The notes under the pieces: model-generated
Told to the model about the DNA's origin: nothing
Seen by the model: the letters and a program-made list of their open reading frames with translations, nothing else
Database searches by the model: none
Program-made: the position numbers and the translations under genes
In this document: in pieces, positions 1-64,000 of the stretch
Position numbering within the stretch: position 1 is the stretch's first letter
Layout: every line of letters begins with the position of its first letter
Assembly: GCA_913060875.1 (NCBI GenBank)
Contig: CAJXSL010000008.1
Span: forward strand, 124,001-188,000
Direction: 5' to 3'
DNA length: 64,000 nucleotides
From: an uncultured Desulfobacteraceae bacterium
GTDB lineage: Bacteria > Desulfobacterota > Desulfobacteria > Desulfobacterales > UBA5852

Positions 1-361
1 ATCGCGCGTGACGGTCCAGGGCGGCCCGGTGGTTGATCCAGGTCGACCAGACTTCCAGCCAGGCCTCGTTGCGCCAGTAGCAATCCGGATCGCCCCGGCC
101 TTTCAGTCGTTCAATATAATCGGTAAATTCTTCCTTACAGTTCTCGCAAAAGTGATAGGGTACCCGTTGGTCGTCCTGCTGGGGGCAGCCTCCCTTAGAG
201 CACGCGCCGGGGGTGGGCCGGCCGCATTTTTCGCACTCGATCGCACAGCACGACCGCTGGAAAACATTCTCAACGGCCCGCTGCCTGCGCTCATCGAGAA
301 AAGCATCTTTCTTGAGTTTGGCGCGATCAAGCTTGTCGCATATGGAAATTATGTTGGTCAC
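1..361 (-). CDS. Partial cysteine-rich protein with zinc-ribbon-like CxxC pairs (C-terminus lies outside the window)
   Basis: Reverse-strand reading from a GTG at 361 is open to the window edge: VTNIISICDKLDRAKLKKDAFLDERRQRAVENVFQRSCCAIECEKCGRPTPGACSKGGCPQQDDQRVPYHFCENCKEEFTDYIERLKG...; not in the supplied ORF track because it lacks an ATG and a stop. Confidence 0.55.
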   Translation of the reverse strand, partial: MTNIISICDKLDRAKLKKDAFLDERRQRAVENVFQRSCCAIECEKCGRPTPGACSKGGCPQQDDQRVPYHFCENCKEEFTDYIERLKGRGDPDCYWRNEAWLEVWSTWINHRAALDRHAR

Positions 362-573
362 GGGGCAACCAGGGTTTAACCTGTCCTTTAAATTGCAAAA
401 ACATAGCACCGCTCCAAATGCAATGTCAATTGAGAATGGGGGCCGGCATCATCAGCGCGCAGCCCTGTCTTGTCAATTCCAAGTGACCGTGATAATTTGC
501 CTAATTTTATACGAATTGGATCGTTTTAACCCGCGTGCGGGGTGAATCCCGCCCCGGGCCGCAAGGAGGCCGC

Positions 574-1650
574 ATGAATTCGTTCCGCCCCGATTGCCAT
601 CCCATCCTCATCGGCAGCCTGCCCGTGTCCGACCACCAGGAAGCGGTGGACATGGTGATGCAGGCAACCCCCCGGGTGCCGGTCTGGCCCCAGCTTCCGG
701 TTTACCCCCAGGAGGGCATGGTGCCCCAGTTTGCCCCGGGTATGCCCGGCCTTAAGCAGGAGGACGAGCGGGTTTACGTCGATCTTGGCGGGGATGCCTT
801 TGAAACCGAACTGGCGGCCTTTTACGAGGAATACCTGGCGGTGACGGAACTTTCCGCCCCGGTGGAAACCTCGCGGTTTCAGCTGGGCGAGGCCTATGCC
901 GGCGGGTTTTATGAACTCAAGGCCCGGGTTCCGGCAATGGATCCCGCGCCGGTGGCGCTCAAAGGGCAGGTGACGGGCCCCATCACCTTCGGAATGGGCC
1001 TGAAGGACCACCAGGGCCGTGCTGTTTTCTACGATGCCAACGCCCGGGACGCGGCCGTCAAGCTTCTGGCCCTCAAGGCCGTCTACCAGGTGCGCGCCTT
1101 CAAGGATTACGGCTGTCCGGTGATTATTTTCCTGGACGAGCCGGCCCTGGCCGGCTACGGCTCCTCGGAAATGATCAGCATTTCGGCCGACGAGATTGCG
1201 GCCAGCCTCGGGGAGATCAATGACGCCATCCACAACGAAGGGGCGCTGGCCGGCATCCATGTCTGCGCCAATACGGATTGGGGGCTGATCCTGGGCACCC
1301 GGGTCGACATCGTCAATTTCGACACCTATTCTTATTTCGACCGTTTCCTGCTCTACGGCGAGCAGATCAAAACGTTTGTGACCCAAGGCGGCATCATCGC
1401 CTGGGGGCTGGTCCCCACGGGTTCGGCGGAAGCCCTCGAGGCTGCCACGGTGGAGTCCCTGGTCCGTCAATGGGAAGAGCAATGCCGCCAGCTGACGGCC
1501 CTGGGCATCGACCGGGATCAGCTCCTGTCCCAGTCCCTGATCAGCCCCAGTTGCGGGGTGGGCTCCCTCAGCCTGGCCCAGGCCAGCAAGGTGCTGGAGC
1601 TGACACGGGAGGTCTCCGCCCATATTCGGGGAGCGCTAACCGACCGTTGA
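574..1650 (+). CDS. MetE/UroD-like (cobalamin-independent methionine synthase II-type) protein
   Basis: ORF with AAGGAGG ribosome-binding site; motifs LIGSLPVSDHQEAVDMV, KGQVTGPITFG, IIFLDEPALAGYGS, GIHVCANTDWGLIL, SPSCGVGSLS typical of the UROD/MetE-like superfamily. Confidence 0.75.
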   Translation: MNSFRPDCHPILIGSLPVSDHQEAVDMVMQATPRVPVWPQLPVYPQEGMVPQFAPGMPGLKQEDERVYVDLGGDAFETELAAFYEEYLAVTELSAPVETSRFQLGEAYAGGFYELKARVPAMDPAPVALKGQVTGPITFGMGLKDHQGRAVFYDANARDAAVKLLALKAVYQVRAFKDYGCPVIIFLDEPALAGYGSSEMISISADEIAASLGEINDAIHNEGALAGIHVCANTDWGLILGTRVDIVNFDTYSYFDRFLLYGEQIKTFVTQGGIIAWGLVPTGSAEALEAATVESLVRQWEEQCRQLTALGIDRDQLLSQSLISPSCGVGSLSLAQASKVLELTREVSAHIRGALTDR

Positions 1651-1732
1651 CCGCAACCGTTCTTACGCGATGCCCGGCGCGGGACAATGGGAAAACCAAA
1701 AGCCAAAAAAACGTATTAATGAAGGAAATCAT

Positions 1733-2584
1733 ATGACTGCAAATCCGCCTGCTGCCTTTACGGGGGCCAGTCGTTACGTGCTGGACGACGAGCTGGCCGC
1801 CATCGTGAACATTTCCATGGCCCTCGAAATGCCCCTGCTGCTCAAGGGCGAACCCGGGACCGGCAAGACCATGCTGGCCCACGCCATAGCCGAGAACCTG
1901 GGCATGCCCCTTATCGTCCTGAACGTCAAATCCAGCATGAAGCTGGTGGAGGCCCTTTATCAGTACGATACCCTGACGCGTTTGAATGACAGCCGTTTCG
2001 GGGATTCCCAGCGCGATGTCAGCGACATCGAAGCCTATATCAAGATGGGCAAGATCGGTCAGGCTTTTGTGGCCGATACCCGCACCGTTCTCCTGATCGA
2101 CGAGATCGACAAGGCCGACACGGATTTCCAGGACGACATGCTGGATGTGCTCGACCAGATGGAGTTCGATATCATCGAGATCGACAAGACCATCCAAACC
2201 CGGCACCGCCCCGTGATCATCGTGACCTCCAACGCCAAAAAGGATCTGTCCGATCCCTTTCTTGGGCGCTGCAATTTTCACCACATCGCCTTCCCGGACC
2301 CCAAGATGATGCGGAAGATCATCCATGTGCATTTCCCGGATATCGACAAGGCCCTGATGGATGCGGCCGTGGAAACCTTTTACCGCCTGCGGGAGCTGGA
2401 CAGTGTCGAAAAGCGCCCGGCCACCCGCGAACTGATCAACTGGATCCGAGCCCTGCGGGCCGACCCGGATTTCAAACCCAAGAATTTGTCCCGGGGCGAA
2501 GTGCCTTTTCTGGGGGTCCTGTTCAAAAAGAGCCAGGACTACCAGCGGGCCAGCAGTGTGGTGCATCGCCGGAAACTGTTCTGA
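1733..2584 (+). CDS. MoxR-type AAA+ ATPase (CbbQ/NorQ-like)
   Basis: Walker A GEPGTGKTML, Walker B VLLIDEIDKAD, sensor VTSNAKKDLSDPFLGRC. Confidence 0.85.
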   Translation: MTANPPAAFTGASRYVLDDELAAIVNISMALEMPLLLKGEPGTGKTMLAHAIAENLGMPLIVLNVKSSMKLVEALYQYDTLTRLNDSRFGDSQRDVSDIEAYIKMGKIGQAFVADTRTVLLIDEIDKADTDFQDDMLDVLDQMEFDIIEIDKTIQTRHRPVIIVTSNAKKDLSDPFLGRCNFHHIAFPDPKMMRKIIHVHFPDIDKALMDAAVETFYRLRELDSVEKRPATRELINWIRALRADPDFKPKNLSRGEVPFLGVLFKKSQDYQRASSVVHRRKLF

Positions 2585-3780
2585 TGTTCATCGATTTTTT
2601 CTATTCCCTCAAAGACAACGGGGTGCCGGTCAGCCCCACCGCCTTTTTGACCCTGCACCGGGCCCTCAAGACCGGCCTGATTCGGTCCCTGAACGATTTC
2701 TACACGGCCGGCCGGGCCATCCTGGTGAAGAGCGAGCGCTTTTTCGACCGCTACGACCAGATTTTTGCCCACGCCTTCGAAGGGGCCGAACTGCCGGAGA
2801 TGGAGGGCCTGGAGCTGGACGAGATGGCCCGGGCCATGCTGGAGGAGTGGCTGCAGCACCCCAAGGAGCTGGCCGACGCCCTGGGCATCGACGAGGAACA
2901 GCTCCAGCGCCTGACCCCGGAAGAGCTGCTGGAATACTTCAAGGAGCGCCTCAAGGACCAGGACGGGGAGCACCACGGCGGCAATCGCTGGATCGGCACC
3001 GGCGGCACATCCCCGGTGGGGCATTCCGGCTATCATCCGGGCGGGATGCGGGTGGGGGGTGTGTCCCGCAACAAGTCAGCGGTCAAAGTGGCCCTGGATC
3101 GCCGCTACCGGGACTACTCCCTGAGCGGCCCGCTGCGGGCGTCCATGATGAACGAAGCCCTCAAGCGCCTGCGCCACCTGGTGCCGTCGGGCCCCCGCGA
3201 CCAGGTCAATGTGGATGAAACCATCTACCAGACCATGAAAAACGCCGGGGAGATCGAGATCGTTTTCGACCGGGACCTGAAAGACCGCCTCAAGGTGATC
3301 CTGGCCATCGACAACGGCGGATGGTCCATGGACCCCTATGTCAAGATGGTCCAGACGCTTTTCGACTACGCCCGGGCCCAGTTCAAGGACCTCAAGACCT
3401 TTTTTTTCCACAACACGATTTACGACGCCCTGTGGAAAGACCCGACCCGCTACAAGCAGCCGGTGCGGCTGGAGGAATTCGCCCGCTACGACCCGGCCAC
3501 CCGTTTGATCCTGGTGGGCGATGCCAGTATGGCCCCCTATGAGCTCATGGCCCGGGAGGGATCCATCTATATCCAGGAGCGCAGCGGCGACCCCAGCCTG
3601 CGCCGCCTCCAAATGCTGGCCGAAACGTTTGATAAGGCGGTCTGGCTCAACCCCGTGCCCCAGGCCCGCTGGAACTACACCCAGACCATCAATGTCATCG
3701 GGGACATCTTTCCCATGTTTGAGTTGTCCATTGATGGGATCGAAGCAATGGTCACCCACCTCACTTCCAAAAAGCCCTAA
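2584..3780 (+). CDS. VWA-domain CoxE-like protein
   Basis: Start overlaps the stop of the MoxR gene; ILAIDNGGWSMDPYV resembles a MIDAS-type VWA segment; MoxR + VWA neighbourhood. Confidence 0.75.
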   Translation: MFIDFFYSLKDNGVPVSPTAFLTLHRALKTGLIRSLNDFYTAGRAILVKSERFFDRYDQIFAHAFEGAELPEMEGLELDEMARAMLEEWLQHPKELADALGIDEEQLQRLTPEELLEYFKERLKDQDGEHHGGNRWIGTGGTSPVGHSGYHPGGMRVGGVSRNKSAVKVALDRRYRDYSLSGPLRASMMNEALKRLRHLVPSGPRDQVNVDETIYQTMKNAGEIEIVFDRDLKDRLKVILAIDNGGWSMDPYVKMVQTLFDYARAQFKDLKTFFFHNTIYDALWKDPTRYKQPVRLEEFARYDPATRLILVGDASMAPYELMAREGSIYIQERSGDPSLRRLQMLAETFDKAVWLNPVPQARWNYTQTINVIGDIFPMFELSIDGIEAMVTHLTSKKP

Positions 3781-3892
3781 AACGCTCAATATCGGCGTTG
3801 TGCGGCGGCCTTCGTCGCTGCGGCGTACCTGGTGTACGCCTCACTCCTCAGGCCTTGCACGCCTTGATCTTGAGCGTTTTAGGGCTTTTTGG
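3767..3892. repeat. Palindromic intergenic element with perfect 23-nt terminal inverted repeats and a nested stem
   Basis: CCAAAAAGCCCTAAAACGCTCAA (3767-3789) and its exact reverse complement at 3870-3892; internal GGCGTAC-ctg-GTACGCC stem; left arm overlaps the stop codon of the VWA gene. Confidence 0.85.
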
Positions 3893-3933
3893 GTAACGTG
3901 TTTCGTGCTGCGAACCGCCAGATATCGAGCCTA

Positions 3934-4719
3934 TTACGAATCCGTCACACCGAAAAGGCGGCAGGTGTTGCGCCAGGTGATGTCGGCCATGGCCTCCGGG
4001 GGGGTGTCGCGGATTTCGGCCACCTTGAGCAATACGGATTTGACGAAGGCCGGCTCGTTGCGGCGGGCGCGGTTGCGTTCCGGGGCCGGGGTGAGGTAGG
4101 GGGCGTCGGTTTCCACCAGCAGGCGGTCTTCGGGGATGTCGGGCACCAGGGCCCGCAGCTCCCGGCCGCGCTGTTTCATGGTGACGATCCCGGTGATGCC
4201 GATGTGCAGGCCGAGGTCGAGATAGGCCTCCATTTCCCGGCGGTTGCCGCTGAAGCAGTGGACCACACCCTGCAGGGACGGGAGGCGGGCGGCCTGCAGC
4301 ATCTCGAGAAAACGCCCCGCGCTGTCCCGTTCATGAAAAATGAGCGGCAGGCCGCGCTCCGCCGCCAGTGCCAGCTGGCGTTCGAACCATTTTTCCTGCA
4401 CATCCCGGGGGGAATACATCCGGTTGAAATCCAGGCCGATTTCGCCCCAGGCGCGGACCTTGTCGTTCCCGGCCAAATCGGCCAGAGCCTTCAGGACGTC
4501 GTCGCTGCACTGGGCGGCATCGTGGGGATGGACGCCCACGGCGGCATAGACGCCATCGTTGGTCTCGGCGATTTCGATGGCCCGCCGGGCGGTGGGAAGG
4601 TTGATCCCCACCACCATGAACCCTTGAACCCTGGTGTCCCGGGCCCGACGGAGGACCGCCTTGCGGTCCTGGTCATAGCTTTTATCGTCCAAATGGCAGT
4701 GACTGTCGAAGATGCGCAT
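3934..4719 (-). CDS. TatD family hydrolase (metal-dependent DNase)
   Basis: MRIFDSHCHLDDKSYDQDR..., AVGVHPHDA, GEIGLDFNRMYSP, VHCFSGNRREME, LLVETDAPYLTPAPERNRARRNEP; start set at the MRIFDSHCH methionine rather than the upstream ATG of the ORF. Confidence 0.93.
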   Translation of the reverse strand: MRIFDSHCHLDDKSYDQDRKAVLRRARDTRVQGFMVVGINLPTARRAIEIAETNDGVYAAVGVHPHDAAQCSDDVLKALADLAGNDKVRAWGEIGLDFNRMYSPRDVQEKWFERQLALAAERGLPLIFHERDSAGRFLEMLQAARLPSLQGVVHCFSGNRREMEAYLDLGLHIGITGIVTMKQRGRELRALVPDIPEDRLLVETDAPYLTPAPERNRARRNEPAFVKSVLLKVAEIRDTPPEAMADITWRNTCRLFGVTDS

Positions 4720-5035
4720 ATAAAAAGGCTTTCGCATTCGGGTTGAAAGAAACGCCAACGCCTTTACCATTGCCGGACAAAAAGATGCAAGGGCGCTTTT
4801 TGGGTTTGCATCAATATTGGGGTTGCCAAGAGGGCCGGCAAGCGCTAAAGTTACCATTTTTTTATGAGTTATGTTTCGTTTGGTGTCGTTTTCAAACGGC
4901 AACAGATGATGTCGATGGAAAGACAGGATAAACTTGGTTTTTGCAAGCCATCGCGATGGTTGCGATGGCTTCGGCATGCCTGAGATCGAGCCACCGCCGG
5001 GATTAGGGCGGTGCAAATTAGACGTGGAGGTCAAT

Positions 5036-5866
5036 ATGTTCAAGATTGTCAAAAGGGAAGAAATGTCGGAAGGCACGGTCATTCTCAATGAAATTGAAGC
5101 CCCCCTGATTGCCCGGAAAGCCAAACCGGGCCAGTTCGTGATCCTGAAAGCCACCGAAGATGGGGAGCGCATTCCCCTGACCATGGCCGAGACGGACCCG
5201 GAAAAGGGCACCATAACCATCATCTATATGGTGGTGGGCAAATCCACCGCGCTGTTTAAAACGCTGCAGGTCGGCGACGGCTACCAGGATGTCATCGGCC
5301 CCCTGGGGAAACCCACCCACCTCGAGAAAGTCGGTACGGTGGTGTGTGTCGGCGGCGGCACCGGTGTGGCCGTGCTGCACCCCATCACCCGGGCCCTCAA
5401 GGAAATCGGCAATCACGTGATCTGCATTATCGGCGCCCGTTCCAAGGACCTCTTGATCCTCGAAGACAAGATGCGGGACGCGTCCACAGAACTGCATGTC
5501 TGCACGGACGACGGTTCCTACGGTCATCACGGTTTTGTGACCGATGTGCTCAAGGACGTGCTGGAGAAGGAAGATGTCAAACTGGCGGTGGCCATCGGGC
5601 CGGTGCCCATGATGAAATTCGTCTCCCTGATCACCAAGGAAAAAGAGGTCAAAACCATCGTGAGCCTCAACCCCATAATGGTGGACGGCACCGGCATGTG
5701 CGGCGGCTGCCGGGTGAGCATCGGGGGCGAGAACAAGTTCGCCTGTGTCGACGGTCCGGAATTCGACGGCCATCAGGTGGATTACGATGAACTGATGAAA
5801 CGCCTGCAGGCCTATTGCGAAGACGAAAAAACCTGTCACAACGACTTTTGCCAGATGCAATCCTGA
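5036..5866 (+). CDS. nfnA: NADH-dependent ferredoxin:NADP+ oxidoreductase small subunit / sulfide dehydrogenase-like (FAD/NAD and 2Fe-2S binding)
   Basis: MFKIVKREEMSEGTVILNEIEAP..., CVGGGTGVAVLHPITRALKE, C-terminal 2Fe-2S motif GMCGGCRVSIGGENKFACVDGPEFDGHQVD; followed by the GltA-like large subunit. Confidence 0.85.
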   Translation: MFKIVKREEMSEGTVILNEIEAPLIARKAKPGQFVILKATEDGERIPLTMAETDPEKGTITIIYMVVGKSTALFKTLQVGDGYQDVIGPLGKPTHLEKVGTVVCVGGGTGVAVLHPITRALKEIGNHVICIIGARSKDLLILEDKMRDASTELHVCTDDGSYGHHGFVTDVLKDVLEKEDVKLAVAIGPVPMMKFVSLITKEKEVKTIVSLNPIMVDGTGMCGGCRVSIGGENKFACVDGPEFDGHQVDYDELMKRLQAYCEDEKTCHNDFCQMQS

Positions 5867-5927
5867 TAAGCGAATCGATTTGCACCCTATGCGTTGTATT
5901 TTCTATTGATAGTGGAGGACTGAAATC

Positions 5928-7349
5928 ATGTCGACCCAACCCGATAAGAAAGCCAAGAAAAAACCGATTCAGCGGGTAGCCATGCCCGAACAGGCACCGG
6001 AGATCCGCCGTCGCAATTTCGAAGAAGTCCCTCTGGGATACACGCCGGAAATGGCCATGGAAGAGGCTTCGCGCTGCTTGCAGTGCAAGAAGCCGGCCTG
6101 TGTCGAAGGCTGCCCCGTCAACGTGGACATCCCGGGATTCATCAAACTGATCAAGGAAGGGGATTTTACCGGGGCCGCCCGTAATCTGTGGACCCGGAAC
6201 GCCCTGCCGGCGGTTTGCGGCCGGGTGTGCCCCCAGGAAATCCAGTGCGAGGGGCATTGCATCGTGGGCAAAAAAGGCGCCCCCGTGGCCATTGGCAACC
6301 TGGAGCGGTTTGCCGCCGATTACGAACGGGAACAAGGCTCCGGCGCCCTGCCGCCCAAGGCCGAATCTACCGGCAAAAAGGTGGCGGTGGTGGGATCCGG
6401 TCCGTCGGCCCTGACCGTGGCCGGCGACCTGGTGGTCAAGGGCCATGACGTGACCGTTCTCGAAGCCTTTCACAAACCCGGCGGCGTCCTGGTTTACGGC
6501 ATTCCGGAATTCCGTCTGCCCAAGGCCATCGTCGCCCAGGAGATCGACTTCCTGGCGCGCCAGGGGGCCAATGTGGAGTGCAACCAGGTGGTGGGCCGCA
6601 CCGTGAGCATCGATGAACTGTTCGAAGACGGCTATGATGCCGTTTATCTGGGCGTAGGGGCCGGTTTGCCCCGCTTCCTGAACGTGCCGGGCGAGAACCT
6701 GATCGGCATCCTGTCGGCCAACGAATACCTGACCCGGGCCAACCTGATGAAGGCCTACCTTTTCCCCAAAGTGGATACACCGATCCCCCATGGTAAGAAT
6801 GTGGTGGTGCTCGGCGCCGGCAACGTGGCCATGGACTCCGCCCGCACCGCCATGCGTCTCGGTGCGGAAAGCGTCAAGATTGTCTATCGCCGCTCCCGTG
6901 ATGAGATGCCGGCCCGGAACGCGGAGATTCACCATGCCGAAGAAGAAGGCATCGAGATGTTTCTCCTGACCGCACCCACCAAATTTGTCGGGGATGAAAA
7001 CGGTCGCCTGACCGGTATGGAATGCCTCCAGATGGAACTGGGCGAGCCGGACGAGTCCGGTCGGCGGCGCCCGGTGGCCAAAGAGGGCTCGGAATTCCAC
7101 ATGGATTGCGACCTGGCCATCATTGCCGTCGGATCCGGGGCCAACCCCCTGTTGACCCAGTCCACACCGGATCTCTCACTGAACAAGTGGGGCTATATCA
7201 TGGCGGACCAGGAAACCGGCAAGACCAGCAAGAAAGGGGTCTGGGCCGGGGGTGACATCGTCACCGGGGCCGCCACCGTCATCCTGGCCATGGGGGCCGG
7301 AAGGAAGGCGGCGGATTCGATTCATGACTATCTGACCTGGGGCTGGTGA
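5928..7349 (+). CDS. nfnB: NfnB / GltA-type glutamate synthase small-subunit-like oxidoreductase
   Basis: CLQCKKPACVEGCPVNVDIPGFIKLI, CGRVCPQEIQCEGHCIVGKKG, VAVVGSGPSALTVAGDLVVKGHDVTVLEA, VVVLGAGNVAMDSARTA; C-terminal GVWAGGDIVTGAATVILAMGAGRKAA. Confidence 0.88.
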   Translation: MSTQPDKKAKKKPIQRVAMPEQAPEIRRRNFEEVPLGYTPEMAMEEASRCLQCKKPACVEGCPVNVDIPGFIKLIKEGDFTGAARNLWTRNALPAVCGRVCPQEIQCEGHCIVGKKGAPVAIGNLERFAADYEREQGSGALPPKAESTGKKVAVVGSGPSALTVAGDLVVKGHDVTVLEAFHKPGGVLVYGIPEFRLPKAIVAQEIDFLARQGANVECNQVVGRTVSIDELFEDGYDAVYLGVGAGLPRFLNVPGENLIGILSANEYLTRANLMKAYLFPKVDTPIPHGKNVVVLGAGNVAMDSARTAMRLGAESVKIVYRRSRDEMPARNAEIHHAEEEGIEMFLLTAPTKFVGDENGRLTGMECLQMELGEPDESGRRRPVAKEGSEFHMDCDLAIIAVGSGANPLLTQSTPDLSLNKWGYIMADQETGKTSKKGVWAGGDIVTGAATVILAMGAGRKAADSIHDYLTWGW

Positions 7350-7356
7350 TGCCCCG

Positions 7357-7483
7357 TTGGAAGGGGCATCTTTTGCTTCCTGTCGGCGTTCTCGGCACCT
7401 GGCCATCCTCGACGTAGCGCAGCTACGCCTGCGGTGTCCAGTCACCTGCGGCCTTGACATAAAGCAAAATCTACCCCTTCCAA
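7357..7483. repeat. Second member of the palindromic intergenic repeat family
   Basis: Imperfect terminal inverted repeat TTGGAAGGGGcatctTTTGCTT / rc TTGGAAGGGGtagatTTTGCTT with nested CGTAG-cgca... GCTACG stem; core TCCTCGACGTAGC..GCTACGCCTGCGG shared with the next element. Confidence 0.7.
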
Positions 7484-7496
7484 TCAGGCCATCTGT

Positions 7497-7620
7497 TGCA
7501 GGGGCGCTTTTTGGCCCCTGCCGGCGTTCTCGCCTCCTGAGCGTCCTCGGCGTAGCGAACTACGCCTGCGGTGCTCAGTCGACTGCGGCCTTGGCAGAGA
7601 CCAAAATTCACCCCTTCCAG
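7497..7620. repeat. Third member of the palindromic intergenic repeat family
   Basis: Core CGGCGTTCTCG...TCCTCGGCGTAGCGAACTACGCCTGCGG...TGCGGCCTTG closely matches the element at 7357-7483; outer arms degenerate. Confidence 0.65.
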
Positions 7621-7709
7621 CGCAAGACACCTGGTTTTGTGGGAGGACTTGAGACGAGGGCACAACGCCGATATCGGGCGAAAAAACTTTTTTGAGATAG
7701 CTTCTAAAT

Positions 7710-7745
7710 AAACAAGCCGCCCGGCCATGGCCAGGCGGCTTGTTT
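7710..7745 (-). terminator. Likely transcription terminator hairpin of the molybdopterin oxidoreductase gene
   Basis: AAACAAGCCGCC...GGCGGCTTGTTT inverted repeat immediately downstream of the minus-strand stop. Confidence 0.65.
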
Positions 7746-7766
7746 CTCAGGGAAGACAAATGGACG

Positions 7767-10607
7767 CTACGAGGAGATTTTCTCTACCCGCGTTTTGATA
7801 TATTTCAGCAGTGGTGTTCCGCCCATGTCTTCCGTGATATTGGGTTTTTGAATCCCCGGCGGGTTTTTGCCGCCGAATTGGGGGAATTTGGGGTCGCCTT
7901 CCAGGCCCCGCTTGTGGCCGAAGCCCCCGGCCGCTCCAAGAATTCCCGGCATGATGTCCCAGGTGGGGTGGGCCTTGATTTCCACCTCGCCCCAAGGGGA
8001 CTTCAACCGGACGAGATCGCCTTCTTCGATCTGCAAGTCGTGGGCGTCCATCTTGTTGATCCACAGGGCGTTGGAGCCGTTGGCTTTCATCAGGCCGAAG
8101 TCATTGAAGGTGGAGGAGTGCTCGTGCCCGAAGACCCTGAAGTTGCCGAAGTGGAAGGGGTAGGTTGCATCGGTGGCCAGATCCGGAGGGCCGTCATGAT
8201 GATTGGGCAGCGGATCGACGCCCTTTTCCTCGGCGACCGGATTTACAAAATTGTACTTGCCGGTCTTGGTATTCCCGGATGAGCCGTAGCCGTCCGGCGG
8301 GTTGAGGGAACCCCATTCCTTGTATTTGTAATAAGCGGCCTTGTCGGTGATGACGTAGCCCTGTTCCTTGAGCTGGTCCAGGGTGCAGGGCAGTCCCCGG
8401 AGCTGGTTCTCAAAGGCTTCTTCAATATTCTTCCATGGAAAATGCTTCTCCAGGCCCATCCGGCGCGCCAGTTCCATGGTGATCCAGTACATGGGTTTGG
8501 TTTGGAAAAGCGGTTCGACCACCTCCGCCCAGTAGCTGATCTGGGCCTCGTAGAGCCAATCGGGTTTGATCTGGCTCTGTTCGAGCCAGGTGCTGTCCGG
8601 CAGGACGACATCGCACAGCAGGGCCGTGTCGCACATGAAGGCGTCGATGCAGACCTTGAATTTCATTTTCTCGATGGCTTCCGTGATGGCGGCCTGGTTG
8701 CCCCAACTCAATACCGGATCGCCGAAATAGCAGATCATGCCGTCCAGCTTTCCGGATTCCACGTCATCCAGCAGATAGGCGGGGGCCCAACCGGCCCACA
8801 TGCGCAGTTTATCCAGCTTGGGCGCATTTCCCTTGGGCGGTTTTTCCTGGCCTTCGCCCCAGGCCGGTTTCAGCTTGCGCTTGAACGGCAGGGACGGGCC
8901 GCCGGGGGCATCGTAGGTGCCGCACAGCGCGTTCAGGGCCTGCAGGGCGGCGGTGGCATACATGCCGTTGGGCACCTGGGCCAAACCGGTCCAGGACATG
9001 GCGCCCTTGGCCGTGGCCTTGGCAAATTCCAGGGCGATCCGTTCGATGGTCTCGGCGGGTACACCGCTGATTCGGGAGGCCCAGAGGGGTGTTTTGGGCA
9101 CATCGTCGTCTTCGCCCATGACCCGTTTTTTGAAGGCCTCGAATCCGTGGGTCCAGTTGGCAACGAAGTCTTTGTCGTAGAGACCGTTTTTGATGATCAC
9201 ATGGCACATGGCCAAGGCCACGGCAGCGTCGGTGGAGGGCTTGATGGGAATCCACTCGGTTGCCAGGGAGGCGGTTTCCGAACGTCGCGGGTCGAGCACC
9301 ACCAGTTTGGCGCCGCGGTCCACAGCGGCTTTCAGCTGGGCGGTTTTGCGCTGGCCGTAGGAGGTGATCACTTCGTTCATGCCGAAATGCAGGATGTAAT
9401 CCGCTTCCTGGTAATTGATCCAGGGCCGCTTGTCGCTCAGATTGTGCTCGTTGGACATGCGGTTGGCATTGTCGCACATGGGCCGGTGGGTGGTCTTGGG
9501 ACAGCCCAGGTGGTCGAACAGGGCTTCATGGATCCAGTTGGCAAAGTCATTGCCCCGCATATAGCCGATTTTCGTGGGGTCATAGGCCTTGAAATCGGTG
9601 ACCACCTTGTCCAGGGCTTCATCCCAGGAGGCTTTGCGGAAGCGGCCGTTTTCCTTGATCAGGGGGGATTTGAGCCGATAGGCGGAGTAGACATGGTGTT
9701 TGGCATTGCCGCCTTTGATGCACAGCCGTCCCCCGCCCTTGATATCGCCCCGCAGTCCGCCCGTGGACATGAGGACCCCATCCTTGGTCTTGGCGGTCAT
9801 GCCGCACAGGGCGCCGCAGGCGTAGCAGTGGGTGGGGATGGTGCGGGGCGCTGCCGGTTCGATGGTGCCGGGTTTGAGCAGGAACGACTCGGTCGCCAGG
9901 GGCAGGGTTTCCAGGGCCTTGGCCACGGCGGCCAGGTCGGCGGCGGGGTTGGCGGGGAACTCATCCTCCGAGGGAACGGAGGCCAGATGGGCCAGAAACA
10001 AGTACCCCAGGGTGAATTCGGCCAGCGCCTTGTAGAACCCCGATTGATCGGAAAAATGGAGGACCGCGCAAAACTCGGTCCGCCAGGCCATGTGACGGCG
10101 TCCGAAATCGGACCGGACCTCTGCCACCGAGAGATCGCCGGCGGCCTCCCGGCGATTCATTTCCGCCAGGAAGTCGAACTCCACCGAGATGTGGTCTTCA
10201 GGTTCGGGGTAATCCGGATCCTTGTGAAGTTTTTGCTTGCGGAGACTCTCGCGCATTTGAAACAGGGGCTCCCCATAAAGCGTGGGTTCCCGGTCGGCAT
10301 AAAAGGATTCGTAGGGCAAAACCGGGCTCTTGCCGGCATTGAGAAACAGATCCGCGTATTCAAACCGTAAGGCCTGGTAGGTGTCGACACCGGCACTGTC
10401 CATAAAATCAAACAGGGCTTTGGCGCCACGGGCCATCTCTTTAGAGTAAAGGGTTTCAGAAACCTCCTTGAGATCCCGCAAAAAGGTATCCGTTTTCATG
10501 GCTTTGAAAAGCGTTTCGGAAATTTCATCGGCAAAAACGGTTGCTAAAAACCGTTGGATATTAAATTTGGCGGCTGCCAGTTGTTTTACGTCCATCGTTT
10601 TCTCCAA
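7767..10607 (-). CDS. Fusion protein: N-terminal TorD/NarJ-type chaperone domain + C-terminal molybdopterin oxidoreductase (DMSO reductase family)
   Basis: One 946-aa ORF; N-terminal ~230 aa (RFEYADLFLNAGKSPVLPYESFYADREPTLYGEP) is TorD-like, followed by the 4Fe-4S motif HCYACGALCGMTAKTKDG...GGRLCIKGG and catalytic-subunit motifs SWDEALDKVV, HRPMCDNANRMSNEHNL, VVLDPRRSETASLATEWIPIKPSTDAAVALAM, STWLEQSQIKPD. Confidence 0.85.
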   Translation of the reverse strand: MEKTMDVKQLAAAKFNIQRFLATVFADEISETLFKAMKTDTFLRDLKEVSETLYSKEMARGAKALFDFMDSAGVDTYQALRFEYADLFLNAGKSPVLPYESFYADREPTLYGEPLFQMRESLRKQKLHKDPDYPEPEDHISVEFDFLAEMNRREAAGDLSVAEVRSDFGRRHMAWRTEFCAVLHFSDQSGFYKALAEFTLGYLFLAHLASVPSEDEFPANPAADLAAVAKALETLPLATESFLLKPGTIEPAAPRTIPTHCYACGALCGMTAKTKDGVLMSTGGLRGDIKGGGRLCIKGGNAKHHVYSAYRLKSPLIKENGRFRKASWDEALDKVVTDFKAYDPTKIGYMRGNDFANWIHEALFDHLGCPKTTHRPMCDNANRMSNEHNLSDKRPWINYQEADYILHFGMNEVITSYGQRKTAQLKAAVDRGAKLVVLDPRRSETASLATEWIPIKPSTDAAVALAMCHVIIKNGLYDKDFVANWTHGFEAFKKRVMGEDDDVPKTPLWASRISGVPAETIERIALEFAKATAKGAMSWTGLAQVPNGMYATAALQALNALCGTYDAPGGPSLPFKRKLKPAWGEGQEKPPKGNAPKLDKLRMWAGWAPAYLLDDVESGKLDGMICYFGDPVLSWGNQAAITEAIEKMKFKVCIDAFMCDTALLCDVVLPDSTWLEQSQIKPDWLYEAQISYWAEVVEPLFQTKPMYWITMELARRMGLEKHFPWKNIEEAFENQLRGLPCTLDQLKEQGYVITDKAAYYKYKEWGSLNPPDGYGSSGNTKTGKYNFVNPVAEEKGVDPLPNHHDGPPDLATDATYPFHFGNFRVFGHEHSSTFNDFGLMKANGSNALWINKMDAHDLQIEEGDLVRLKSPWGEVEIKAHPTWDIMPGILGAAGGFGHKRGLEGDPKFPQFGGKNPPGIQKPNITEDMGGTPLLKYIKTRVEKISS

Positions 10608-10622
10608 TCCAAGGATAATGGC

Positions 10623-10994
10623 TTACAGGTTGAGACTGCCTTTGATGGTGCTTTTGCCTTTCAACAGGGCGCGCTTGAGACAGGCGTCCAGTTCTTCTTT
10701 GACGATGGGTTTGAACAGCACCGAACAGGGGGCCCATCGAAGCGCCCGGCGGACTTCCATGATTTCAGGTGCATCGCAGAAGACAACCACCTTGAAATTG
10801 GGTGAAATTTCCCTCAGGGGTTTGATCATATCGACGCCTTCCGTCCCGACCAGCAAGGCGATATCCACCTTGTTGCTCTGGGCGTAGTCGACGGTTTCGC
10901 CAGCATCGCTGAACGATGCGACGTCGTGACCCATGGACGTCACGGCCTCCCATTGCATTTCAGGGTCGGGATCGTAAGCCAGTATTTGTGCCAA
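10623..10994 (-). CDS. Receiver-like (CheY-fold) protein, apparently degenerate
   Basis: MAQILAYDPDPEMQWEAVTSMGHDVASFSDAGETVDYAQ...IALLVGTEGVD...KVVVFCDAPE...APCSVLFKPI; receiver-like layout but no Asp at the expected phospho-acceptor position. Confidence 0.65.
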   Translation of the reverse strand: MAQILAYDPDPEMQWEAVTSMGHDVASFSDAGETVDYAQSNKVDIALLVGTEGVDMIKPLREISPNFKVVVFCDAPEIMEVRRALRWAPCSVLFKPIVKEELDACLKRALLKGKSTIKGSLNL

Positions 10995-11140
10995 TGTGTG
11001 CCTCCTTATGATGAATAAAGTTGGGATTCCTCCATAGCATCCTCAGTTTTTTTTCTTGCAGCCATCGTCTTTCCAAAGATCGGAAACGGCGGATGGCGTG
11101 GCTTGCCATTTTAAAACCCTGCCGGCGGCCGTCCGCGCGG

Positions 11141-11503
11141 TTATGACGAACGGGCCGGATACGGCCGCTTTCTGCCTGGCATCTTGAAACATTCCTCCCG
11201 AAGCCGATGATGGATATAGGCATCCACGATGGTGTCCGGTGCGCCGGCAATGCCGCTGATGATGTGGATGCCGTGGCTTTCGATATAGTGCGACATCAGG
11301 TCGCTGACGCCCGCGCAGATGATATGGGTGACGCCCCAGCGGGCTAACGTTTCCGCCCGTTCCGGGGGCGTCATTTTTTCCAGAGAAACCGTCCTGCGCC
11401 GGGCGGCCTGCCCTTTGTCGATATCCACAAGCATCACGTGGTTGCAGGCATCGAGTACCGGCGATATTCGTGCTTGAAATATGGGCATCGCGATGCGGTC
11501 CAT
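11141..11503 (-). CDS. Dinitrogenase iron-molybdenum cofactor (NifX/NafY-like) family protein
   Basis: MDRIAMPIFQARISPVLDACNHVMLVDIDKG...GVTHIICAGVSDLMSHYIESHGIHIISGIAGAPDTIVDAYI fits the Nitro_FeMo-Co fold family. Confidence 0.75.
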   Translation of the reverse strand: MDRIAMPIFQARISPVLDACNHVMLVDIDKGQAARRRTVSLEKMTPPERAETLARWGVTHIICAGVSDLMSHYIESHGIHIISGIAGAPDTIVDAYIHHRLREECFKMPGRKRPYPARSS

Positions 11504-11631
11504 AATTTATGTCGCTGCGGCCAACACGATGGTCTTCATGATCCATACGCCGGTTGAAGCGGAAGGGGTGTCTTTCTGCACTGGAATGCACCCGTCCCGT
11601 GGCGGCCCTTGAGTTTAATAATGGAACATGT

Positions 11632-11647
11632 AACAAAAGTCGTGCCA
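11632..11647 (-). promoter_or_regulatory. Candidate sigma-54 (-24/-12) promoter for the NifX-like/receiver/TorD-molybdoenzyme cluster
   Basis: Minus strand TGGCACGACTTTTGTT: GG-N10-GT spacing, good -24 element, -12 deviates (GT for GC). Confidence 0.5.
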
Positions 11648-11821
11648 ATGGATGAATGTCGGGGGCGTTATTGGATAACCAACTGTATTTGTATAAAAAA
11701 TTAAGTTTTTATTTGGATTGACAGTGCATGGAGGGATGCGGTAGAGGATGCATAGTGAACCAAAAACAAAACCAATCGGATGCAAATTGGGACCCTTGGT
11801 GCCATTTGGGGAGATACCGTT

Positions 11822-13186
11822 ATGCGGACATTCGAAAATGGGGCTTATCACCACTGTGCGGTCATTCTCGACAGCATTGCCGACGGGGTTCTCACGGTTG
11901 ACAACCAGATGGTGATTACGGCCTTCAACCGTTCGGCCCAGCAGATTACCCGCGTGCCCCGGGAAGAGGCCATCGGACGCAAGTGCTTCGAAGTCATGCG
12001 CGGCGAAATGTGCGAATCCGAATGCTGCATCAAAACCACCATGGAGACGGGCGAGCGCTGCAACAATATCCCGGTCTATATCCTGCGCGCCGACAACAAA
12101 CGGATTCCCGTCAGTGTAACGACCAGCATTCTGCGTGATGAACGGGGGACACCGATCGGGGCAGTCGAAGTCTTTCGGGACCTTTCGGAAATCCATACCC
12201 TCCGGCAGGCCTACCGGAGGATCCATCGCTTTGAAGATATCGTCAGCAAAAACCACCGGATGATGAAACTGTTCTCCGTTTTGCCGATGGTGGCCTCCAG
12301 CCGCAGTACGGTCCTGATCGAGGGGGCCAGCGGAACGGGCAAGGAACTGGTGGCCAAGGCCATCCACAACCAAAGCGGCGACCGCGAGGCCCCCTTCGTG
12401 GCGGTCAATTGCGGTGCGCTGCCCGAAACCCTGATCGAAGCGGAGCTCTTTGGCTACCATGCGGGGGCGTTTACCGACGCCAAACGCAACAAGCCGGGCC
12501 TGTTTGCCATGGCCGGCGAGGGAACCCTTTTCCTGGACGAAATCGGCGACATCTCGCCCTCCACCCAGGTTCGTCTCCTCCGCGTTTTACAGAACCGCAC
12601 CTATACGCCGCTGGGTTCGAACGAAGTCTGCACCTTGAAGGCCCGGGTCATCGCCGCCACGCATCAGAGCCTGAAAGAACTGGTGGATGCCAGGCGGTTC
12701 CGCGAAGATCTCTACTACCGCATCAATGTGATCCGCCTTTCGCTGCCGAACCTGGCCGAGCGCAAGGAAGACATCCCGATCCTGGCGGAGCATTTCGTGG
12801 AAAAGTTCAACTCCTTGACCGGCAAGCACATCGTGGGGGTCACGGACGAAGCCCTGGCGGCCTTTGCCCTGCACGATTGGCCCGGCAACATCCGGGAGCT
12901 CGAAAACGCCATCGAGCACGCCTTTATCCTGTGCAACGACAAGTTTATCGACCTTCCGCACCTGCCGGAAACCATCGTACCCCGGCCGACCAAGTTGATC
13001 GGCGCGGGTGTGCTGACTTTGCAGGACATCGAAAAGCAGGCCATTGCCGACGCACTGATCCGCAATGACGGCCGCCGGATGGCAACCGCCCGGGAGCTCG
13101 GCATCCATAAAAACACGCTGCGGCGCAAAATCCAGGCTTACAACCTCGAGGGGGTGGAAACGTCCGGGGAGCGTCCTGAAAGTTGA
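11822..13186 (+). CDS. PAS-domain sigma-54-dependent transcriptional activator
   Basis: PAS (GVLTVDNQMVITAFNRSAQQITRVPREEAIGRKCFEV), AAA+ (LIEGASGTGKELVAKAIH, GAFTDAKRNKPGLFAMAGEGTLFLDEIGDISPSTQVRLLRVLQ), Fis-type C-terminus (ATARELGIHKNTLRRKIQAYNL). Confidence 0.92.
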   Translation: MRTFENGAYHHCAVILDSIADGVLTVDNQMVITAFNRSAQQITRVPREEAIGRKCFEVMRGEMCESECCIKTTMETGERCNNIPVYILRADNKRIPVSVTTSILRDERGTPIGAVEVFRDLSEIHTLRQAYRRIHRFEDIVSKNHRMMKLFSVLPMVASSRSTVLIEGASGTGKELVAKAIHNQSGDREAPFVAVNCGALPETLIEAELFGYHAGAFTDAKRNKPGLFAMAGEGTLFLDEIGDISPSTQVRLLRVLQNRTYTPLGSNEVCTLKARVIAATHQSLKELVDARRFREDLYYRINVIRLSLPNLAERKEDIPILAEHFVEKFNSLTGKHIVGVTDEALAAFALHDWPGNIRELENAIEHAFILCNDKFIDLPHLPETIVPRPTKLIGAGVLTLQDIEKQAIADALIRNDGRRMATARELGIHKNTLRRKIQAYNLEGVETSGERPES

Positions 13187-13199
13187 ACCGCACGGCGGA

Positions 13200-13748
13200 T
13201 CAGCGGGGCAATCGGATGATGCTGTCGAAGTCCTGGATGAGGCGGTCGGTGAGGCGTCGTTCCTGCCTTGACAGGCGATAGTCGGGGAAGCTGCTGCCGT
13301 AATAGGCGTTGATCAGAGCGGTTTCGATCGGTTGGACGACCGCCCGCAGGCGATCGTAGTCACCGGCCTGCAGATAGAGCGTGACGTCGTTGATGATGAG
13401 AATACCGCAACCGGGTATGTGCGGGTCCTGAAACAGCTTTTCAATGGCTTGGGCGTTGGCGGCGGCCAGGGTTTGGGCCTCTTCTTCCGTGCGGGCGCTC
13501 AACCGCGGCGGTACAATTTCGGCGACGCGATAGATCCCCTGGAAATCCGCCGGCCGCTGGATGCGGCCGCCGATGCGCCCGCCGGTGACCGGCGCCAGAT
13601 CGAGAACGACCACTTCTTCCGAACGGCCCTGGCGGCACCAGGCCGTGAGAACGGCTTCGGTGAGGCGCGTTTTTCCGGTGTTGACCTCCCCGATAATGAG
13701 GGTATGCCGTCCGTCATAAACATCGGTGTTCATAACATCCCCGGGCAT
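13200..13748 (-). CDS. Small P-loop NTPase linked to the ThiW/ECF transporter operon
   Basis: Walker A IIGEVNTGKTRL, GILIINDVTLYLQAG; GGGAG ribosome-binding site upstream of ATG at 13748; start overlaps nothing but lies ~30 bp after the ECF T-component gene. Confidence 0.7.
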   Translation of the reverse strand: MPGDVMNTDVYDGRHTLIIGEVNTGKTRLTEAVLTAWCRQGRSEEVVVLDLAPVTGGRIGGRIQRPADFQGIYRVAEIVPPRLSARTEEEAQTLAAANAQAIEKLFQDPHIPGCGILIINDVTLYLQAGDYDRLRAVVQPIETALINAYYGSSFPDYRLSRQERRLTDRLIQDFDSIIRLPR

Positions 13749-13776
13749 GTTCTTTCTCCCGTTTTTTTCGAATCCC

Positions 13777-14436
13777 TCAACGGACAACGAAGGTCGCCAG
13801 GCCCCATACCGCGGCCCAGCCCCCGATGATGGCCAGCCAGTCCAGGACCCCCATGCGATAGACCTTGCGGAAGCTTCGGCCGGTGCGGCCGAACCCCCGG
13901 GCCTCCATGGCTTCGGCCAGGGCGTCGGCCATTTGAAAGGACTGGATCAGCAGGGGGGTCAGCAGGGCCGGATAGTTTTTGAAGGCCCGCCAGCCGGGTT
14001 TCAGGACAATCCCCCGGGCCTGCTGGGCCTCGATCACGGATCGCGTTTTGCGGCCGAGAACCGGTGCGAATTGCAGGGCGGCCGTCATGACGAAGGCCAC
14101 CGGAAACGGCAGGCCGGCCCGGACGAGGCTGTTGCCGAGGTCTTCCGGGTCGGTGCCGGCAAAGAATACGAAAAAGGCGGTCGTAATGGCGATCAGGCTC
14201 ACGGCGGCCGACCGTCCGGTGGGCAGATCGGTGGACCACCAGGTGACGCCGCCGAAGAAAAGCGCCATGGGGGCCAGCATGGCCAGCCAGCGCAGATAGG
14301 CTTTGAACTGCCCCATGGCGAGGACGGCCCCGAGGAGCACCGCCCACTGGGCCAGAAGCCACTCGGGCTTGCGCGTCAACGCGATGAGCGTGCCGTAGGC
14401 CAGGGTGAGCAGCAGTTTGGTGCGCGGATCAAGCAT
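13777..14436 (-). CDS. ECF transporter T component (CbiQ-like transmembrane protein)
   Basis: MLDPRTKLLLTLAYGTLIAL, hydrophobic segments, ARGIVLKPGWRAFKNYPALLTPLLIQSFQMADALAEAMEARGFG. Confidence 0.85.
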   Translation of the reverse strand: MLDPRTKLLLTLAYGTLIALTRKPEWLLAQWAVLLGAVLAMGQFKAYLRWLAMLAPMALFFGGVTWWSTDLPTGRSAAVSLIAITTAFFVFFAGTDPEDLGNSLVRAGLPFPVAFVMTAALQFAPVLGRKTRSVIEAQQARGIVLKPGWRAFKNYPALLTPLLIQSFQMADALAEAMEARGFGRTGRSFRKVYRMGVLDWLAIIGGWAAVWGLATFVVR

Positions 14437-16066
14437 GGTGTCCTTTCGGCTGCCAGCGCCGGGCCAGGCGGAAACGGTCGGTTGCCTCCAGGCCGGCCCG
14501 GGCCATGAGGGCGGTGTCGGCCATGATTTGCTCGGGTCGGGCATCGGCCAACAAACAGCCTTCGGCCATCAGAAGCCAGCGGCTGGTGGTGCGCTCGGCA
14601 AAGGTCAGGTCATGGGTGACGATCAGGATGGCCTGGCCCCGGGCCTGCATCTGCCGCAGGAAGATCCGCAAATTGCGCCGAAATTCGAAATCCTGGCCGG
14701 CGGTGGGCTCGTCCAGGGCCAGCACCGCCGGACGGGCAGCCAGGGCCGAGGCAAAGGCCACTCGTTTTTTTTCTCCTCCGCTCAACCGGTAAGGGGCTTT
14801 GGAGCGGAAGTCGGCCAGTTGAAAAAGGGCCACCAGTTCTTCGATCCAGGCGCTCTCGAGCTTCCCGAGGGCTTCGGGTCCCACCCGGATTTCCTGGTCC
14901 ACCGTAAAGCGGAAGAACTGGTTGTCCGGGTTTTGAAAGGCCAAACCGACATCCCGGGCCAAGTCGCTGACTGGGATGCGGGCACTGTCGTGTCCGTTGA
15001 CGCGGATGCGGCCGCTGGTGGGCCGCTGCAGTCCGATCAGGTGCCGCAGCAGGGTGGTCTTGCCCGCCCCGTTGGCCCCCACCACGGCGATGCATTCGCC
15101 CGGGGCAAGGGTGAAGCTGATATCCTTTAGAAGATCGCGGCCGGCGGCATGGCAACCCAGGTGCTCCACCGCGATGGCCGGTGCCGGTGGATGACCGCCG
15201 ACGGCTTCAGGCAGGGGCGGTTCCAATCGGTCGATCAGGTCTGGCTGCGGTGCGGCCCCTTCCAATTCGTCAATGACCAGCGGGGCCGGCGTGAGACCCA
15301 GGGCGGTCCCGATGCGCGTGGCCAGGGGGGCTTCCAGCCCCCATTGGGGATCGGCCTGGGGCAGGATTTGATCCGGGGCACCGTCGGCAACGATTTGTCC
15401 CTGGTGCACGACCACCACGCGCGTGGCATCCGGTGCCGCGCGGGAGAGGCGGTGCTCGCAGATGATAATGCCGTACCCGTCGCCATGCAGTTTTTTCAGA
15501 AGGGACCGGACCCGGAGGACATTGGCCGGATCCAGGTTGGCGAAGGGTTCGTCCAGGACGATGACCCGGGGCCGCAGGGCCAGCAGGGCGGCAATGAGGA
15601 CCAGGTGTTTCTCGCCCCCGGAAAGGGTTTGGGGAGCGCGCTGCCGCAGCCCATCGATGCCGGCGGCCTCCAGGGCGGTGCCCAGACGGTCTTCGATGGC
15701 GGGCCGGTCGAGCCCCAGGCTCTCCAGCCCGAAAACGATTTCCTGCTCCACGGTGCGGCAGAACAATTGAACGTCGGGGTTTTGGAATACCATGCCCACC
15801 CGGTCGAAAAGGTCGGCCACCGCCGTCCGGCTGACCGGGTGGCCGTCGACGACCACATCGCCGCTGAGCACCCCTCCGTAGAAATGGGGAATGAGCCCGT
15901 TAAAGGTCCGGCAGAGGGTGGACTTGCCGGATCCGCTGCGCCCCGTAATGAGGAGATAATCGTTGCGGTCGATCTGAAGGCTGATGTTTTGCAGCACCGG
16001 ATGGGGGGCTTCCCGCCGGTAGCGGTAGGTCAGTCCCCGGACGTCTATGATGGTGTTATCGGTCAC
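14429..16066 (-). CDS. ECF/CbiO-type ABC transporter ATP-binding protein with two fused ATPase domains
   Basis: Two Walker A motifs (ITGRSGSGKSTLCRTFNGL; VVGANGAGKTTLLRHLIGL), two signature motifs (LSGGEKHLVLIAALLALRPRVIVLDEPFANLDP; LSGGEKKRVAFASALAARPAVLALDEPTAGQD). Confidence 0.93.
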   Translation of the reverse strand: MTDNTIIDVRGLTYRYRREAPHPVLQNISLQIDRNDYLLITGRSGSGKSTLCRTFNGLIPHFYGGVLSGDVVVDGHPVSRTAVADLFDRVGMVFQNPDVQLFCRTVEQEIVFGLESLGLDRPAIEDRLGTALEAAGIDGLRQRAPQTLSGGEKHLVLIAALLALRPRVIVLDEPFANLDPANVLRVRSLLKKLHGDGYGIIICEHRLSRAAPDATRVVVVHQGQIVADGAPDQILPQADPQWGLEAPLATRIGTALGLTPAPLVIDELEGAAPQPDLIDRLEPPLPEAVGGHPPAPAIAVEHLGCHAAGRDLLKDISFTLAPGECIAVVGANGAGKTTLLRHLIGLQRPTSGRIRVNGHDSARIPVSDLARDVGLAFQNPDNQFFRFTVDQEIRVGPEALGKLESAWIEELVALFQLADFRSKAPYRLSGGEKKRVAFASALAARPAVLALDEPTAGQDFEFRRNLRIFLRQMQARGQAILIVTHDLTFAERTTSRWLLMAEGCLLADARPEQIMADTALMARAGLEATDRFRLARRWQPKGHHA

Positions 16067-16080
16067 ACGGCCCCGCTGGT

Positions 16081-16602
16081 TCAGAAATCGACGATGTCCG
16101 TCTGTTTGAGCAGGCGCAGGGCCAGAATGCCCAGCAGGGCGCCGGCCACGGTGCTGCAGACAAAGGACGGCGCCAGTGCCAGCAGGGGGATGGCCTTGCC
16201 CATGAGAACCGGGGCCACGAAGAGGGCGCTGACCACCGGGGCAATGGCGCCGGTGCCGACGATTTCACCCAAGGCGGCCATCCAGGTCCGGCGCATGACC
16301 CGGAAGGCCAGACCGGCCAGAAAAGCCCCGATCATGCCGCCGGGGAAGGCCAGCAAGGTGCCGACCCCCATGGCATTGCGCAGGATGCCGATGACCATGG
16401 CCGTCAGCACGGCCCACCAGGGCCCCAGCAGCACGGCGGCGATCACATTGACGAAATGCTGGGTGGGGTTCACTTTGGCGATCCCGATGGGAAAGGACGT
16501 ATAAGGGGCCAGGGCCACCCCGATGGCCACCAGCACCACGGCATAGGCGGTCTTGCGGGTTGTCCGGGACGCGTTGGTGGGGGACAGGCTGTTGCTTGAC
16601 AT
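16081..16602 (-). CDS. thiW: ThiW-type ECF transporter substrate-binding (S) component
   Basis: YTSFPIGIAKVNPTQHFVNVIAAVLLGPWWAVLTAMVIGILRNAMGVGTLLAFPGGMIGAFLAGLAFR, hydrophobic; downstream of thiD and a TPP riboswitch. Confidence 0.85.
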   Translation of the reverse strand: MSSNSLSPTNASRTTRKTAYAVVLVAIGVALAPYTSFPIGIAKVNPTQHFVNVIAAVLLGPWWAVLTAMVIGILRNAMGVGTLLAFPGGMIGAFLAGLAFRVMRRTWMAALGEIVGTGAIAPVVSALFVAPVLMGKAIPLLALAPSFVCSTVAGALLGILALRLLKQTDIVDF

Positions 16603-16605
16603 GGA

Positions 16606-17445
16606 TTACTCCTCGGTATTTTCAGCCTTGGCCGGGGCATGCGGCGGCACACCGGCACGGGCGTAAAGATCGAAAAAATGGTGGGTCGGGCCGTGCCCCC
16701 GGCCGATGTCCAGGGCATGGCGGATTGCGCCGGAAATGTAGGTTTTGGCCCGGGTCACGGCGTCGAAGAAGGAATGGCCCAGGGCCAGGTTGGCGGCAAT
16801 GGCGGAGGAAAAGGTGCAGCCGGTGCCATGGGTGTTGGGCGTGTCATAGCGGGGGCTGGTCAGTTCCCGGAAATGTTCACCGTCGAAGAGGATGTCGGTG
16901 GCCTCGGCATCGCCCAGGTGGCCGCCCTTGACCACCACCTTGCGGGCGCCCAGTGCCAGTATTTCCCGGGCCGCGGTTCGCATTTCGGCGATGGTGGCAA
17001 TGGAGTGGCCCACCAGCCGTTCGGCTTCGAAGATGTTGGGGGTCACCACTTCCGCCAGGGGGAAGAGGCTTTCGACGAGCGCCTGCTGGGCCTTTTCCTT
17101 CAGGAGGGCGTAGCCGCTTTTGGACACCATGACCGGGTCCAGGACGACCGGCGGACGTTTCACCTGCCCCAGCGCTTCGGCAATGGCCGCGATGAGGGCC
17201 ACGTCCGATACCATCCCGATTTTGACGGCATGGATGTGGATGTCTTCGAAGAGACACTGAATCTGCCCCTTGACGATCTCGGGGGTGATCTCCTGGATAT
17301 CGTATACTTTTTGGGTGTTCTGGACCGTGACGGCCGTAATAGCCGTCATGCCGAAAACACCGTGGGCCTGGAAGGTTTTCAGGTCCGCCTGAATACCGGC
17401 GCCACCGGAAGAATCCGAGCCGGCAATGGTCAGGGCCGTGCGCAT
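16606..17445 (-). CDS. thiD: Hydroxymethylpyrimidine/phosphomethylpyrimidine kinase
   Basis: ALTIAGSDSSGGAGIQADLKTFQAHGVFGMTAITAVTVQNT..., VLDPVMVSKSG, DTPNTHGTGCTFSSAIAANLALG; AGGAGG upstream of the ATG at 17445. Confidence 0.96.
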   Translation of the reverse strand: MRTALTIAGSDSSGGAGIQADLKTFQAHGVFGMTAITAVTVQNTQKVYDIQEITPEIVKGQIQCLFEDIHIHAVKIGMVSDVALIAAIAEALGQVKRPPVVLDPVMVSKSGYALLKEKAQQALVESLFPLAEVVTPNIFEAERLVGHSIATIAEMRTAAREILALGARKVVVKGGHLGDAEATDILFDGEHFRELTSPRYDTPNTHGTGCTFSSAIAANLALGHSFFDAVTRAKTYISGAIRHALDIGRGHGPTHHFFDLYARAGVPPHAPAKAENTEE

Positions 17446-17551
17446 GGTTGCCATCCTCCTGTTGGGTTTTCGTTCGGGGTGCGGGCGGAGCGCCAGAACC
17501 TGTGTGGAAGACGATAACCACTGCGGCGGGAAAGCCAGAAAGGCGTTTCCG

Positions 17552-17632
17552 AGTTCCCTACGTCAGTGCAAACTGCATCAGGTTCAATGGGTCTGTTCTC
17601 AGTTCTGCTGCCAACAGCCAGAACACCCCAAT
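17552..17632 (-). promoter_or_regulatory. TPP (THI element) riboswitch upstream of thiD-thiW-ECF
   Basis: Minus strand: GGGGTGTTCTGGCTGTTGGCAGCAGAACTGAGAACAGACCCATTGAACCTGATGCAGTTTGCACTGACGTAGGGAACT; contains the conserved CTGAGA, ACCC, GAACCTGATGCAGTT and CGTAGGGAA blocks. Confidence 0.95.
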
Positions 17633-17645
17633 CGGAATGCCCTGA

Positions 17646-17674
17646 CACATAACAGGGGCGTTGCCAAATGACAA
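17646..17674 (-). promoter_or_regulatory. Candidate sigma-70 promoter for the thiD riboswitch transcript
   Basis: Minus strand TTGTCA-N17-TATGTG immediately upstream of the riboswitch. Confidence 0.6.
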
Positions 17675-17730
17675 GACCCGATATCGGGACGTCAGACCTG
17701 AGGGGGCATGGCGGCGCGGCCGGGCAGGGT

Positions 17731-17759
17731 TTGACATCCCCCGGCGGCGGTGGTATCTG
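17731..17759 (+). promoter_or_regulatory. Candidate sigma-70 promoter for the thiamine-precursor ABC operon
   Basis: TTGACA-N17-TATCTG immediately upstream of the plus-strand riboswitch. Confidence 0.6.
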
Positions 17760-17776
17760 GAAGGCCTCTCTGATTG

Positions 17777-17864
17777 CTGGGGGAGTCGATTGGGATCGAC
17801 TGAGAGGAGACTGGCAGTCTCGACCCTTAATACCTGATCCGGATTATGCCGGCGTAGGGAAGTC
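17777..17864 (+). promoter_or_regulatory. TPP (THI element) riboswitch upstream of the ABC transporter
   Basis: GGGGGAGTCGATTGGGATCGACTGAGAGGAGACTGGCAGTCTCGACCCTTAATACCTGATCCGGATTATGCCGGCGTAGGGAAG. Confidence 0.95.
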
Positions 17865-17921
17865 CATAATGCCACTCCCTGTCTTCGTTCCCGCCATCAT
17901 CTTTGCGGCGAGGCGTGCCCA

Positions 17922-18659
17922 TTGCTTGTCATCCAGGATTTGACCAAACGCTTTAACGGGCGTTGGATCATGGAAGATTTTGATCTGACGGTCCCCACCA
18001 ACGGGTTTACCGTGCTGATCGGCCCCTCGGGATGCGGCAAGAGTACGCTCTTCGACCTCCTGATGGGCATCGTGCCCATGGACCGCGGGCAAATTGCCTG
18101 GCAAGGGGAACCCATTGCCAATTTGAGCACCCTGGCGGCCTATATGCAGCAGCGTGATCTCCTGCTGCCCTGGCTTTCCCTGGAAAAGAATGCCTGTCTG
18201 CCGGCCGAGCTGTCCGGTGTTCCCGCCCGGGAGCGGACGTCCCAAGCCCGGGCGCTGTTTGCCAAATTGGGCCTCGAGAATTTTGAAAGCTACCTGCCGG
18301 ACCGGGTGTCCGGCGGTATGCGTCAGCGCTGCGCCCTGGCCCGCACCCTGATGTTTGCCCGGGATCTGGTGCTCCTGGACGAGCCCCTCTCGGCCCTGGA
18401 TGCCATCACCCGGCGCCAGCTGCAGGCCTATTTGCTGCTGCTGCAGACGGAATTCAATAAAAGCATTCTCATGGTGACCCACGATGTGGACGAGGCTTTG
18501 CTGCTGGCGGACGACCTCCTGGTGTTGTCCGCGGCCCCCATGCGCATCTGCGAGCGTTTCCGGCTCGATATGCCCAAACCGCGACGGATTGACGCGCCTT
18601 CTCTCCTGGAGATGAAAGCCCGGGTGCTGGCCCGGCTGGAAAAGGAAGCACGCTGGTGA
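17922..18659 (+). CDS. ABC transporter ATP-binding protein, thiamine precursor (ThiZ-like)
   Basis: TTG start; IGPSGCGKSTLFDLLMG, VSGGMRQRCALARTLMFARDLVLLDEPLSALDA; downstream of a TPP riboswitch. Confidence 0.9.
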   Translation: MLVIQDLTKRFNGRWIMEDFDLTVPTNGFTVLIGPSGCGKSTLFDLLMGIVPMDRGQIAWQGEPIANLSTLAAYMQQRDLLLPWLSLEKNACLPAELSGVPARERTSQARALFAKLGLENFESYLPDRVSGGMRQRCALARTLMFARDLVLLDEPLSALDAITRRQLQAYLLLLQTEFNKSILMVTHDVDEALLLADDLLVLSAAPMRICERFRLDMPKPRRIDAPSLLEMKARVLARLEKEARW

Positions 18660-19408
18660 AGGGATCCCTTTACATCCCCCTGATATTGGTCGGGGTGGTC
18701 CTCACGGTGTGGGAAGTCGGCTGCCGATGGGCCGGCATTCCCGATTTCATCCTGCCGCCGCCGAGCCGGATCTTAACGGTCGCCGTTGCGGATGCCGCCC
18801 TTCTGCTGCCCCATGCCGGGGTCACCCTGGTGGAGATTCTCTGCGGCATCGGGCTGGCCTTGGGCGCCGCCATACCGCTGGCCGTGGGCATGCATGCCCG
18901 GCCGGCGATCGAAAAAGCGCTGGCTCCGTTTCTGATTGCTTCCCAGGCCGTGCCGGTTTTTGCGCTGGCCCCGCTTCTGGTGGTCTGGCTGGGCTATGGC
19001 CTGGCCAGCAAAGTGCTGATGGCGGCCGTCATCATTTTTTTCCCTATCACCGTCAGTTTGCTCGAGGGGTTCAAAAGCTGCGACCGGAATTATCGGGTGC
19101 TTTTCGACCTGATGGGGGCCAGCCGATGGCAGGCCCTGCGCAAACTCTATTGGCCCTGGGCCCTGCCGTATTTCTTCGCCGGGCTCAAGGTCGGGGTGTC
19201 GGTGGCCACCATCGGGGCCGTGATCGGCGAATGGGTGGGGGCCCAGCAGGGGCTTGGCTATTTGATGATCCAGGCCAACGCCCGGCTCAAGGTCGACCTG
19301 GTGTTTGCGGCCATTTTGTGGCTGTCGCTGATGGGGGTGGGGCTCTGGGTGCTGGTGGGTATTATCGAAAAGCGTTGTCTCTGGTGGAAAGCGGCAACGG
19401 GAGAATAA
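18656..19408 (+). CDS. ABC transporter permease (ThiX/SsuC-like)
   Basis: Hydrophobic; EAA-like loop LMGASRWQALRKLYWPWALPYFFAGLKVGVSVATIGAVIGEWVG; overlaps the ATPase gene. Confidence 0.9.
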   Translation: MKGSLYIPLILVGVVLTVWEVGCRWAGIPDFILPPPSRILTVAVADAALLLPHAGVTLVEILCGIGLALGAAIPLAVGMHARPAIEKALAPFLIASQAVPVFALAPLLVVWLGYGLASKVLMAAVIIFFPITVSLLEGFKSCDRNYRVLFDLMGASRWQALRKLYWPWALPYFFAGLKVGVSVATIGAVIGEWVGAQQGLGYLMIQANARLKVDLVFAAILWLSLMGVGLWVLVGIIEKRCLWWKAATGE

Positions 19409-19597
19409 ACAAACACTTGAGGGGCCAAGGGGTCAAGGGTTCAAGGGGGCAAGGGTAACGGCGAAACATAGCCAACCAATCATGGCGCTGCTCGTTGCAC
19501 TTTCCGAATCGTTCCCTCTACGGTACCCCTGGACCTTGGGCCCCTCGGACTCTTCATCAAATTTGCGAAGACTTTAACAAAAGGAGAATACAGGCCA

Positions 19598-20536
19598 ATG
19601 AAGTTCACCATGCGTACGCTTTTGATCACACTTGTCCTTTTGGCGGCTGTTCCCGGCGCCATGGCCCAAAACCTGACCCTGATGCTGGATTGGTTCCCGA
19701 ATGTCGATCATCTGCCCATCTACGTGGCGCAGGAGAAAGGCTATTTCACCGAAGAGAATGTCCAGGTGAAGATCTTGAGCCCTTCGGACACCGCCGATGC
19801 CCTGAAGCTGGCCGTGGCCGGAAAGGTCGATCTGGCGGTTTCCTATGAACCCCAGACGATTATTGCCGCTTCGGAAGGCCTTCCGGTGCGGGTGGCGGGC
19901 AGGCTGGTGGAACATCCCCTGACCACTCTCCTGTTCCTGAAATCCAAGGGATACACCGCACCGTCGACCCTCAGCGGCCAAGCCATCGGGTACACCGTGC
20001 CGGGTTTGATGGATGTGCTGCTGGAAGCCTTCGCCAAAATCAACGGCATCGAAAACTACACCGCGGTCAATGTGGGCTTCAACATCGTTCCGGCCCTGAC
20101 CTCCGGCCAGGTTGCGGCGGTTATGGGGCCGTTCAAGACCTATGAAACCGTTACCATGGCGGCCAAAGGCATCGAGGCGGGCTACTTCGAACTGGAGCAC
20201 TGGGGCATTCCGGACTACGACGAGTTGATTTTCATCGCCGGCGCCGCAACGCTGGCCAAGAAAAAGGACGCGGTGCAGGGGTTCATGCGGGCGGTCGCTC
20301 GGGGGCTGGACGATGCCCGCAACCAGCCGGAAGAGGCTTTGCAGGCCTATTTCAAGGCGGTTCCCGACGTGGACAAAGCCATTGAAACGGCGGCGTTCGA
20401 GCGCACGCGGCCTTACTTCGCCGGCACCCAGACCATCGACCCCAAGCGCTGGCAAGCCTTTGCCGACTTTGCCCTGGCGCACGGGTTGATCGATCGCCCT
20501 GTGGATGTGAAGACGCTTTTCAGCAACCAAGATTAA
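19598..20536 (+). CDS. NMT1/THI5-like ABC transporter substrate-binding protein (ThiY-like)
   Basis: Signal peptide, NLTLMLDWFPNVDHLPIYVAQEKGYFTEENVQVKILSPSDTADALKLAVAGKVDLAVSYEPQ. Confidence 0.92.
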   Translation: MKFTMRTLLITLVLLAAVPGAMAQNLTLMLDWFPNVDHLPIYVAQEKGYFTEENVQVKILSPSDTADALKLAVAGKVDLAVSYEPQTIIAASEGLPVRVAGRLVEHPLTTLLFLKSKGYTAPSTLSGQAIGYTVPGLMDVLLEAFAKINGIENYTAVNVGFNIVPALTSGQVAAVMGPFKTYETVTMAAKGIEAGYFELEHWGIPDYDELIFIAGAATLAKKKDAVQGFMRAVARGLDDARNQPEEALQAYFKAVPDVDKAIETAAFERTRPYFAGTQTIDPKRWQAFADFALAHGLIDRPVDVKTLFSNQD

Positions 20537-20672
20537 GTCCGGATTTTAACCCGGATTGCGATGTTCATTGGCGAGGTTGGATGATATTTCCTGACTGTGG
20601 AACGGCCTCATGTGGGTATGCCGGGGTATTCAGCGGGATAGCGGACGGTGTTGCGCTGAACCAGGCACTGTT

Positions 20673-21719
20673 CTAGTTAGGCACCCACTTTTCTTCCACA
20701 CCATGGCAGGCCACGCGGGAATTGTCGGGGAGGGAGATCAGGGTCGGCACTTCCTGGCGGCAGCGCTCGCGGACATAGGGGCAGCGGGTATGAAAAACGC
20801 AGCCGCTGGGTAGCCGGATGGGCGAGGGGATGTCTCCAGAAAGCTTCTTGTGGCTAAAGGGGCGCCCCAACCGGGGGATGGCGGACAACAAGGCTTGGGT
20901 ATAGGGGTGCCGCGGGGATGCAAACAGGTTTTCGGCGCTAGCGAGTTCGCAGAGGGCCCCCAGGTACATGACGGCCACACGGTCGGAGATATGTTCCACC
21001 ACCGAGAGATCATGACTGATGAAAAGGTAGGTCAGGTTGCGCTGTTCCTGCAGATCCATCATCAGGTTAAGGATTTGCGCCTGGATGGAGACATCCAGTG
21101 CGGCAATGGGCTCATCGGCCACGATGAATTTCGGATCCACGGCCAGGGCCCGGGCGATAGAAATGCGCTGGCGCTGTCCTCCTGAGAATTCGTGGGGGTA
21201 CCTGTTTTGCCAGTCGGGATCAATACCGACCTGCTCCATGACCGTGGCGACTTTGGTTTTTAATTCCCGGGAACCGATGGCCGGTTGATGGAAGCGGATG
21301 GGTTCGCGCAGGGTTTCGCCGACGACCATCCTGGGATTCAAGGAAGCATAGGGGTCCTGAAACACCATTTGCATGCGAGTGCGATAGGGCTTCAGCTGGG
21401 CCTCGGATAGATGATCGATTCGCTTTTCGCGGTAGAAGACGGCCCCGCTCTCGGGCGGGTACAGCCCCATGACCGTTCGCGCCAGGGTGGATTTGCCGCA
21501 CCCGGATTCACCCACCACGCTAACGGTTTCGCCTTCCCGGATGTCGATACTGATGCCGTTGACGGCCTGCACCACGGTTTTCTTTCGCTGCAAGCGGCCG
21601 TCCTGAAGCTTGAGTTGCTCAATCCAGCTACCGGAAATGTCAAAGTGTTTTACCAGGTCGCGAATGCTTACGAGAACATCGGATCCATCTGGTGAGGTAT
21701 TTGCGTTGATTGCCGTCAT
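20673..21719 (-). CDS. Oligo/dipeptide ABC transporter ATP-binding protein (OppF/DppF-like)
   Basis: VVGESGCGKSTLARTVMGLYPPESG, QRQRISIARALAVDPKFIVADEPIAALDVSIQAQ, C-terminal CVFHTRCPYVRERC. Confidence 0.93.
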   Translation of the reverse strand: MTAINANTSPDGSDVLVSIRDLVKHFDISGSWIEQLKLQDGRLQRKKTVVQAVNGISIDIREGETVSVVGESGCGKSTLARTVMGLYPPESGAVFYREKRIDHLSEAQLKPYRTRMQMVFQDPYASLNPRMVVGETLREPIRFHQPAIGSRELKTKVATVMEQVGIDPDWQNRYPHEFSGGQRQRISIARALAVDPKFIVADEPIAALDVSIQAQILNLMMDLQEQRNLTYLFISHDLSVVEHISDRVAVMYLGALCELASAENLFASPRHPYTQALLSAIPRLGRPFSHKKLSGDIPSPIRLPSGCVFHTRCPYVRERCRQEVPTLISLPDNSRVACHGVEEKWVPN

Positions 21720-21728
21720 GACATCACC

Positions 21729-22691
21729 TTAGTCGACCATGTGGCAGGCCACCTGGTTGCCGCTTTGCTTGACGATCAGCGGCGGTCTTTTTTCGTGGCA
21801 GATATCGCCCGCCATATTACATCGGTCGTTGAACGGGCAGCCGGGAGGGATTTTGGCCAATCCGGGCATGACCCCCGGAATCTGGTTGAGCCGACGGCTG
21901 TCACCGGCCTTCTGGGGCAACGCTCCCAACAGCCCCCGGGTATAGGGATGCTGAGGGCGGTTGATGATGTCGCCGGTAGGACCGAGTTCCACAATCGTCC
22001 CTGCATACATTACGGCGATACGCTGGGTTACCTGGGAGACCACCGCCAGGTCATGGGTAATGAGCAGGAGCCCCATGCGATCACTTTCACACAGTTCCAG
22101 GAGCAGGTCCATTATTTCGGCCTGGATGGTCACGTCGAGGGCCGTGGTGGGTTCGTCGGCTATGATCAGGGCCGGGTTGGTCAGAAGCGAAATGGCAATA
22201 ACGATCCGCTGGCGCATGCCGCCTGAAAATTCGTGGGGAAACTGGGTCAGGCGCTTTCCCGGGGATGAGATGTAGACCTTGCGAAGTTTCTCCAGGCAGA
22301 TCGCGGTGGCCTCGGCATCGGAAATACTGGCATGGGCCAGGAGGGTTTCCTTCATTTGAGCGCCGATGGTCAGCACCGGGTTCAGGGTCATCATGGGGTC
22401 CTGAAAAATCATGCTGATGCGGTTGCCTCGGATGGTGCGCATCTGTTCATCATTATAAGTGGAGATATCCTGGCCCTGAAAGACCACCCGGCCGGAATCG
22501 ATATAGCCCGGCTTCGATATGAGGTTGATGATGGAGAAACCCAACACGGATTTTCCTGCACCGGACTCCCCCACCAATCCCAGCCGTTCGCCCCTGTGTA
22601 CAGCGAGGCTGACATTATCAACCGCGCGCAGGGTCTCCGTGCGCATGGCAAAATCAACGTTGAGATGTTCGATGGAGAGGAGTTTTCCCAC
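21729..22691 (-). CDS. Oligo/dipeptide ABC transporter ATP-binding protein (OppD/DppD-like)
   Basis: LVGESGAGKSVLGFSIINLI, MRQRIVIAISLLTNPALIIADEPTTALDVTIQAEIMDLL, CPFNDRCNMAGDICHEKRPPL. Confidence 0.93.
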   Translation of the reverse strand: MGKLLSIEHLNVDFAMRTETLRAVDNVSLAVHRGERLGLVGESGAGKSVLGFSIINLISKPGYIDSGRVVFQGQDISTYNDEQMRTIRGNRISMIFQDPMMTLNPVLTIGAQMKETLLAHASISDAEATAICLEKLRKVYISSPGKRLTQFPHEFSGGMRQRIVIAISLLTNPALIIADEPTTALDVTIQAEIMDLLLELCESDRMGLLLITHDLAVVSQVTQRIAVMYAGTIVELGPTGDIINRPQHPYTRGLLGALPQKAGDSRRLNQIPGVMPGLAKIPPGCPFNDRCNMAGDICHEKRPPLIVKQSGNQVACHMVD

Positions 22692-22694
22692 AGG

Positions 22695-23612
22695 CTATCC
22701 CTTGTAAAGTTTGGGATTCAGATAGTCGCGCACCCAGTCCCCCAGCAAATTGATGACCAAGATGAGCAGGACCAGCAGGATGCCGGGTAAAATCGTGATC
22801 CACCAGGAGCCCGAGAAGATATACTCGAAGCCGGCGGTGATCAAAGACCCCAGGGATGGTTTGGTGAGCGGCATGCCCAGGCCCAGAAACGATAGGGCCG
22901 CTTCGCTCATGATGGCGTTGGCCACCTGCACCGTGGAGATGACCAGCACGGGCGACAGCGTATTGGGCAATATGTGACGCCCCATGATACGCAGCTTGGA
23001 AAGGCCGATGACGCGGGCCGCTTCCACGTATTCTTTTTTACGTTCGGCCAGGACCGATGCGCGCACAGTGCGCGCATACTGCGGCCATTCCGCCAGTCCG
23101 ATGATCAGGATCAGCAGCGGCGCGGCGATTTTTTCGTAATTGGCCACGCCAAAGGCCGTCTGAAAGATTGCTCCGATAAAGATGGCGATCATGTAGGTGG
23201 AAAAGGAAAGCTGGACGTCGGCAATCCGCATGAGAATATTGTCCAGACGTCGGATATACCCGGATAACAGCCCGATCACGATACCCAGGAAGGCCTGCAG
23301 AAAAACCGCTCCCAACCCGATGATGATGGAGATGCGCATGCCGTAGAGCATGGTGGAGAGCATGTCGCGGCCCATTTCATCGGTGCCCAGCACAAACGTC
23401 CGGCTCCCCTCGTCGGTCCAGGCGGGGGGCAATTCCGCATCCATGATATCGATGGTCGTGGGATCGTAGGGATTGTGCGGGGCGATCAGCGGGGCGGCGA
23501 AGGCGCTGATCGTCAGAACCATAAGAATGGCAAAGCTGACGTAGGCAACAGGGTCCCGCAGGAAGTGGTAAAGAAAAGCGGAGTCTTTGATCCGTTGCCA
23601 GCGGGTGCGCAT
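22695..23612 (-). CDS. Oligo/dipeptide ABC transporter permease (DppC-like)
   Basis: PLIAPHNPYDPT, FVLGTDEMGRDMLSTMLYGMRISIIIGL, EAARVIGLSKLRIMGRHILPNTLSPVLVI. Confidence 0.92.
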   Translation of the reverse strand: MRTRWQRIKDSAFLYHFLRDPVAYVSFAILMVLTISAFAAPLIAPHNPYDPTTIDIMDAELPPAWTDEGSRTFVLGTDEMGRDMLSTMLYGMRISIIIGLGAVFLQAFLGIVIGLLSGYIRRLDNILMRIADVQLSFSTYMIAIFIGAIFQTAFGVANYEKIAAPLLILIIGLAEWPQYARTVRASVLAERKKEYVEAARVIGLSKLRIMGRHILPNTLSPVLVISTVQVANAIMSEAALSFLGLGMPLTKPSLGSLITAGFEYIFSGSWWITILPGILLVLLILVINLLGDWVRDYLNPKLYKG

Positions 23613-24590
23613 TTATTGCCTCCCTGCCACGCGCACAGTGGGATTGACCAGTCCGTAGATCAGGTCTACCATCGTATTTACCACGACGAAAATGGCGCCC
23701 ACCACTACGATGTAAGACACCATCAAGGCCGTGTCGGCCCGCGACACCGATTCAATGAACATGGATCCCATGCCCTGCCACTGGAAGACCGTTTCCGTGA
23801 GGATCGTAAACGCCACCATGATGCCGAGTTGGACACCGCCCACCGTGATCACGGGCAGCAGCGTGTTTTTAAAGGCGTGTACGTACCATACGCGTCGGGG
23901 TTGGAGGCCCTTGGCCCAAGCGAATTTTACATATTCCGATTCCAGGACTTCCATCATTTCGGAGCGGACCAACCGGATGAAAAGGGGTAGCATAATGGAG
24001 GACAACGCCACCGAGGGCATGATCAGGTGCAGCAGGCCGTCTTTGGTGAGCAGGCCGCTTTCCCAGAAACCGAACAGCAACACGGTTTCCCCGCGGCCGA
24101 AGGAGGGCAGCCATCCCAACTCTACCGAGAAGATATAGATCAGCATGATGGCGGTCAGAAACACCGGGATGGACACCCCCACGATGGAACTGCCCATGAT
24201 GAAACGGCTCAACAGGCGTCGCGGATAAATGGCGGCATGGATGCCCGCGGGAACGGAGAGCAGAATGACGATCAGGGAGGCGCAGAACACCAGTTCCAGG
24301 GTTGCCGGTGCTTTGGAAAGAATCACTTCCGTCACGGGACGTTTGAAGAAGAACGATCGGCCCAGGTCGCCGTGGAGGGCGTCCACCAGAAAACGGCTGT
24401 ACTGGACCAGGAAAGGATCATTGAGGCCCAGACGTTCACGAATCTGGGCACGTTCTTCGGGGGTGACCCGCTCGCCCACCAATTCGCGCACCGGGTCGCC
24501 AAAATTGTGTTTGATGGCAAATCCGATGAAGCTGATGACCAGCATCACTACAATGGCTTGCAAAATACGTCTGACGGTAAAAGCGAACAT
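23613..24590 (-). CDS. Oligo/dipeptide ABC transporter permease (DppB-like)
   Basis: MFAFTVRRILQAIVVMLVISFIGFAIKHNFGDPV, FAWAKGLQPRRVWYVHAFKNTLLPVITVGGVQLG. Confidence 0.92.
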   Translation of the reverse strand: MFAFTVRRILQAIVVMLVISFIGFAIKHNFGDPVRELVGERVTPEERAQIRERLGLNDPFLVQYSRFLVDALHGDLGRSFFFKRPVTEVILSKAPATLELVFCASLIVILLSVPAGIHAAIYPRRLLSRFIMGSSIVGVSIPVFLTAIMLIYIFSVELGWLPSFGRGETVLLFGFWESGLLTKDGLLHLIMPSVALSSIMLPLFIRLVRSEMMEVLESEYVKFAWAKGLQPRRVWYVHAFKNTLLPVITVGGVQLGIMVAFTILTETVFQWQGMGSMFIESVSRADTALMVSYIVVVGAIFVVVNTMVDLIYGLVNPTVRVAGRQ

Positions 24591-24690
24591 TTAATTTGTG
24601 TGGTTTTACGCGTTTTTTGCCGGTGTCGGCCCTTGTCGGGAGGGGACACCAAGCGGGTTCTTTCGACTGGTAAGGATTACCAGTACAATT

Positions 24691-24725
24691 CAAGGGGGAA
24701 TCCCGGCAAACCGGGTTCCCCCTTG
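24691..24725 (-). repeat. Strong intergenic stem-loop between the substrate-binding protein and dppB
   Basis: CAAGGGGGAATCCCGG-CAAA-CCGGGTTCCCCCTTG: near-perfect hairpin, no adjacent T-run on the coding strand. Confidence 0.75.
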
Positions 24726-24758
24726 AGTTGGTTCATTTGTCGCGTCGGGTCGCGATGG

Positions 24759-26318
24759 TTATTTGATCACCAGGTCCCCGAAATAGGGGAAGTTCATGAC
24801 GTTGACGATGGCTTCCGTATTCATGTTGTCCTTGGAAGCCCATGACAGGTTCTGCCAATGCAGCGGGATGTAGGCCGCATCTTCGTACAGGGTTTTTTCG
24901 ATGTCCTGCAGAATGGCCGAACGCTTGGCAATGTCGGTTTCGGTATTGGATTGCAGGGTCAGGGCATCCACCTCTTTGTTGCAGTAGTTGCCCGAGTTGT
25001 ACTGGCCGCGTCCGGTTTCCTTGTCCGGGCACATGTACAGGTATTCAAAGAAGTTGGCGGAATCTTCGGTATCCGAATGCCAGCCGATCATCTGGATGTC
25101 GGCCACCTGGGCGTCGAACTGATCCCAGTACTGGGCCTTGGGCATGGTTTTCAGGCTGATTTTAATGCCGATCTTGCTCATCATGGAGACGAAGGCCTGG
25201 GCAATTTTCTCGTCATTGACGTAGCGGTTGTTGGGGGCGATCATGGTGCATTCGAAACCGTTGGCATAACCGGCTTCTTTCATCAGCTCTTTGGCCTTGG
25301 CAAGGTCATAGCGCGGTTGCAGGGCGGGATTGTATCCCTGGTAGCCCTTGGGCGAATTCTGGGCCGCCGCCGTGGCGAACCCCTTCATGATCTTTTTCAC
25401 GACACCGTCGTTGTTGTAGGCATAGTCCATGGCCAGGCGCACCTTCGGGTTGGCAAATTCGGCGCGGCGTTTCTGATTGAGCTGGAAGGTGATGATACGT
25501 GATCCGGACATGGTCACCAGTTTGAGCCCTTTGGTTTTTTCCACACGATTCAGATCCGCCGGCGGTACCGGCATGATGAAATCTACATCACCGGAGAGCA
25601 GGGCCGCCACGCGCGTGGGGGCTTCCGCGATGGGTGTGAAAATGATTTCGTTTACATTCCCGGTGTTTTTGTCCCAGTAGTCGGCAAAGCGGGTAAAGGT
25701 GGTCTTCACACCCTGTTCACGCTGGGTAACCTTGAATGGTCCCGTGCCGGATTCGTTGAAGTTGGCGAAAGAATAATCGGTCTTGATGATCAAATCTTTG
25801 GGTTTGCTGTTTTGGGGATCGGTTCCGGAGTAGAAGGCCTTGTCCATCGGGAAAATGTAGGTGGCCATGGCCATTACCAAACCGTAGGGTTCCTTGGTGA
25901 TCAGGTCTACGGTGTGGCTGTCAACCGCCTTGGCGCCGGTAAAATATTCGAACAGCCCCTTGTAGTCATCGGATTTTTTGAGGCGTTCCAGGGTGAAAAC
26001 CACGTCGTCGGCAGTAAACATGTTGCCGGAGTGGAACTTGACATCCTTGCGCAGGAAGAAACGGGTGGTGGTGTCGTTGACCATTTCCCACTTGACGGCC
26101 AGGCGCGGTTCGAAGTCGCCTTCCGGCGTCCAGCGAACCAGGGGATCGAACACCATATGGCTGTACTGCAGCATGCCGCCGGAAAGCTGGACATGCGGGT
26201 CAAGGGATACCGGGTCGGCATCCATGGCCAGTTTCAGGGTCGCGGCGCCGGACATTCCGGCCAGGGCGAGTACCAAAACGGCCGTCAACAAGACAATACG
26301 CTTAACGGATGTTTTCAT
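24759..26318 (-). CDS. Peptide ABC transporter substrate-binding protein (SBP_bac_5 family)
   Basis: Signal peptide; LKLAMDADPVSLDPHVQLSGGMLQYSHMVFDPLVRWTPEGDFEPRLAVKWEMVNDTTTRFFLRKDVKFHSGNMFTADDVVFTLERLK. Confidence 0.94.
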   Translation of the reverse strand: MKTSVKRIVLLTAVLVLALAGMSGAATLKLAMDADPVSLDPHVQLSGGMLQYSHMVFDPLVRWTPEGDFEPRLAVKWEMVNDTTTRFFLRKDVKFHSGNMFTADDVVFTLERLKKSDDYKGLFEYFTGAKAVDSHTVDLITKEPYGLVMAMATYIFPMDKAFYSGTDPQNSKPKDLIIKTDYSFANFNESGTGPFKVTQREQGVKTTFTRFADYWDKNTGNVNEIIFTPIAEAPTRVAALLSGDVDFIMPVPPADLNRVEKTKGLKLVTMSGSRIITFQLNQKRRAEFANPKVRLAMDYAYNNDGVVKKIMKGFATAAAQNSPKGYQGYNPALQPRYDLAKAKELMKEAGYANGFECTMIAPNNRYVNDEKIAQAFVSMMSKIGIKISLKTMPKAQYWDQFDAQVADIQMIGWHSDTEDSANFFEYLYMCPDKETGRGQYNSGNYCNKEVDALTLQSNTETDIAKRSAILQDIEKTLYEDAAYIPLHWQNLSWASKDNMNTEAIVNVMNFPYFGDLVIK

Positions 26319-26672
26319 AGCCTTCCTCCCTCAGGAAAAACTTTGGATGGTGAATGATAAAGGTCTGATCGCCTGGAACGGAATCGGGCAGGCAACCTTT
26401 TTCGCCACAGGCTAAACAGACGTATATAATGAAAGACAGTGAATGGGTCAAGACTAGAAACGATCGTACGGTCAATTGCATGGGTGACGACGTGCGCCGA
26501 TTTATTTTTGATCTAAATCCGCCATCTCTGTTGGAGGCCCCGGAGAGGTTTTAACGATTTAGGGCGCTCTTTCGAAACCCCTTCAAGGCGATAAGCAGAG
26601 GGCATCCTGCCCTATGGGGGGGAGCTTTTGCCTATTGGGCGGTGTGGCGGGCTTAATGGGGACAACGTGTCG

Positions 26673-28271
26673 TCAGCCATGCTGAAAGGAACGGATATGC
26701 TCCGGTATACCCGGGAGGTAGTCGCCGGTCCATGGTTCGATCCGGCCGACCTGGCAGGCTTCGGGGAGGTGGGAGCGGATGGATGCGAAAACCTCGGGCC
26801 GGCAGGCAAAGAGGAGTTCGTAGTCTTCCCCGCCCGTCAGAACGATTGCTTCCGGATCCAAACGGTCAGTATCACAGAAACGCCTCAGGTCAGGGTGCTG
26901 GGCCATGGCTTGGGGCGCAAGATGGATGGACACTTCGGCCGCCCGGGCAATATGGGCGGCATCGCCGGCCAGGCCGTCGCTGATGTCCATAGCACAGTTC
27001 ACACCATGCTCGGCCAGCACGGCGGCAGCGTCGAAGCGGGCCCGGGGCTGTTGGAACCGTTTAACAAGGTCGGGGAACCGGTCGTCGCCCTTTTGCAGGG
27101 CCAGCAGGCCGCCGCGGGCCAGTCCCAGAGGGCCGGTGGCGTACAGCCCGTCGCCGGGACGGGCCGCCCCGCGCCGGGGGAAAATGTCCGCCCGTCCTTC
27201 GCCCACCGCGAACAAGTCCAGGCACAATCGTCCGGCTCGGGCGATGTTGCCCCCGCCCATCCGGCAGCCATGGCGTTCCAGGGCCGCATAGAGGCCATCG
27301 TAGATGCGCTGGATGGTGGCCTCGGAGATGGCCGCCGGCAGTCCCAGGTTGATAAACAGGCTGACAGGCCGGGCATAGGAAGCGGCCAGATCGCTTAAGG
27401 TCACTTCGACGGCGCGTTCCCCAAGGGCTTCGGGCGTGAGCCAGTCCGCCTGAAAATGGATGCCTTCCCGCTGGGTGTCGGTGGTGATTACCGGAAACGC
27501 CAGAGGCGCCAGCCGGGCTGCGTCGTCCCCCGGGGGGATGACCGTGTTGTCTTCCCCGGGCTTTTGCAGGGCCGGCGCCACCAGGGCCCGGATCAATTGG
27601 AATTCGTCCTGCCAGCCGTTTTCGATGAAAGTTCGGGGGGCGCAGTCACAGGCCTCGGCCAGGCGGGCGGCGGCCGTTGCCGGGTCGGCCGCCCGGGAGA
27701 TGGCGCTGATGACCGCCACCCCGGCGGCCCCCGCCCGCAGGCAATCGCCGGCGTGCTCCGCCGTGATGCCGCCGATGGCCACCACCGGCAGCGGTACCTG
27801 GGCGACGATTTCCTTGAGGCCATGGAGGCCCCGGACCGGTTTGGCATCGGCTTTGGTGCCGGTTGCAAATACAGGGCCGCTGCCCACGTAATCACACGGC
27901 GCCAGGTCGGTCTCCCGAAGTTCTTCCGGGGTGGAAACCGATATGCCGATGATGGCCGCGGGCCCGAGGATATGGCGGGCTTCCCGCGGATTGCCGTCTT
28001 CCTGCCCCAGGTGAACCCCATCCGCACCGACAGCCTTGGCCAGCAAGACATCGTCGTTGACTACCAGGGGGACACCGTTGACGCGGCAGAGATCGCGGAT
28101 ATGGCGCAATTCGTCAAAATTCGACAGCTGGAACTGCTTGTGGCGGTATTGGATAAAGCTGGCGCCGCCTTTAAGCGCGGCGCGAACCTGGTCCAGGGGA
28201 GATGCGGCCGGCGCCTGATGGTCGGAGATGAAATAAAATCTTAGGGCGCGGGTCAATCGTGTAGGATGCAT
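26673..28271 (-). CDS. thiE/thiL: Bifunctional thiamine-phosphate synthase / thiamine-monophosphate kinase (ThiE-ThiL fusion)
   Basis: N-terminal ThiE (FIQYRHK, VPLVVNDDVLLAKAVGADGVHLGQED, DYVGSGPVFATGTKADA, VVAIGGITAEHAGDCLRAGAAGVAVISAI) followed in frame by ThiL (PPGDDAARL, TTDTQREGIHFQADWLTPEALGERAVEVTLSDLAA, GGGNIARAG, MDISDGLAGDAAHI, LTGGEDYELLFACRP). Confidence 0.93.
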   Translation of the reverse strand: MHPTRLTRALRFYFISDHQAPAASPLDQVRAALKGGASFIQYRHKQFQLSNFDELRHIRDLCRVNGVPLVVNDDVLLAKAVGADGVHLGQEDGNPREARHILGPAAIIGISVSTPEELRETDLAPCDYVGSGPVFATGTKADAKPVRGLHGLKEIVAQVPLPVVAIGGITAEHAGDCLRAGAAGVAVISAISRAADPATAAARLAEACDCAPRTFIENGWQDEFQLIRALVAPALQKPGEDNTVIPPGDDAARLAPLAFPVITTDTQREGIHFQADWLTPEALGERAVEVTLSDLAASYARPVSLFINLGLPAAISEATIQRIYDGLYAALERHGCRMGGGNIARAGRLCLDLFAVGEGRADIFPRRGAARPGDGLYATGPLGLARGGLLALQKGDDRFPDLVKRFQQPRARFDAAAVLAEHGVNCAMDISDGLAGDAAHIARAAEVSIHLAPQAMAQHPDLRRFCDTDRLDPEAIVLTGGEDYELLFACRPEVFASIRSHLPEACQVGRIEPWTGDYLPGIPEHIRSFQHG

Positions 28272-28276
28272 TTCCG

Positions 28277-28858
28277 TTACTCCGCTTGGCCCTGGGAATG
28301 GCGTCCATTTTCAAACCGCCGGGCCCAGGCCTGGAAGCGAAGGGCCGGGGATTCGCCGTAACGCCGGAGCATGGCCACGATGGCGTCGATGGGCCGTGCG
28401 GTTTGCTCCCCGTGTCCCTTCTTGGAATAGAATTTATCGGCGTAGCAGATAATCTCTTCTTCGGTGGTCCGGGGCTGCATGTCCCGCAGCGGCAGGGGAA
28501 GCCTCTGGTTTCGGATGTCATCCACGCTGAGCCCGACACCCACATGCCGTTCGCACACCAGGGCATGCCGTTCCAGGCCATGGTTTTCCAGCAGCTCCCG
28601 TCCCAGTGTGCCATGGCAGATGTAGGGGTGATCGCCATGACAGCCCAGGGACGGGGTATCGGTCAGGAAAATACCGATATCGTGCAGCATGGCTGCTTCG
28701 TGCAAGAAGTTGCGGTCCACGGCCGGGTCGCCGAGGTGATCGGCGACCGCGAGCGCTTTGGCGGCCACCGCTTCACCGTGACGCACCAGCAGATTGTAGA
28801 CAGCACTGTCGGCGGGATAGTATGCGCGAATGATCGTGGTGGGGTCGATCGCTTTCAC
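28277..28858 (-). CDS. HD-domain phosphohydrolase
   Basis: AVADHLGDPAVDRNFLHEAAMLHDIGIFLTDTPSLGCHGDHPYICHGTLGRELLEN with HD pair; directly abuts the prfB stop. Confidence 0.85.
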   Translation of the reverse strand: MKAIDPTTIIRAYYPADSAVYNLLVRHGEAVAAKALAVADHLGDPAVDRNFLHEAAMLHDIGIFLTDTPSLGCHGDHPYICHGTLGRELLENHGLERHALVCERHVGVGLSVDDIRNQRLPLPLRDMQPRTTEEEIICYADKFYSKKGHGEQTARPIDAIVAMLRRYGESPALRFQAWARRFENGRHSQGQAE

Positions 28859-29966
28859 CTAATGACCGGCCTGCCCTTTCCACAGCAGCCAGCCCTCGAT
28901 AAAGGGATCCAGACCGCCGTCCAGAACCTCGTTGACATTGCCGACGTCTTTGTTGAGGCGGTGGTCCTTGACCATCTGATAGGGGTGTAGCACGTAGGAG
29001 CGGATCTGGCTGCCCCAGGCGATGTCGGCCTTGCTGTCGTGGATTTTTTGCAGGGCGTCGTCCTGCTTTTGTTTTTCGTGATCGTGCAGCCGGGCCTTCA
29101 GCACCTTCATGGCCAGGTCCCGGTTGCGGTGCTGGGATTTTTCCTGCTGGCACTGGACCACGATGCCGGTGGGGTGATGGGTGATGCGCACCGCGCTGCT
29201 GGTTTTGTTCACGTGCTGGCCACCGGCGCCGCTGGCGCGGAATACGTCGATCCGCAGATCTTTTTCCTCGATATCGATTTCGATTTCCTGATCCAGTTCC
29301 GGGTAGACAAAGACCGATGCAAAAGACGTGTGCCGTTTACCGCTGGCATTGAAAGGCGAGATCCTCACCAGCCGATGGACCCCTTTTTCGGCCTTGAGAT
29401 AGCCGTAGGCGTTTTCACCCACCGCGGTAAAGGTCACGCTTTTGATCCCGGCTTCATCCCCCGGTTGAAGATCGATGATTTCCGAGCGATAGCCCTTGCG
29501 TTCCACCCAGCGGGCGTACATGCGAAAGAGCATTTCGGCCCAGTCCTGGGCTTCGGTGCCGCCGGCGCCGGCATTGATGGACACGATGGCGTTGTTGGCA
29601 TCGTTTTCCCCATCCAGCATGAGCGACAGGGAGAAGGATTCAATATCGTGGCTCAACGCCTTCAGATGGGCGCTGATTTCCGCAAGGGTGGCTTCGTCGG
29701 CTTCTTCCAGCGCCATCTCCAGGAGCAGGGCGTTGTCCTCCACATCGCTGGTGAGGCCGCGGAAGCGGTCGATCTTGGCGGCCAGCACCGTGCGTTCCTT
29801 CAGCAGGGGTTTGGTCTGTTCCGGATTGTCCCAGAAACCGTCCTGGGCGATAATGGATTCGAGTTCTTGGAGGCGGTTTTCTTTGGTGGAGAGGTCAAAG
29901 ATAATCCCGGATTTGATGGAGGCGGTTGCGGACTTCATGCAGGGTTTGTTTGGTTTCGGCAGACAT
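28859..29966 (-). CDS. prfB: Peptide chain release factor 2, requiring a programmed +1 frameshift
   Basis: Zero frame ATG (29966): MSAETKQTLHEVRNRLHQIRDYL then in-frame TGA at 29895-29897 (CTT TGA C); +1 frame continues DLSTKENRLQELESIIAQDGFWDNPEQ... to RF2 body with GGQHVNKTSSAVRITHHPTGIVVQCQQEKSQHRNRDLAM. Confidence 0.95.
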
Positions 29967-30161
29967 TTTTCAAATCTCCTTTTGGGCGCTCTGCGACATG
30001 ATCGTTGGCGCCGTCGTTATCGATGCGAGGGCCTGATGGGAATGGCAAGGTTCCCTTTCCAGGCCGGATCGAAGATGCTTTTTTCAAAGCTTGCGTAGCC
30101 TAATAATAGTGCAATCCGGGGCGTTCTTCAAGCGATTCCCTTGATCCGCCAAACGGCGGCT

Positions 30162-31736
30162 TTACCCCTTGACCGATGGCTTTGCCGGTTGCCGGAACCA
30201 TTGCAACAGGCCCAGCACGCCGACGATTGCCAGGCAGATCCGGGCAAAGGTGTCGCCGATACGCACGTAGAGGGTCCGGTTTTGCAGGCAGGCGACCGTC
30301 CGGACGCGGGTGGCGCTTTCAAACAGCCCCGTGGTATCGACGATGCGGCCGTCGGGCTGGATCATCCCGCTGATGCCGGTGTTGGTCGCCCGGATCAGGC
30401 TGCGCCGGGTTTCCACGGCCCGGAATACATATTGGATGAGGTGCTGGTAGGGGGCGCTGGTGCGGCCGTACCAGGCGTCGTTGGTCAGGTTGACCAGCAG
30501 GTCGGCGCCGTTGTTGACGGCCGCCCGGGCCAGGTCGGGGAAGATGCCGTCATAGCAGATGAGGGGGCCGATCCGGTGGCCGTTGTATTCCAGTACCCCG
30601 CCGGGCGGGCCGGCGTGGAAATCCCCCACCTGGGCCACCATTTTCCCCAGGAAGGGCAGCCATTTTTTAAAGGGTACGTATTCCCCGAAAGGCACCAGGT
30701 GGGCCTTGTCGTAGCGGGCCAGGAGGGTGCCCTGGGCGTCGAGGAGGTAAGCGCTGTTGAAATAGGCCAGACCGGTATCGTTTTGACGGACGGCCGGGCT
30801 GCCGATGATGTGGGCGCTGCCCGTGTTGCGCACGCCGCGCTGCACCATGCGGGTCAGGGCCTTGTTGCGAAACAGATAAAAGGGGGTGGCCGTCTCCGGC
30901 CAGACGATGAGGTCGGGCTTTTCCGGCTTCAGTTGCCCGGAAAGTTGAATGTATTGCTTGGTGGATGAGATCTGGAAGGCCGGATCCCATTTTTCCGCCT
31001 GGGGGATGTTGCCCTGGGCCAAACCCACCCGCAGTGTGGGGGCCTTGGCTTGCAGATCTTCGATCTGGCTGCGCCGGACGAAACCATAGGTCAGGGTCAA
31101 TGCGAGGCAAAGCATGGCCACCAGCAATCCCCGCCCCGCCGTCGGTCGGGGGATGGTCTGCCCCTGCCAGGCTTTCCCGGTGCGTGACAGGATAAAGAAA
31201 AACAGGGCCATGTTGACGAAAACGATGACCGCCGACAGGCCGTAAACCCCCCACAGGTCGGCACTCTGGATCAGGGTCAACCACCGGTGCTGGGAGTGGC
31301 CCAGATATCCCCAGGTAAAACCGCTCAACAGGAAGCTGCGCAGGTATTCCAGCGCGGCCCAGAGCAGGGGGGCGACGATCAGAGCGCGTGTGGTTGTCTT
31401 CCCGAGATGGATGAGCAGGGCACTGAAAAAGGCTGTATAGAGGCCGATGTAGGTGCTGAGCAGCAAGAGGACGCCGATGGCGATATAAAGGGGGAGATGA
31501 CCATAGGCGGTCATGGTATGGGCCAACCAGTAAATCAGCCCCACGGCATGGGTGAGGCCGCAGAGCCACCCCAGGCGCAATCCGTCTTTGGATGAAACGT
31601 CCCGCAGGGCCAGCAGCAGCGGGATCAGGGCAACCCAGGCCATCCAGAACCCACCCGTGCGGGGGAAGGCGGCGGTCAGCAGCACGCCGGACAGCAGGGT
31701 CAGAAAGAGTTTGGAGCGGTCGATGGGTCGTGTCAT
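30162..31736 (-). CDS. lnt: Apolipoprotein N-acyltransferase
   Basis: Multiple TM segments; RVGLAQGNIPQAEKWDP, LIVWPETATPFYLF, YDKAHLVPFGEYVPF, GPLICYDGIFPDLARAAVNNGADLLVNLTNDAWYG. Confidence 0.94.
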   Translation of the reverse strand: MTRPIDRSKLFLTLLSGVLLTAAFPRTGGFWMAWVALIPLLLALRDVSSKDGLRLGWLCGLTHAVGLIYWLAHTMTAYGHLPLYIAIGVLLLLSTYIGLYTAFFSALLIHLGKTTTRALIVAPLLWAALEYLRSFLLSGFTWGYLGHSQHRWLTLIQSADLWGVYGLSAVIVFVNMALFFFILSRTGKAWQGQTIPRPTAGRGLLVAMLCLALTLTYGFVRRSQIEDLQAKAPTLRVGLAQGNIPQAEKWDPAFQISSTKQYIQLSGQLKPEKPDLIVWPETATPFYLFRNKALTRMVQRGVRNTGSAHIIGSPAVRQNDTGLAYFNSAYLLDAQGTLLARYDKAHLVPFGEYVPFKKWLPFLGKMVAQVGDFHAGPPGGVLEYNGHRIGPLICYDGIFPDLARAAVNNGADLLVNLTNDAWYGRTSAPYQHLIQYVFRAVETRRSLIRATNTGISGMIQPDGRIVDTTGLFESATRVRTVACLQNRTLYVRIGDTFARICLAIVGVLGLLQWFRQPAKPSVKG

Positions 31737-32083
31737 GGTTTTGTCGGTCAGGCCCGCATCGTGATGGCTGGCTGCCAAGGGCAGCGGCACAATGGATTGC
31801 CATAAAAAAACCTCGCCCCGGAGGGAAGGTCGTGGAATGCCGTTATTCAGCGGTTTAATAAAATTCGCTGATCACAAGGCGCGATTATCCGGCAAGCATT
31901 GACTTTCTGTCAATTCTTAATTTGATGGTAATGGCCACCGGGGTTAGCGCTATCCAGGATATTTCCTGAAATATTCTGGCTGTTGGCCTCGAAAAGAACC
32001 GGTTGGCCATTTAACGGTGAGCTAAATTCGCAAAGACGGGAAACGGTCCGCACAATGGTTTGGGGCCTGGCGGATGGAAAGGG

Positions 32084-32293
32084 TCAGCCGTCGCAGCGTT
32101 CCAGCGTTGGACGGTGACGCGTTCCGGCATTGGCAAATAAGCTGTCCTGGTAACAGGATTCGCAATACGTTTTACCTCCCATGGCCAGAATATGCTGTCG
32201 TTCCGTAATTTTGCGACCGCAGATGGTGCACCGACAGTTGGATGTAGGGGCGGTCGATACCGATTTAATAACGGGCTTTGTGCGTTTTGTCAT
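32084..32293 (-). CDS. Small zinc-ribbon-like protein
   Basis: CTICGRKITERQHILAMGGKTYCESCYQDSLF: two CxxC pairs, LIM/zinc-ribbon-like spacing. Confidence 0.65.
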   Translation of the reverse strand: MTKRTKPVIKSVSTAPTSNCRCTICGRKITERQHILAMGGKTYCESCYQDSLFANAGTRHRPTLERCDG

Positions 32294-32332
32294 TTTTTCT
32301 CTCCCTCAATCTGTTGGTCCTCAAACTGATAT

Positions 32333-32348
32333 TTCAAAAAATGTGCCA
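32333..32348 (-). promoter_or_regulatory. Possible sigma-54 promoter upstream of the small zinc-ribbon gene
   Basis: Minus strand TGGCACATTTTTTGAA, GG-N10-GA; -12 element non-consensus. Confidence 0.3.
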
Positions 32349-32570
32349 GGCAACGTAGTATTCCAAAATACCGATACAAATCATTAATATCAGGTAGATA
32401 TGGTTTGTGGGGGCTTGGTTTGAGAGCGCCGCCAAATTACAATGTTGTAAATAGTAGCGGTTTAAGGTTACAAAATCGTCATAATTAATCAGTCGTAGGT
32501 TATTTTATCGGGGCTGTCCTAAACGGTCCCGGCCATGCAGGACACATCCGGACTCTCTATAAATATCCCG

Positions 32571-32591
32571 AACGCGTGAAATATCCGGGCT
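32571..32591. repeat. Dispersed repeat copy 1 (AACGCGTGAAATATCCGGGCT)
   Basis: Matches 32762-32782 and 55220-55240 with one or two differences. Confidence 0.7.
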
Positions 32592-32761
32592 GATCCCGGA
32601 AGATTCAGATCTGCATCCGAATGGGCCGGCAACATGACATACAATGGTTTGGGAAGCCATCTCCCCGGGCGGTTGCAGAATAGGGTTGCAGCTTTCGCTA
32701 TATTGGGGCAAAGGTAACCTAAGGGGCCTTCCTGATCCTACGAAGCCGAATACACCGGCGT

Positions 32762-32782
32762 AACGCGTGAAATATCCGGGTT
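32762..32782. repeat. Dispersed repeat copy 2 (AACGCGTGAAATATCCGGGTT)
   Basis: Matches 32571-32591 and 55220-55240. Confidence 0.7.
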
Positions 32783-32813
32783 AGAGACCGTCAGACGAAG
32801 GAGGAACAAGCAC

Positions 32814-33242
32814 ATGCGCATACGGCAGGTATCCGTTTTCATGGAAAAAGCCTTGGAGCGCTTCCGGGAGATTACCGAATTGTTCCACGATGCCGGCATC
32901 AATATCCGCGCCCATTCCCTGGTCGGCCACACGAATACACCCTACAAAATTCTGCGCATGATTGTGGACGATACCGAAACAGCCGTCGCCGTGCTGAAAA
33001 ACCGCGGCCTAAGCGTCAAGGTAGAAGACGTGCTCGCGGTTGAGGTGGACCATCGCAGCGGCGGGCTTTATCGAATTCTGGAAATTCTTGATGCCGAAGG
33101 TCTGGAATTGCGCTATACCTATGCCGCCGCCCACGACGTGTGTCAGAAGGCGGCCATGGTATTGAGCTTTGACGACCTTGACCAGGCGATTAAAGCTCTG
33201 GTCGATCAGGGGGCGCCGGTGATTGCCTCCGAGCGATTTTGA
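32814..33242 (+). CDS. Tandem ACT-domain protein
   Basis: QVSVFMEKALERFREITELFHDAGINIRAHSLVGHTNTPYKILRMIVDDTETAVAVLKNRGLSVKVEDVLAVEV..GGLYRILEILDAEGLELRYTYAA: two ACT-like repeats. Confidence 0.85.
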   Translation: MRIRQVSVFMEKALERFREITELFHDAGINIRAHSLVGHTNTPYKILRMIVDDTETAVAVLKNRGLSVKVEDVLAVEVDHRSGGLYRILEILDAEGLELRYTYAAAHDVCQKAAMVLSFDDLDQAIKALVDQGAPVIASERF

Positions 33243-33273
33243 CCGCTTGCGGCGCCCTTTTGTCTTTTTAAAT

Positions 33274-33309
33274 GAAAAGGGGCGATCGTGAGGACGACCG
33301 CCCCTTTTC
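33274..33309 (+). terminator. Hairpin downstream of the ACT-domain gene
   Basis: GAAAAGGGGCGATCGTGAGGACGACCGCCCCTTTTC inverted repeat. Confidence 0.65.
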
Positions 33310-33400
33310 AAGGAGGTTGGAAAAGGATTGTCTAAGCGTTCTGGCCAACGCTTATGGTTACCATCGACAATTTCGTCCCTTGACTTTAGAATTTTTTCCC

Positions 33401-33739
33401 ATGACCGCAAAATACAGTGACATAAAAGAACTTATCCTGGCGTCCCGGCCTGATGCCGTGGGCGTGGCCTTCCGGGAACTCGATTGCGGGTGCGCGCGCC
33501 TGTGCGGTGTTTCCCGCCAAGGCGACCCGGTCGGTGAGGTGTACAACCTGTCGGGGCAGCCGGCCACCCGTAATCTGGAGCCCCTGGTCTGTCTCAAGTG
33601 CTACCGTGACAAGCGGTTTGCCGTGGAACGAACCGCCCGCAAAGGCATCCTCTGGGCCGATGGCCCGGATCGGCAAACCGGAACCGATGAGCGCCAGCTC
33701 ATCGGCATCGCGGTTTTCGGCAAAGACTACAGCAACTAG
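33401..33739 (+). CDS. Conserved small cysteine-containing protein of unknown function
   Basis: Intact ORF MTAKYSDIKELILASRPDAVGVAFRELDCGCARLCGVS...VCLKCYRDKRFAVERTARKG; no family recognised. Confidence 0.6.
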   Translation: MTAKYSDIKELILASRPDAVGVAFRELDCGCARLCGVSRQGDPVGEVYNLSGQPATRNLEPLVCLKCYRDKRFAVERTARKGILWADGPDRQTGTDERQLIGIAVFGKDYSN

Positions 33740-33750
33740 AACCCGCCTTT

Positions 33751-34596
33751 TCAGGCCCGTTTACCAGATGCCATGGCATAGGTGATGCGGTCGATGATGA
33801 TGGCCATCAGCACAATGCACAGCCCGGCCTCGAAGCCGCGTCCGATTTCGATGCGGTTGATGGCCAGCAATACTTCGAATCCCAATCCTTTGGCGCCGAT
33901 CATGGAGGCGATGACCACCATGGCCAGGGCCATCATGGTGGTTTGGTTGACCCCCACCATGATCGTGGGCCGGGCCAGGGGCAGCTGGACCTTGAAGAGG
34001 ATCTGCCAGTAGCTGGAGCCGAAGGCATGGGCTGCCTCCACGACACTGGGGGAGACCTCCCGGATGCCTACGTTGGTGAGGCGGATGACGGGCGGCACGG
34101 CATAGACGATGGTGGCGAAAAGGGCGGGCACCTTTCCCAGGCCGAAGAGCATCAGGGCCGGGATCAGATAGACGAAGCTCGGCATGGTCTGCATGCCGTC
34201 CAGCAATGGTTTGAGGATCTTTTCGAACATATCGCTGCTGGCCATGAGAATGCCCAGGGGAATGCCGATGGCCAGGGAGATGATCACGGCCGACGTCACC
34301 AGCGAAAGGGTTCGCATGGCCATCTCCCAGTTGCCCAGCATCCCCATGAAAAAGAGCATGCCGGCCATCATCAGGCCCGACCACCACTTGCCCATGACCC
34401 GCCAGGCCAGCAGGCCCACGGCGATAATGAGCACTGGCCAGGGTACCCATAGAAAGAACTTCTCCACCACCAGCATGAATTTCAGGATGGCGCTCCCCAG
34501 GGCGTCAAAGAAGCCGCCAAAGCTCATGAGCACCCAATCCATGGCCTGGTCGGTCCATTTGTCCAGGGGAATTTGTATGTTTTCCGGGAACTTCAC
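33751..34596 (-). CDS. proW: Glycine betaine/proline ABC transporter permease
   Basis: SDMFEKILKPLLDGMQTMPSFVYLIPALMLFGLGKVPALFATIVYAVPPVIRLTNVGIREVSPSVVEAAHAFGSSYWQILFKVQLPLA. Confidence 0.94.
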   Translation of the reverse strand: MKFPENIQIPLDKWTDQAMDWVLMSFGGFFDALGSAILKFMLVVEKFFLWVPWPVLIIAVGLLAWRVMGKWWSGLMMAGMLFFMGMLGNWEMAMRTLSLVTSAVIISLAIGIPLGILMASSDMFEKILKPLLDGMQTMPSFVYLIPALMLFGLGKVPALFATIVYAVPPVIRLTNVGIREVSPSVVEAAHAFGSSYWQILFKVQLPLARPTIMVGVNQTTMMALAMVVIASMIGAKGLGFEVLLAINRIEIGRGFEAGLCIVLMAIIIDRITYAMASGKRA

Positions 34597-34653
34597 TTTA
34601 TTCTTACTCCTCGATTACCGCCATTATATCGGCGGCTAAATTGACCTAATCGC

Positions 34654-34730
34654 GTCATCCCGGCGAAAGCCGGGATCTGGCTTTTTCTCCCGCTGCTTCC
34701 GGAAGAGATTCCGGCTTTCGCCGGGATGAC
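34654..34730. repeat. REP/MITE-like palindromic element with perfect 20-bp inverted repeats
   Basis: GTCATCCCGGCGAAAGCCGG (34654-34673) and reverse complement at 34711-34730, between proX and proW. Confidence 0.85.
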
Positions 34731-34817
34731 ATCCGTCGGTGTCCAATCTCACCTGGGCGATAGGGCTGCCGTCCGGCTCCGCTAAGCTATCAGCGGGGCC
34801 GGACGAGAGGTCGGGAT

Positions 34818-35864
34818 TTATTTCATGGCGGCCTTGACTTTGGCCGCCACGTCGGCCGGCACCCACTGGGTCCAGAGGTCCTCGTAGGTTTTCAGGAACC
34901 ACGTGGCCGCCTCCGGGGGCTTGCCGCCGGTGTCCTGCATATGGGCCAGGAACTTGTTGTTGATGTCCAGCGTGGTGCTGTATTTCGTCAGGAAATCGGC
35001 AACGTCCGGGGCCCACTCGGGCAATTTTTTGTGGACGATGATGTCGCATTTGACGGCCGGGTAGGCGCATTTGGCCGTGGATTCGAAGATGGCCTTATCA
35101 AAGGGCGGCTCTTCGAGCTGGGTCATGTCCAGCTTGCCCAGCACCCAGGTGGGGGCCCAGTAATAGCCGATCCAGGCTTTGCCACGTTTGTAGGCGGCTT
35201 CCATGCTGGCGGCCAGGGCCGCCCCGGATCCGGGTTCCATTGTGTTGTAAGTGTCGCGGAGGCCGTAGGCATCGAATTTTTTGTTGTTGACGTCGCGGCA
35301 GGACCAGCCAGGGATACAGCTGTAGAAGAGCCCCTTGCCCGGGTCTTCGGGGTCTTTGAACAACTCCCAGTATTCGGGCATGTCAAAAACCGATTTCAAA
35401 TCCGGAGCTGTGGGCTTGATGCCCCGCTTGGCATCGCCCTTGATCATGTAGGTGGGCACGTACCAACCCTGGACGCTGTTGGGGAAGTTGGGCCCCAGGA
35501 GGATAAATCCCTCCTTGGTATTGGGGTCTTTGCCCTTGGCAAGGCCCTCGTCATAGAGTTCCTGCCAGTTTTCAGTCCAAGTTTCCATGTTGACGTTGGG
35601 GGCGTCATCCCCTTTGGCGCTGATCAGGGCTTTGTTCAGAAGAATCGTTTCGCCGGGCGTATACTTTATGGGATAACCCAGGCCGTGTTCGATGATAAAA
35701 CCGGCTACACGATTGTGCACCTGGACACTGTCCCAGCCGAGATCCGCGAATACAATGGGTTTTTTATCGGCGGCCAGAACCGTTCCGGTACAAAGCGTGA
35801 CCAGAAACAGGGCGGCTGTTAACAGAATCGCTAAACGTTTGGTACCATGTCCTAATCTTCGCAT
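34818..35864 (-). CDS. proX: Glycine betaine/proline ABC transporter substrate-binding protein
   Basis: Signal peptide; KPIVFADLGWDSVQVHNRVAGFIIEHGLGYPIKYTPGETILLNKALISAKGDDAPNVNMETWTENW; YMIKGDAKRGIKPTAPDLKSVFDMPEYWELFKDPEDPGKGLFYSCIPGWSC. Confidence 0.94.
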   Translation of the reverse strand: MRRLGHGTKRLAILLTAALFLVTLCTGTVLAADKKPIVFADLGWDSVQVHNRVAGFIIEHGLGYPIKYTPGETILLNKALISAKGDDAPNVNMETWTENWQELYDEGLAKGKDPNTKEGFILLGPNFPNSVQGWYVPTYMIKGDAKRGIKPTAPDLKSVFDMPEYWELFKDPEDPGKGLFYSCIPGWSCRDVNNKKFDAYGLRDTYNTMEPGSGAALAASMEAAYKRGKAWIGYYWAPTWVLGKLDMTQLEEPPFDKAIFESTAKCAYPAVKCDIIVHKKLPEWAPDVADFLTKYSTTLDINNKFLAHMQDTGGKPPEAATWFLKTYEDLWTQWVPADVAAKVKAAMK

Positions 35865-35903
35865 GCGTAATTCCCTCCTTTTTTCTATCGTTGATAATTC
35901 AGA

Positions 35904-37118
35904 TCAGGCGGCCTTGTCGTTTTCATTGCCGTTCGATTGGGTCCCTTCAGCCAGGGCAGCCAGGATCAATCCCTTGATGATGACACCTTGCAGATTGTTG
36001 CTGTCATTCACCACGGCAATGGGGTGTTCACTGGTGGCCAGCAAGGGGAACAGGTCGGCCGCCGGCGTGTCCGGCGACACGCGTTGGATATCGGTAATCA
36101 GGATGTGTTCCAGTGTTTTTTCGCCCCGCTTGGCCGCATCCGCGGCATCCGCAGCCTTGACGATTCCCACCAACTTTCTTTCCTTGCTGACAAAAATTTT
36201 CGAGATGCTGGCTTTTTTCATTTTGCGCAGGGCCGCCTTGGGTCCGTCGGTTTTATAATAGGCAATGGTTTCGGACTTTTTCATGATGGTTTCGGCCGTG
36301 ATGACCTTGGACATGTCCACGTCTTCGACAAACTTGGCCACATAATCGTTGGCCGGGTTGGTCAGAATCTCTTCGGCCGTGCCCACCTGCACGATCATGC
36401 CATCCTTCATCAGTACGATGCGGTCCCCCAGCTTAATGGCTTCGTCCAGATCGTGGCTGATGAATACGATGGTTTTCTGCACTTTATCCTGGAGTTCCAA
36501 CAGTTCGTCCTGCATGTCGCGCCGGATTAAGGGGTCGAGGGCGCTGAAAGCTTCGTCCATCAGCATGATATCGGCATCCAAGGCCAGGGCGCGGGCCAGG
36601 CCGACGCGCTGCTGCATGCCGCCGCTGAGTTGGTCCGGATAGGAATCTTCCCAGCCTTTCAGGCCTACCTGTTCCAGAGCCTGCATGGACAGGTCGCTGC
36701 GCTTGGCCGAATCAACCTTTTGAACTTCCAGACCGTATTCGACGTTTTTCAGCACTGTACGGTGGGGGAAAAGGGCAAAATTTTGAAAGACCATGCCAAA
36801 ATGCTTCTGGCGAAAATGTCGTAATTCCGTGTCCGACAGTTTTAGTACGTTTTCGCCGTTAACCAGGACCTTTCCCGAGGTTGGCTCGATCAGGCGGTTG
36901 ATGCAACGCACCAGCGTGGATTTGCCGCTTCCGGAAAGCCCCATCACCACAAGGATTTCGCCTTCCTCCACATCGAAAGACACATCCGCCACACCCACGC
37001 CATGGCGGGTTTTTTCCATGATGGCGTCTTTGCTCATGCCCTTGCTGAGCAATGGCATGACCTTTTCAGGATGGGGGCCAAAAATTTTGTAAAGGTTGTG
37101 AATGTCGATTTTTTTCAT
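35904..37118 (-). CDS. proV: Glycine betaine/proline ABC transporter ATP-binding protein with CBS domains
   Basis: MKKIDIHNLYKIFGPHPEKVMPLLSKG, VVMGLSGSGKSTLVRCINRLIEPTSGKVLVNGENV, LSGGMQQRVGLARALALDADIMLMDEAFSALDPLIRRDMQDELLELQ; C-terminal CBS-like region. Confidence 0.95.
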   Translation of the reverse strand: MKKIDIHNLYKIFGPHPEKVMPLLSKGMSKDAIMEKTRHGVGVADVSFDVEEGEILVVMGLSGSGKSTLVRCINRLIEPTSGKVLVNGENVLKLSDTELRHFRQKHFGMVFQNFALFPHRTVLKNVEYGLEVQKVDSAKRSDLSMQALEQVGLKGWEDSYPDQLSGGMQQRVGLARALALDADIMLMDEAFSALDPLIRRDMQDELLELQDKVQKTIVFISHDLDEAIKLGDRIVLMKDGMIVQVGTAEEILTNPANDYVAKFVEDVDMSKVITAETIMKKSETIAYYKTDGPKAALRKMKKASISKIFVSKERKLVGIVKAADAADAAKRGEKTLEHILITDIQRVSPDTPAADLFPLLATSEHPIAVVNDSNNLQGVIIKGLILAALAEGTQSNGNENDKAA

Positions 37119-37672
37119 TTTTCTTGAGGGTCTTTCGTTGATCGTTGATGTTTGGGCATGACGTCTTGATGATGTGCCGGCCCCGGTTTCGCCAGGCGTT
37201 TGGCCCGCTGGGGATCCACCACCTTCTGCCGTGCCACGGTAAGGGCCACGATGCGTCGGAGAGAACTCAGGATCATGTGCTGCTCCCAATCGGGCAAGCC
37301 ATCGAACTGTTCGATAAAGGACTCCTGCATCACGGGGGGGGCTGATTCGAGCAGGTTTTCTCCGGCGCCTGTCATGGAAACGTGAACCCGCCGCCGGTCG
37401 CTCTGGCTGCGCTGTCGGGCAATCAGGCCCCGGCTTTCCAGGCGGTCCAGAATGCCGGTCACGGTGGCCTGGCTGAGACTGCTGGCCCGGGCCAGTTCGC
37501 TGGCGGTGGTTTGAACGGCGCGTGCGGTTTCCTGCAGGATGAACAACTGGGGGCCGGTAAGACCAAACTGCTTGACCAGCCGCTTCGAACGAAGATCGAT
37601 CGAGCGAATGATCTGCCGCAAAGAGATCAGGACCTGGTCGCTGACGGTATCCGGCTTGTTTTCGATGTTCAT
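37115..37672 (-). CDS. MarR family transcriptional regulator
   Basis: KQFGLTGPQLFILQETARAVQTTASELARASSLSQATVTGILDRLESRGLIARQRSQSDRRRVHVSMTGAG; overlaps proV start. Confidence 0.92.
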   Translation of the reverse strand: MNIENKPDTVSDQVLISLRQIIRSIDLRSKRLVKQFGLTGPQLFILQETARAVQTTASELARASSLSQATVTGILDRLESRGLIARQRSQSDRRRVHVSMTGAGENLLESAPPVMQESFIEQFDGLPDWEQHMILSSLRRIVALTVARQKVVDPQRAKRLAKPGPAHHQDVMPKHQRSTKDPQEK

Positions 37673-38306
37673 GCCCTCGGTTGGCCTTATTTTGGTTCTA
37701 AAAAATCCGTCCTAAATATTTTAGAACAAAGCAAATATTTACTTAATAATATTTACAGTTAAAACCTAATATTCTTGGGTTATGAATTGCTGTTTTCAGG
37801 CAGGAGTCAAATAAATATTTGAAAAAAAAGTAAATTTAATTTTAGCTACAGGTAGCAGGCCTGTTTGCAAATGTCAAGTATACTAAATATAATATATGGC
37901 TAAAAGTATTTAAGTCAAATTATTTCAAAAGCTTTATGGGGCTATTTCGATACGAAAGTCGTTGTATATCCCGAGTCGAGGCGTGTGGGGGGCGAGGGGC
38001 GGACTGAATTTGGGCACTATTTGATTGAATTATGTTAGACATCAAAATAATATAACGAAAGTTGGTCAAAATGATTTTATTCATTGTTTAGAGCATTGCG
38101 CGTCTTTGATATTTTTTCGTCAAGATAATGTTCAGGCTTTGAAATGTCTTGAAATTCAGCTCTATTTGGAATATTAGAAAAAAATTTTCGTTTTTTTGGT
38201 ATCAATACGGCACGCAATGCGTTTAGTTGTTCAAAACAAAAGCGCTGGATAAACTATTTCGAATGCTGTTAATTTGAGTTAATTATCAGTTAGGATACAA
38301 ATTAAA

Positions 38307-38852
38307 ATGAAAGACAATCTTCTGTCAGCGCCGCCTTCGAATCGCACCGTCAGTGACAGTGTCATGATCGCTTTGCGCAAGATCATCCAGGCGATTGATA
38401 TGAACTCCAAAAAACTGGTCAAGCGGGTCGGTTTGACCGGGCCCCAACTGGTCATCCTGCAGGAAATATCCAGCCAGGGCGAAGTCACCGCCGGAGAAAT
38501 TGCACGGGCGGTAAGCCTCAGCCAGGCCACCGTGACCGGCATTCTGGACCGGATGGAAAAGCGCGGCCTGATTGCCCGGCAACGCAGTGAACGCGATAAG
38601 CGGCGGATCATGATAAGCATCACGGCAATGGGCGAGCAGGTTCTCAAGGACGCCCCCCCCTTGATGCAGGAGGCCTTTGTCGAGCGATTTTCCAATCTCA
38701 AGGATTGGGAACAGACCATGATTTTGAGCGCGCTTCAACGCCTGGTCTCCATCATGGATGCCCGCGCGATTGATGCGGCGCCGTTTCTGGCGACCAATCC
38801 TCTGGTCAATCAGAATGCCAAGCCCGACGGGGCGGATTCGTCTGCCCTGTAG
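38307..38852 (+). CDS. MarR family transcriptional regulator (paralog of 37115-37672)
   Basis: KRVGLTGPQLVILQEISSQGEVTAGEIARAVSLSQATVTGILDRMEKRGLIARQRSERDKRRIMISITAMGEQVL; colinear with the divergent neighbour. Confidence 0.92.
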   Translation: MKDNLLSAPPSNRTVSDSVMIALRKIIQAIDMNSKKLVKRVGLTGPQLVILQEISSQGEVTAGEIARAVSLSQATVTGILDRMEKRGLIARQRSERDKRRIMISITAMGEQVLKDAPPLMQEAFVERFSNLKDWEQTMILSALQRLVSIMDARAIDAAPFLATNPLVNQNAKPDGADSSAL

Positions 38853-38905
38853 TGCCCTTCAATTTCGTTGCATAACCATCCTTACGGAAAAGTTGATATC
38901 CGCGG

Positions 38906-39213
38906 ATAAAATTGTTGACCCAAATTTTGGGAGACCAGCCGAAAAAGGCGTTGAAGTTGTTATGCGCGGGCAAGGCAAGGCCTCCGTTCACCAATGGTTG
39001 ATTTCCCAACCACAACCGTCGGCCGCCCAAGGGATTTTGCGACGATGCCGACCTGTGGCTATGTTGTCAAGGCCGGTGGTCTGCAGGGTTCTCTGGTTTC
39101 CAAAAAAGCGGTTGAGGAATTCAATATCCGGTCTTTGGGCGACTTCAAACGTGCGGAGGTCAAAGAGGCGTTTGATATAAATGGAGCCGGCAGCACGGCT
39201 TCGGGCTTTTTTT
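38906..39213 (+). pseudogene. Decayed fragment of a betaine-type (ProX/OpuAC-like) ABC substrate-binding protein
   Basis: Two broken frames: ...AEKGVEVVMRGQGKASVHQWLISQPQ and VDFPTTTVGRPRDFATMPTCGYVVKAGGLQGSLVSKKAVEEFNIRSLGDFKRAEVKEAFDINGAGS; no start or full-length frame. Confidence 0.5.
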
Positions 39214-39339
39214 GACCGGCGCGATCCGTCCTGCTATAGAATCCTGATGATCCCACGCGTTACGACGGGCACGGGATGCGCTCTCTTGATGGACTTCCTT
39301 TCGTATTGAAAAGCCGTTACCAATTTGAGGCCCTTTCCA

Positions 39340-40245
39340 ATGTCGCCAAAGATAGATCTACCTGATTCCCCGTCTGGTAAAGGCGCCGCAGGGGATCAGC
39401 TGGCCCGGACGATTCTCGACTCCCTCTCGGCCCATGTGGCCATTCTGGATGAAAACGGCTTCATCCTTGAAACCAACCGCGCCTGGATGCAATTCGCCGA
39501 GGCCAACCATATTCGCATGCGGCCGGACACCCTCAAGGTCAACTATCTGGAAATCTGCGACAAGGCCGATGGGTATTCCGCGGATGAATCCCTGTCCGTC
39601 GCCAGAGGGATTCGGGATGTCATCGCGGGGCGGGAGAAAGAGTTCGTCATGGATTATCCCTGTCACTCCCCGGATGAAGGGCGTTGGTTTTACATGCGGG
39701 TGACCCGTGCGGCCGGCCCCGGCCCCCTGCGCATTGTGGTCAGTCACGAAAATATCACGGCCCTCAAGCTGGCCGAGGAGCGGTTGCGGGAGAGTGAAAA
39801 AAAGCTTTACCAGGAAAGGCAGAAGCTGGAGGATGCCAACACGACCCTCAAAGTGCTCCTGCGGCAGCGCGAGAAGGATCAGCGGCAAATGGAAACCGAC
39901 ATTCTCGACAATGTGCGGCAGCTGGTCGTCCCCCTCATCGAGCGCCTGGGGCGGCTGCCGCTCCCGCCTCGCGCCCAAACAATCCTGGCCAGTATGGATA
40001 CGCGGCTGACGGAACTGACCCGGCCATTCCTGCGACGATTGTCGGCCGTAGAGGCCGTCCTCACCCCCCAGGAGATCGAGGTGGCCGCCCTGATCCGCGA
40101 GGGCCGCAGCAGCAAGGAAATTGCGGACCTGATGAATTTGTCGTTGACCACCATCAACTTCCACCGCCGCAATCTGCGCCGCAAATTGAACCTGCGTAAT
40201 TCCAATACCAACCTGCGGACCTACCTTCTCAGTCTCACAAAATAA
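39340..40245 (+). CDS. PAS-domain LuxR-type transcriptional regulator
   Basis: N-terminal PAS-like (HVAILDENGFILETNRAWMQFAE); C-terminal LuxR HTH LTPQEIEVAALIREGRSSKEIADLMNLSLTTINFHRRNLRRKLNLRN. Confidence 0.88.
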   Translation: MSPKIDLPDSPSGKGAAGDQLARTILDSLSAHVAILDENGFILETNRAWMQFAEANHIRMRPDTLKVNYLEICDKADGYSADESLSVARGIRDVIAGREKEFVMDYPCHSPDEGRWFYMRVTRAAGPGPLRIVVSHENITALKLAEERLRESEKKLYQERQKLEDANTTLKVLLRQREKDQRQMETDILDNVRQLVVPLIERLGRLPLPPRAQTILASMDTRLTELTRPFLRRLSAVEAVLTPQEIEVAALIREGRSSKEIADLMNLSLTTINFHRRNLRRKLNLRNSNTNLRTYLLSLTK

Positions 40246-40361
40246 CGGCTATTAGCCGTTAGTATGCCGTCGTTTTTCTGGGATTGCCTGTCAGTCCATC
40301 TATACCCATTATAAAGCATATATCCCCAATATTATTCTCAAGCCACTAAGGAGGTTCCGTT

Positions 40362-40559
40362 ATGCTATGCAGCCTTGCCACCAAAGTGACCGATGAAACC
40401 ATGGCCGCCATCAATGCATTGGAAAAAGATCTGGGCAAAACACTGTTGGCCTTCCAGTGCCACAGCCTGAAACCGTCCGACCTCAGCCAGGACGAACTCC
40501 AGCGGATCAAAGAAGTCGAAACCAAACTGGGGGTTTCCCTCGTGGCCGTGGAGGCCTGA
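40362..40559 (+). CDS. Small protein of unknown function (65 aa)
   Basis: AAGGAGG ribosome-binding site; MLCSLATKVTDETMAAINALEKDLGKTLLAFQCHSLKPSDLSQDELQRIKEVETKLGVSLVAVEA. Confidence 0.65.
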   Translation: MLCSLATKVTDETMAAINALEKDLGKTLLAFQCHSLKPSDLSQDELQRIKEVETKLGVSLVAVEA

Positions 40560-40770
40560 TTCCGGCCTGAAAAGGAATGAAGGTGCGCGTCTCGAAAATA
40601 TTGCGTGGTTTTGTATCACAATGATCTGATGATCAATTCGCATGCCGACTTTTTGACGGGGCGATGGATCAGATATTCTGTCCGAGCCCATTTCAGGCGG
40701 CGTCCTGCTAAAGTGCGGGCTGTAGCGGGGGGCTGAAAAAAGGGGGGCAGATCCGGGGTCTTGATTGGAT

Positions 40771-40850
<80 letters not shown>

Positions 40851-41051
40851 CTTGTCGGCGCTTCCCTATCATGGTTTATACGGGGGTGCAAGCGCAAAGC
40901 CCCCCCCTTGCTTATCCAGTCAGATACTCCTTCCATTATATATTCGGGTTATATAAGATGGATTCTGGACGTGGCAAACGGCCCAAATTTTCTTGACACC
41001 CAAATCTGCTCATATTAATTTAACCATTTATTTTTGCGTAGTACGGCATCT

Positions 41052-41138
41052 GCGAGAGTGGCGGAATTGGTAGACGCACTGGACTTAGGATCCAGCTCTG
41101 GCGACAGAGTGGGAGTTCAAGTCTCCCCTCTCGCACCA
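41052..41138 (+). tRNA. tRNA-Leu (TAG), CCA encoded
   Basis: GCGAGAGTGGCGGAATTGGTAGACGCACTGGACTTAGGATCCAGCTCTGGCGACAGAGTGGGAGTTCAAGTCTCCCCTCTCGCACCA. Confidence 0.96.
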
Positions 41139-41319
41139 CATCCAAAGGTTTAGAGAGTGCCTGGAGATGAACGACTCCGGGCACTCGACGTATAGGGGTT
41201 TTTCAATAGACCGATATTAAAGCAATATTGCCTCCGCCGACCGCTTTCGGCGACATGTTATTTGATCGAGCCTGACACCGTAATGCGCGGTAGCAAGGTT
41301 TGCCCGGAAAGGAATCCGA

Positions 41320-42651
41320 ATGAATTTTTCAGTTGAAGACCAGAGTCCCGTAAAAAAGAAACTCACCATCGAGGTCCCCAAAGAAGATGTCGTGCGTGAA
41401 TTGGACAGCGCCTATAAAGACTTGAAAAAAAATGCCAAGGTGAAGGGGTTCCGGCCGGGCAAGACCCCGCGTTCGGTCCTCGAGCGTATGTTTGGCAAAG
41501 ATGTGCGGGCGGATGTCTCGGGCCGGCTGATTCAGGAATCTTTTATCGAGGTCCTGCAGGAATCCAAGATGAATGTGGTCGGGACTCCGGAAATCGATCC
41601 CCCCGAACTCAAGGCCGATGAAGCCTACAGCTTTGTCGCCACCGTCGAGGTGCAGCCCGAGTTGGAGCCCTTTAATCTCGATGGATTCGAGCTGAAAAAG
41701 ACCATGTATCAAGCCACCGATGAAGAGGTGGAGGCCCAATTGCAGATGCTGCAAAACAACCTGGCCCGCATGGTACCCATCGAGGAGGAGCGCCCGGTGG
41801 CCGACGGGGACTATGTAACGGTCGATTACGAGGGCTTGAAGGATGGCAAGCCTTTTGCCGAGACCCAGCGGACCGAAAATTTCAACATGAAAATCGGTGA
41901 CGGGCTGATCCATCCGGATGTCGATGCCGGGCTCATTGGCATCAAAGCCGGCGAAGAAAAGGAAATCACAGTCAATTTTGCCGATGATTATTTCAACGAA
42001 AAACTGGCCGGACTGACGGTGGCCTTTCATGTGACCCTCAAGGACATTCGGGAGCAGCATCTTCCCGAAATTGACGATGAAATGGCTAAACGGCTGGGGC
42101 AGTTCGAGTCCCTCGAGGATCTCAAGACCAAAATCAATGAAAATTTATCCATGGGCTACGGCAAGCGTCAGGAGCAGGAGTTGAACGAACAGGTTTTCGA
42201 GGCCCTCCTCGGGCAGCAGGAATTTGAGGTGCCGGAATCCCTGGTCGCCCAGGAGCTTGAGATCATCGTCAACGAGGCCAAACAGAAATTTGCGTATCAC
42301 AATACCTCTATGGAGGAATTGGGCCTGGATGATGCCGGTCTGCAGGAAAAATATCGCGAAACCGCGGTCAACCAAGTGCGGCGCCATATGATCCTGGGCA
42401 AAATCATATCCCAGGAATCATTGGAGGTGTCCGACGAACAGCTGGAAAACGGCTACCAGGAAATGGCCGACAGTTTCAATCAGCCGGCAGACGTCATCAA
42501 GCAGTTTTACGCCCAGAATCCCGACCGGATCGATGTGTTCAAGCACGCGTTACTTGAAAAACAGGCAATGGCGCTTATCATTGATAGGAGTTCCATCACG
42601 GAAGTCGAGCCGGAGCTGGAAACACCTGCTGAAGACGACAAGAGCGAATAA
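41320..42651 (+). CDS. tig: Trigger factor
   Basis: VKKKLTIEVPKEDV, KVKGFRPGKTPRSVLERMFGKDVRADV, PPIase-like ADGDYVTVDYEGLKDGKPFAET; upstream of clpP-clpX. Confidence 0.95.
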   Translation: MNFSVEDQSPVKKKLTIEVPKEDVVRELDSAYKDLKKNAKVKGFRPGKTPRSVLERMFGKDVRADVSGRLIQESFIEVLQESKMNVVGTPEIDPPELKADEAYSFVATVEVQPELEPFNLDGFELKKTMYQATDEEVEAQLQMLQNNLARMVPIEEERPVADGDYVTVDYEGLKDGKPFAETQRTENFNMKIGDGLIHPDVDAGLIGIKAGEEKEITVNFADDYFNEKLAGLTVAFHVTLKDIREQHLPEIDDEMAKRLGQFESLEDLKTKINENLSMGYGKRQEQELNEQVFEALLGQQEFEVPESLVAQELEIIVNEAKQKFAYHNTSMEELGLDDAGLQEKYRETAVNQVRRHMILGKIISQESLEVSDEQLENGYQEMADSFNQPADVIKQFYAQNPDRIDVFKHALLEKQAMALIIDRSSITEVEPELETPAEDDKSE

Positions 42652-42778
42652 TCGGGGCTGCCCGGCATGAAATCGCCTCCCCGGCTTACGGGGCCGCAAC
42701 CCTTGAACGGTTGGGGCCCCGCCTCTCATCGGATCGTTTCGCCGGCCAACACCAGACACCTTAAAAAGGAGACAAAAC

Positions 42779-43408
42779 GTGCCGCTAATCCCTATGGTCA
42801 TCGAGCAGAGCAGTCGGGGGGAACGGGCCTATGACATTTATTCCCGCCTGCTGAAGGATCGGATCATTTTCCTGGGCTCCGCCATGAATGATGACGTTGC
42901 CAACCTCATTATCGCCCAATTATTGTTCCTCGAGTCTGAAGATCCTGAAAAGGACATCAATTTTTACATCAATTCGCCCGGGGGGGTTGTGACTTCCGGA
43001 CTTGCCGTATATGATACCATGCAGTATGTAAAACCAGATATTGCGACGGTCTGTATCGGTCAGGCCGCCAGTATGGGGGCCGTCCTTCTCGCGGCGGGAT
43101 CGGCGGGCAAGCGCTACGCCCTGCCCAATGCCCGTATCATGATCCATCAGCCCATGGGCGGTTTCCAGGGGCAGGCCTCGGATGTTGAAATCCATGCCCG
43201 CGAGATGCTGCGGATGAAACAGGATCTCAATAACATCCTGTCCGTCCATACCGGGAAGCCGATTGAACAGTTGCAGACCGACACGGATCGTGATTACTTT
43301 ATGTCCGGCGAGGAAGCCTGCGCTTACGGTCTCGTGGATCACGTGATCGCCAAGCGTGACGATCTCGGCGACAAAGACGCCGTCACGGAGAAAAAAGATG
43401 ACGCATAA
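42779..43408 (+). CDS. clpP: ATP-dependent Clp protease proteolytic subunit
   Basis: GTG start; [76 protein letters not shown]. Confidence 0.97.
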
Positions 43409-44648
43409 AGACGACGACAATGACAATCTGTTTTGCTCGTTTTGCGGCAAAAGCCAGAAGGAAGTCAACAAGCTGATTGCCGGCCCGGCGGTGTACATCT
43501 GCGACGAATGTATCCAGCTCTGCAGCGAAATTATCGAAGAGGAGAGCGAAAAAGACGCGGATGCACTTGAAAATCTCCTGGCGCCCAAAGAAACCAAAGA
43601 GCTTCTGGATGACTATGTCATTGAGCAGGAAGCGGCCAAGAAAATTCTGGCCGTGGCCGTCTACAATCATTACAAGCGTCTGAATTCGACCATTCATGCG
43701 GGTGATGTCGAATTGCAGAAGAGCAATATCCTGCTGATCGGACCCACCGGCTGCGGCAAAACCCTTCTGGCCCAGACCCTGGCCCGTTTTCTCAATGTGC
43801 CCTTCACCATCGCCGATGCCACCAGCCTGACCGAAGCCGGTTATGTGGGCGAGGATGTGGAAAACATCATTTTGTCCCTGCTGCAGAATGCCGACTATGA
43901 TGTCGAGCGGGCCAAAAAGGGTATTGTCTATATCGATGAGATCGACAAGATTGCCAGCAAAGGCGACAATCCTTCCATCACCCGGGATGTGTCCGGTGAA
44001 GGTGTCCAACAGGCCCTTTTAAAGATCATCGAGGGGACCACCGCCAGTGTGCCCCCCAAAGGCGGGCGCAAACATCCCCAGCAGGATTTCGTCAAGGTGG
44101 ATACCTCCAATATCCTTTTCATCTGCGGGGGCACCTTCAACGGCCTGGAAAAAATCGTCCAGCGCCGGCATGGCTCCAAAGTCATGGGGTTTGGCGCCGA
44201 AATCGTTAAATCATCGGACAAAAGCATTGGTGAAATCCTCCTGGGTGTCCAGCCGGAAGATCTGATCAAGTTCGGACTGATCCCGGAGTTTCTGGGGCGG
44301 CTGCCGGTCATTGCCACGCTGGGCGAGCTCAACGAGCAATCCCTGGTACGCATTCTTACCGAACCGAAAAACGCGCTGGTCAAACAATACCGCAAACTGT
44401 TCGAGATCGAGGGCGTGAATCTGCGTTTTACCGACAGCGCCCTGACCGCCATTGCCAAAGAAGCGGTCAAGCGCAAGTCCGGGGCTCGCGGGTTGCGGGC
44501 GATTTTGGAAAAAACCCTGCTGGATATCATGTACGAACTGCCTTCGGTTGAAAATGTCAAGGAGTGCGTGATCAGCGAAGACGTGGTGTTGAATAAAGAG
44601 GACCCCATCCTGCTCTTCGACCAGACCAAAACCAAGAAGCAGGCTTGA
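43398..44648 (+). CDS. clpX: ATP-dependent Clp protease ATP-binding subunit ClpX
   Basis: N-terminal zinc finger [70 protein letters not shown]. Confidence 0.97.
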
Positions 44649-44977
44649 TCGCCCCTAAACGCTTGTTTGGCAGGGATGTTGTCGGCCCATGGCAGTGCCG
44701 CTTCCTTTGCGGTACACCACGGGCCGATTTTTCTGGTGGGGCCGGGCCAGCTTCCAGTTTGGCCGGATTGATTCGATACGTCTGCACGGGCGCGTGATCC
44801 AGCCCGCGGGATATGGCCATGCTGCCAAGGTCGTATCGCCGGTGGCGGAGCTTGAAATGCAAGCGTTTTCCGATTACTTTAAGAATGAATGATGTGGCCA
44901 TTGAACAATGGCCGTCCGTCAGCCGGCCAAATCGAAACCGATCGATCCATATTCTAAAAATCAGGAAGTGAACAATC

Positions 44978-47416
44978 ATGGTAAACATTCCGAATATCTT
45001 CAAAGACGATTCTGATGAGGAAGCCATCCAGCTTCCGCTTCTGCCGTTGCGCGATATCGTTGTTTTCCCGCACATGGTGGCACCGCTTTTCGTGGGGCGT
45101 ACCAAGTCCGTCAACGCCCTGGCCAATGCCATGGGACGGGACAAGCGGGTTTTCCTGTCCACCCAGAAAAGTGCGGGCATCGATACACCGGAGGAGGGGG
45201 ACATCAACCCGGTGGGGACCATCGGCAAGGTCCTGCAGTTATTGAAGCTGCCGGACGGCACCGTCAAGGCCCTGGTGGAGGGAGAGCGCCGGGCGCGCAT
45301 CCTGCGGTTTTTAGAGAAAGAGGATTATTTCAATGTGGCCCTGGCACCCATGCCGGAGCAGGAAGTCGACCCGATCGAGGCCAAGGCCCTGTGCCGGTCG
45401 GTGCTGGAAAATTTTGAGCGATACGCCAAGCTGAACAAGAGTATCTCCAAAGAATTGATGGAAAGCGTGGGGGAAATCAGTTCCCCGTCCAAACTGGCCG
45501 ACACGGTGGCGGCCCATTTCGCCTTCAAGGTGGAGGACAAGCAGCGTTTGCTCGATACGGTTTCGGCGACCGAGCGCGTGTCGGATCTGGTCAGCCTGAT
45601 CAAGATGGAAATCGAGGTCATGCGTATGGACCAGCGTATCAAAGGGCGGGTCAAGGAACAGATGGAGAAGACCCAGCGCAATTATTACCTGAATGAACAG
45701 ATGCGGGCCATCAAGAAGGAAATGGGGGCTGAGGACGATCCCAGCGAAGAGCTGGAGGAACTGGAAGCTCGGATTGAAGCCAAGCAAATGTCCGAGGAAG
45801 GGACCGAAAAGGTCAAGCAGGAGTTTCGCAAGCTGAAGATGATGACGCCCATGTCGGCGGAAGCCACGGTCGTGCGCAATTATATCGATTGGCTGATCAG
45901 CCTGCCCTGGTTCGATGTCAGTGAGATCAACCAGGATCTGGACGCCGCCGAGGTCGTTTTGGACGAGGACCACTTTGGTCTCAAAAAGCCCAAGGAACGC
46001 ATTATTGAATATCTGGCCGTCCAGACCCTGACCCGGAAGGTGAAAGGGCCGATTCTCTGCCTGGTGGGGCCTCCGGGGGTTGGGAAAACCTCCCTGGCCA
46101 AATCCGTGGCGCGCGCCACCGGGCGTAAATATGTTCGCCTTTCCCTGGGCGGCGTGCGGGACGAGGCGGAAATCCGCGGCCACCGGCGGACGTATATCGG
46201 GGCCATGCCGGGCAAGATCATGCAATCCCTAAAAAAGGTCGGCGTCAACAATCCGGTCTTCTGCCTGGACGAAGTGGACAAGATGAGCATGGATTTCCGG
46301 GGCGATCCCTCGGCTGCGCTGCTGGAGGTGCTGGATCCGGAACAGAACTACAGCTTCAACGATCACTATCTGGATGTGGACTACGATCTGTCGGATATCC
46401 TGTTTATCACCACGGCCAATACATTGCCCGATATTCCCCTGCCCCTGCAGGACAGGATGGAGATCATCCGCCTGCCCGGCTATACGGAATACGAAAAGTA
46501 CAACATTGCCAAAGACTTCCTGGTGGCCAAACAGATCGAGGCCAACGGCCTGGAAGGACGGGACGTCAAATTTTCCAAAAACGCCATCCTGACCATTATC
46601 CGGCGCTACACCCGGGAAGCCGGGGTGCGTAATCTCGAGCGCGAGATTGCCTCCATCTGCCGCAAGATCGCCAAGCAGGTGGTCAAGAAACAGGGCAACG
46701 GCACCTATAACGTTACCGCCCAGTCCATCGCCAAATATCTCGGGCCGGCCCGCTTCAAGCAGGACCAGATCGAGGAAAAGGACCAGGTCGGCATGGTGAC
46801 GGGACTGGCCTGGACCCAGGTCGGCGGGGAACTCCTGATCGTGGAGACCCTGACCATGCCCGGCAAGGGCAATGTCGCCGTCACCGGAAAGTTGGGCGAT
46901 GTGATGAAAGAATCCGCCCAGGCAGCCGTGAGCTACGTACGCTCCCGGGCGGCCAACTTGATGATCGACGAAAAATTTTATCGCAAGCTCGACTTGCACA
47001 TCCATATCCCCGAGGGCGCCATTCCCAAGGACGGGCCCTCGGCCGGAATCGCCATGTGCACCTCCATCGTCTCGGCCCTGGCCAAACGGCCGGTACGCCG
47101 GGATATCGCCATGACCGGCGAAATCACCCTGCGGGGCCGTGTGCTGCCTATCGGCGGCCTGAAAGAAAAAATTATCGCCGCCCACCGCGGCGGTATCAAG
47201 ACCGTCCTGATTCCCAAGGAAAATGAAAAGGATCTCAAGGACATTCCCAGGCTGATATCCCGCAGCATGACCATTGTGCCGGTGGAGCACATGGATGAAG
47301 TGCTCACCCACGCCCTGATCCTGGATGACGGGGATCGTCTTTTCAAAGAAGTGGATTTACCCTTTGGCATTGGGGAAGGCGAGGGCAAGGGCAACTCGGC
47401 CGCCCCGCTGAACTGA
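44978..47416 (+). CDS. lon: ATP-dependent protease Lon
   Basis: [74 protein letters not shown], catalytic [14 protein letters not shown]. Confidence 0.98.
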
Positions 47417-47511
47417 TAGTGGGCGCGCCGATCCTTCTGTATTTTTGATGTGTTGGCGGGTTTTCCGCTTGACAGGAAGGCAAGGATCAAGTATCAAGGC
47501 AGTCCGTCAAC

Positions 47512-47587
47512 GGGCGGGTAGCTCAGTTGGGAGAGCATCGGCCTTACAAGCCGAGGGTCACAGGTTCAAGCCCTGTTCCGCCCACCA
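47512..47587 (+). tRNA. tRNA-Val (TAC), CCA encoded
   Basis: GGGCGGGTAGCTCAGTTGGGAGAGCATCGGCCTTACAAGCCGAGGGTCACAGGTTCAAGCCCTGTTCCGCCCACCA. Confidence 0.96.
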
Positions 47588-47642
47588 CTTTTTTTGTTGA
47601 CGCTGCTCCGGAAACAGTCTATATACCGGAGTCTCAATTCAC

Positions 47643-47721
47643 GGGGGCGTAGTTCAGTTCTGGTTAGAACGCCGGCCTGTCACGCCGGAGGTCGCGAGTT
47701 CGAGTCTCGTCGCTCCCGCCA
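47643..47721 (+). tRNA. tRNA-Asp (GTC), CCA encoded
   Basis: GGGGGCGTAGTTCAGTTCTGGTTAGAACGCCGGCCTGTCACGCCGGAGGTCGCGAGTTCGAGTCTCGTCGCTCCCGCCA. Confidence 0.95.
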
Positions 47722-47730
47722 CGAAATCAA

Positions 47731-47764
47731 AGGGTTTAGCGCATGCCGCTAAACCCTTTTTTTT
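47731..47764 (+). terminator. Rho-independent terminator of the tRNA-Asp transcript
   Basis: AGGGTTTAGCGCATGCCGCTAAACCCTTTTTTTT. Confidence 0.9.
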
Positions 47765-48217
47765 ATGCCGTTGTCGTGGCGGCATCACTGCGGCAACTTC
47801 ATTTAAGACATTTCTCAGGTGCTGGACAATACCGGGAACCAGACCCTATGATGTATACCTTCCATGACGCTGCCAGTAGGTTGCTTATGCCGCGGCGCTT
47901 CTCTAACGCTCCAAATTTTAACTTCACATTTTATTTCATGATGCTTAACTTGTTGAAAAAGCTTTTTATCACACACCGCCTTCAAGCTGAAAAGATTGAG
48001 TGCTGATAGCATTCAAAAAATTCCAGTACTTACTTGAATACTTCTTGAATTTGCCTAGTGAAAGGGTTAGGTAGTAAGCATTCGCTCAAAATGGATGGAT
48101 AGCCTCCGCTTTATGATGGGGATCAGAAATGATTGTTGGCATTACCCAACGTATTTTCACCCAAAGCCCCATACCGCCTGACGATGGGTGTGAGGACAAC
48201 AACTTGAAATGAATCCG

Positions 48218-48245
48218 ACCGCGCTGAATCAGCGCGGTTTTTTTG
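48218..48245 (+). terminator. Rho-independent terminator-like hairpin with no coding gene recognised upstream
   Basis: ACCGCGCTGAATCAGCGCGGT followed by TTTTTT. Confidence 0.75.
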
Positions 48246-48307
48246 TTCATCTAAACAACCATTCATGAAAGGCGTCATCAAACGATTATCGTGAAAGGAG
48301 AATCGCC

Positions 48308-49423
48308 ATGCGTACGACCATTTGGGTCCTTTGCCTTGTATTCCTGGCCACGTGTTTTTCCTTTTCAACAGGCGTTGCGGAACCGTTCAATGAGCAAGCG
48401 CTCTACCAGGCCGCCAAGGCCGAAGGCGAGGTGAATATCTATTCCTATTCATCACGCGTTTTTAAATTTGGTAAGACCTTCGAAGAAAAATATCCCGGCA
48501 TCAAGGTGAATGGTTTCGACATGGATTCCCCCGAGATCGTCACCAAGGTTTTGGCCGAGCAGGCGGCCAAAAATTACGTTGCCGACGTTATTTTCCTGAA
48601 AGACCCCGCAACCGTCATCAATGAACTCTATAACAAAAAACTGGTTTTCAATTATGTGCCGTCGGATTTGGCGGATCTCATTCCAACGCAATACCAGGAA
48701 CCGCTCCTCGTTCATCACGCCAGTGTGGATGCGTTGATCTATAACAACGCGAAGATGAGTGCCCCTCCCATAACGTCGCTGTGGGATTTGACCAAGCCCG
48801 AGTGGAAAGGGCGCGTTATTTTCCCCGACCCCCAGAAACTATCTGAATTTGTCGAAGTACTGGCGACGATTGTCCAGCATGCTGATGAAATGGCCGTGGA
48901 ATACGAAAAAGTGTTTGGCCAAGAGATTAAACTGAGTTCGGGTGTCGAGAATGCCGGCTACGAATGGATTCTCCGACTGCTCAACAACGATGCCATCATC
49001 CAAGGCTCCACGAATGATGTCGCCAAGGCCGTGGGCCTCTCCAGTCAGGACAATCCCCCTGTGGGATTTACAGCCTATTCCCGTTTGCGCGACAAGAAAA
49101 AAGATCCCAATCTCAAATTTGACGTAATGGTGGATATCGCTCCGGTTATGGGGATCAGTACGGATGTGGTTGTTGGCCTCGTCAACGAGACCAAGCACCC
49201 CAATGCCGCCAAGCTGTTGATCCACTGGATGATGGGGGATGCCAAGGGCGGTCAGGGATACAAACCTTATTACGTCTTGGGGAATTTTTCTGTTCGCAAA
49301 GACGTGGCGCCTCCCAAGGGCTCGAAGAGCCTGTCGGACTTGAAGCTTTGGAAGGCGGATCCGAACTACGTATGGTACAATGGGCAAAAGGTTCTCGATT
49401 TCTGGTTGGCGCACCTGCAATAG
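48308..49423 (+). CDS. Fe3+-type ABC transporter substrate-binding protein
   Basis: Signal peptide; AKAEGEVNIYSYSSRVFKFGKTFEEKYPGIKVNGFDMDSPEIVTKVLAEQ; LWDLTKPEWKGRVIFPDP; operon with FbpB/FbpC-like genes. Confidence 0.88.
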   Translation: MRTTIWVLCLVFLATCFSFSTGVAEPFNEQALYQAAKAEGEVNIYSYSSRVFKFGKTFEEKYPGIKVNGFDMDSPEIVTKVLAEQAAKNYVADVIFLKDPATVINELYNKKLVFNYVPSDLADLIPTQYQEPLLVHHASVDALIYNNAKMSAPPITSLWDLTKPEWKGRVIFPDPQKLSEFVEVLATIVQHADEMAVEYEKVFGQEIKLSSGVENAGYEWILRLLNNDAIIQGSTNDVAKAVGLSSQDNPPVGFTAYSRLRDKKKDPNLKFDVMVDIAPVMGISTDVVVGLVNETKHPNAAKLLIHWMMGDAKGGQGYKPYYVLGNFSVRKDVAPPKGSKSLSDLKLWKADPNYVWYNGQKVLDFWLAHLQ

Positions 49424-49530
49424 AGGGGCGCAGGAAACGCGAAGGGGGCGAATGCAGGCGTTAGCGGAATGCATAGATGTCGGTATGTTCTGAATCGAGA
49501 ATGTAATAAAAACGGAGTCGCTCCGGGTCG

Positions 49531-51324
49531 ATGAAAGCACGCAGGACATTTTTAAGTTACAGCCGGTTTAAAAACTACATCCGTCGGCCGCATATCGTCA
49601 TTTCGTTTGTTTTGCTGGCGATTTTGCTTTTCATCGTCCTCCTTCCGTTTGCCAAAATGGTGAAAGATTCTTTTGTTTGGCAGTTCGCCGATATTCGCCT
49701 GTCGCGCCATGCCACTCCGGGGGAATTGACGCTTTTCCACTGGAAACGCGTATTTGCCAGTGCGCTTACCAAAAACACGCTCCTTCGTCCCCTGTATAAC
49801 TCGCTTGCCATCTCGCTCAGCGTGTCCGCCTGCGCCATGACGATCGGGGCTTTTTTGGCATGGCTGGTGGCCCGCACCGATCTTCCCTTTAAAAAATCCA
49901 TTACCACGGTGGCGGTGCTGCCCTACGTCATCCCTTCCTATATTCACGCACTCGCCTGGCTCAACCTTTTCAAGAACGACCGCATCGGGGGGGCTGCGGG
50001 TGTTTTTCAGTATCTCACGGGGCTAAGTCCGCCGGACTGGCTCTCCTACGGGTATCTGCCCATTGTGGTAACGCTATCGATCCACTATTTCCCGTTTACG
50101 TTTCTGCTGGTTTCGGCGGCACTAGCCAGTATCGATTCCAGGTTAGAGGAATCCGGCGAGATCCTGGGCGCCTCACGGACCTATATCCTGCGACGCATCA
50201 CTTTTCCCCTGGTGCTCCCGGCCCTGATGTCCAGTTTTATATTGACCTTCTCCCGCATTCTGGGCACCTTCGGTACCCCTTACTTCCTTGGTACGCCAGT
50301 GCGCTACTACACCCTATCCACCCAAATTTACGCGAACATTATCAATCGTATCCCCTCCGTGGGGTATATCCTGGCTTTTGTGCTGATTGCGATTTCTTCC
50401 GTAATCATTTATCTCAATCAGCGATTGATCGGCAAAAGCAAAAGCTACGTGACCATTGCGGGCAAGGGATTCCAGATCTCGCCGACGGCGCTGGGTAGAT
50501 TGCGCTACCCCGTTTTGGGCATGGTTGCCCTGCTATGTGTTATGTCCGTGCTCCTCCCGTTTTTGCTCATTTTATGGCAAACGTTTGCGCTTTATCCCAG
50601 CGACTACTCCCTAAAGCACCTGACCCTGCTGTTCTGGATCGGAGAGGCCAATACCGCCTTTGCGGAAGGCGAGGCCGGTATCCTGCGCAATCCATTGATT
50701 ATCGGGGCCGCATGGAACAGTATCAAGCTGGCCCTGACGGCATCGGTCCTCGCCGGACTGTTCGGCATTTTTATTGGCTACGCCGTAGTCAAGGGGAGAC
50801 ATACGCGATTGTCTGCGGCCGTCGAACAAATGTCATTTCTGCCCTACCTCGTCCCGGGCATCGCTTTTGGCGCGCTTTATCTGGCTCTTTTCTCCCACAA
50901 TATCGGCCCCATCCCGGCTCTCTATGGCACTTTTTTTCTTGTGGCGCTGGTTTGTGTCGCTAAAAATCTACCGTTCACCGGCCGCGCCGGCATCACGTCC
51001 ATGCTGCAGATCGGAAGCGAACTTGAAGAGGCTTCCGAAACCTTGGGCGCCCGGTGGACCATGCGATTTCGCAAGATCATTCTGCCCCTGTCCATCCAGG
51101 GGGCGATTTCAGGGTTTGTGCTTGTGTTCATTACCGTCATGCGGGAACTCTCGTTGATCATTCTGCTTGTCACGCCGGAAACCCGCACCCTGACGACCAT
51201 GACCTTCCGCTATCAAGAGCAGGGGTATGCCCAGTTCTCCAGCGCCATCAGCGTGCTGATCATCGTCATTGTCGTTGTGGGGGAACTGCTTTCCCGCAGG
51301 CTGGGCCGACAGGGGGCGATATGA
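49531..51324 (+). CDS. Fe3+-type ABC transporter permease (duplicated domain)
   Basis: Two EAA-like loops (EESGEILGASRTYILRRITFPLVLPALMSSFIL; EEASETLGARWTMRFRKIILPLSIQGAISGFVL). Confidence 0.92.
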   Translation: MKARRTFLSYSRFKNYIRRPHIVISFVLLAILLFIVLLPFAKMVKDSFVWQFADIRLSRHATPGELTLFHWKRVFASALTKNTLLRPLYNSLAISLSVSACAMTIGAFLAWLVARTDLPFKKSITTVAVLPYVIPSYIHALAWLNLFKNDRIGGAAGVFQYLTGLSPPDWLSYGYLPIVVTLSIHYFPFTFLLVSAALASIDSRLEESGEILGASRTYILRRITFPLVLPALMSSFILTFSRILGTFGTPYFLGTPVRYYTLSTQIYANIINRIPSVGYILAFVLIAISSVIIYLNQRLIGKSKSYVTIAGKGFQISPTALGRLRYPVLGMVALLCVMSVLLPFLLILWQTFALYPSDYSLKHLTLLFWIGEANTAFAEGEAGILRNPLIIGAAWNSIKLALTASVLAGLFGIFIGYAVVKGRHTRLSAAVEQMSFLPYLVPGIAFGALYLALFSHNIGPIPALYGTFFLVALVCVAKNLPFTGRAGITSMLQIGSELEEASETLGARWTMRFRKIILPLSIQGAISGFVLVFITVMRELSLIILLVTPETRTLTTMTFRYQEQGYAQFSSAISVLIIVIVVVGELLSRRLGRQGAI

Positions 51325-51395
51325 TGAGCGCCTCCCCGTCCGGGAAACGCTGCCAGAGCGCCGGCTAAAGCGGCGTGGCATTGGAATCGGAAGAT

Positions 51396-52508
51396 ATGGA
51401 AACGCCCCTCATTGAGGTCAAAAATCTGCGGAAAGTGTTTGGCCACGTGGTGGCCGTGGATAACGTCAGCTTTGCCATCCAGGAGAAGGAATTCCTCGCC
51501 CTTCTGGGGCCGTCCGGATGCGGCAAGACCACGATCCTGAGAATGATTGCTGGACTGGAGATACCCACCCAAGGGGAAATCTATCTCAAAGGACGCCTCG
51601 TCTTTTCCAGCAGCAAAGGTATTTTCCTGCCAGCCAGAGAAAGATCCGTTGGATTGGTTTTCCAAAGTTATGCCCTGTGGCCCCATATGACGGTATCCGA
51701 GAATATTGCCTTCGGGCTCAAGGTGAAGCGTGAAAACGCCAAAAGCATCGCGAAAAAGGTGGACGATATACTCGCCTACATGCAGCTCGACAACATGCAG
51801 AAGCGCTACCCCCAGGAGATGAGCGGCGGCCAGCAGCAGCGGGTGGCCCTGGCCCGCATGTTGGTGAACAAACCGGACATCCTGCTGATGGACGAACCCC
51901 TGTCCAACCTGGACGCCAAACTGCGCCTCGAAATGCGGGCGGAGATCAAAAATATCCATTCCCAAACCGGTGCGACGACGGTTTATGTGACCCACGATCA
52001 GGTGGAAGGCCAGACCATGGCAAGCCACATCGCCGTGATCAATCGTGGTCTCATTGAACAGATAGCACCCCCCAAGACCATTTACAGGCATCCGGCCAAC
52101 CTTTTCGTAGCGGATTTCATCGGCTACCCGGCAATCAATATGATAAAGGGCCGAACCGGCCGTCAAGGGGACGAATGCGGTGTGTTCGTCGAAAATGGGG
52201 ATGTGTTTTTACGAACAACCTACAAGGACCTCCCCACCGGCATGAACGTGGTGGCGGGAATACGACCGGAAAGCATCCTCATTGTGGAGCAAAAGCAGTT
52301 GAATTCCCTGGAAGGCGAAGTCCGTACGGTTCTCCCGGCTGGGCCGGAAACCGTTCTGCGCGTGCGGTGCGGCGGACAAACATTCAGCCTCCTTGCAACT
52401 CAGGAAATCAGCCTGTCATCCGGGGCCAGGATCAAGATGGTCTTGCCTCCTGATAGCATCCTCGTTTTCGAGCAGGAATCCGGACGATTAATCTCTGAAG
52501 AGTCATGA
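51396..52508 (+). CDS. Fe3+/spermidine-type ABC transporter ATP-binding protein
   Basis: LLGPSGCGKTTILRMIAGLEIPTQG, MSGGQQQRVALARMLVNKPDILLMDEPLSNLDAKLRLEMR; C-terminal TOBE-like region. Confidence 0.94.
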   Translation: METPLIEVKNLRKVFGHVVAVDNVSFAIQEKEFLALLGPSGCGKTTILRMIAGLEIPTQGEIYLKGRLVFSSSKGIFLPARERSVGLVFQSYALWPHMTVSENIAFGLKVKRENAKSIAKKVDDILAYMQLDNMQKRYPQEMSGGQQQRVALARMLVNKPDILLMDEPLSNLDAKLRLEMRAEIKNIHSQTGATTVYVTHDQVEGQTMASHIAVINRGLIEQIAPPKTIYRHPANLFVADFIGYPAINMIKGRTGRQGDECGVFVENGDVFLRTTYKDLPTGMNVVAGIRPESILIVEQKQLNSLEGEVRTVLPAGPETVLRVRCGGQTFSLLATQEISLSSGARIKMVLPPDSILVFEQESGRLISEES

Positions 52509-52512
52509 CAAC

Positions 52513-53757
52513 ATGAAAAAAGATCGATTGAAGGCATTTCGCGAGGACTCACGCAGGGCCGCCGCACTTTTTTTCAAGGTCGCCGTCGGCCGTTCCCGGG
52601 TTTCCACCACCGTCGTTCATCACAATGACGCTGACGGCATTGCGGCCGCGGCCGCCCTTGCCTGTGTCTTTCGCAAGCTAGTTATAAGCTGTCGACTGCT
52701 CCCGATCGAGAAGGTACATGCGCCTGTGGTTGAGGCCATTCATGCTGCAGAAAGAGGTTGTATCCTCTATGCCGATCTGGGCGGTCAGTCCTGTCATTTG
52801 ATCGACAGGTATACGCGCGACGATCAGTTGGTGATCATCCTGGACCACCATTTGCCAGGGGCGGCCCCTTCTGACCAGATCGTTCATTTGAATCCCGAAC
52901 ATGAAGGCATCAGCGGCGATATCGACGCATCGGGGGCTGCTGTATGCGCCCTTTTCGCCGATGAACTTCTCAAGGCGGCCTTCTTTGAGGCCCGCGATTC
53001 GAAAGCCTTGCTGGCCCTGATGGGGGTGATCGGGGCGGTTGGGGACGGCCAGATGACCTCGGGGACCATGACGGGCCTGAATCGATTGCTGCTCGATACA
53101 GCCCTTGAACAGGGCGAAGTTTCCCTTTGCCAAGGGGGGTATACGATACCCCGTTACAGCAACAGACCCATAGAGGAGATTGTGGACCTATTGAATCTCC
53201 TTGGATCCGTGGGCTTTTATTCCGGGCACGCCACGACGGGCGTTGACTATCTGCTTGGGATAGAGGGGCAGGAGGCACTTCGGATTGCCGAAAGGCTTGC
53301 CGCGTTAAAATCGTCGTGTTTTGAAAGGGAAGCCGAAGCCATTCGCTACAAGGGCCTTTCGGGGTCCACGCATATACAGTGGATTGATGTAAAGGGTCGT
53401 TTTGTGCCCATGGGTGTCAAAGCCATCGGCCTTTTCCTGGAATTCCTCACCGAACGGGAACAGGTTGCACTGGATAAATATATTATCGGTTTTCAGCATC
53501 TACCCGCCGAAATGCCTGGAATCGGCTTCATCCAGGGCAAGCTGACCAAAATATCCGCCCGCGTTCCCCGACAGTTGAAGGCTCGGATTGTTGAAGGGCA
53601 GTTTCCGGATTTGATGACCCTTATTCCGCGTGCGACCGAGCGCGTAGGGGGCGCCGCAGACGGATGTCATCGCTTTGCCGCGGCATCCCTGATCGAACAG
53701 GGGCGGGAAGGGGCTTTTTTACAGGCGCTTGAAGATGTGTTGTCAGAAAAGTGGTAG
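52513..53757 (+). CDS. DHH family phosphoesterase
   Basis: VVHHNDADGIAAAAALACVF, ILYADLGGQ, VIILDHHLPG, DIDASGAAVCALFADELL. Confidence 0.88.
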   Translation: MKKDRLKAFREDSRRAAALFFKVAVGRSRVSTTVVHHNDADGIAAAAALACVFRKLVISCRLLPIEKVHAPVVEAIHAAERGCILYADLGGQSCHLIDRYTRDDQLVIILDHHLPGAAPSDQIVHLNPEHEGISGDIDASGAAVCALFADELLKAAFFEARDSKALLALMGVIGAVGDGQMTSGTMTGLNRLLLDTALEQGEVSLCQGGYTIPRYSNRPIEEIVDLLNLLGSVGFYSGHATTGVDYLLGIEGQEALRIAERLAALKSSCFEREAEAIRYKGLSGSTHIQWIDVKGRFVPMGVKAIGLFLEFLTEREQVALDKYIIGFQHLPAEMPGIGFIQGKLTKISARVPRQLKARIVEGQFPDLMTLIPRATERVGGAADGCHRFAAASLIEQGREGAFLQALEDVLSEKW

Positions 53758-53896
53758 ACGATACCGCCTATACGCAAATAACGAAACAAGAAAGAATTGG
53801 ACCGATAAGCCCAAGCGGATGCCGGACAGACATTAAGGATCGAGAGCGGGGGCAACCATTATCCCGGGGACTTCGCCCGGCAATCAATAGATTGAC

Positions 53897-53965
53897 AGGG
53901 CGCTTTCCAGATCAGAAACTCTAATGCCTGGGAGGGCGCGCATTCGCGTTTCGTCGCTCCCGCCA
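53897..53965 (+). pseudogene. Degenerate tRNA-Asp copy
   Basis: AGGGCGCTTTCCAGATCAG...GCCTGGGAGGGCGCGCATTCGCGTTTCGTCGCTCCCGCCA: 3' half matches tRNA-Asp with ~5 substitutions in 35 nt; anticodon arm deleted. Confidence 0.75.
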
Positions 53966-53975
53966 CGAAATCAAT

Positions 53976-54008
53976 AGGGTTTAGCGCATGCCGCTAGACC
54001 CTTTTTTT
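53976..54008 (+). terminator. Duplicated copy of the tRNA-Asp terminator
   Basis: AGGGTTTAGCGCATGCCGCTAGACCCTTTTTTT, one substitution from 47731-47764 plus a shorter T-run. Confidence 0.85.
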
Positions 54009-54047
54009 ATGGCCTGGGCAGTAGCGGAACTATAGCTGCAATTTTTT

Positions 54048-55121
54048 TCAATAGGGTGCAGGTGGATTTTGGTCCTTATCGGGATTCAGATCGGCAGGCA
54101 CCAGCGTGAAGCGCCCCGTATCGGGATCCGGCGACAGCCCATAGTGCATGCGCGCCAATTGCGCTCGGGCCAGTTCCAGATCGAGGGGCGTCTCGATGAA
54201 AAAGGGATTGCCCGCCGGGTCGATCACATAGTAGCGTCCCTCCACCAAGCGTTCCAGCATGCGGTAGTAGCGAATGTAGTTGTTGGTCAGTTCCGCTTTA
54301 AATCCGGAGCTGATGTGTATTCGGGCCCTGGCCGCATCCGTCAGGATATGGTCGATGGCCCAGCATTCCAGGGTGAGCTTTACCGCGGTCAGATGGTGTC
54401 TCAAAAAGCGCTTGCGGTTTAGGCGAAACGTACCGAAATCCATGCCATGACCCATGCACGCCAGGCGCGGAATTTCGTAGTTTTGCAGTGCGGCGATCAA
54501 GTCGGCTACGGTGGTGATGCCTTCTCCGTCAAAAGCGGCGTCAAAAAGGATGATCGGGAAGGGTTCGTTCCTGCCGAATCGTTCCTTAAAAAAGAAGGTA
54601 CCCATCTCCACATTAGGTGGTGCCACGAACTGCTCGATAAAGAAGGCATACTCTTCTGCGTCTCCACCGGGGTGCATCCGGCGGAAGAGGCTTTCGAAAT
54701 AAGGGCGATGACGTTCGATAAAGACCCGAATTTCTCCCTGGCCGACGACAAACTGGGATACATGGCGGTCATCCAGATAAGGCTGGATTCGCTCATCGAA
54801 AAATTGGCGCAAGGGCGAGGAATTCGACGGGTGGTAGGTGCCCAGGCACTCGATCAGCAGGGCGTCGGCATCGCCTGCCGGTGGCGGGCCGGATAGAGCG
54901 GCCCATGTGTTGGACGATTCCAGAGGGATTCCGATGACAATCGCCAGAGTGGCCACGTATAATGCCAACGCCTGGCAGATTAGCCCGAATATTTCATGAA
55001 AATTTTTAGCACAATAAATTTTATATAAATATATCGACGGCATAAGCGCTATTCGAGGTTTGATTTTTCGGTAACAGTTTGTAACCTGCGCTGTTTTCCA
55101 AAAAGGCAGAAAAAATTTCAC
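54048..55121 (-). CDS. Hypothetical protein, one N-terminal hydrophobic segment, no family recognised
   Basis: 357-aa ORF; IFGLICQALALYVATLAIVIGIPL then a soluble region (CLGTYHPSNSSPLRQFFDERIQPYLDDRHVSQFVVGQGEIRVFIERHRPYFESLFRRMHPGGDAEEYAFFIEQFV). Confidence 0.7.
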   Translation of the reverse strand: MKFFLPFWKTAQVTNCYRKIKPRIALMPSIYLYKIYCAKNFHEIFGLICQALALYVATLAIVIGIPLESSNTWAALSGPPPAGDADALLIECLGTYHPSNSSPLRQFFDERIQPYLDDRHVSQFVVGQGEIRVFIERHRPYFESLFRRMHPGGDAEEYAFFIEQFVAPPNVEMGTFFFKERFGRNEPFPIILFDAAFDGEGITTVADLIAALQNYEIPRLACMGHGMDFGTFRLNRKRFLRHHLTAVKLTLECWAIDHILTDAARARIHISSGFKAELTNNYIRYYRMLERLVEGRYYVIDPAGNPFFIETPLDLELARAQLARMHYGLSPDPDTGRFTLVPADLNPDKDQNPPAPY

Positions 55122-55219
55122 CCTACGGGCGCGCCCGAGATGCCCATTGGCTGCGTTATCAGGGGCTTGCGGTACAGGCGTACAGCGGCGCCCCTGATGC
55201 CTTGCCCATGAACATCTCG

Positions 55220-55240
55220 AACGCGAGAAATATCCGGGTT
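55220..55240. repeat. Dispersed repeat copy 3 (AACGCGAGAAATATCCGGGTT)
   Basis: Matches 32571-32591 and 32762-32782. Confidence 0.7.
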
Positions 55241-55439
55241 AGCAGCCGGTGGTTGCTCATGGTATGTTGCCTCATGTCCTGGAAGCTGTATGGTGAGGGT
55301 TGACACGACAGGATCTGCTGTCGACATTTCATACGTCAATGGCGTAATTTTTGCAAATTGTGTGGGGCTGATGAAAGCTGGCGGAACACCCTCCACAATG
55401 GATGGTTTGGACCGGGCAGTGGTACAGGGGAGTTATGGA

Positions 55440-58400
55440 ATGACAAAACGATGGTTTCGCGTTGCCATGATGGGATTGGTGCTGATGGCGGTCGCGTCTT
55501 TTGGGGGCGGTGCTGCCCGGGCGGTGGCCTCCGACCGATTGAACGTGCTGCACCTCAATTCCTATCAGGACGGCTATATCTGGTCGGACAGCCTGACTGA
55601 AGGCCTTAAGAGCGTCATTGGCGCAAGTGATCTGAATATTGCCCTCAATATTGAATATATGGATTCCAAACAGCGCTATGACGACAATGTCAAAATGTCC
55701 CTTTATGGGATCTATGCTTTTAAATATCAGGGGATTGACATCGATGCCATCGTTGTTTCCGACAACAACGCCTTCGATTTTATTTTGCAGTTTCGCGACC
55801 GTTTGTTCCCCGGCATTCCCGTGATCTTTTGCGGCATCAACGATTTCAACGCTTCCTTGATTCGCGACCAGGCCAATATAACCGGCGTGACGGAAGACTT
55901 CGATGTCAAAACCAACCTGCGTATGGCCTTGCGCTTTCATCCGGAACGCCGCAAGATTGTCGTCATCGGCGATTTGGGCACCACCGGCCGGGCCATCGGC
56001 AACCAGGTCCGGGCGGCCATCGCCGATTTCCACGACCGGCCGGAAATCGAGTTTGTGGTTTCCGATCAACTCCAGCCTATTCTGGAGCAGGCCAAGGCGG
56101 TGGCCGAAGAGGCCATTTTTTATTTTATCCCCTTCTACATGGATGACGAAGGGGAACGCTATTCGGCCAATGAGATTCTCAGCAAGCTCTACACCGCGAC
56201 CGATGCCCCCATTTACAGCAACTGGGAATTCATGCTGGGATCCGGCATCGTGGGGGGAAAAGTGTTGAGTGGTTTTGCCCACGGGGCGGCTGCGGGCGAT
56301 ATTCTGGTACGGGTGCTCAAGGGGGAAAAGCCTGCCGACATCCCGGTGCAGGCGCCCAACGACGAGCCCTATATTTTCGACAACAACTTGTTGAAACGGT
56401 TTGAAATATCCACATCGGACCTGCCGCCGGAAAGCTCCCTGATCAACCATACCTCCTATCTGTTCCAAATCAACCGGCAGCTTTTTTGGGCGCTGGTGAT
56501 CGGTATGACGGTCATCACGGTGACCCTGGTGGTGCTGATGTTCAACATCTCCGAGCGGCGGGCGATCGAGCAGCGCATCAAGGAGCAGCTGGCTTTCGTC
56601 AAGCTCCTGATGAATACCATCCCCATTCCGATTTATTTCCAAGATCAACATGGTGTCGTAACGGAATGCAACGAAGCCTTTGAGAAATGGTTTCAACTCG
56701 ACCGCCGCAATATCATCGGCCGCAATATCAAAAGTTTCAGCGCCGTCGGTCCGGCGCAATTGACCGATGGGGTCGACGACGAGTTGATGACGCAGGACGG
56801 GATCCGGATATACGAAGCCAGTTTGTCCACGGCCGGCCCGGACCGCCAGGACGTGATCTTGCACAAAGCCTCCTACGGCAATGCCAAAGGCGAAATATCG
56901 GGTCTGGTGGGGGTCGTCTACGATATCACGGCACGGAAAAAGGCCGAACGCGAGTTGATCGAGGCGGAAGAGAAGTATCGGAGTATTTTCGAAAATTCCG
57001 CTTTAGGGATCTTCCGGGCCTCGGCGGACGGCCGTATCTTGGACGCCAATCCGGCCCTGGCCAACATGCTGGGCTTTGACAGTTTAACCGAGCTGAAGAT
57101 GGCCGGTGCGGAAATGCCCGGTGCCCTTTGTTTCAAGCCTCAAAAGCCGGTGGATCCCACCATCGATGGACTGGCCCCGGTGCAGTTCGAGCGGGAGTGC
57201 TGGACCCAGGATGGGCGTAAGATTATCGTAACCCAGCATCTTCGCTCGGTATGGGGCGAAGATGGCGGGATTCGCTACTATGAAGGGTTTATTGAAGATA
57301 TTAGCCAGCGTAAGACCGCCGAGAAGAACTTGCGTGAATCCCAGCAGATGCTCAAACTGGTACTGGACAATATCCCGCAGCTGGTTCACTGGAAAGATCG
57401 GGATTTGCGTTATCTGGGTGCCAACAAAAGTTTTGGGGCGTTTTTCAATATTGACGATGTGGATGACATCATCGGCAAACAGGACCTTGATCTGTTTCTT
57501 AAAAAGGCGGAAGCCGTCAAAAGCATGGATACCGACCGGGCGGTGACGACTTCCAACCAGCCCGCCTACCGCATGCGCTGGCCGGTCCACAACCGGCAGG
57601 GCGAAAAGAAATGGATGCTGGTCAACCGTATGCCGCTGCATGACGATAAGGGGGATGTGGTGGGCGTATTGTCCAGCGCGGAGGATGTCACCCAGAATAT
57701 CATCATGGAGCGCCGCATGCTGGAATCCACCAAAATGGAGGCCATCGGAACGCTTGCCGGCGGCATTGCGCATGATTTCAACAATATCTTGACATCCATC
57801 TATAACTCCACCGAACTGGCTCTGGAAGACCTTGCTTCTGACAGCCAGACCGCCAGGGATTTGCGGCGTAGCCTGAAAGCAGCTGAGCGCGGCAGCCAAC
57901 TGGTGCAGCAGATCCTGACCTTCAGCCGGGCGGACCAGGAAGGCATCCACATGACGGACATTGCCGGCGTGGTGGAGGAGGCCGTTCAGTTGATCAGTGC
58001 ATCACTGCCCGGGAACATCGAAATGGATGTTCATATCGAACCCCATCTCAGCCCTTGTATGGCCGACCCAACCCAGTTTCATCAGGTGGTTATGAATCTC
58101 TGCACCAATTCGTTCCAGGCCCTCAAAGAAAAAGGCGGAAAAATCCGCATTATGCTCCAGCAGATGGATCTCAATGGCAATGAAGCCGAACTGCTGGGAA
58201 TTAGGGAGGGGGCCTATCTTAAACTCAGCATTGCGGATAACGGTCCCGGCATTCCCATTGAGATCCAGGACAAGATTTTCGATCCGTTTTTTACCACCAA
58301 GGGCAAGGGGGAGGGAACCGGGCTCGGTCTTGCGGTGGCCCACGGCATTATCAAAGGGCATAATGGGGCGGCGCGGGTCAGCAGCAATCCCGGTGTTGAA

Positions 58401-58841
58401 ACCCAGTTTGAAATTTTTTTGCCGACCGGCAGCGGCGACACAATGGCGGCCGGCGAGGCTGCCGCCAATGTCTATCGCGGCAAGGGCCGTATCCTCTTTG
58501 TGGAAGACGATCCGGATCAGCTGGAAATCATTCCGCGCGTACTGCGCAAACTCGGCTACCAGGTCGAGGCCCGCAATGGGGGGCAGGCCGCCAAGCAGGC
58601 CATCGAGGAAGCCGAAGAACCTTTCCATCTGGTCATCACGGATTATGACATGCCGGAAGTCAACGGCATCGAACTGGCCGAGGCGATCCGGGATAAAAAC
58701 CCGGAAACCCCCATTATGCTGGTGACCGGTCGCAAGAGCCCGGTGGCCATGTCCGGGCATATTGATTCCATACGGAAAGTCGTTATAAAGCCTTATAACA
58801 AGGCCATTTTGTCCGAGGCAATCCGGGAAGTGCTGGAATAA
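55440..58841 (+). CDS. Hybrid sensor histidine kinase: periplasmic ABC-substrate-binding-like sensor, multiple PAS, HisKA/HATPase, C-terminal receiver
   Basis: [29 protein letters not shown] (ABC_sub_bind-like), PAS segments, [20 protein letters not shown] (H box), [45 protein letters not shown], receiver [12 protein letters not shown]...[18 protein letters not shown]. Confidence 0.93.
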
Positions 58842-58849
58842 GAGCGATT

Positions 58850-60298
58850 ATGGAAGAGACACCCCGCATTCTGATCATCGATGACGAACCCGAGGTTTGC
58901 GAGACCATGCTGAGCATGGTGCATCGCATGCGATACGACGGCACCTGCGCCCAGACCCTGGCCGTCGGACTGCAGAAACTGCGGGACGGTGATTTCGATG
59001 TCGTTTTCCTCGATGTCCGGCTGCCGGACGGCGACGGCATCGAATCCCTGCCGGGCATCAAGCGTGCGCCGTCGCGGCCGGAAGTCATTATCCTGACCGG
59101 CAAGGGTGACCCCGACGGGGCCGAACTGGCGATTCAGGGCGGGGTCTGGGACTATCTGGTCAAACCCTCCCCGGTCAAAAATACCAAACTGACATTGCAG
59201 CGCGCTTTGGCTTACCGTCGGGAAAAGCAGTCGCGCCACGACCTGAAGGTCCTCAATACCCGGGATATCATCGGCGAAAGCCGGGGCATCAAAGGGTGTT
59301 TCGAAAGCGTCGCCCAGGCGTCGCGAACCGATTTCAACGTGCTGATCACCGGGGAGACGGGAACCGGCAAGGAATTGTTCGCCCGCACGATCCACCGCAA
59401 CAGCCTGAGGTCGGCATCGGCTTTTGTGGTGGTGGACTGTGCATCCCTTTCCGACAGTCTTTTGGAAAGCATTCTTTTCGGCCACCGCAAAGGGGCCTTC
59501 ACCGGTGCGGACAAAGACCGCTCCGGCCTGATCCGGCAGGCCCACCAGGGGACGCTTTTCCTGGATGAGATCGGTGAACTGCCCATCGCCTCCCAAAAAA
59601 GTTTTCTGAGGGTTTTGCAGGAAAGGAAATATCGACCGGTTGGCGGCAGCCAGGAGATCAGCAGTGATTTTCGCCTGATTGCGGCCACCCATCGGGATCT
59701 GCCCCAAATGGTGAGGGATGGCCAGTTCCGGGAGGATCTTTATTATCGTCTGAAAACCGTGACCTTGCACCTGCCGCCCCTGCGGGAGCGCGAAGGCGAT
59801 CTGCCGCCGTTAACCCTGAACGGCCTGGCCCGGATTGCGGAGAAAAGCGGAACCGTTCCGAAGGGGGTCGACCCGGAAGTGTTTACGATTCTGGCGGGCT
59901 ACAGCTGGCCCGGCAATGTGCGGGAGCTCTATCATACCCTGGCCCAGGCGGTGGTTGCATCAGGCGCCAATCAGACCCTTTACCCGATGCATTTGCCCAA
60001 GGAAATCCGTATCCAGGCCGCCCGCTGCAAGGTGGCGCAGCAATCCGGCGGCGCCGACGCAATCTCGGGGCAGACAGGCAAGCCCCCCCAGCCTCTGGTG
60101 CTGGACCTGGCCGCCGCCGAATTTTTTGCCAACCCCGAATTCCCTTCCTTAAAAGCGTTTAAAGATCAGATGGAGAAGGTCTATTTCGAGACGTTGGTTC
60201 AAAAGAGCCAGGGGGATATCCAGGCAATGGTTCGCCGCAGCGGCCTGTCCCGGTCGCATTTTTATGCCATGCTGAAGAAGCACGGCATCCGCTTATAG
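58850..60298 (+). CDS. NtrC-family sigma-54 response regulator
   Basis: Receiver ILIIDDEPEVCETML...VVFLDVRLPDGDG; AAA+ ITGETGTGKELFARTIHRNS, GAFTGADKDRSGLIRQAHQGTLFLDEIGELP; Fis-like C-terminus. Confidence 0.95.
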   Translation: MEETPRILIIDDEPEVCETMLSMVHRMRYDGTCAQTLAVGLQKLRDGDFDVVFLDVRLPDGDGIESLPGIKRAPSRPEVIILTGKGDPDGAELAIQGGVWDYLVKPSPVKNTKLTLQRALAYRREKQSRHDLKVLNTRDIIGESRGIKGCFESVAQASRTDFNVLITGETGTGKELFARTIHRNSLRSASAFVVVDCASLSDSLLESILFGHRKGAFTGADKDRSGLIRQAHQGTLFLDEIGELPIASQKSFLRVLQERKYRPVGGSQEISSDFRLIAATHRDLPQMVRDGQFREDLYYRLKTVTLHLPPLREREGDLPPLTLNGLARIAEKSGTVPKGVDPEVFTILAGYSWPGNVRELYHTLAQAVVASGANQTLYPMHLPKEIRIQAARCKVAQQSGGADAISGQTGKPPQPLVLDLAAAEFFANPEFPSLKAFKDQMEKVYFETLVQKSQGDIQAMVRRSGLSRSHFYAMLKKHGIRL

Positions 60299-60367
60299 AC
60301 TCCCCTCCTGGCATGTCCCCCCTATCCTATTTTTCCTGTCGCAATCGGTGCCCTTCCAATGTGGCCG

Positions 60368-60517
60368 GTCTGAAAAACCGGAATTCAAGTGGATTGTCCG
60401 GATTTTCAGACGGTACTCCAACTGTTTGATATCAAATCCAATATAATCTTTTGGGGTCCCTCAGCCCCGCCCGAAAGCGCTGGTGGGCCAGGGAGACGGC
60501 CGTCCGGTTTTTCGGAC
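60368..60517 (+). promoter_or_regulatory. Three copies of a 16-bp palindromic element (candidate UAS for the sigma-54 response regulator)
   Basis: GTCTGAAAAACCGGAA (60368-60383), GTCCGGATTTTCAGAC (60396-60411), GTCCGGTTTTTCGGAC (60502-60517). Confidence 0.7.
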
Positions 60518-60601
60518 AAAATGCCGTTCAAACAAAAAAATTATGTTCTTTGAATGCCATAACATATCGAAATATATATAAATTTAAGTTTTGAAAGCAA
60601 A

Positions 60602-60617
60602 TGGCACGTTTGTTGAT
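60602..60617 (+). promoter_or_regulatory. Candidate sigma-54 (-24/-12) promoter of the TRAP operon
   Basis: TGGCACGTTTGTTGAT, GG-N10-GA spacing, ~90 bp upstream of the TRAP SBP start. Confidence 0.7.
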
Positions 60618-60706
60618 AAGTTCTCTCCGGTAATTGTCGATCCATCGTGCTGTGGCGTCAAGGTAGGCATGCTGGAATTCACCAACCCAACGAGCGAGGG
60701 AGCATT

Positions 60707-61861
60707 ATGAAACGTAAATTGACACTGGCCATTTGTTTTGTCCTGGTTCTTTCATTGACGGCATCGTTTGCCTATGCCGGTGCCAAACGCGGGAAATTCG
60801 GCACCGATGAACGCCATGACGTGGCGAAACGGGTGAAGTTCAAGACGTCGGACGAAAAAATTCGCTGGAAGATGGTCATGCCCTGGTCCAAAGGCCTGTT
60901 GTTTTACGACATCGCGGTGCATTTCTGCGACAGCGTGCGCCTGGCATCGGCCGGCCGCCTGGACATCAAACCGTTTTCCGCCGGTGAACTCGTGCCCGCC
61001 ATGCAAAGTTTTGACTCCGTAAGCAAGGGCTCGGCCCAGGCCGGTCATGACTGGGCCGGCTACTGGAAAGGGAAGAATGAAGCCTTTGTGCCCCTGGCGG
61101 ATGTGCCTTTCGGGTTGAACCCGGAAGGCTACAATATCTGGCTGTACGAAAAGGGCGGTTTGGAACTGGCCCAGGAGATCTACGGCCAGTTTAATCTCCA
61201 GGCCCTGCCCTGCGGTCAGACCGGTCAGGATATGGGGCTTTTCTCCAACAAACGCGCCACCAAAATGGAAGATTTCAAAGGCATGCGCATTCGGACCGTG
61301 GGCTGGTATATGGACATCCTCAATGAACTGGGCGCTTCAGTCAGCCCGCTGCCCGGAGGCGAAGTCTACCTCGCCCTGGAGCGCGGCGTCATCGATGCGG
61401 CGGAGTTCTCCGCCCCGGCCATGAGCTATCCCATGGGATTTGACGAAATTACCAAATACGTCATCGAACCGGGAGTGCATCAGCCCGGCAGCCAGTGCTA
61501 TGTCTTCTTCAACAAAGATGCCTACGACAAACTTCCTGAAGATCTGAAGTGGATCCTCGACATCTGCGCCAAAGAGACCCAGCTGTGGTCCATCAACTGG
61601 ATCAATTCCCTCAATGCCGAAGCCATCAACCGTATTGCCAAGACCGTGGAAATCGTCCAGATGGACAAGGATACGCTGATTCAGTTCCGCAAAACCGCCA
61701 AGACCTACGTCGATGGCCTGAAGGCCAAATATCCCGATGTCAAAAAAGTTGTGGAGTCCCAGGAGAAGTTCATGGAAGAGTTTGCGGTCTGGCGCGAAGC
61801 CCGCGGCGGCGTGGCCCCCTGGCCGTATGAAACCTATGTTTCAGGAAAGATTCACGAATAG
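60707..61861 (+). CDS. TRAP transporter substrate-binding protein (DctP family)
   Basis: Signal peptide; IRWKMVMPWSKGLLFYDIAVHFCDSVRLASAGRLDIKPFSAGELVPAMQSFDSVSKGSAQAGHDWAGY; DFKGMRIRTVGWYMDILNELGASVSPLPGGEVYLALERGVIDAAEF. Confidence 0.95.
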   Translation: MKRKLTLAICFVLVLSLTASFAYAGAKRGKFGTDERHDVAKRVKFKTSDEKIRWKMVMPWSKGLLFYDIAVHFCDSVRLASAGRLDIKPFSAGELVPAMQSFDSVSKGSAQAGHDWAGYWKGKNEAFVPLADVPFGLNPEGYNIWLYEKGGLELAQEIYGQFNLQALPCGQTGQDMGLFSNKRATKMEDFKGMRIRTVGWYMDILNELGASVSPLPGGEVYLALERGVIDAAEFSAPAMSYPMGFDEITKYVIEPGVHQPGSQCYVFFNKDAYDKLPEDLKWILDICAKETQLWSINWINSLNAEAINRIAKTVEIVQMDKDTLIQFRKTAKTYVDGLKAKYPDVKKVVESQEKFMEEFAVWREARGGVAPWPYETYVSGKIHE

Positions 61862-62045
61862 TGCACCGCCGGCGTTCCGGCTGACAGACAAAGTCTTCTC
61901 GGTCGACGCCGGATGGATCGCACACCATTGACCCTGACCCGAATAATTCATGAAATGTTCGGGCTGGAAGCCGGGGGAATGCTTTCCCCCGGCTTTACGC
62001 CGCCGGACCTGTGATCAACAGGGATGCGGTCAGAAGGAAGAAATT

Positions 62046-62552
62046 ATGTTCGCAAAACTTTCCAAAGCAATTGACGGATACAGTCAAAAACAGGGGGAAG
62101 CGACGTCACTGCTGGCCCTGCCGCTTTTGGTGGTGGTGCTCTATGAAGTTTTTATGCGCTACCTGTTCAATGCACCCACCATCTGGGGCTTTGAAGTGAC
62201 CACGTTTCTCTACGGTATTCACTACATGTTCGGCCTGTCTTACACCGATGTCACCGGCGGACACGTGAAGGTGGATATCTTCTCTTCGCGGGCTTCACGG
62301 AAAACCCAGGCCGGTCTCAACATCTTCTCTACACTGGTGTTTTTTCTGCCGGTGATGACCTGCCTGACCATCTGGTCGATCAAGTTTGCCCAGACCTCGG
62401 TTGCCGGCGGGGAACTTAATTCCACCAGCTGGGCACCGGCCATCTGGCCGTTCAAGATCATCATGGCGTTCACACTGCTGGTGCTGGTGCTGCAGGGCGT
62501 ATCCAACCTGATCCGCGAAATCCAGGTGCTGCGTGGCCAAGCGGAAAGCTGA
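62046..62552 (+). CDS. TRAP transporter small permease (DctQ family)
   Basis: Four hydrophobic segments; VVVLYEVFMRYLFNAPTIWGFEVTTFLYGIHYMFGLSYTDVTGGHVKVDIFSS. Confidence 0.93.
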   Translation: MFAKLSKAIDGYSQKQGEATSLLALPLLVVVLYEVFMRYLFNAPTIWGFEVTTFLYGIHYMFGLSYTDVTGGHVKVDIFSSRASRKTQAGLNIFSTLVFFLPVMTCLTIWSIKFAQTSVAGGELNSTSWAPAIWPFKIIMAFTLLVLVLQGVSNLIREIQVLRGQAES

Positions 62553-62576
62553 CGAGGGAAAGGCAAGGGTATATCA

Positions 62577-63920
62577 ATGAGTCCAGAATTTTTAACGGTG
62601 GCCATGTTCGCCACCCTGATTGTTGCGATTTGCCTGGGGCATCCCCTGGCCTATACGCTGGCCGCCGTGGCGGCCCTGTTCGGTCTGATCGACAACGGTT
62701 TCGACATCCCCGGTCTGTTCGACATGTTCGCCAACAACACCTGGGGGTTGATGAACAATTACGTCCTGGTGGCAATCCCTTTGTTCATCCTGATGGCCCA
62801 GCTGCTGGATCGCTCCAAAGTAGCCGATCAGCTCTTTGAAGCCCTCTATGTGGTGCTGGGGGGCCTCAAGGGCGGCCTTGGCCTGGCGGTGGTGGTGGTG
62901 TGTACGGTCTTTGCGGCCACCACGGGTATCATCGGGGCCTCGGTGGTGGCCATGGGGCTGCTGGCGTCTCCCGCCCTGCTGAAAAAAGGCTATCAGAAGG
63001 AGCTTACCAGCGGGATTATCTGCGCGGCCGGAACCCTCGGCATCCTGATTCCGCCGAGTATCATGATGGTGGTCTACGGCGGGTTGACGGGACTGAAAGA
63101 AACGTCGGTGGGCAATCTCTTTGCCGGTGCCATCATTCCCGGTCTTTTGCTGGCAGGCCTGTACTTCCTCTATATCTTTATCCGTTGCCAGATGCAGCCG
63201 GAGTTGGGTCCGCCCATCTCCAAGGAGGAAGCCAGCAGCTGGAGTGCCGCCCAGAAATGGGGCATGACGCTCAAATCCCTGATTCCCCCCCTGGCGCTTA
63301 TTCTTGCGGTGATGGGGACCATCCTGGCGGGCGTGGCGACCCCCACCGAGGCGGCTGGCATGGGAGCGGCCGGTGCCGCCGTCCTGGCGCTGTGTAATCG
63401 CAAATTGACGTGGGATGTGTTGAAACACTCCTGTTTCGCCACCCTGAAGACCACTTCCATGGTCATGATGCTGTTCATCGGGGGCAAATTCTTCAGTACC
63501 GTCTTTCTTAGCATGGGCGGCGGTGATGTGGTGGCCGATGTCCTGGTGGGGAGCGGTTTGAACCGTTGGGTGGCGCTGCTCATCATGATGCTGATCGTTT
63601 TCATGATGGGCATGTTCATCGATTGGGCCGCGATCCTGCTGGTGACCGTGCCCATCTTCATGCCCATCGCCATGGAACTGGATTTCAACCCGCTGTGGTT
63701 TTCCCTGCTGATGTGCGTCAACTTGCAGACGTCCTTCCTGACGCCGCCGTTTGGCTACGCCCTGTTCTATTTCAAAGGGGTGGCGCCTGAGGGGTACACC
63801 ATGATGCATATCTACCGCGGGATCATGCCGTTCGTGCTGCTCCAGTTGATCGGCCTGATCGTTATTGCGCTGTTCCCTAGTCTGGTAACCTGGCTGCCGT
63901 CCATTTTCTTTTCCGGTTAA
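62577..63920 (+). CDS. TRAP transporter large permease (DctM family)
   Basis: VLVAIPLFILMAQLLDRSKVADQLFEALYVVLGGLKGGLGLAVVVVCTVFAATTGIIGASVVAMGLLASPALLKKGYQKELTSGIICAAGTLGILIPPSIMMVVYGGLT. Confidence 0.96.
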   Translation: MSPEFLTVAMFATLIVAICLGHPLAYTLAAVAALFGLIDNGFDIPGLFDMFANNTWGLMNNYVLVAIPLFILMAQLLDRSKVADQLFEALYVVLGGLKGGLGLAVVVVCTVFAATTGIIGASVVAMGLLASPALLKKGYQKELTSGIICAAGTLGILIPPSIMMVVYGGLTGLKETSVGNLFAGAIIPGLLLAGLYFLYIFIRCQMQPELGPPISKEEASSWSAAQKWGMTLKSLIPPLALILAVMGTILAGVATPTEAAGMGAAGAAVLALCNRKLTWDVLKHSCFATLKTTSMVMMLFIGGKFFSTVFLSMGGGDVVADVLVGSGLNRWVALLIMMLIVFMMGMFIDWAAILLVTVPIFMPIAMELDFNPLWFSLLMCVNLQTSFLTPPFGYALFYFKGVAPEGYTMMHIYRGIMPFVLLQLIGLIVIALFPSLVTWLPSIFFSG

Positions 63921-64000
63921 GGGAAAGGGACGCTCCGGATTCAGCATCGACTGTACGGTGGGGCCCTCCATGCGGGGGTACCACCAGCGTTTGCCGCCAC

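Follow-up and report, generated by a model that had tools for sequence, protein, structure and literature searches.

The window, by which we mean the whole 64,000-nucleotide stretch of DNA that was analysed, encodes a single chain in which a TorD-type chaperone domain precedes a molybdopterin oxidoreductase catalytic subunit, and the features of this chain suggest that it is probably a cytoplasmic Mo- or W-bisMGD oxidoreductase that keeps the chaperone as a permanent N-terminal domain and is loaded with its cofactor in cis. The in-frame fusion, which had been proposed in a first, sequence-only reading of this DNA, was borne out by a minus-strand ORF (7767-10607) with no internal stop and by Pfam matches in both halves. 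Most likely the start is the ATG at 10595 (ttGGAGaaaacgATG), which is preceded by GGAG, and not the TTG at 10607, which is disfavoured because it lies inside the Shine-Dalgarno stretch. From stop to stop the frame has 951 codons, so that there is no room for a signal peptide ahead of the fusion. The stretch that runs from residue 228 up to the first cluster cysteine has an almost constant length in the family (28-29 residues), and its sequence is variable. The features of the locus are collected in Table 1; an Rfam scan of positions 7300-13800 gave no match.

Table 1. Features of the fusion gene and its upstream region, in window coordinates.
Feature	Position	Strand	Basis or remark
TorD-molybdopterin oxidoreductase fusion	7767..10595	-	942 aa, ATG start at 10595
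TorD/DmsD-type chaperone domain, residues 1-232	9900..10595	-	PF02613, 1n1c match, model
Linker, residues 233-252 (~20 residues)	9840..9899	-	Family alignment
Catalytic part, residues 253-941	7773..9839	-	4Fe-4S site, then bis-MGD domains
C374 codon, candidate Mo/W ligand (MCDN)	9474..9476	-	Invariant in alignment A1
Receiver-domain gene, 27 nt upstream of the fusion	10623..10994	-	Pfam and neighbourhood comparison
NifX/orange-protein-like small protein	11141..11503	-	PF02579 24.3 bits, below cutoff 26.3; C-terminal part of MrpORP model
Sigma-54-type promoter-like site, TGGCACGACTTTTGTT	11632..11647	-	One mismatch to consensus
Divergent PAS / sigma-54 activator gene	11780..13186	+	Pfam

The Nitrate_red_del family of Pfam (PF02613) matches residues 54-177 with an E value of 5e-23 (82 bits against a cutoff of 22.2), and when the N-terminus was compared by sequence with solved structures the best match was TorD (1n1c, E 5.5e-13), followed by other REMPs including DmsD. 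Modelled alone with 18 relatives, the N-terminal domain is all-helical with a pLDDT of 91, and a Foldseek search with this model returned DmsD structures as its top three PDB matches (TM up to 0.70 of the target) and as the only convincing ones. Structure prediction has thus upheld the TorD fold that had been claimed for this region. The N-terminal region is also confident in the model of the whole chain, although much of the catalytic core there is not; the mean pLDDT of that model is 65.7, with several cofactor-site segments below 50, and it is too weak to place the domains relative to each other. Among the positions invariant in the TorD part of the 19-member alignment are Y80, F84, P94, Y95, S97, and H135. 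The domain shares fold and family match with the TorD/DmsD/NarJ chaperones (REMPs, PF02613) and it occupies the position expected of a signal-peptide-bound chaperone; however, the known members are separate proteins, whereas here the domain is covalently joined and has no Tat signal to guard. As the classical members are separate proteins, the N-terminal part is a TorD-type domain and not a TorD protein.

Residues 253-941 are a complete catalytic subunit of the DMSO-reductase (Mo/W-bisMGD) family with one [4Fe-4S] cluster, in which Molybdop_Fe4S4 (PF04879, 252-304), Molybdopterin (PF00384, 307-711, E 5e-36), and Molydop_binding (PF01568, 815-894) follow one another, all above the curated Pfam cutoffs. 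The cluster site (C257-x2-C260-x3-C264 ... C292) has its four cysteines invariant in alignment A1, and C374, within HRPMCDNANR, is invariant in the 19 sequences and aligned with the metal-ligand cysteine of PsrA and acetylene hydratase, which makes it a candidate Mo/W ligand. Compared with solved structures, the catalytic part is closest to PsrA/thiosulfate reductase (2vpw, 231 bits), then to acetylene hydratase (2e7z) and then to formate dehydrogenases. In a tree built by a quick method, supported by SH-aLRT only and with the acetylene hydratase and PsrA rows taken from the alignments of that comparison, the fusions group as a single clade (SH-aLRT 100), which is placed on the PsrA/PhsA side (SH-aLRT 99), apart from acetylene hydratase.

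None of the named enzymes that we considered accounts for this catalytic part. PsrA/PhsA (2vpw), besides being the best solved match, has in common with the fusion the single 4Fe-4S cluster and the position of the cysteine ligand, but enzymes of this type are exported and function together with Fe-S and membrane subunits. This identity was rejected because the fusion scores 256.8 bits against a cutoff of 694 for the PhsA equivalog of NCBIfam, has neither a Tat signal nor adjacent Fe-S or NrfD subunits, and lacks the PsrA signature residues: H145 and R332 of PsrA align with Gly348 and Gly537. Acetylene hydratase (2e7z) is likewise a single subunit with one 4Fe-4S cluster and a cysteine ligand; it was discarded because the Asp that follows its second cluster cysteine (CQSCD), the essential Asp13, is Gly, Asn, or Leu in all the fusion members, and because it occupies its own branch of the tree, away from the fusions. 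The formate dehydrogenase signature consists of a Cys/Sec-His pair and an active-site Arg; the fusion has Cys-Asp where E. coli FdhF has Sec-His, carries Gly537 at the position aligned with PsrA R332, and misses the Fdh-alpha cutoff. Nitrate reductases (NapA/NasC/NarG) were excluded as well, the best NCBIfam equivalog being NasC with 165.9 bits against a cutoff of 1100. The nearest unfused relatives (L025 and L026), which are 28-31% identical, are encoded next to a Fe-S or NrfD subunit; in L026 a Tat signal is present as well (TRRTFVKLAAV). Both depart from the usual cluster motif in having no third cysteine (CNxCGGQ[ST]G).

The absence of a Tat signal and of an adjacent Fe-S or membrane-anchor subunit, both noted in the sequence-only reading, held for the window and for the whole family. 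No Tat signal was found in the 20 loci, in which the starts and the upstream open frames were inspected. These frames extend at most 22 residues upstream of the starts used, the annotated N-terminus of L045 has 16 further residues, and a bare RR pair in the upstream stretch of four loci comes without the hydrophobic stretch required for a Tat signal. No Psr/Dms-type Fe-S or membrane (NrfD) subunit is encoded next to the fusion in the window or in other members, and a ferredoxin-type motif occurs within 5 kb in only three loci, in a DUF362/ferredoxin-domain protein. The fusion enzyme is, we infer, probably cytoplasmic.

TorD-type chaperones are thought to have two jobs, guarding the Tat signal and loading the molybdenum cofactor. 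TorD is reported to assist Moco insertion into apoTorA also when the signal peptide is absent (PMC10609526). Most simply, the fusion would derive from a PsrA/PhsA-like subunit that was once exported by the Tat route and has since been deprived of both signal and partners, and therefore only the cofactor-loading role of TorD would still be needed. The chaperone domain would then bind the apo form of the catalytic part in cis, just before the 4Fe-4S domain, hold it competent for bis-MGD insertion and remain attached afterwards. Electrons, in the case of a redox reaction, might be supplied by ferredoxin or another soluble donor.

The search for the same arrangement in other genomes found it, full length and unbroken, in 19 further loci, namely L015, with 96% identity, and the 18 of alignment A1, with 51-84%, which argues against a missed separating stop; because of this recurrence the fusion is far beyond chance. 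Desulfosarcina widdelii PP31, whose chromosome is finished, and the MAG Eth-SRB2 are among the carriers. The distribution is patchy, with 11 carriers, the window's own genome included, among the 395 genomes sampled from its phylum, and in 385 genomes of this phylum all the PF02613 frames of at least 900 codons, among the matches listed, belong to the fusion family. At E <= 1e-90 there was no fusion among 300 genomes from the phylum to which G398, a Selenomonadales genome, belongs, or among 249 from that of G397, a Sneathiella genome, searches that were run without a positive control and so bound the distribution rather than exclude the fusion there. Two kinds of apparent exceptions were discarded: a TAA inside the gene of G293 is read as its normal end, since the ORF stops at that codon, and the long open frames of G056 and G360 are not further fusions but separate TorD genes overlapped by ORFs in another frame in GC-rich DNA. 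In close pairs pN/pS is 0.06-0.22 for the TorD domain and 0.05-0.12 for the catalytic part, and both domains are under purifying selection.

The receiver gene and the fusion are probably in one operon, whose first gene is possibly that of the NifX/orange-protein-like protein. In eight loci from two deep branches the next gene upstream of the fusion, in the same orientation, encodes a receiver domain, and many members are without it; the window, L013, and L014 have a deletion of the segment with its phospho-acceptor Asp, which L044, L046, and L047 keep. The sigma-54-like site, between the NifX/orange-protein-like gene and the divergent activator gene, is weak alone, as 1.5 such sites are expected by chance in the window. 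Of the 20 loci searched, about half have similar upstream sites, which is suggestive at most, as these loci are mostly close relatives. The fusion often has histidine kinases and sigma-54 activators nearby, and in one clade a TauE/SafE-type transporter and two small proteins predicted to lie in the membrane are encoded divergently; genomes of this kind commonly carry these families, so the association with regulators and transporters is suggestive only. Convergent with the fusion, the window also contains a two-gene FAD/NAD oxidoreductase pair (5018-7349, plus strand) that resembles sulfide dehydrogenase/NfnAB. This pair, which is not conserved beside other members, is a possible soluble electron source. 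Elsewhere in the window a single ORF (26673-28271, minus strand), judged by eye from its translation only, resembles thiamine-phosphate synthase plus thiamine-monophosphate kinase (ThiE-ThiL).

Three other explanations were weighed against a chaperone that works in cis. The TorD domain could have ceased to be a chaperone and serve in docking, oligomerisation or regulation, perhaps tied to the upstream receiver protein. This agrees with the receiver gene of the eight loci and the loss of its phospho-acceptor segment in the window's lineage, and also with the faster divergence of the TorD domain between deep clades (29-34% identity against 58-74% for the catalytic part), an observation that counts to some extent against loading in cis; however, many TorD positions are invariant, the Pfam and fold scores are strong and the receiver neighbour is missing in many members, and we consider a changed role improbable. 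It is quite improbable too that the fused domain also, or mainly, serves other molybdoenzymes in trans. The window's genome has a single PF02613 gene, the fusion, for 13 PF00384 matches and several other fusion-bearing genomes (e.g., G401) show no other TorD, but a second, separate TorD is present in the fusion-bearing genomes G072, G145, G269, G357, G376, and G400. Moreover, formate dehydrogenases mature with proteins other than TorD, and given these a single TorD need not leave a gap. Finally, an assembly error or a decayed gene, with two genes joined by a missed stop, is refuted by the further loci, the finished D. widdelii chromosome among them, and disfavoured by purifying selection on both parts, and as nothing was found in its favour we regard it as practically certain to be wrong.

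A chaperone-type domain joined to an enzyme of this superfamily has precedents. A survey of molybdoproteins reported that the delta and gamma subunits of nitrate reductase are fused with alpha in some bacteria (PMC6147048); there, too, one chain carries a delta/TorD-type domain together with an alpha subunit of the DMSO-reductase family. In contrast to those proteins, the family described here falls below every nitrate reductase cutoff, has no gamma part and forms its own lineage. As delta-alpha fusions had already been reported, the arrangement is known and what is new is its occurrence in this enzyme family. The MOLY cluster of sulfur disproportionators (MolyA/B/C; PMC12998232) also combines a molybdopterin enzyme and a TorD-type chaperone in Desulfobacterota, but it consists of three separate genes with a predicted extracellular location, whereas the fusion is one chain with neither a B subunit nor a Tat signal, and because of this different architecture we rejected that identity. 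Among open-licence papers we found nothing specific on a TorD-fused enzyme, and an earlier description is possible.

Going further than a chaperone acting in cis, these proteins could represent a separate class of cytoplasmic Mo/W enzymes of Desulfobacterota that consist of a single chain, derived from exported PsrA-like enzymes by replacement of the Tat signal and partners with a permanent chaperone, with a reaction new to the superfamily and under the control of the adjacent receiver and sigma-54 system; taken as a whole we find this extension doubtful. A conserved fused TorD domain without a Tat signal separates the guarding of the signal from cofactor loading, and the fusion is a one-chain system in which the latter is open to experiment. 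With it, bacteria of the sulfate-reducer type are seen to have a molybdoenzyme family that is as yet without a name.
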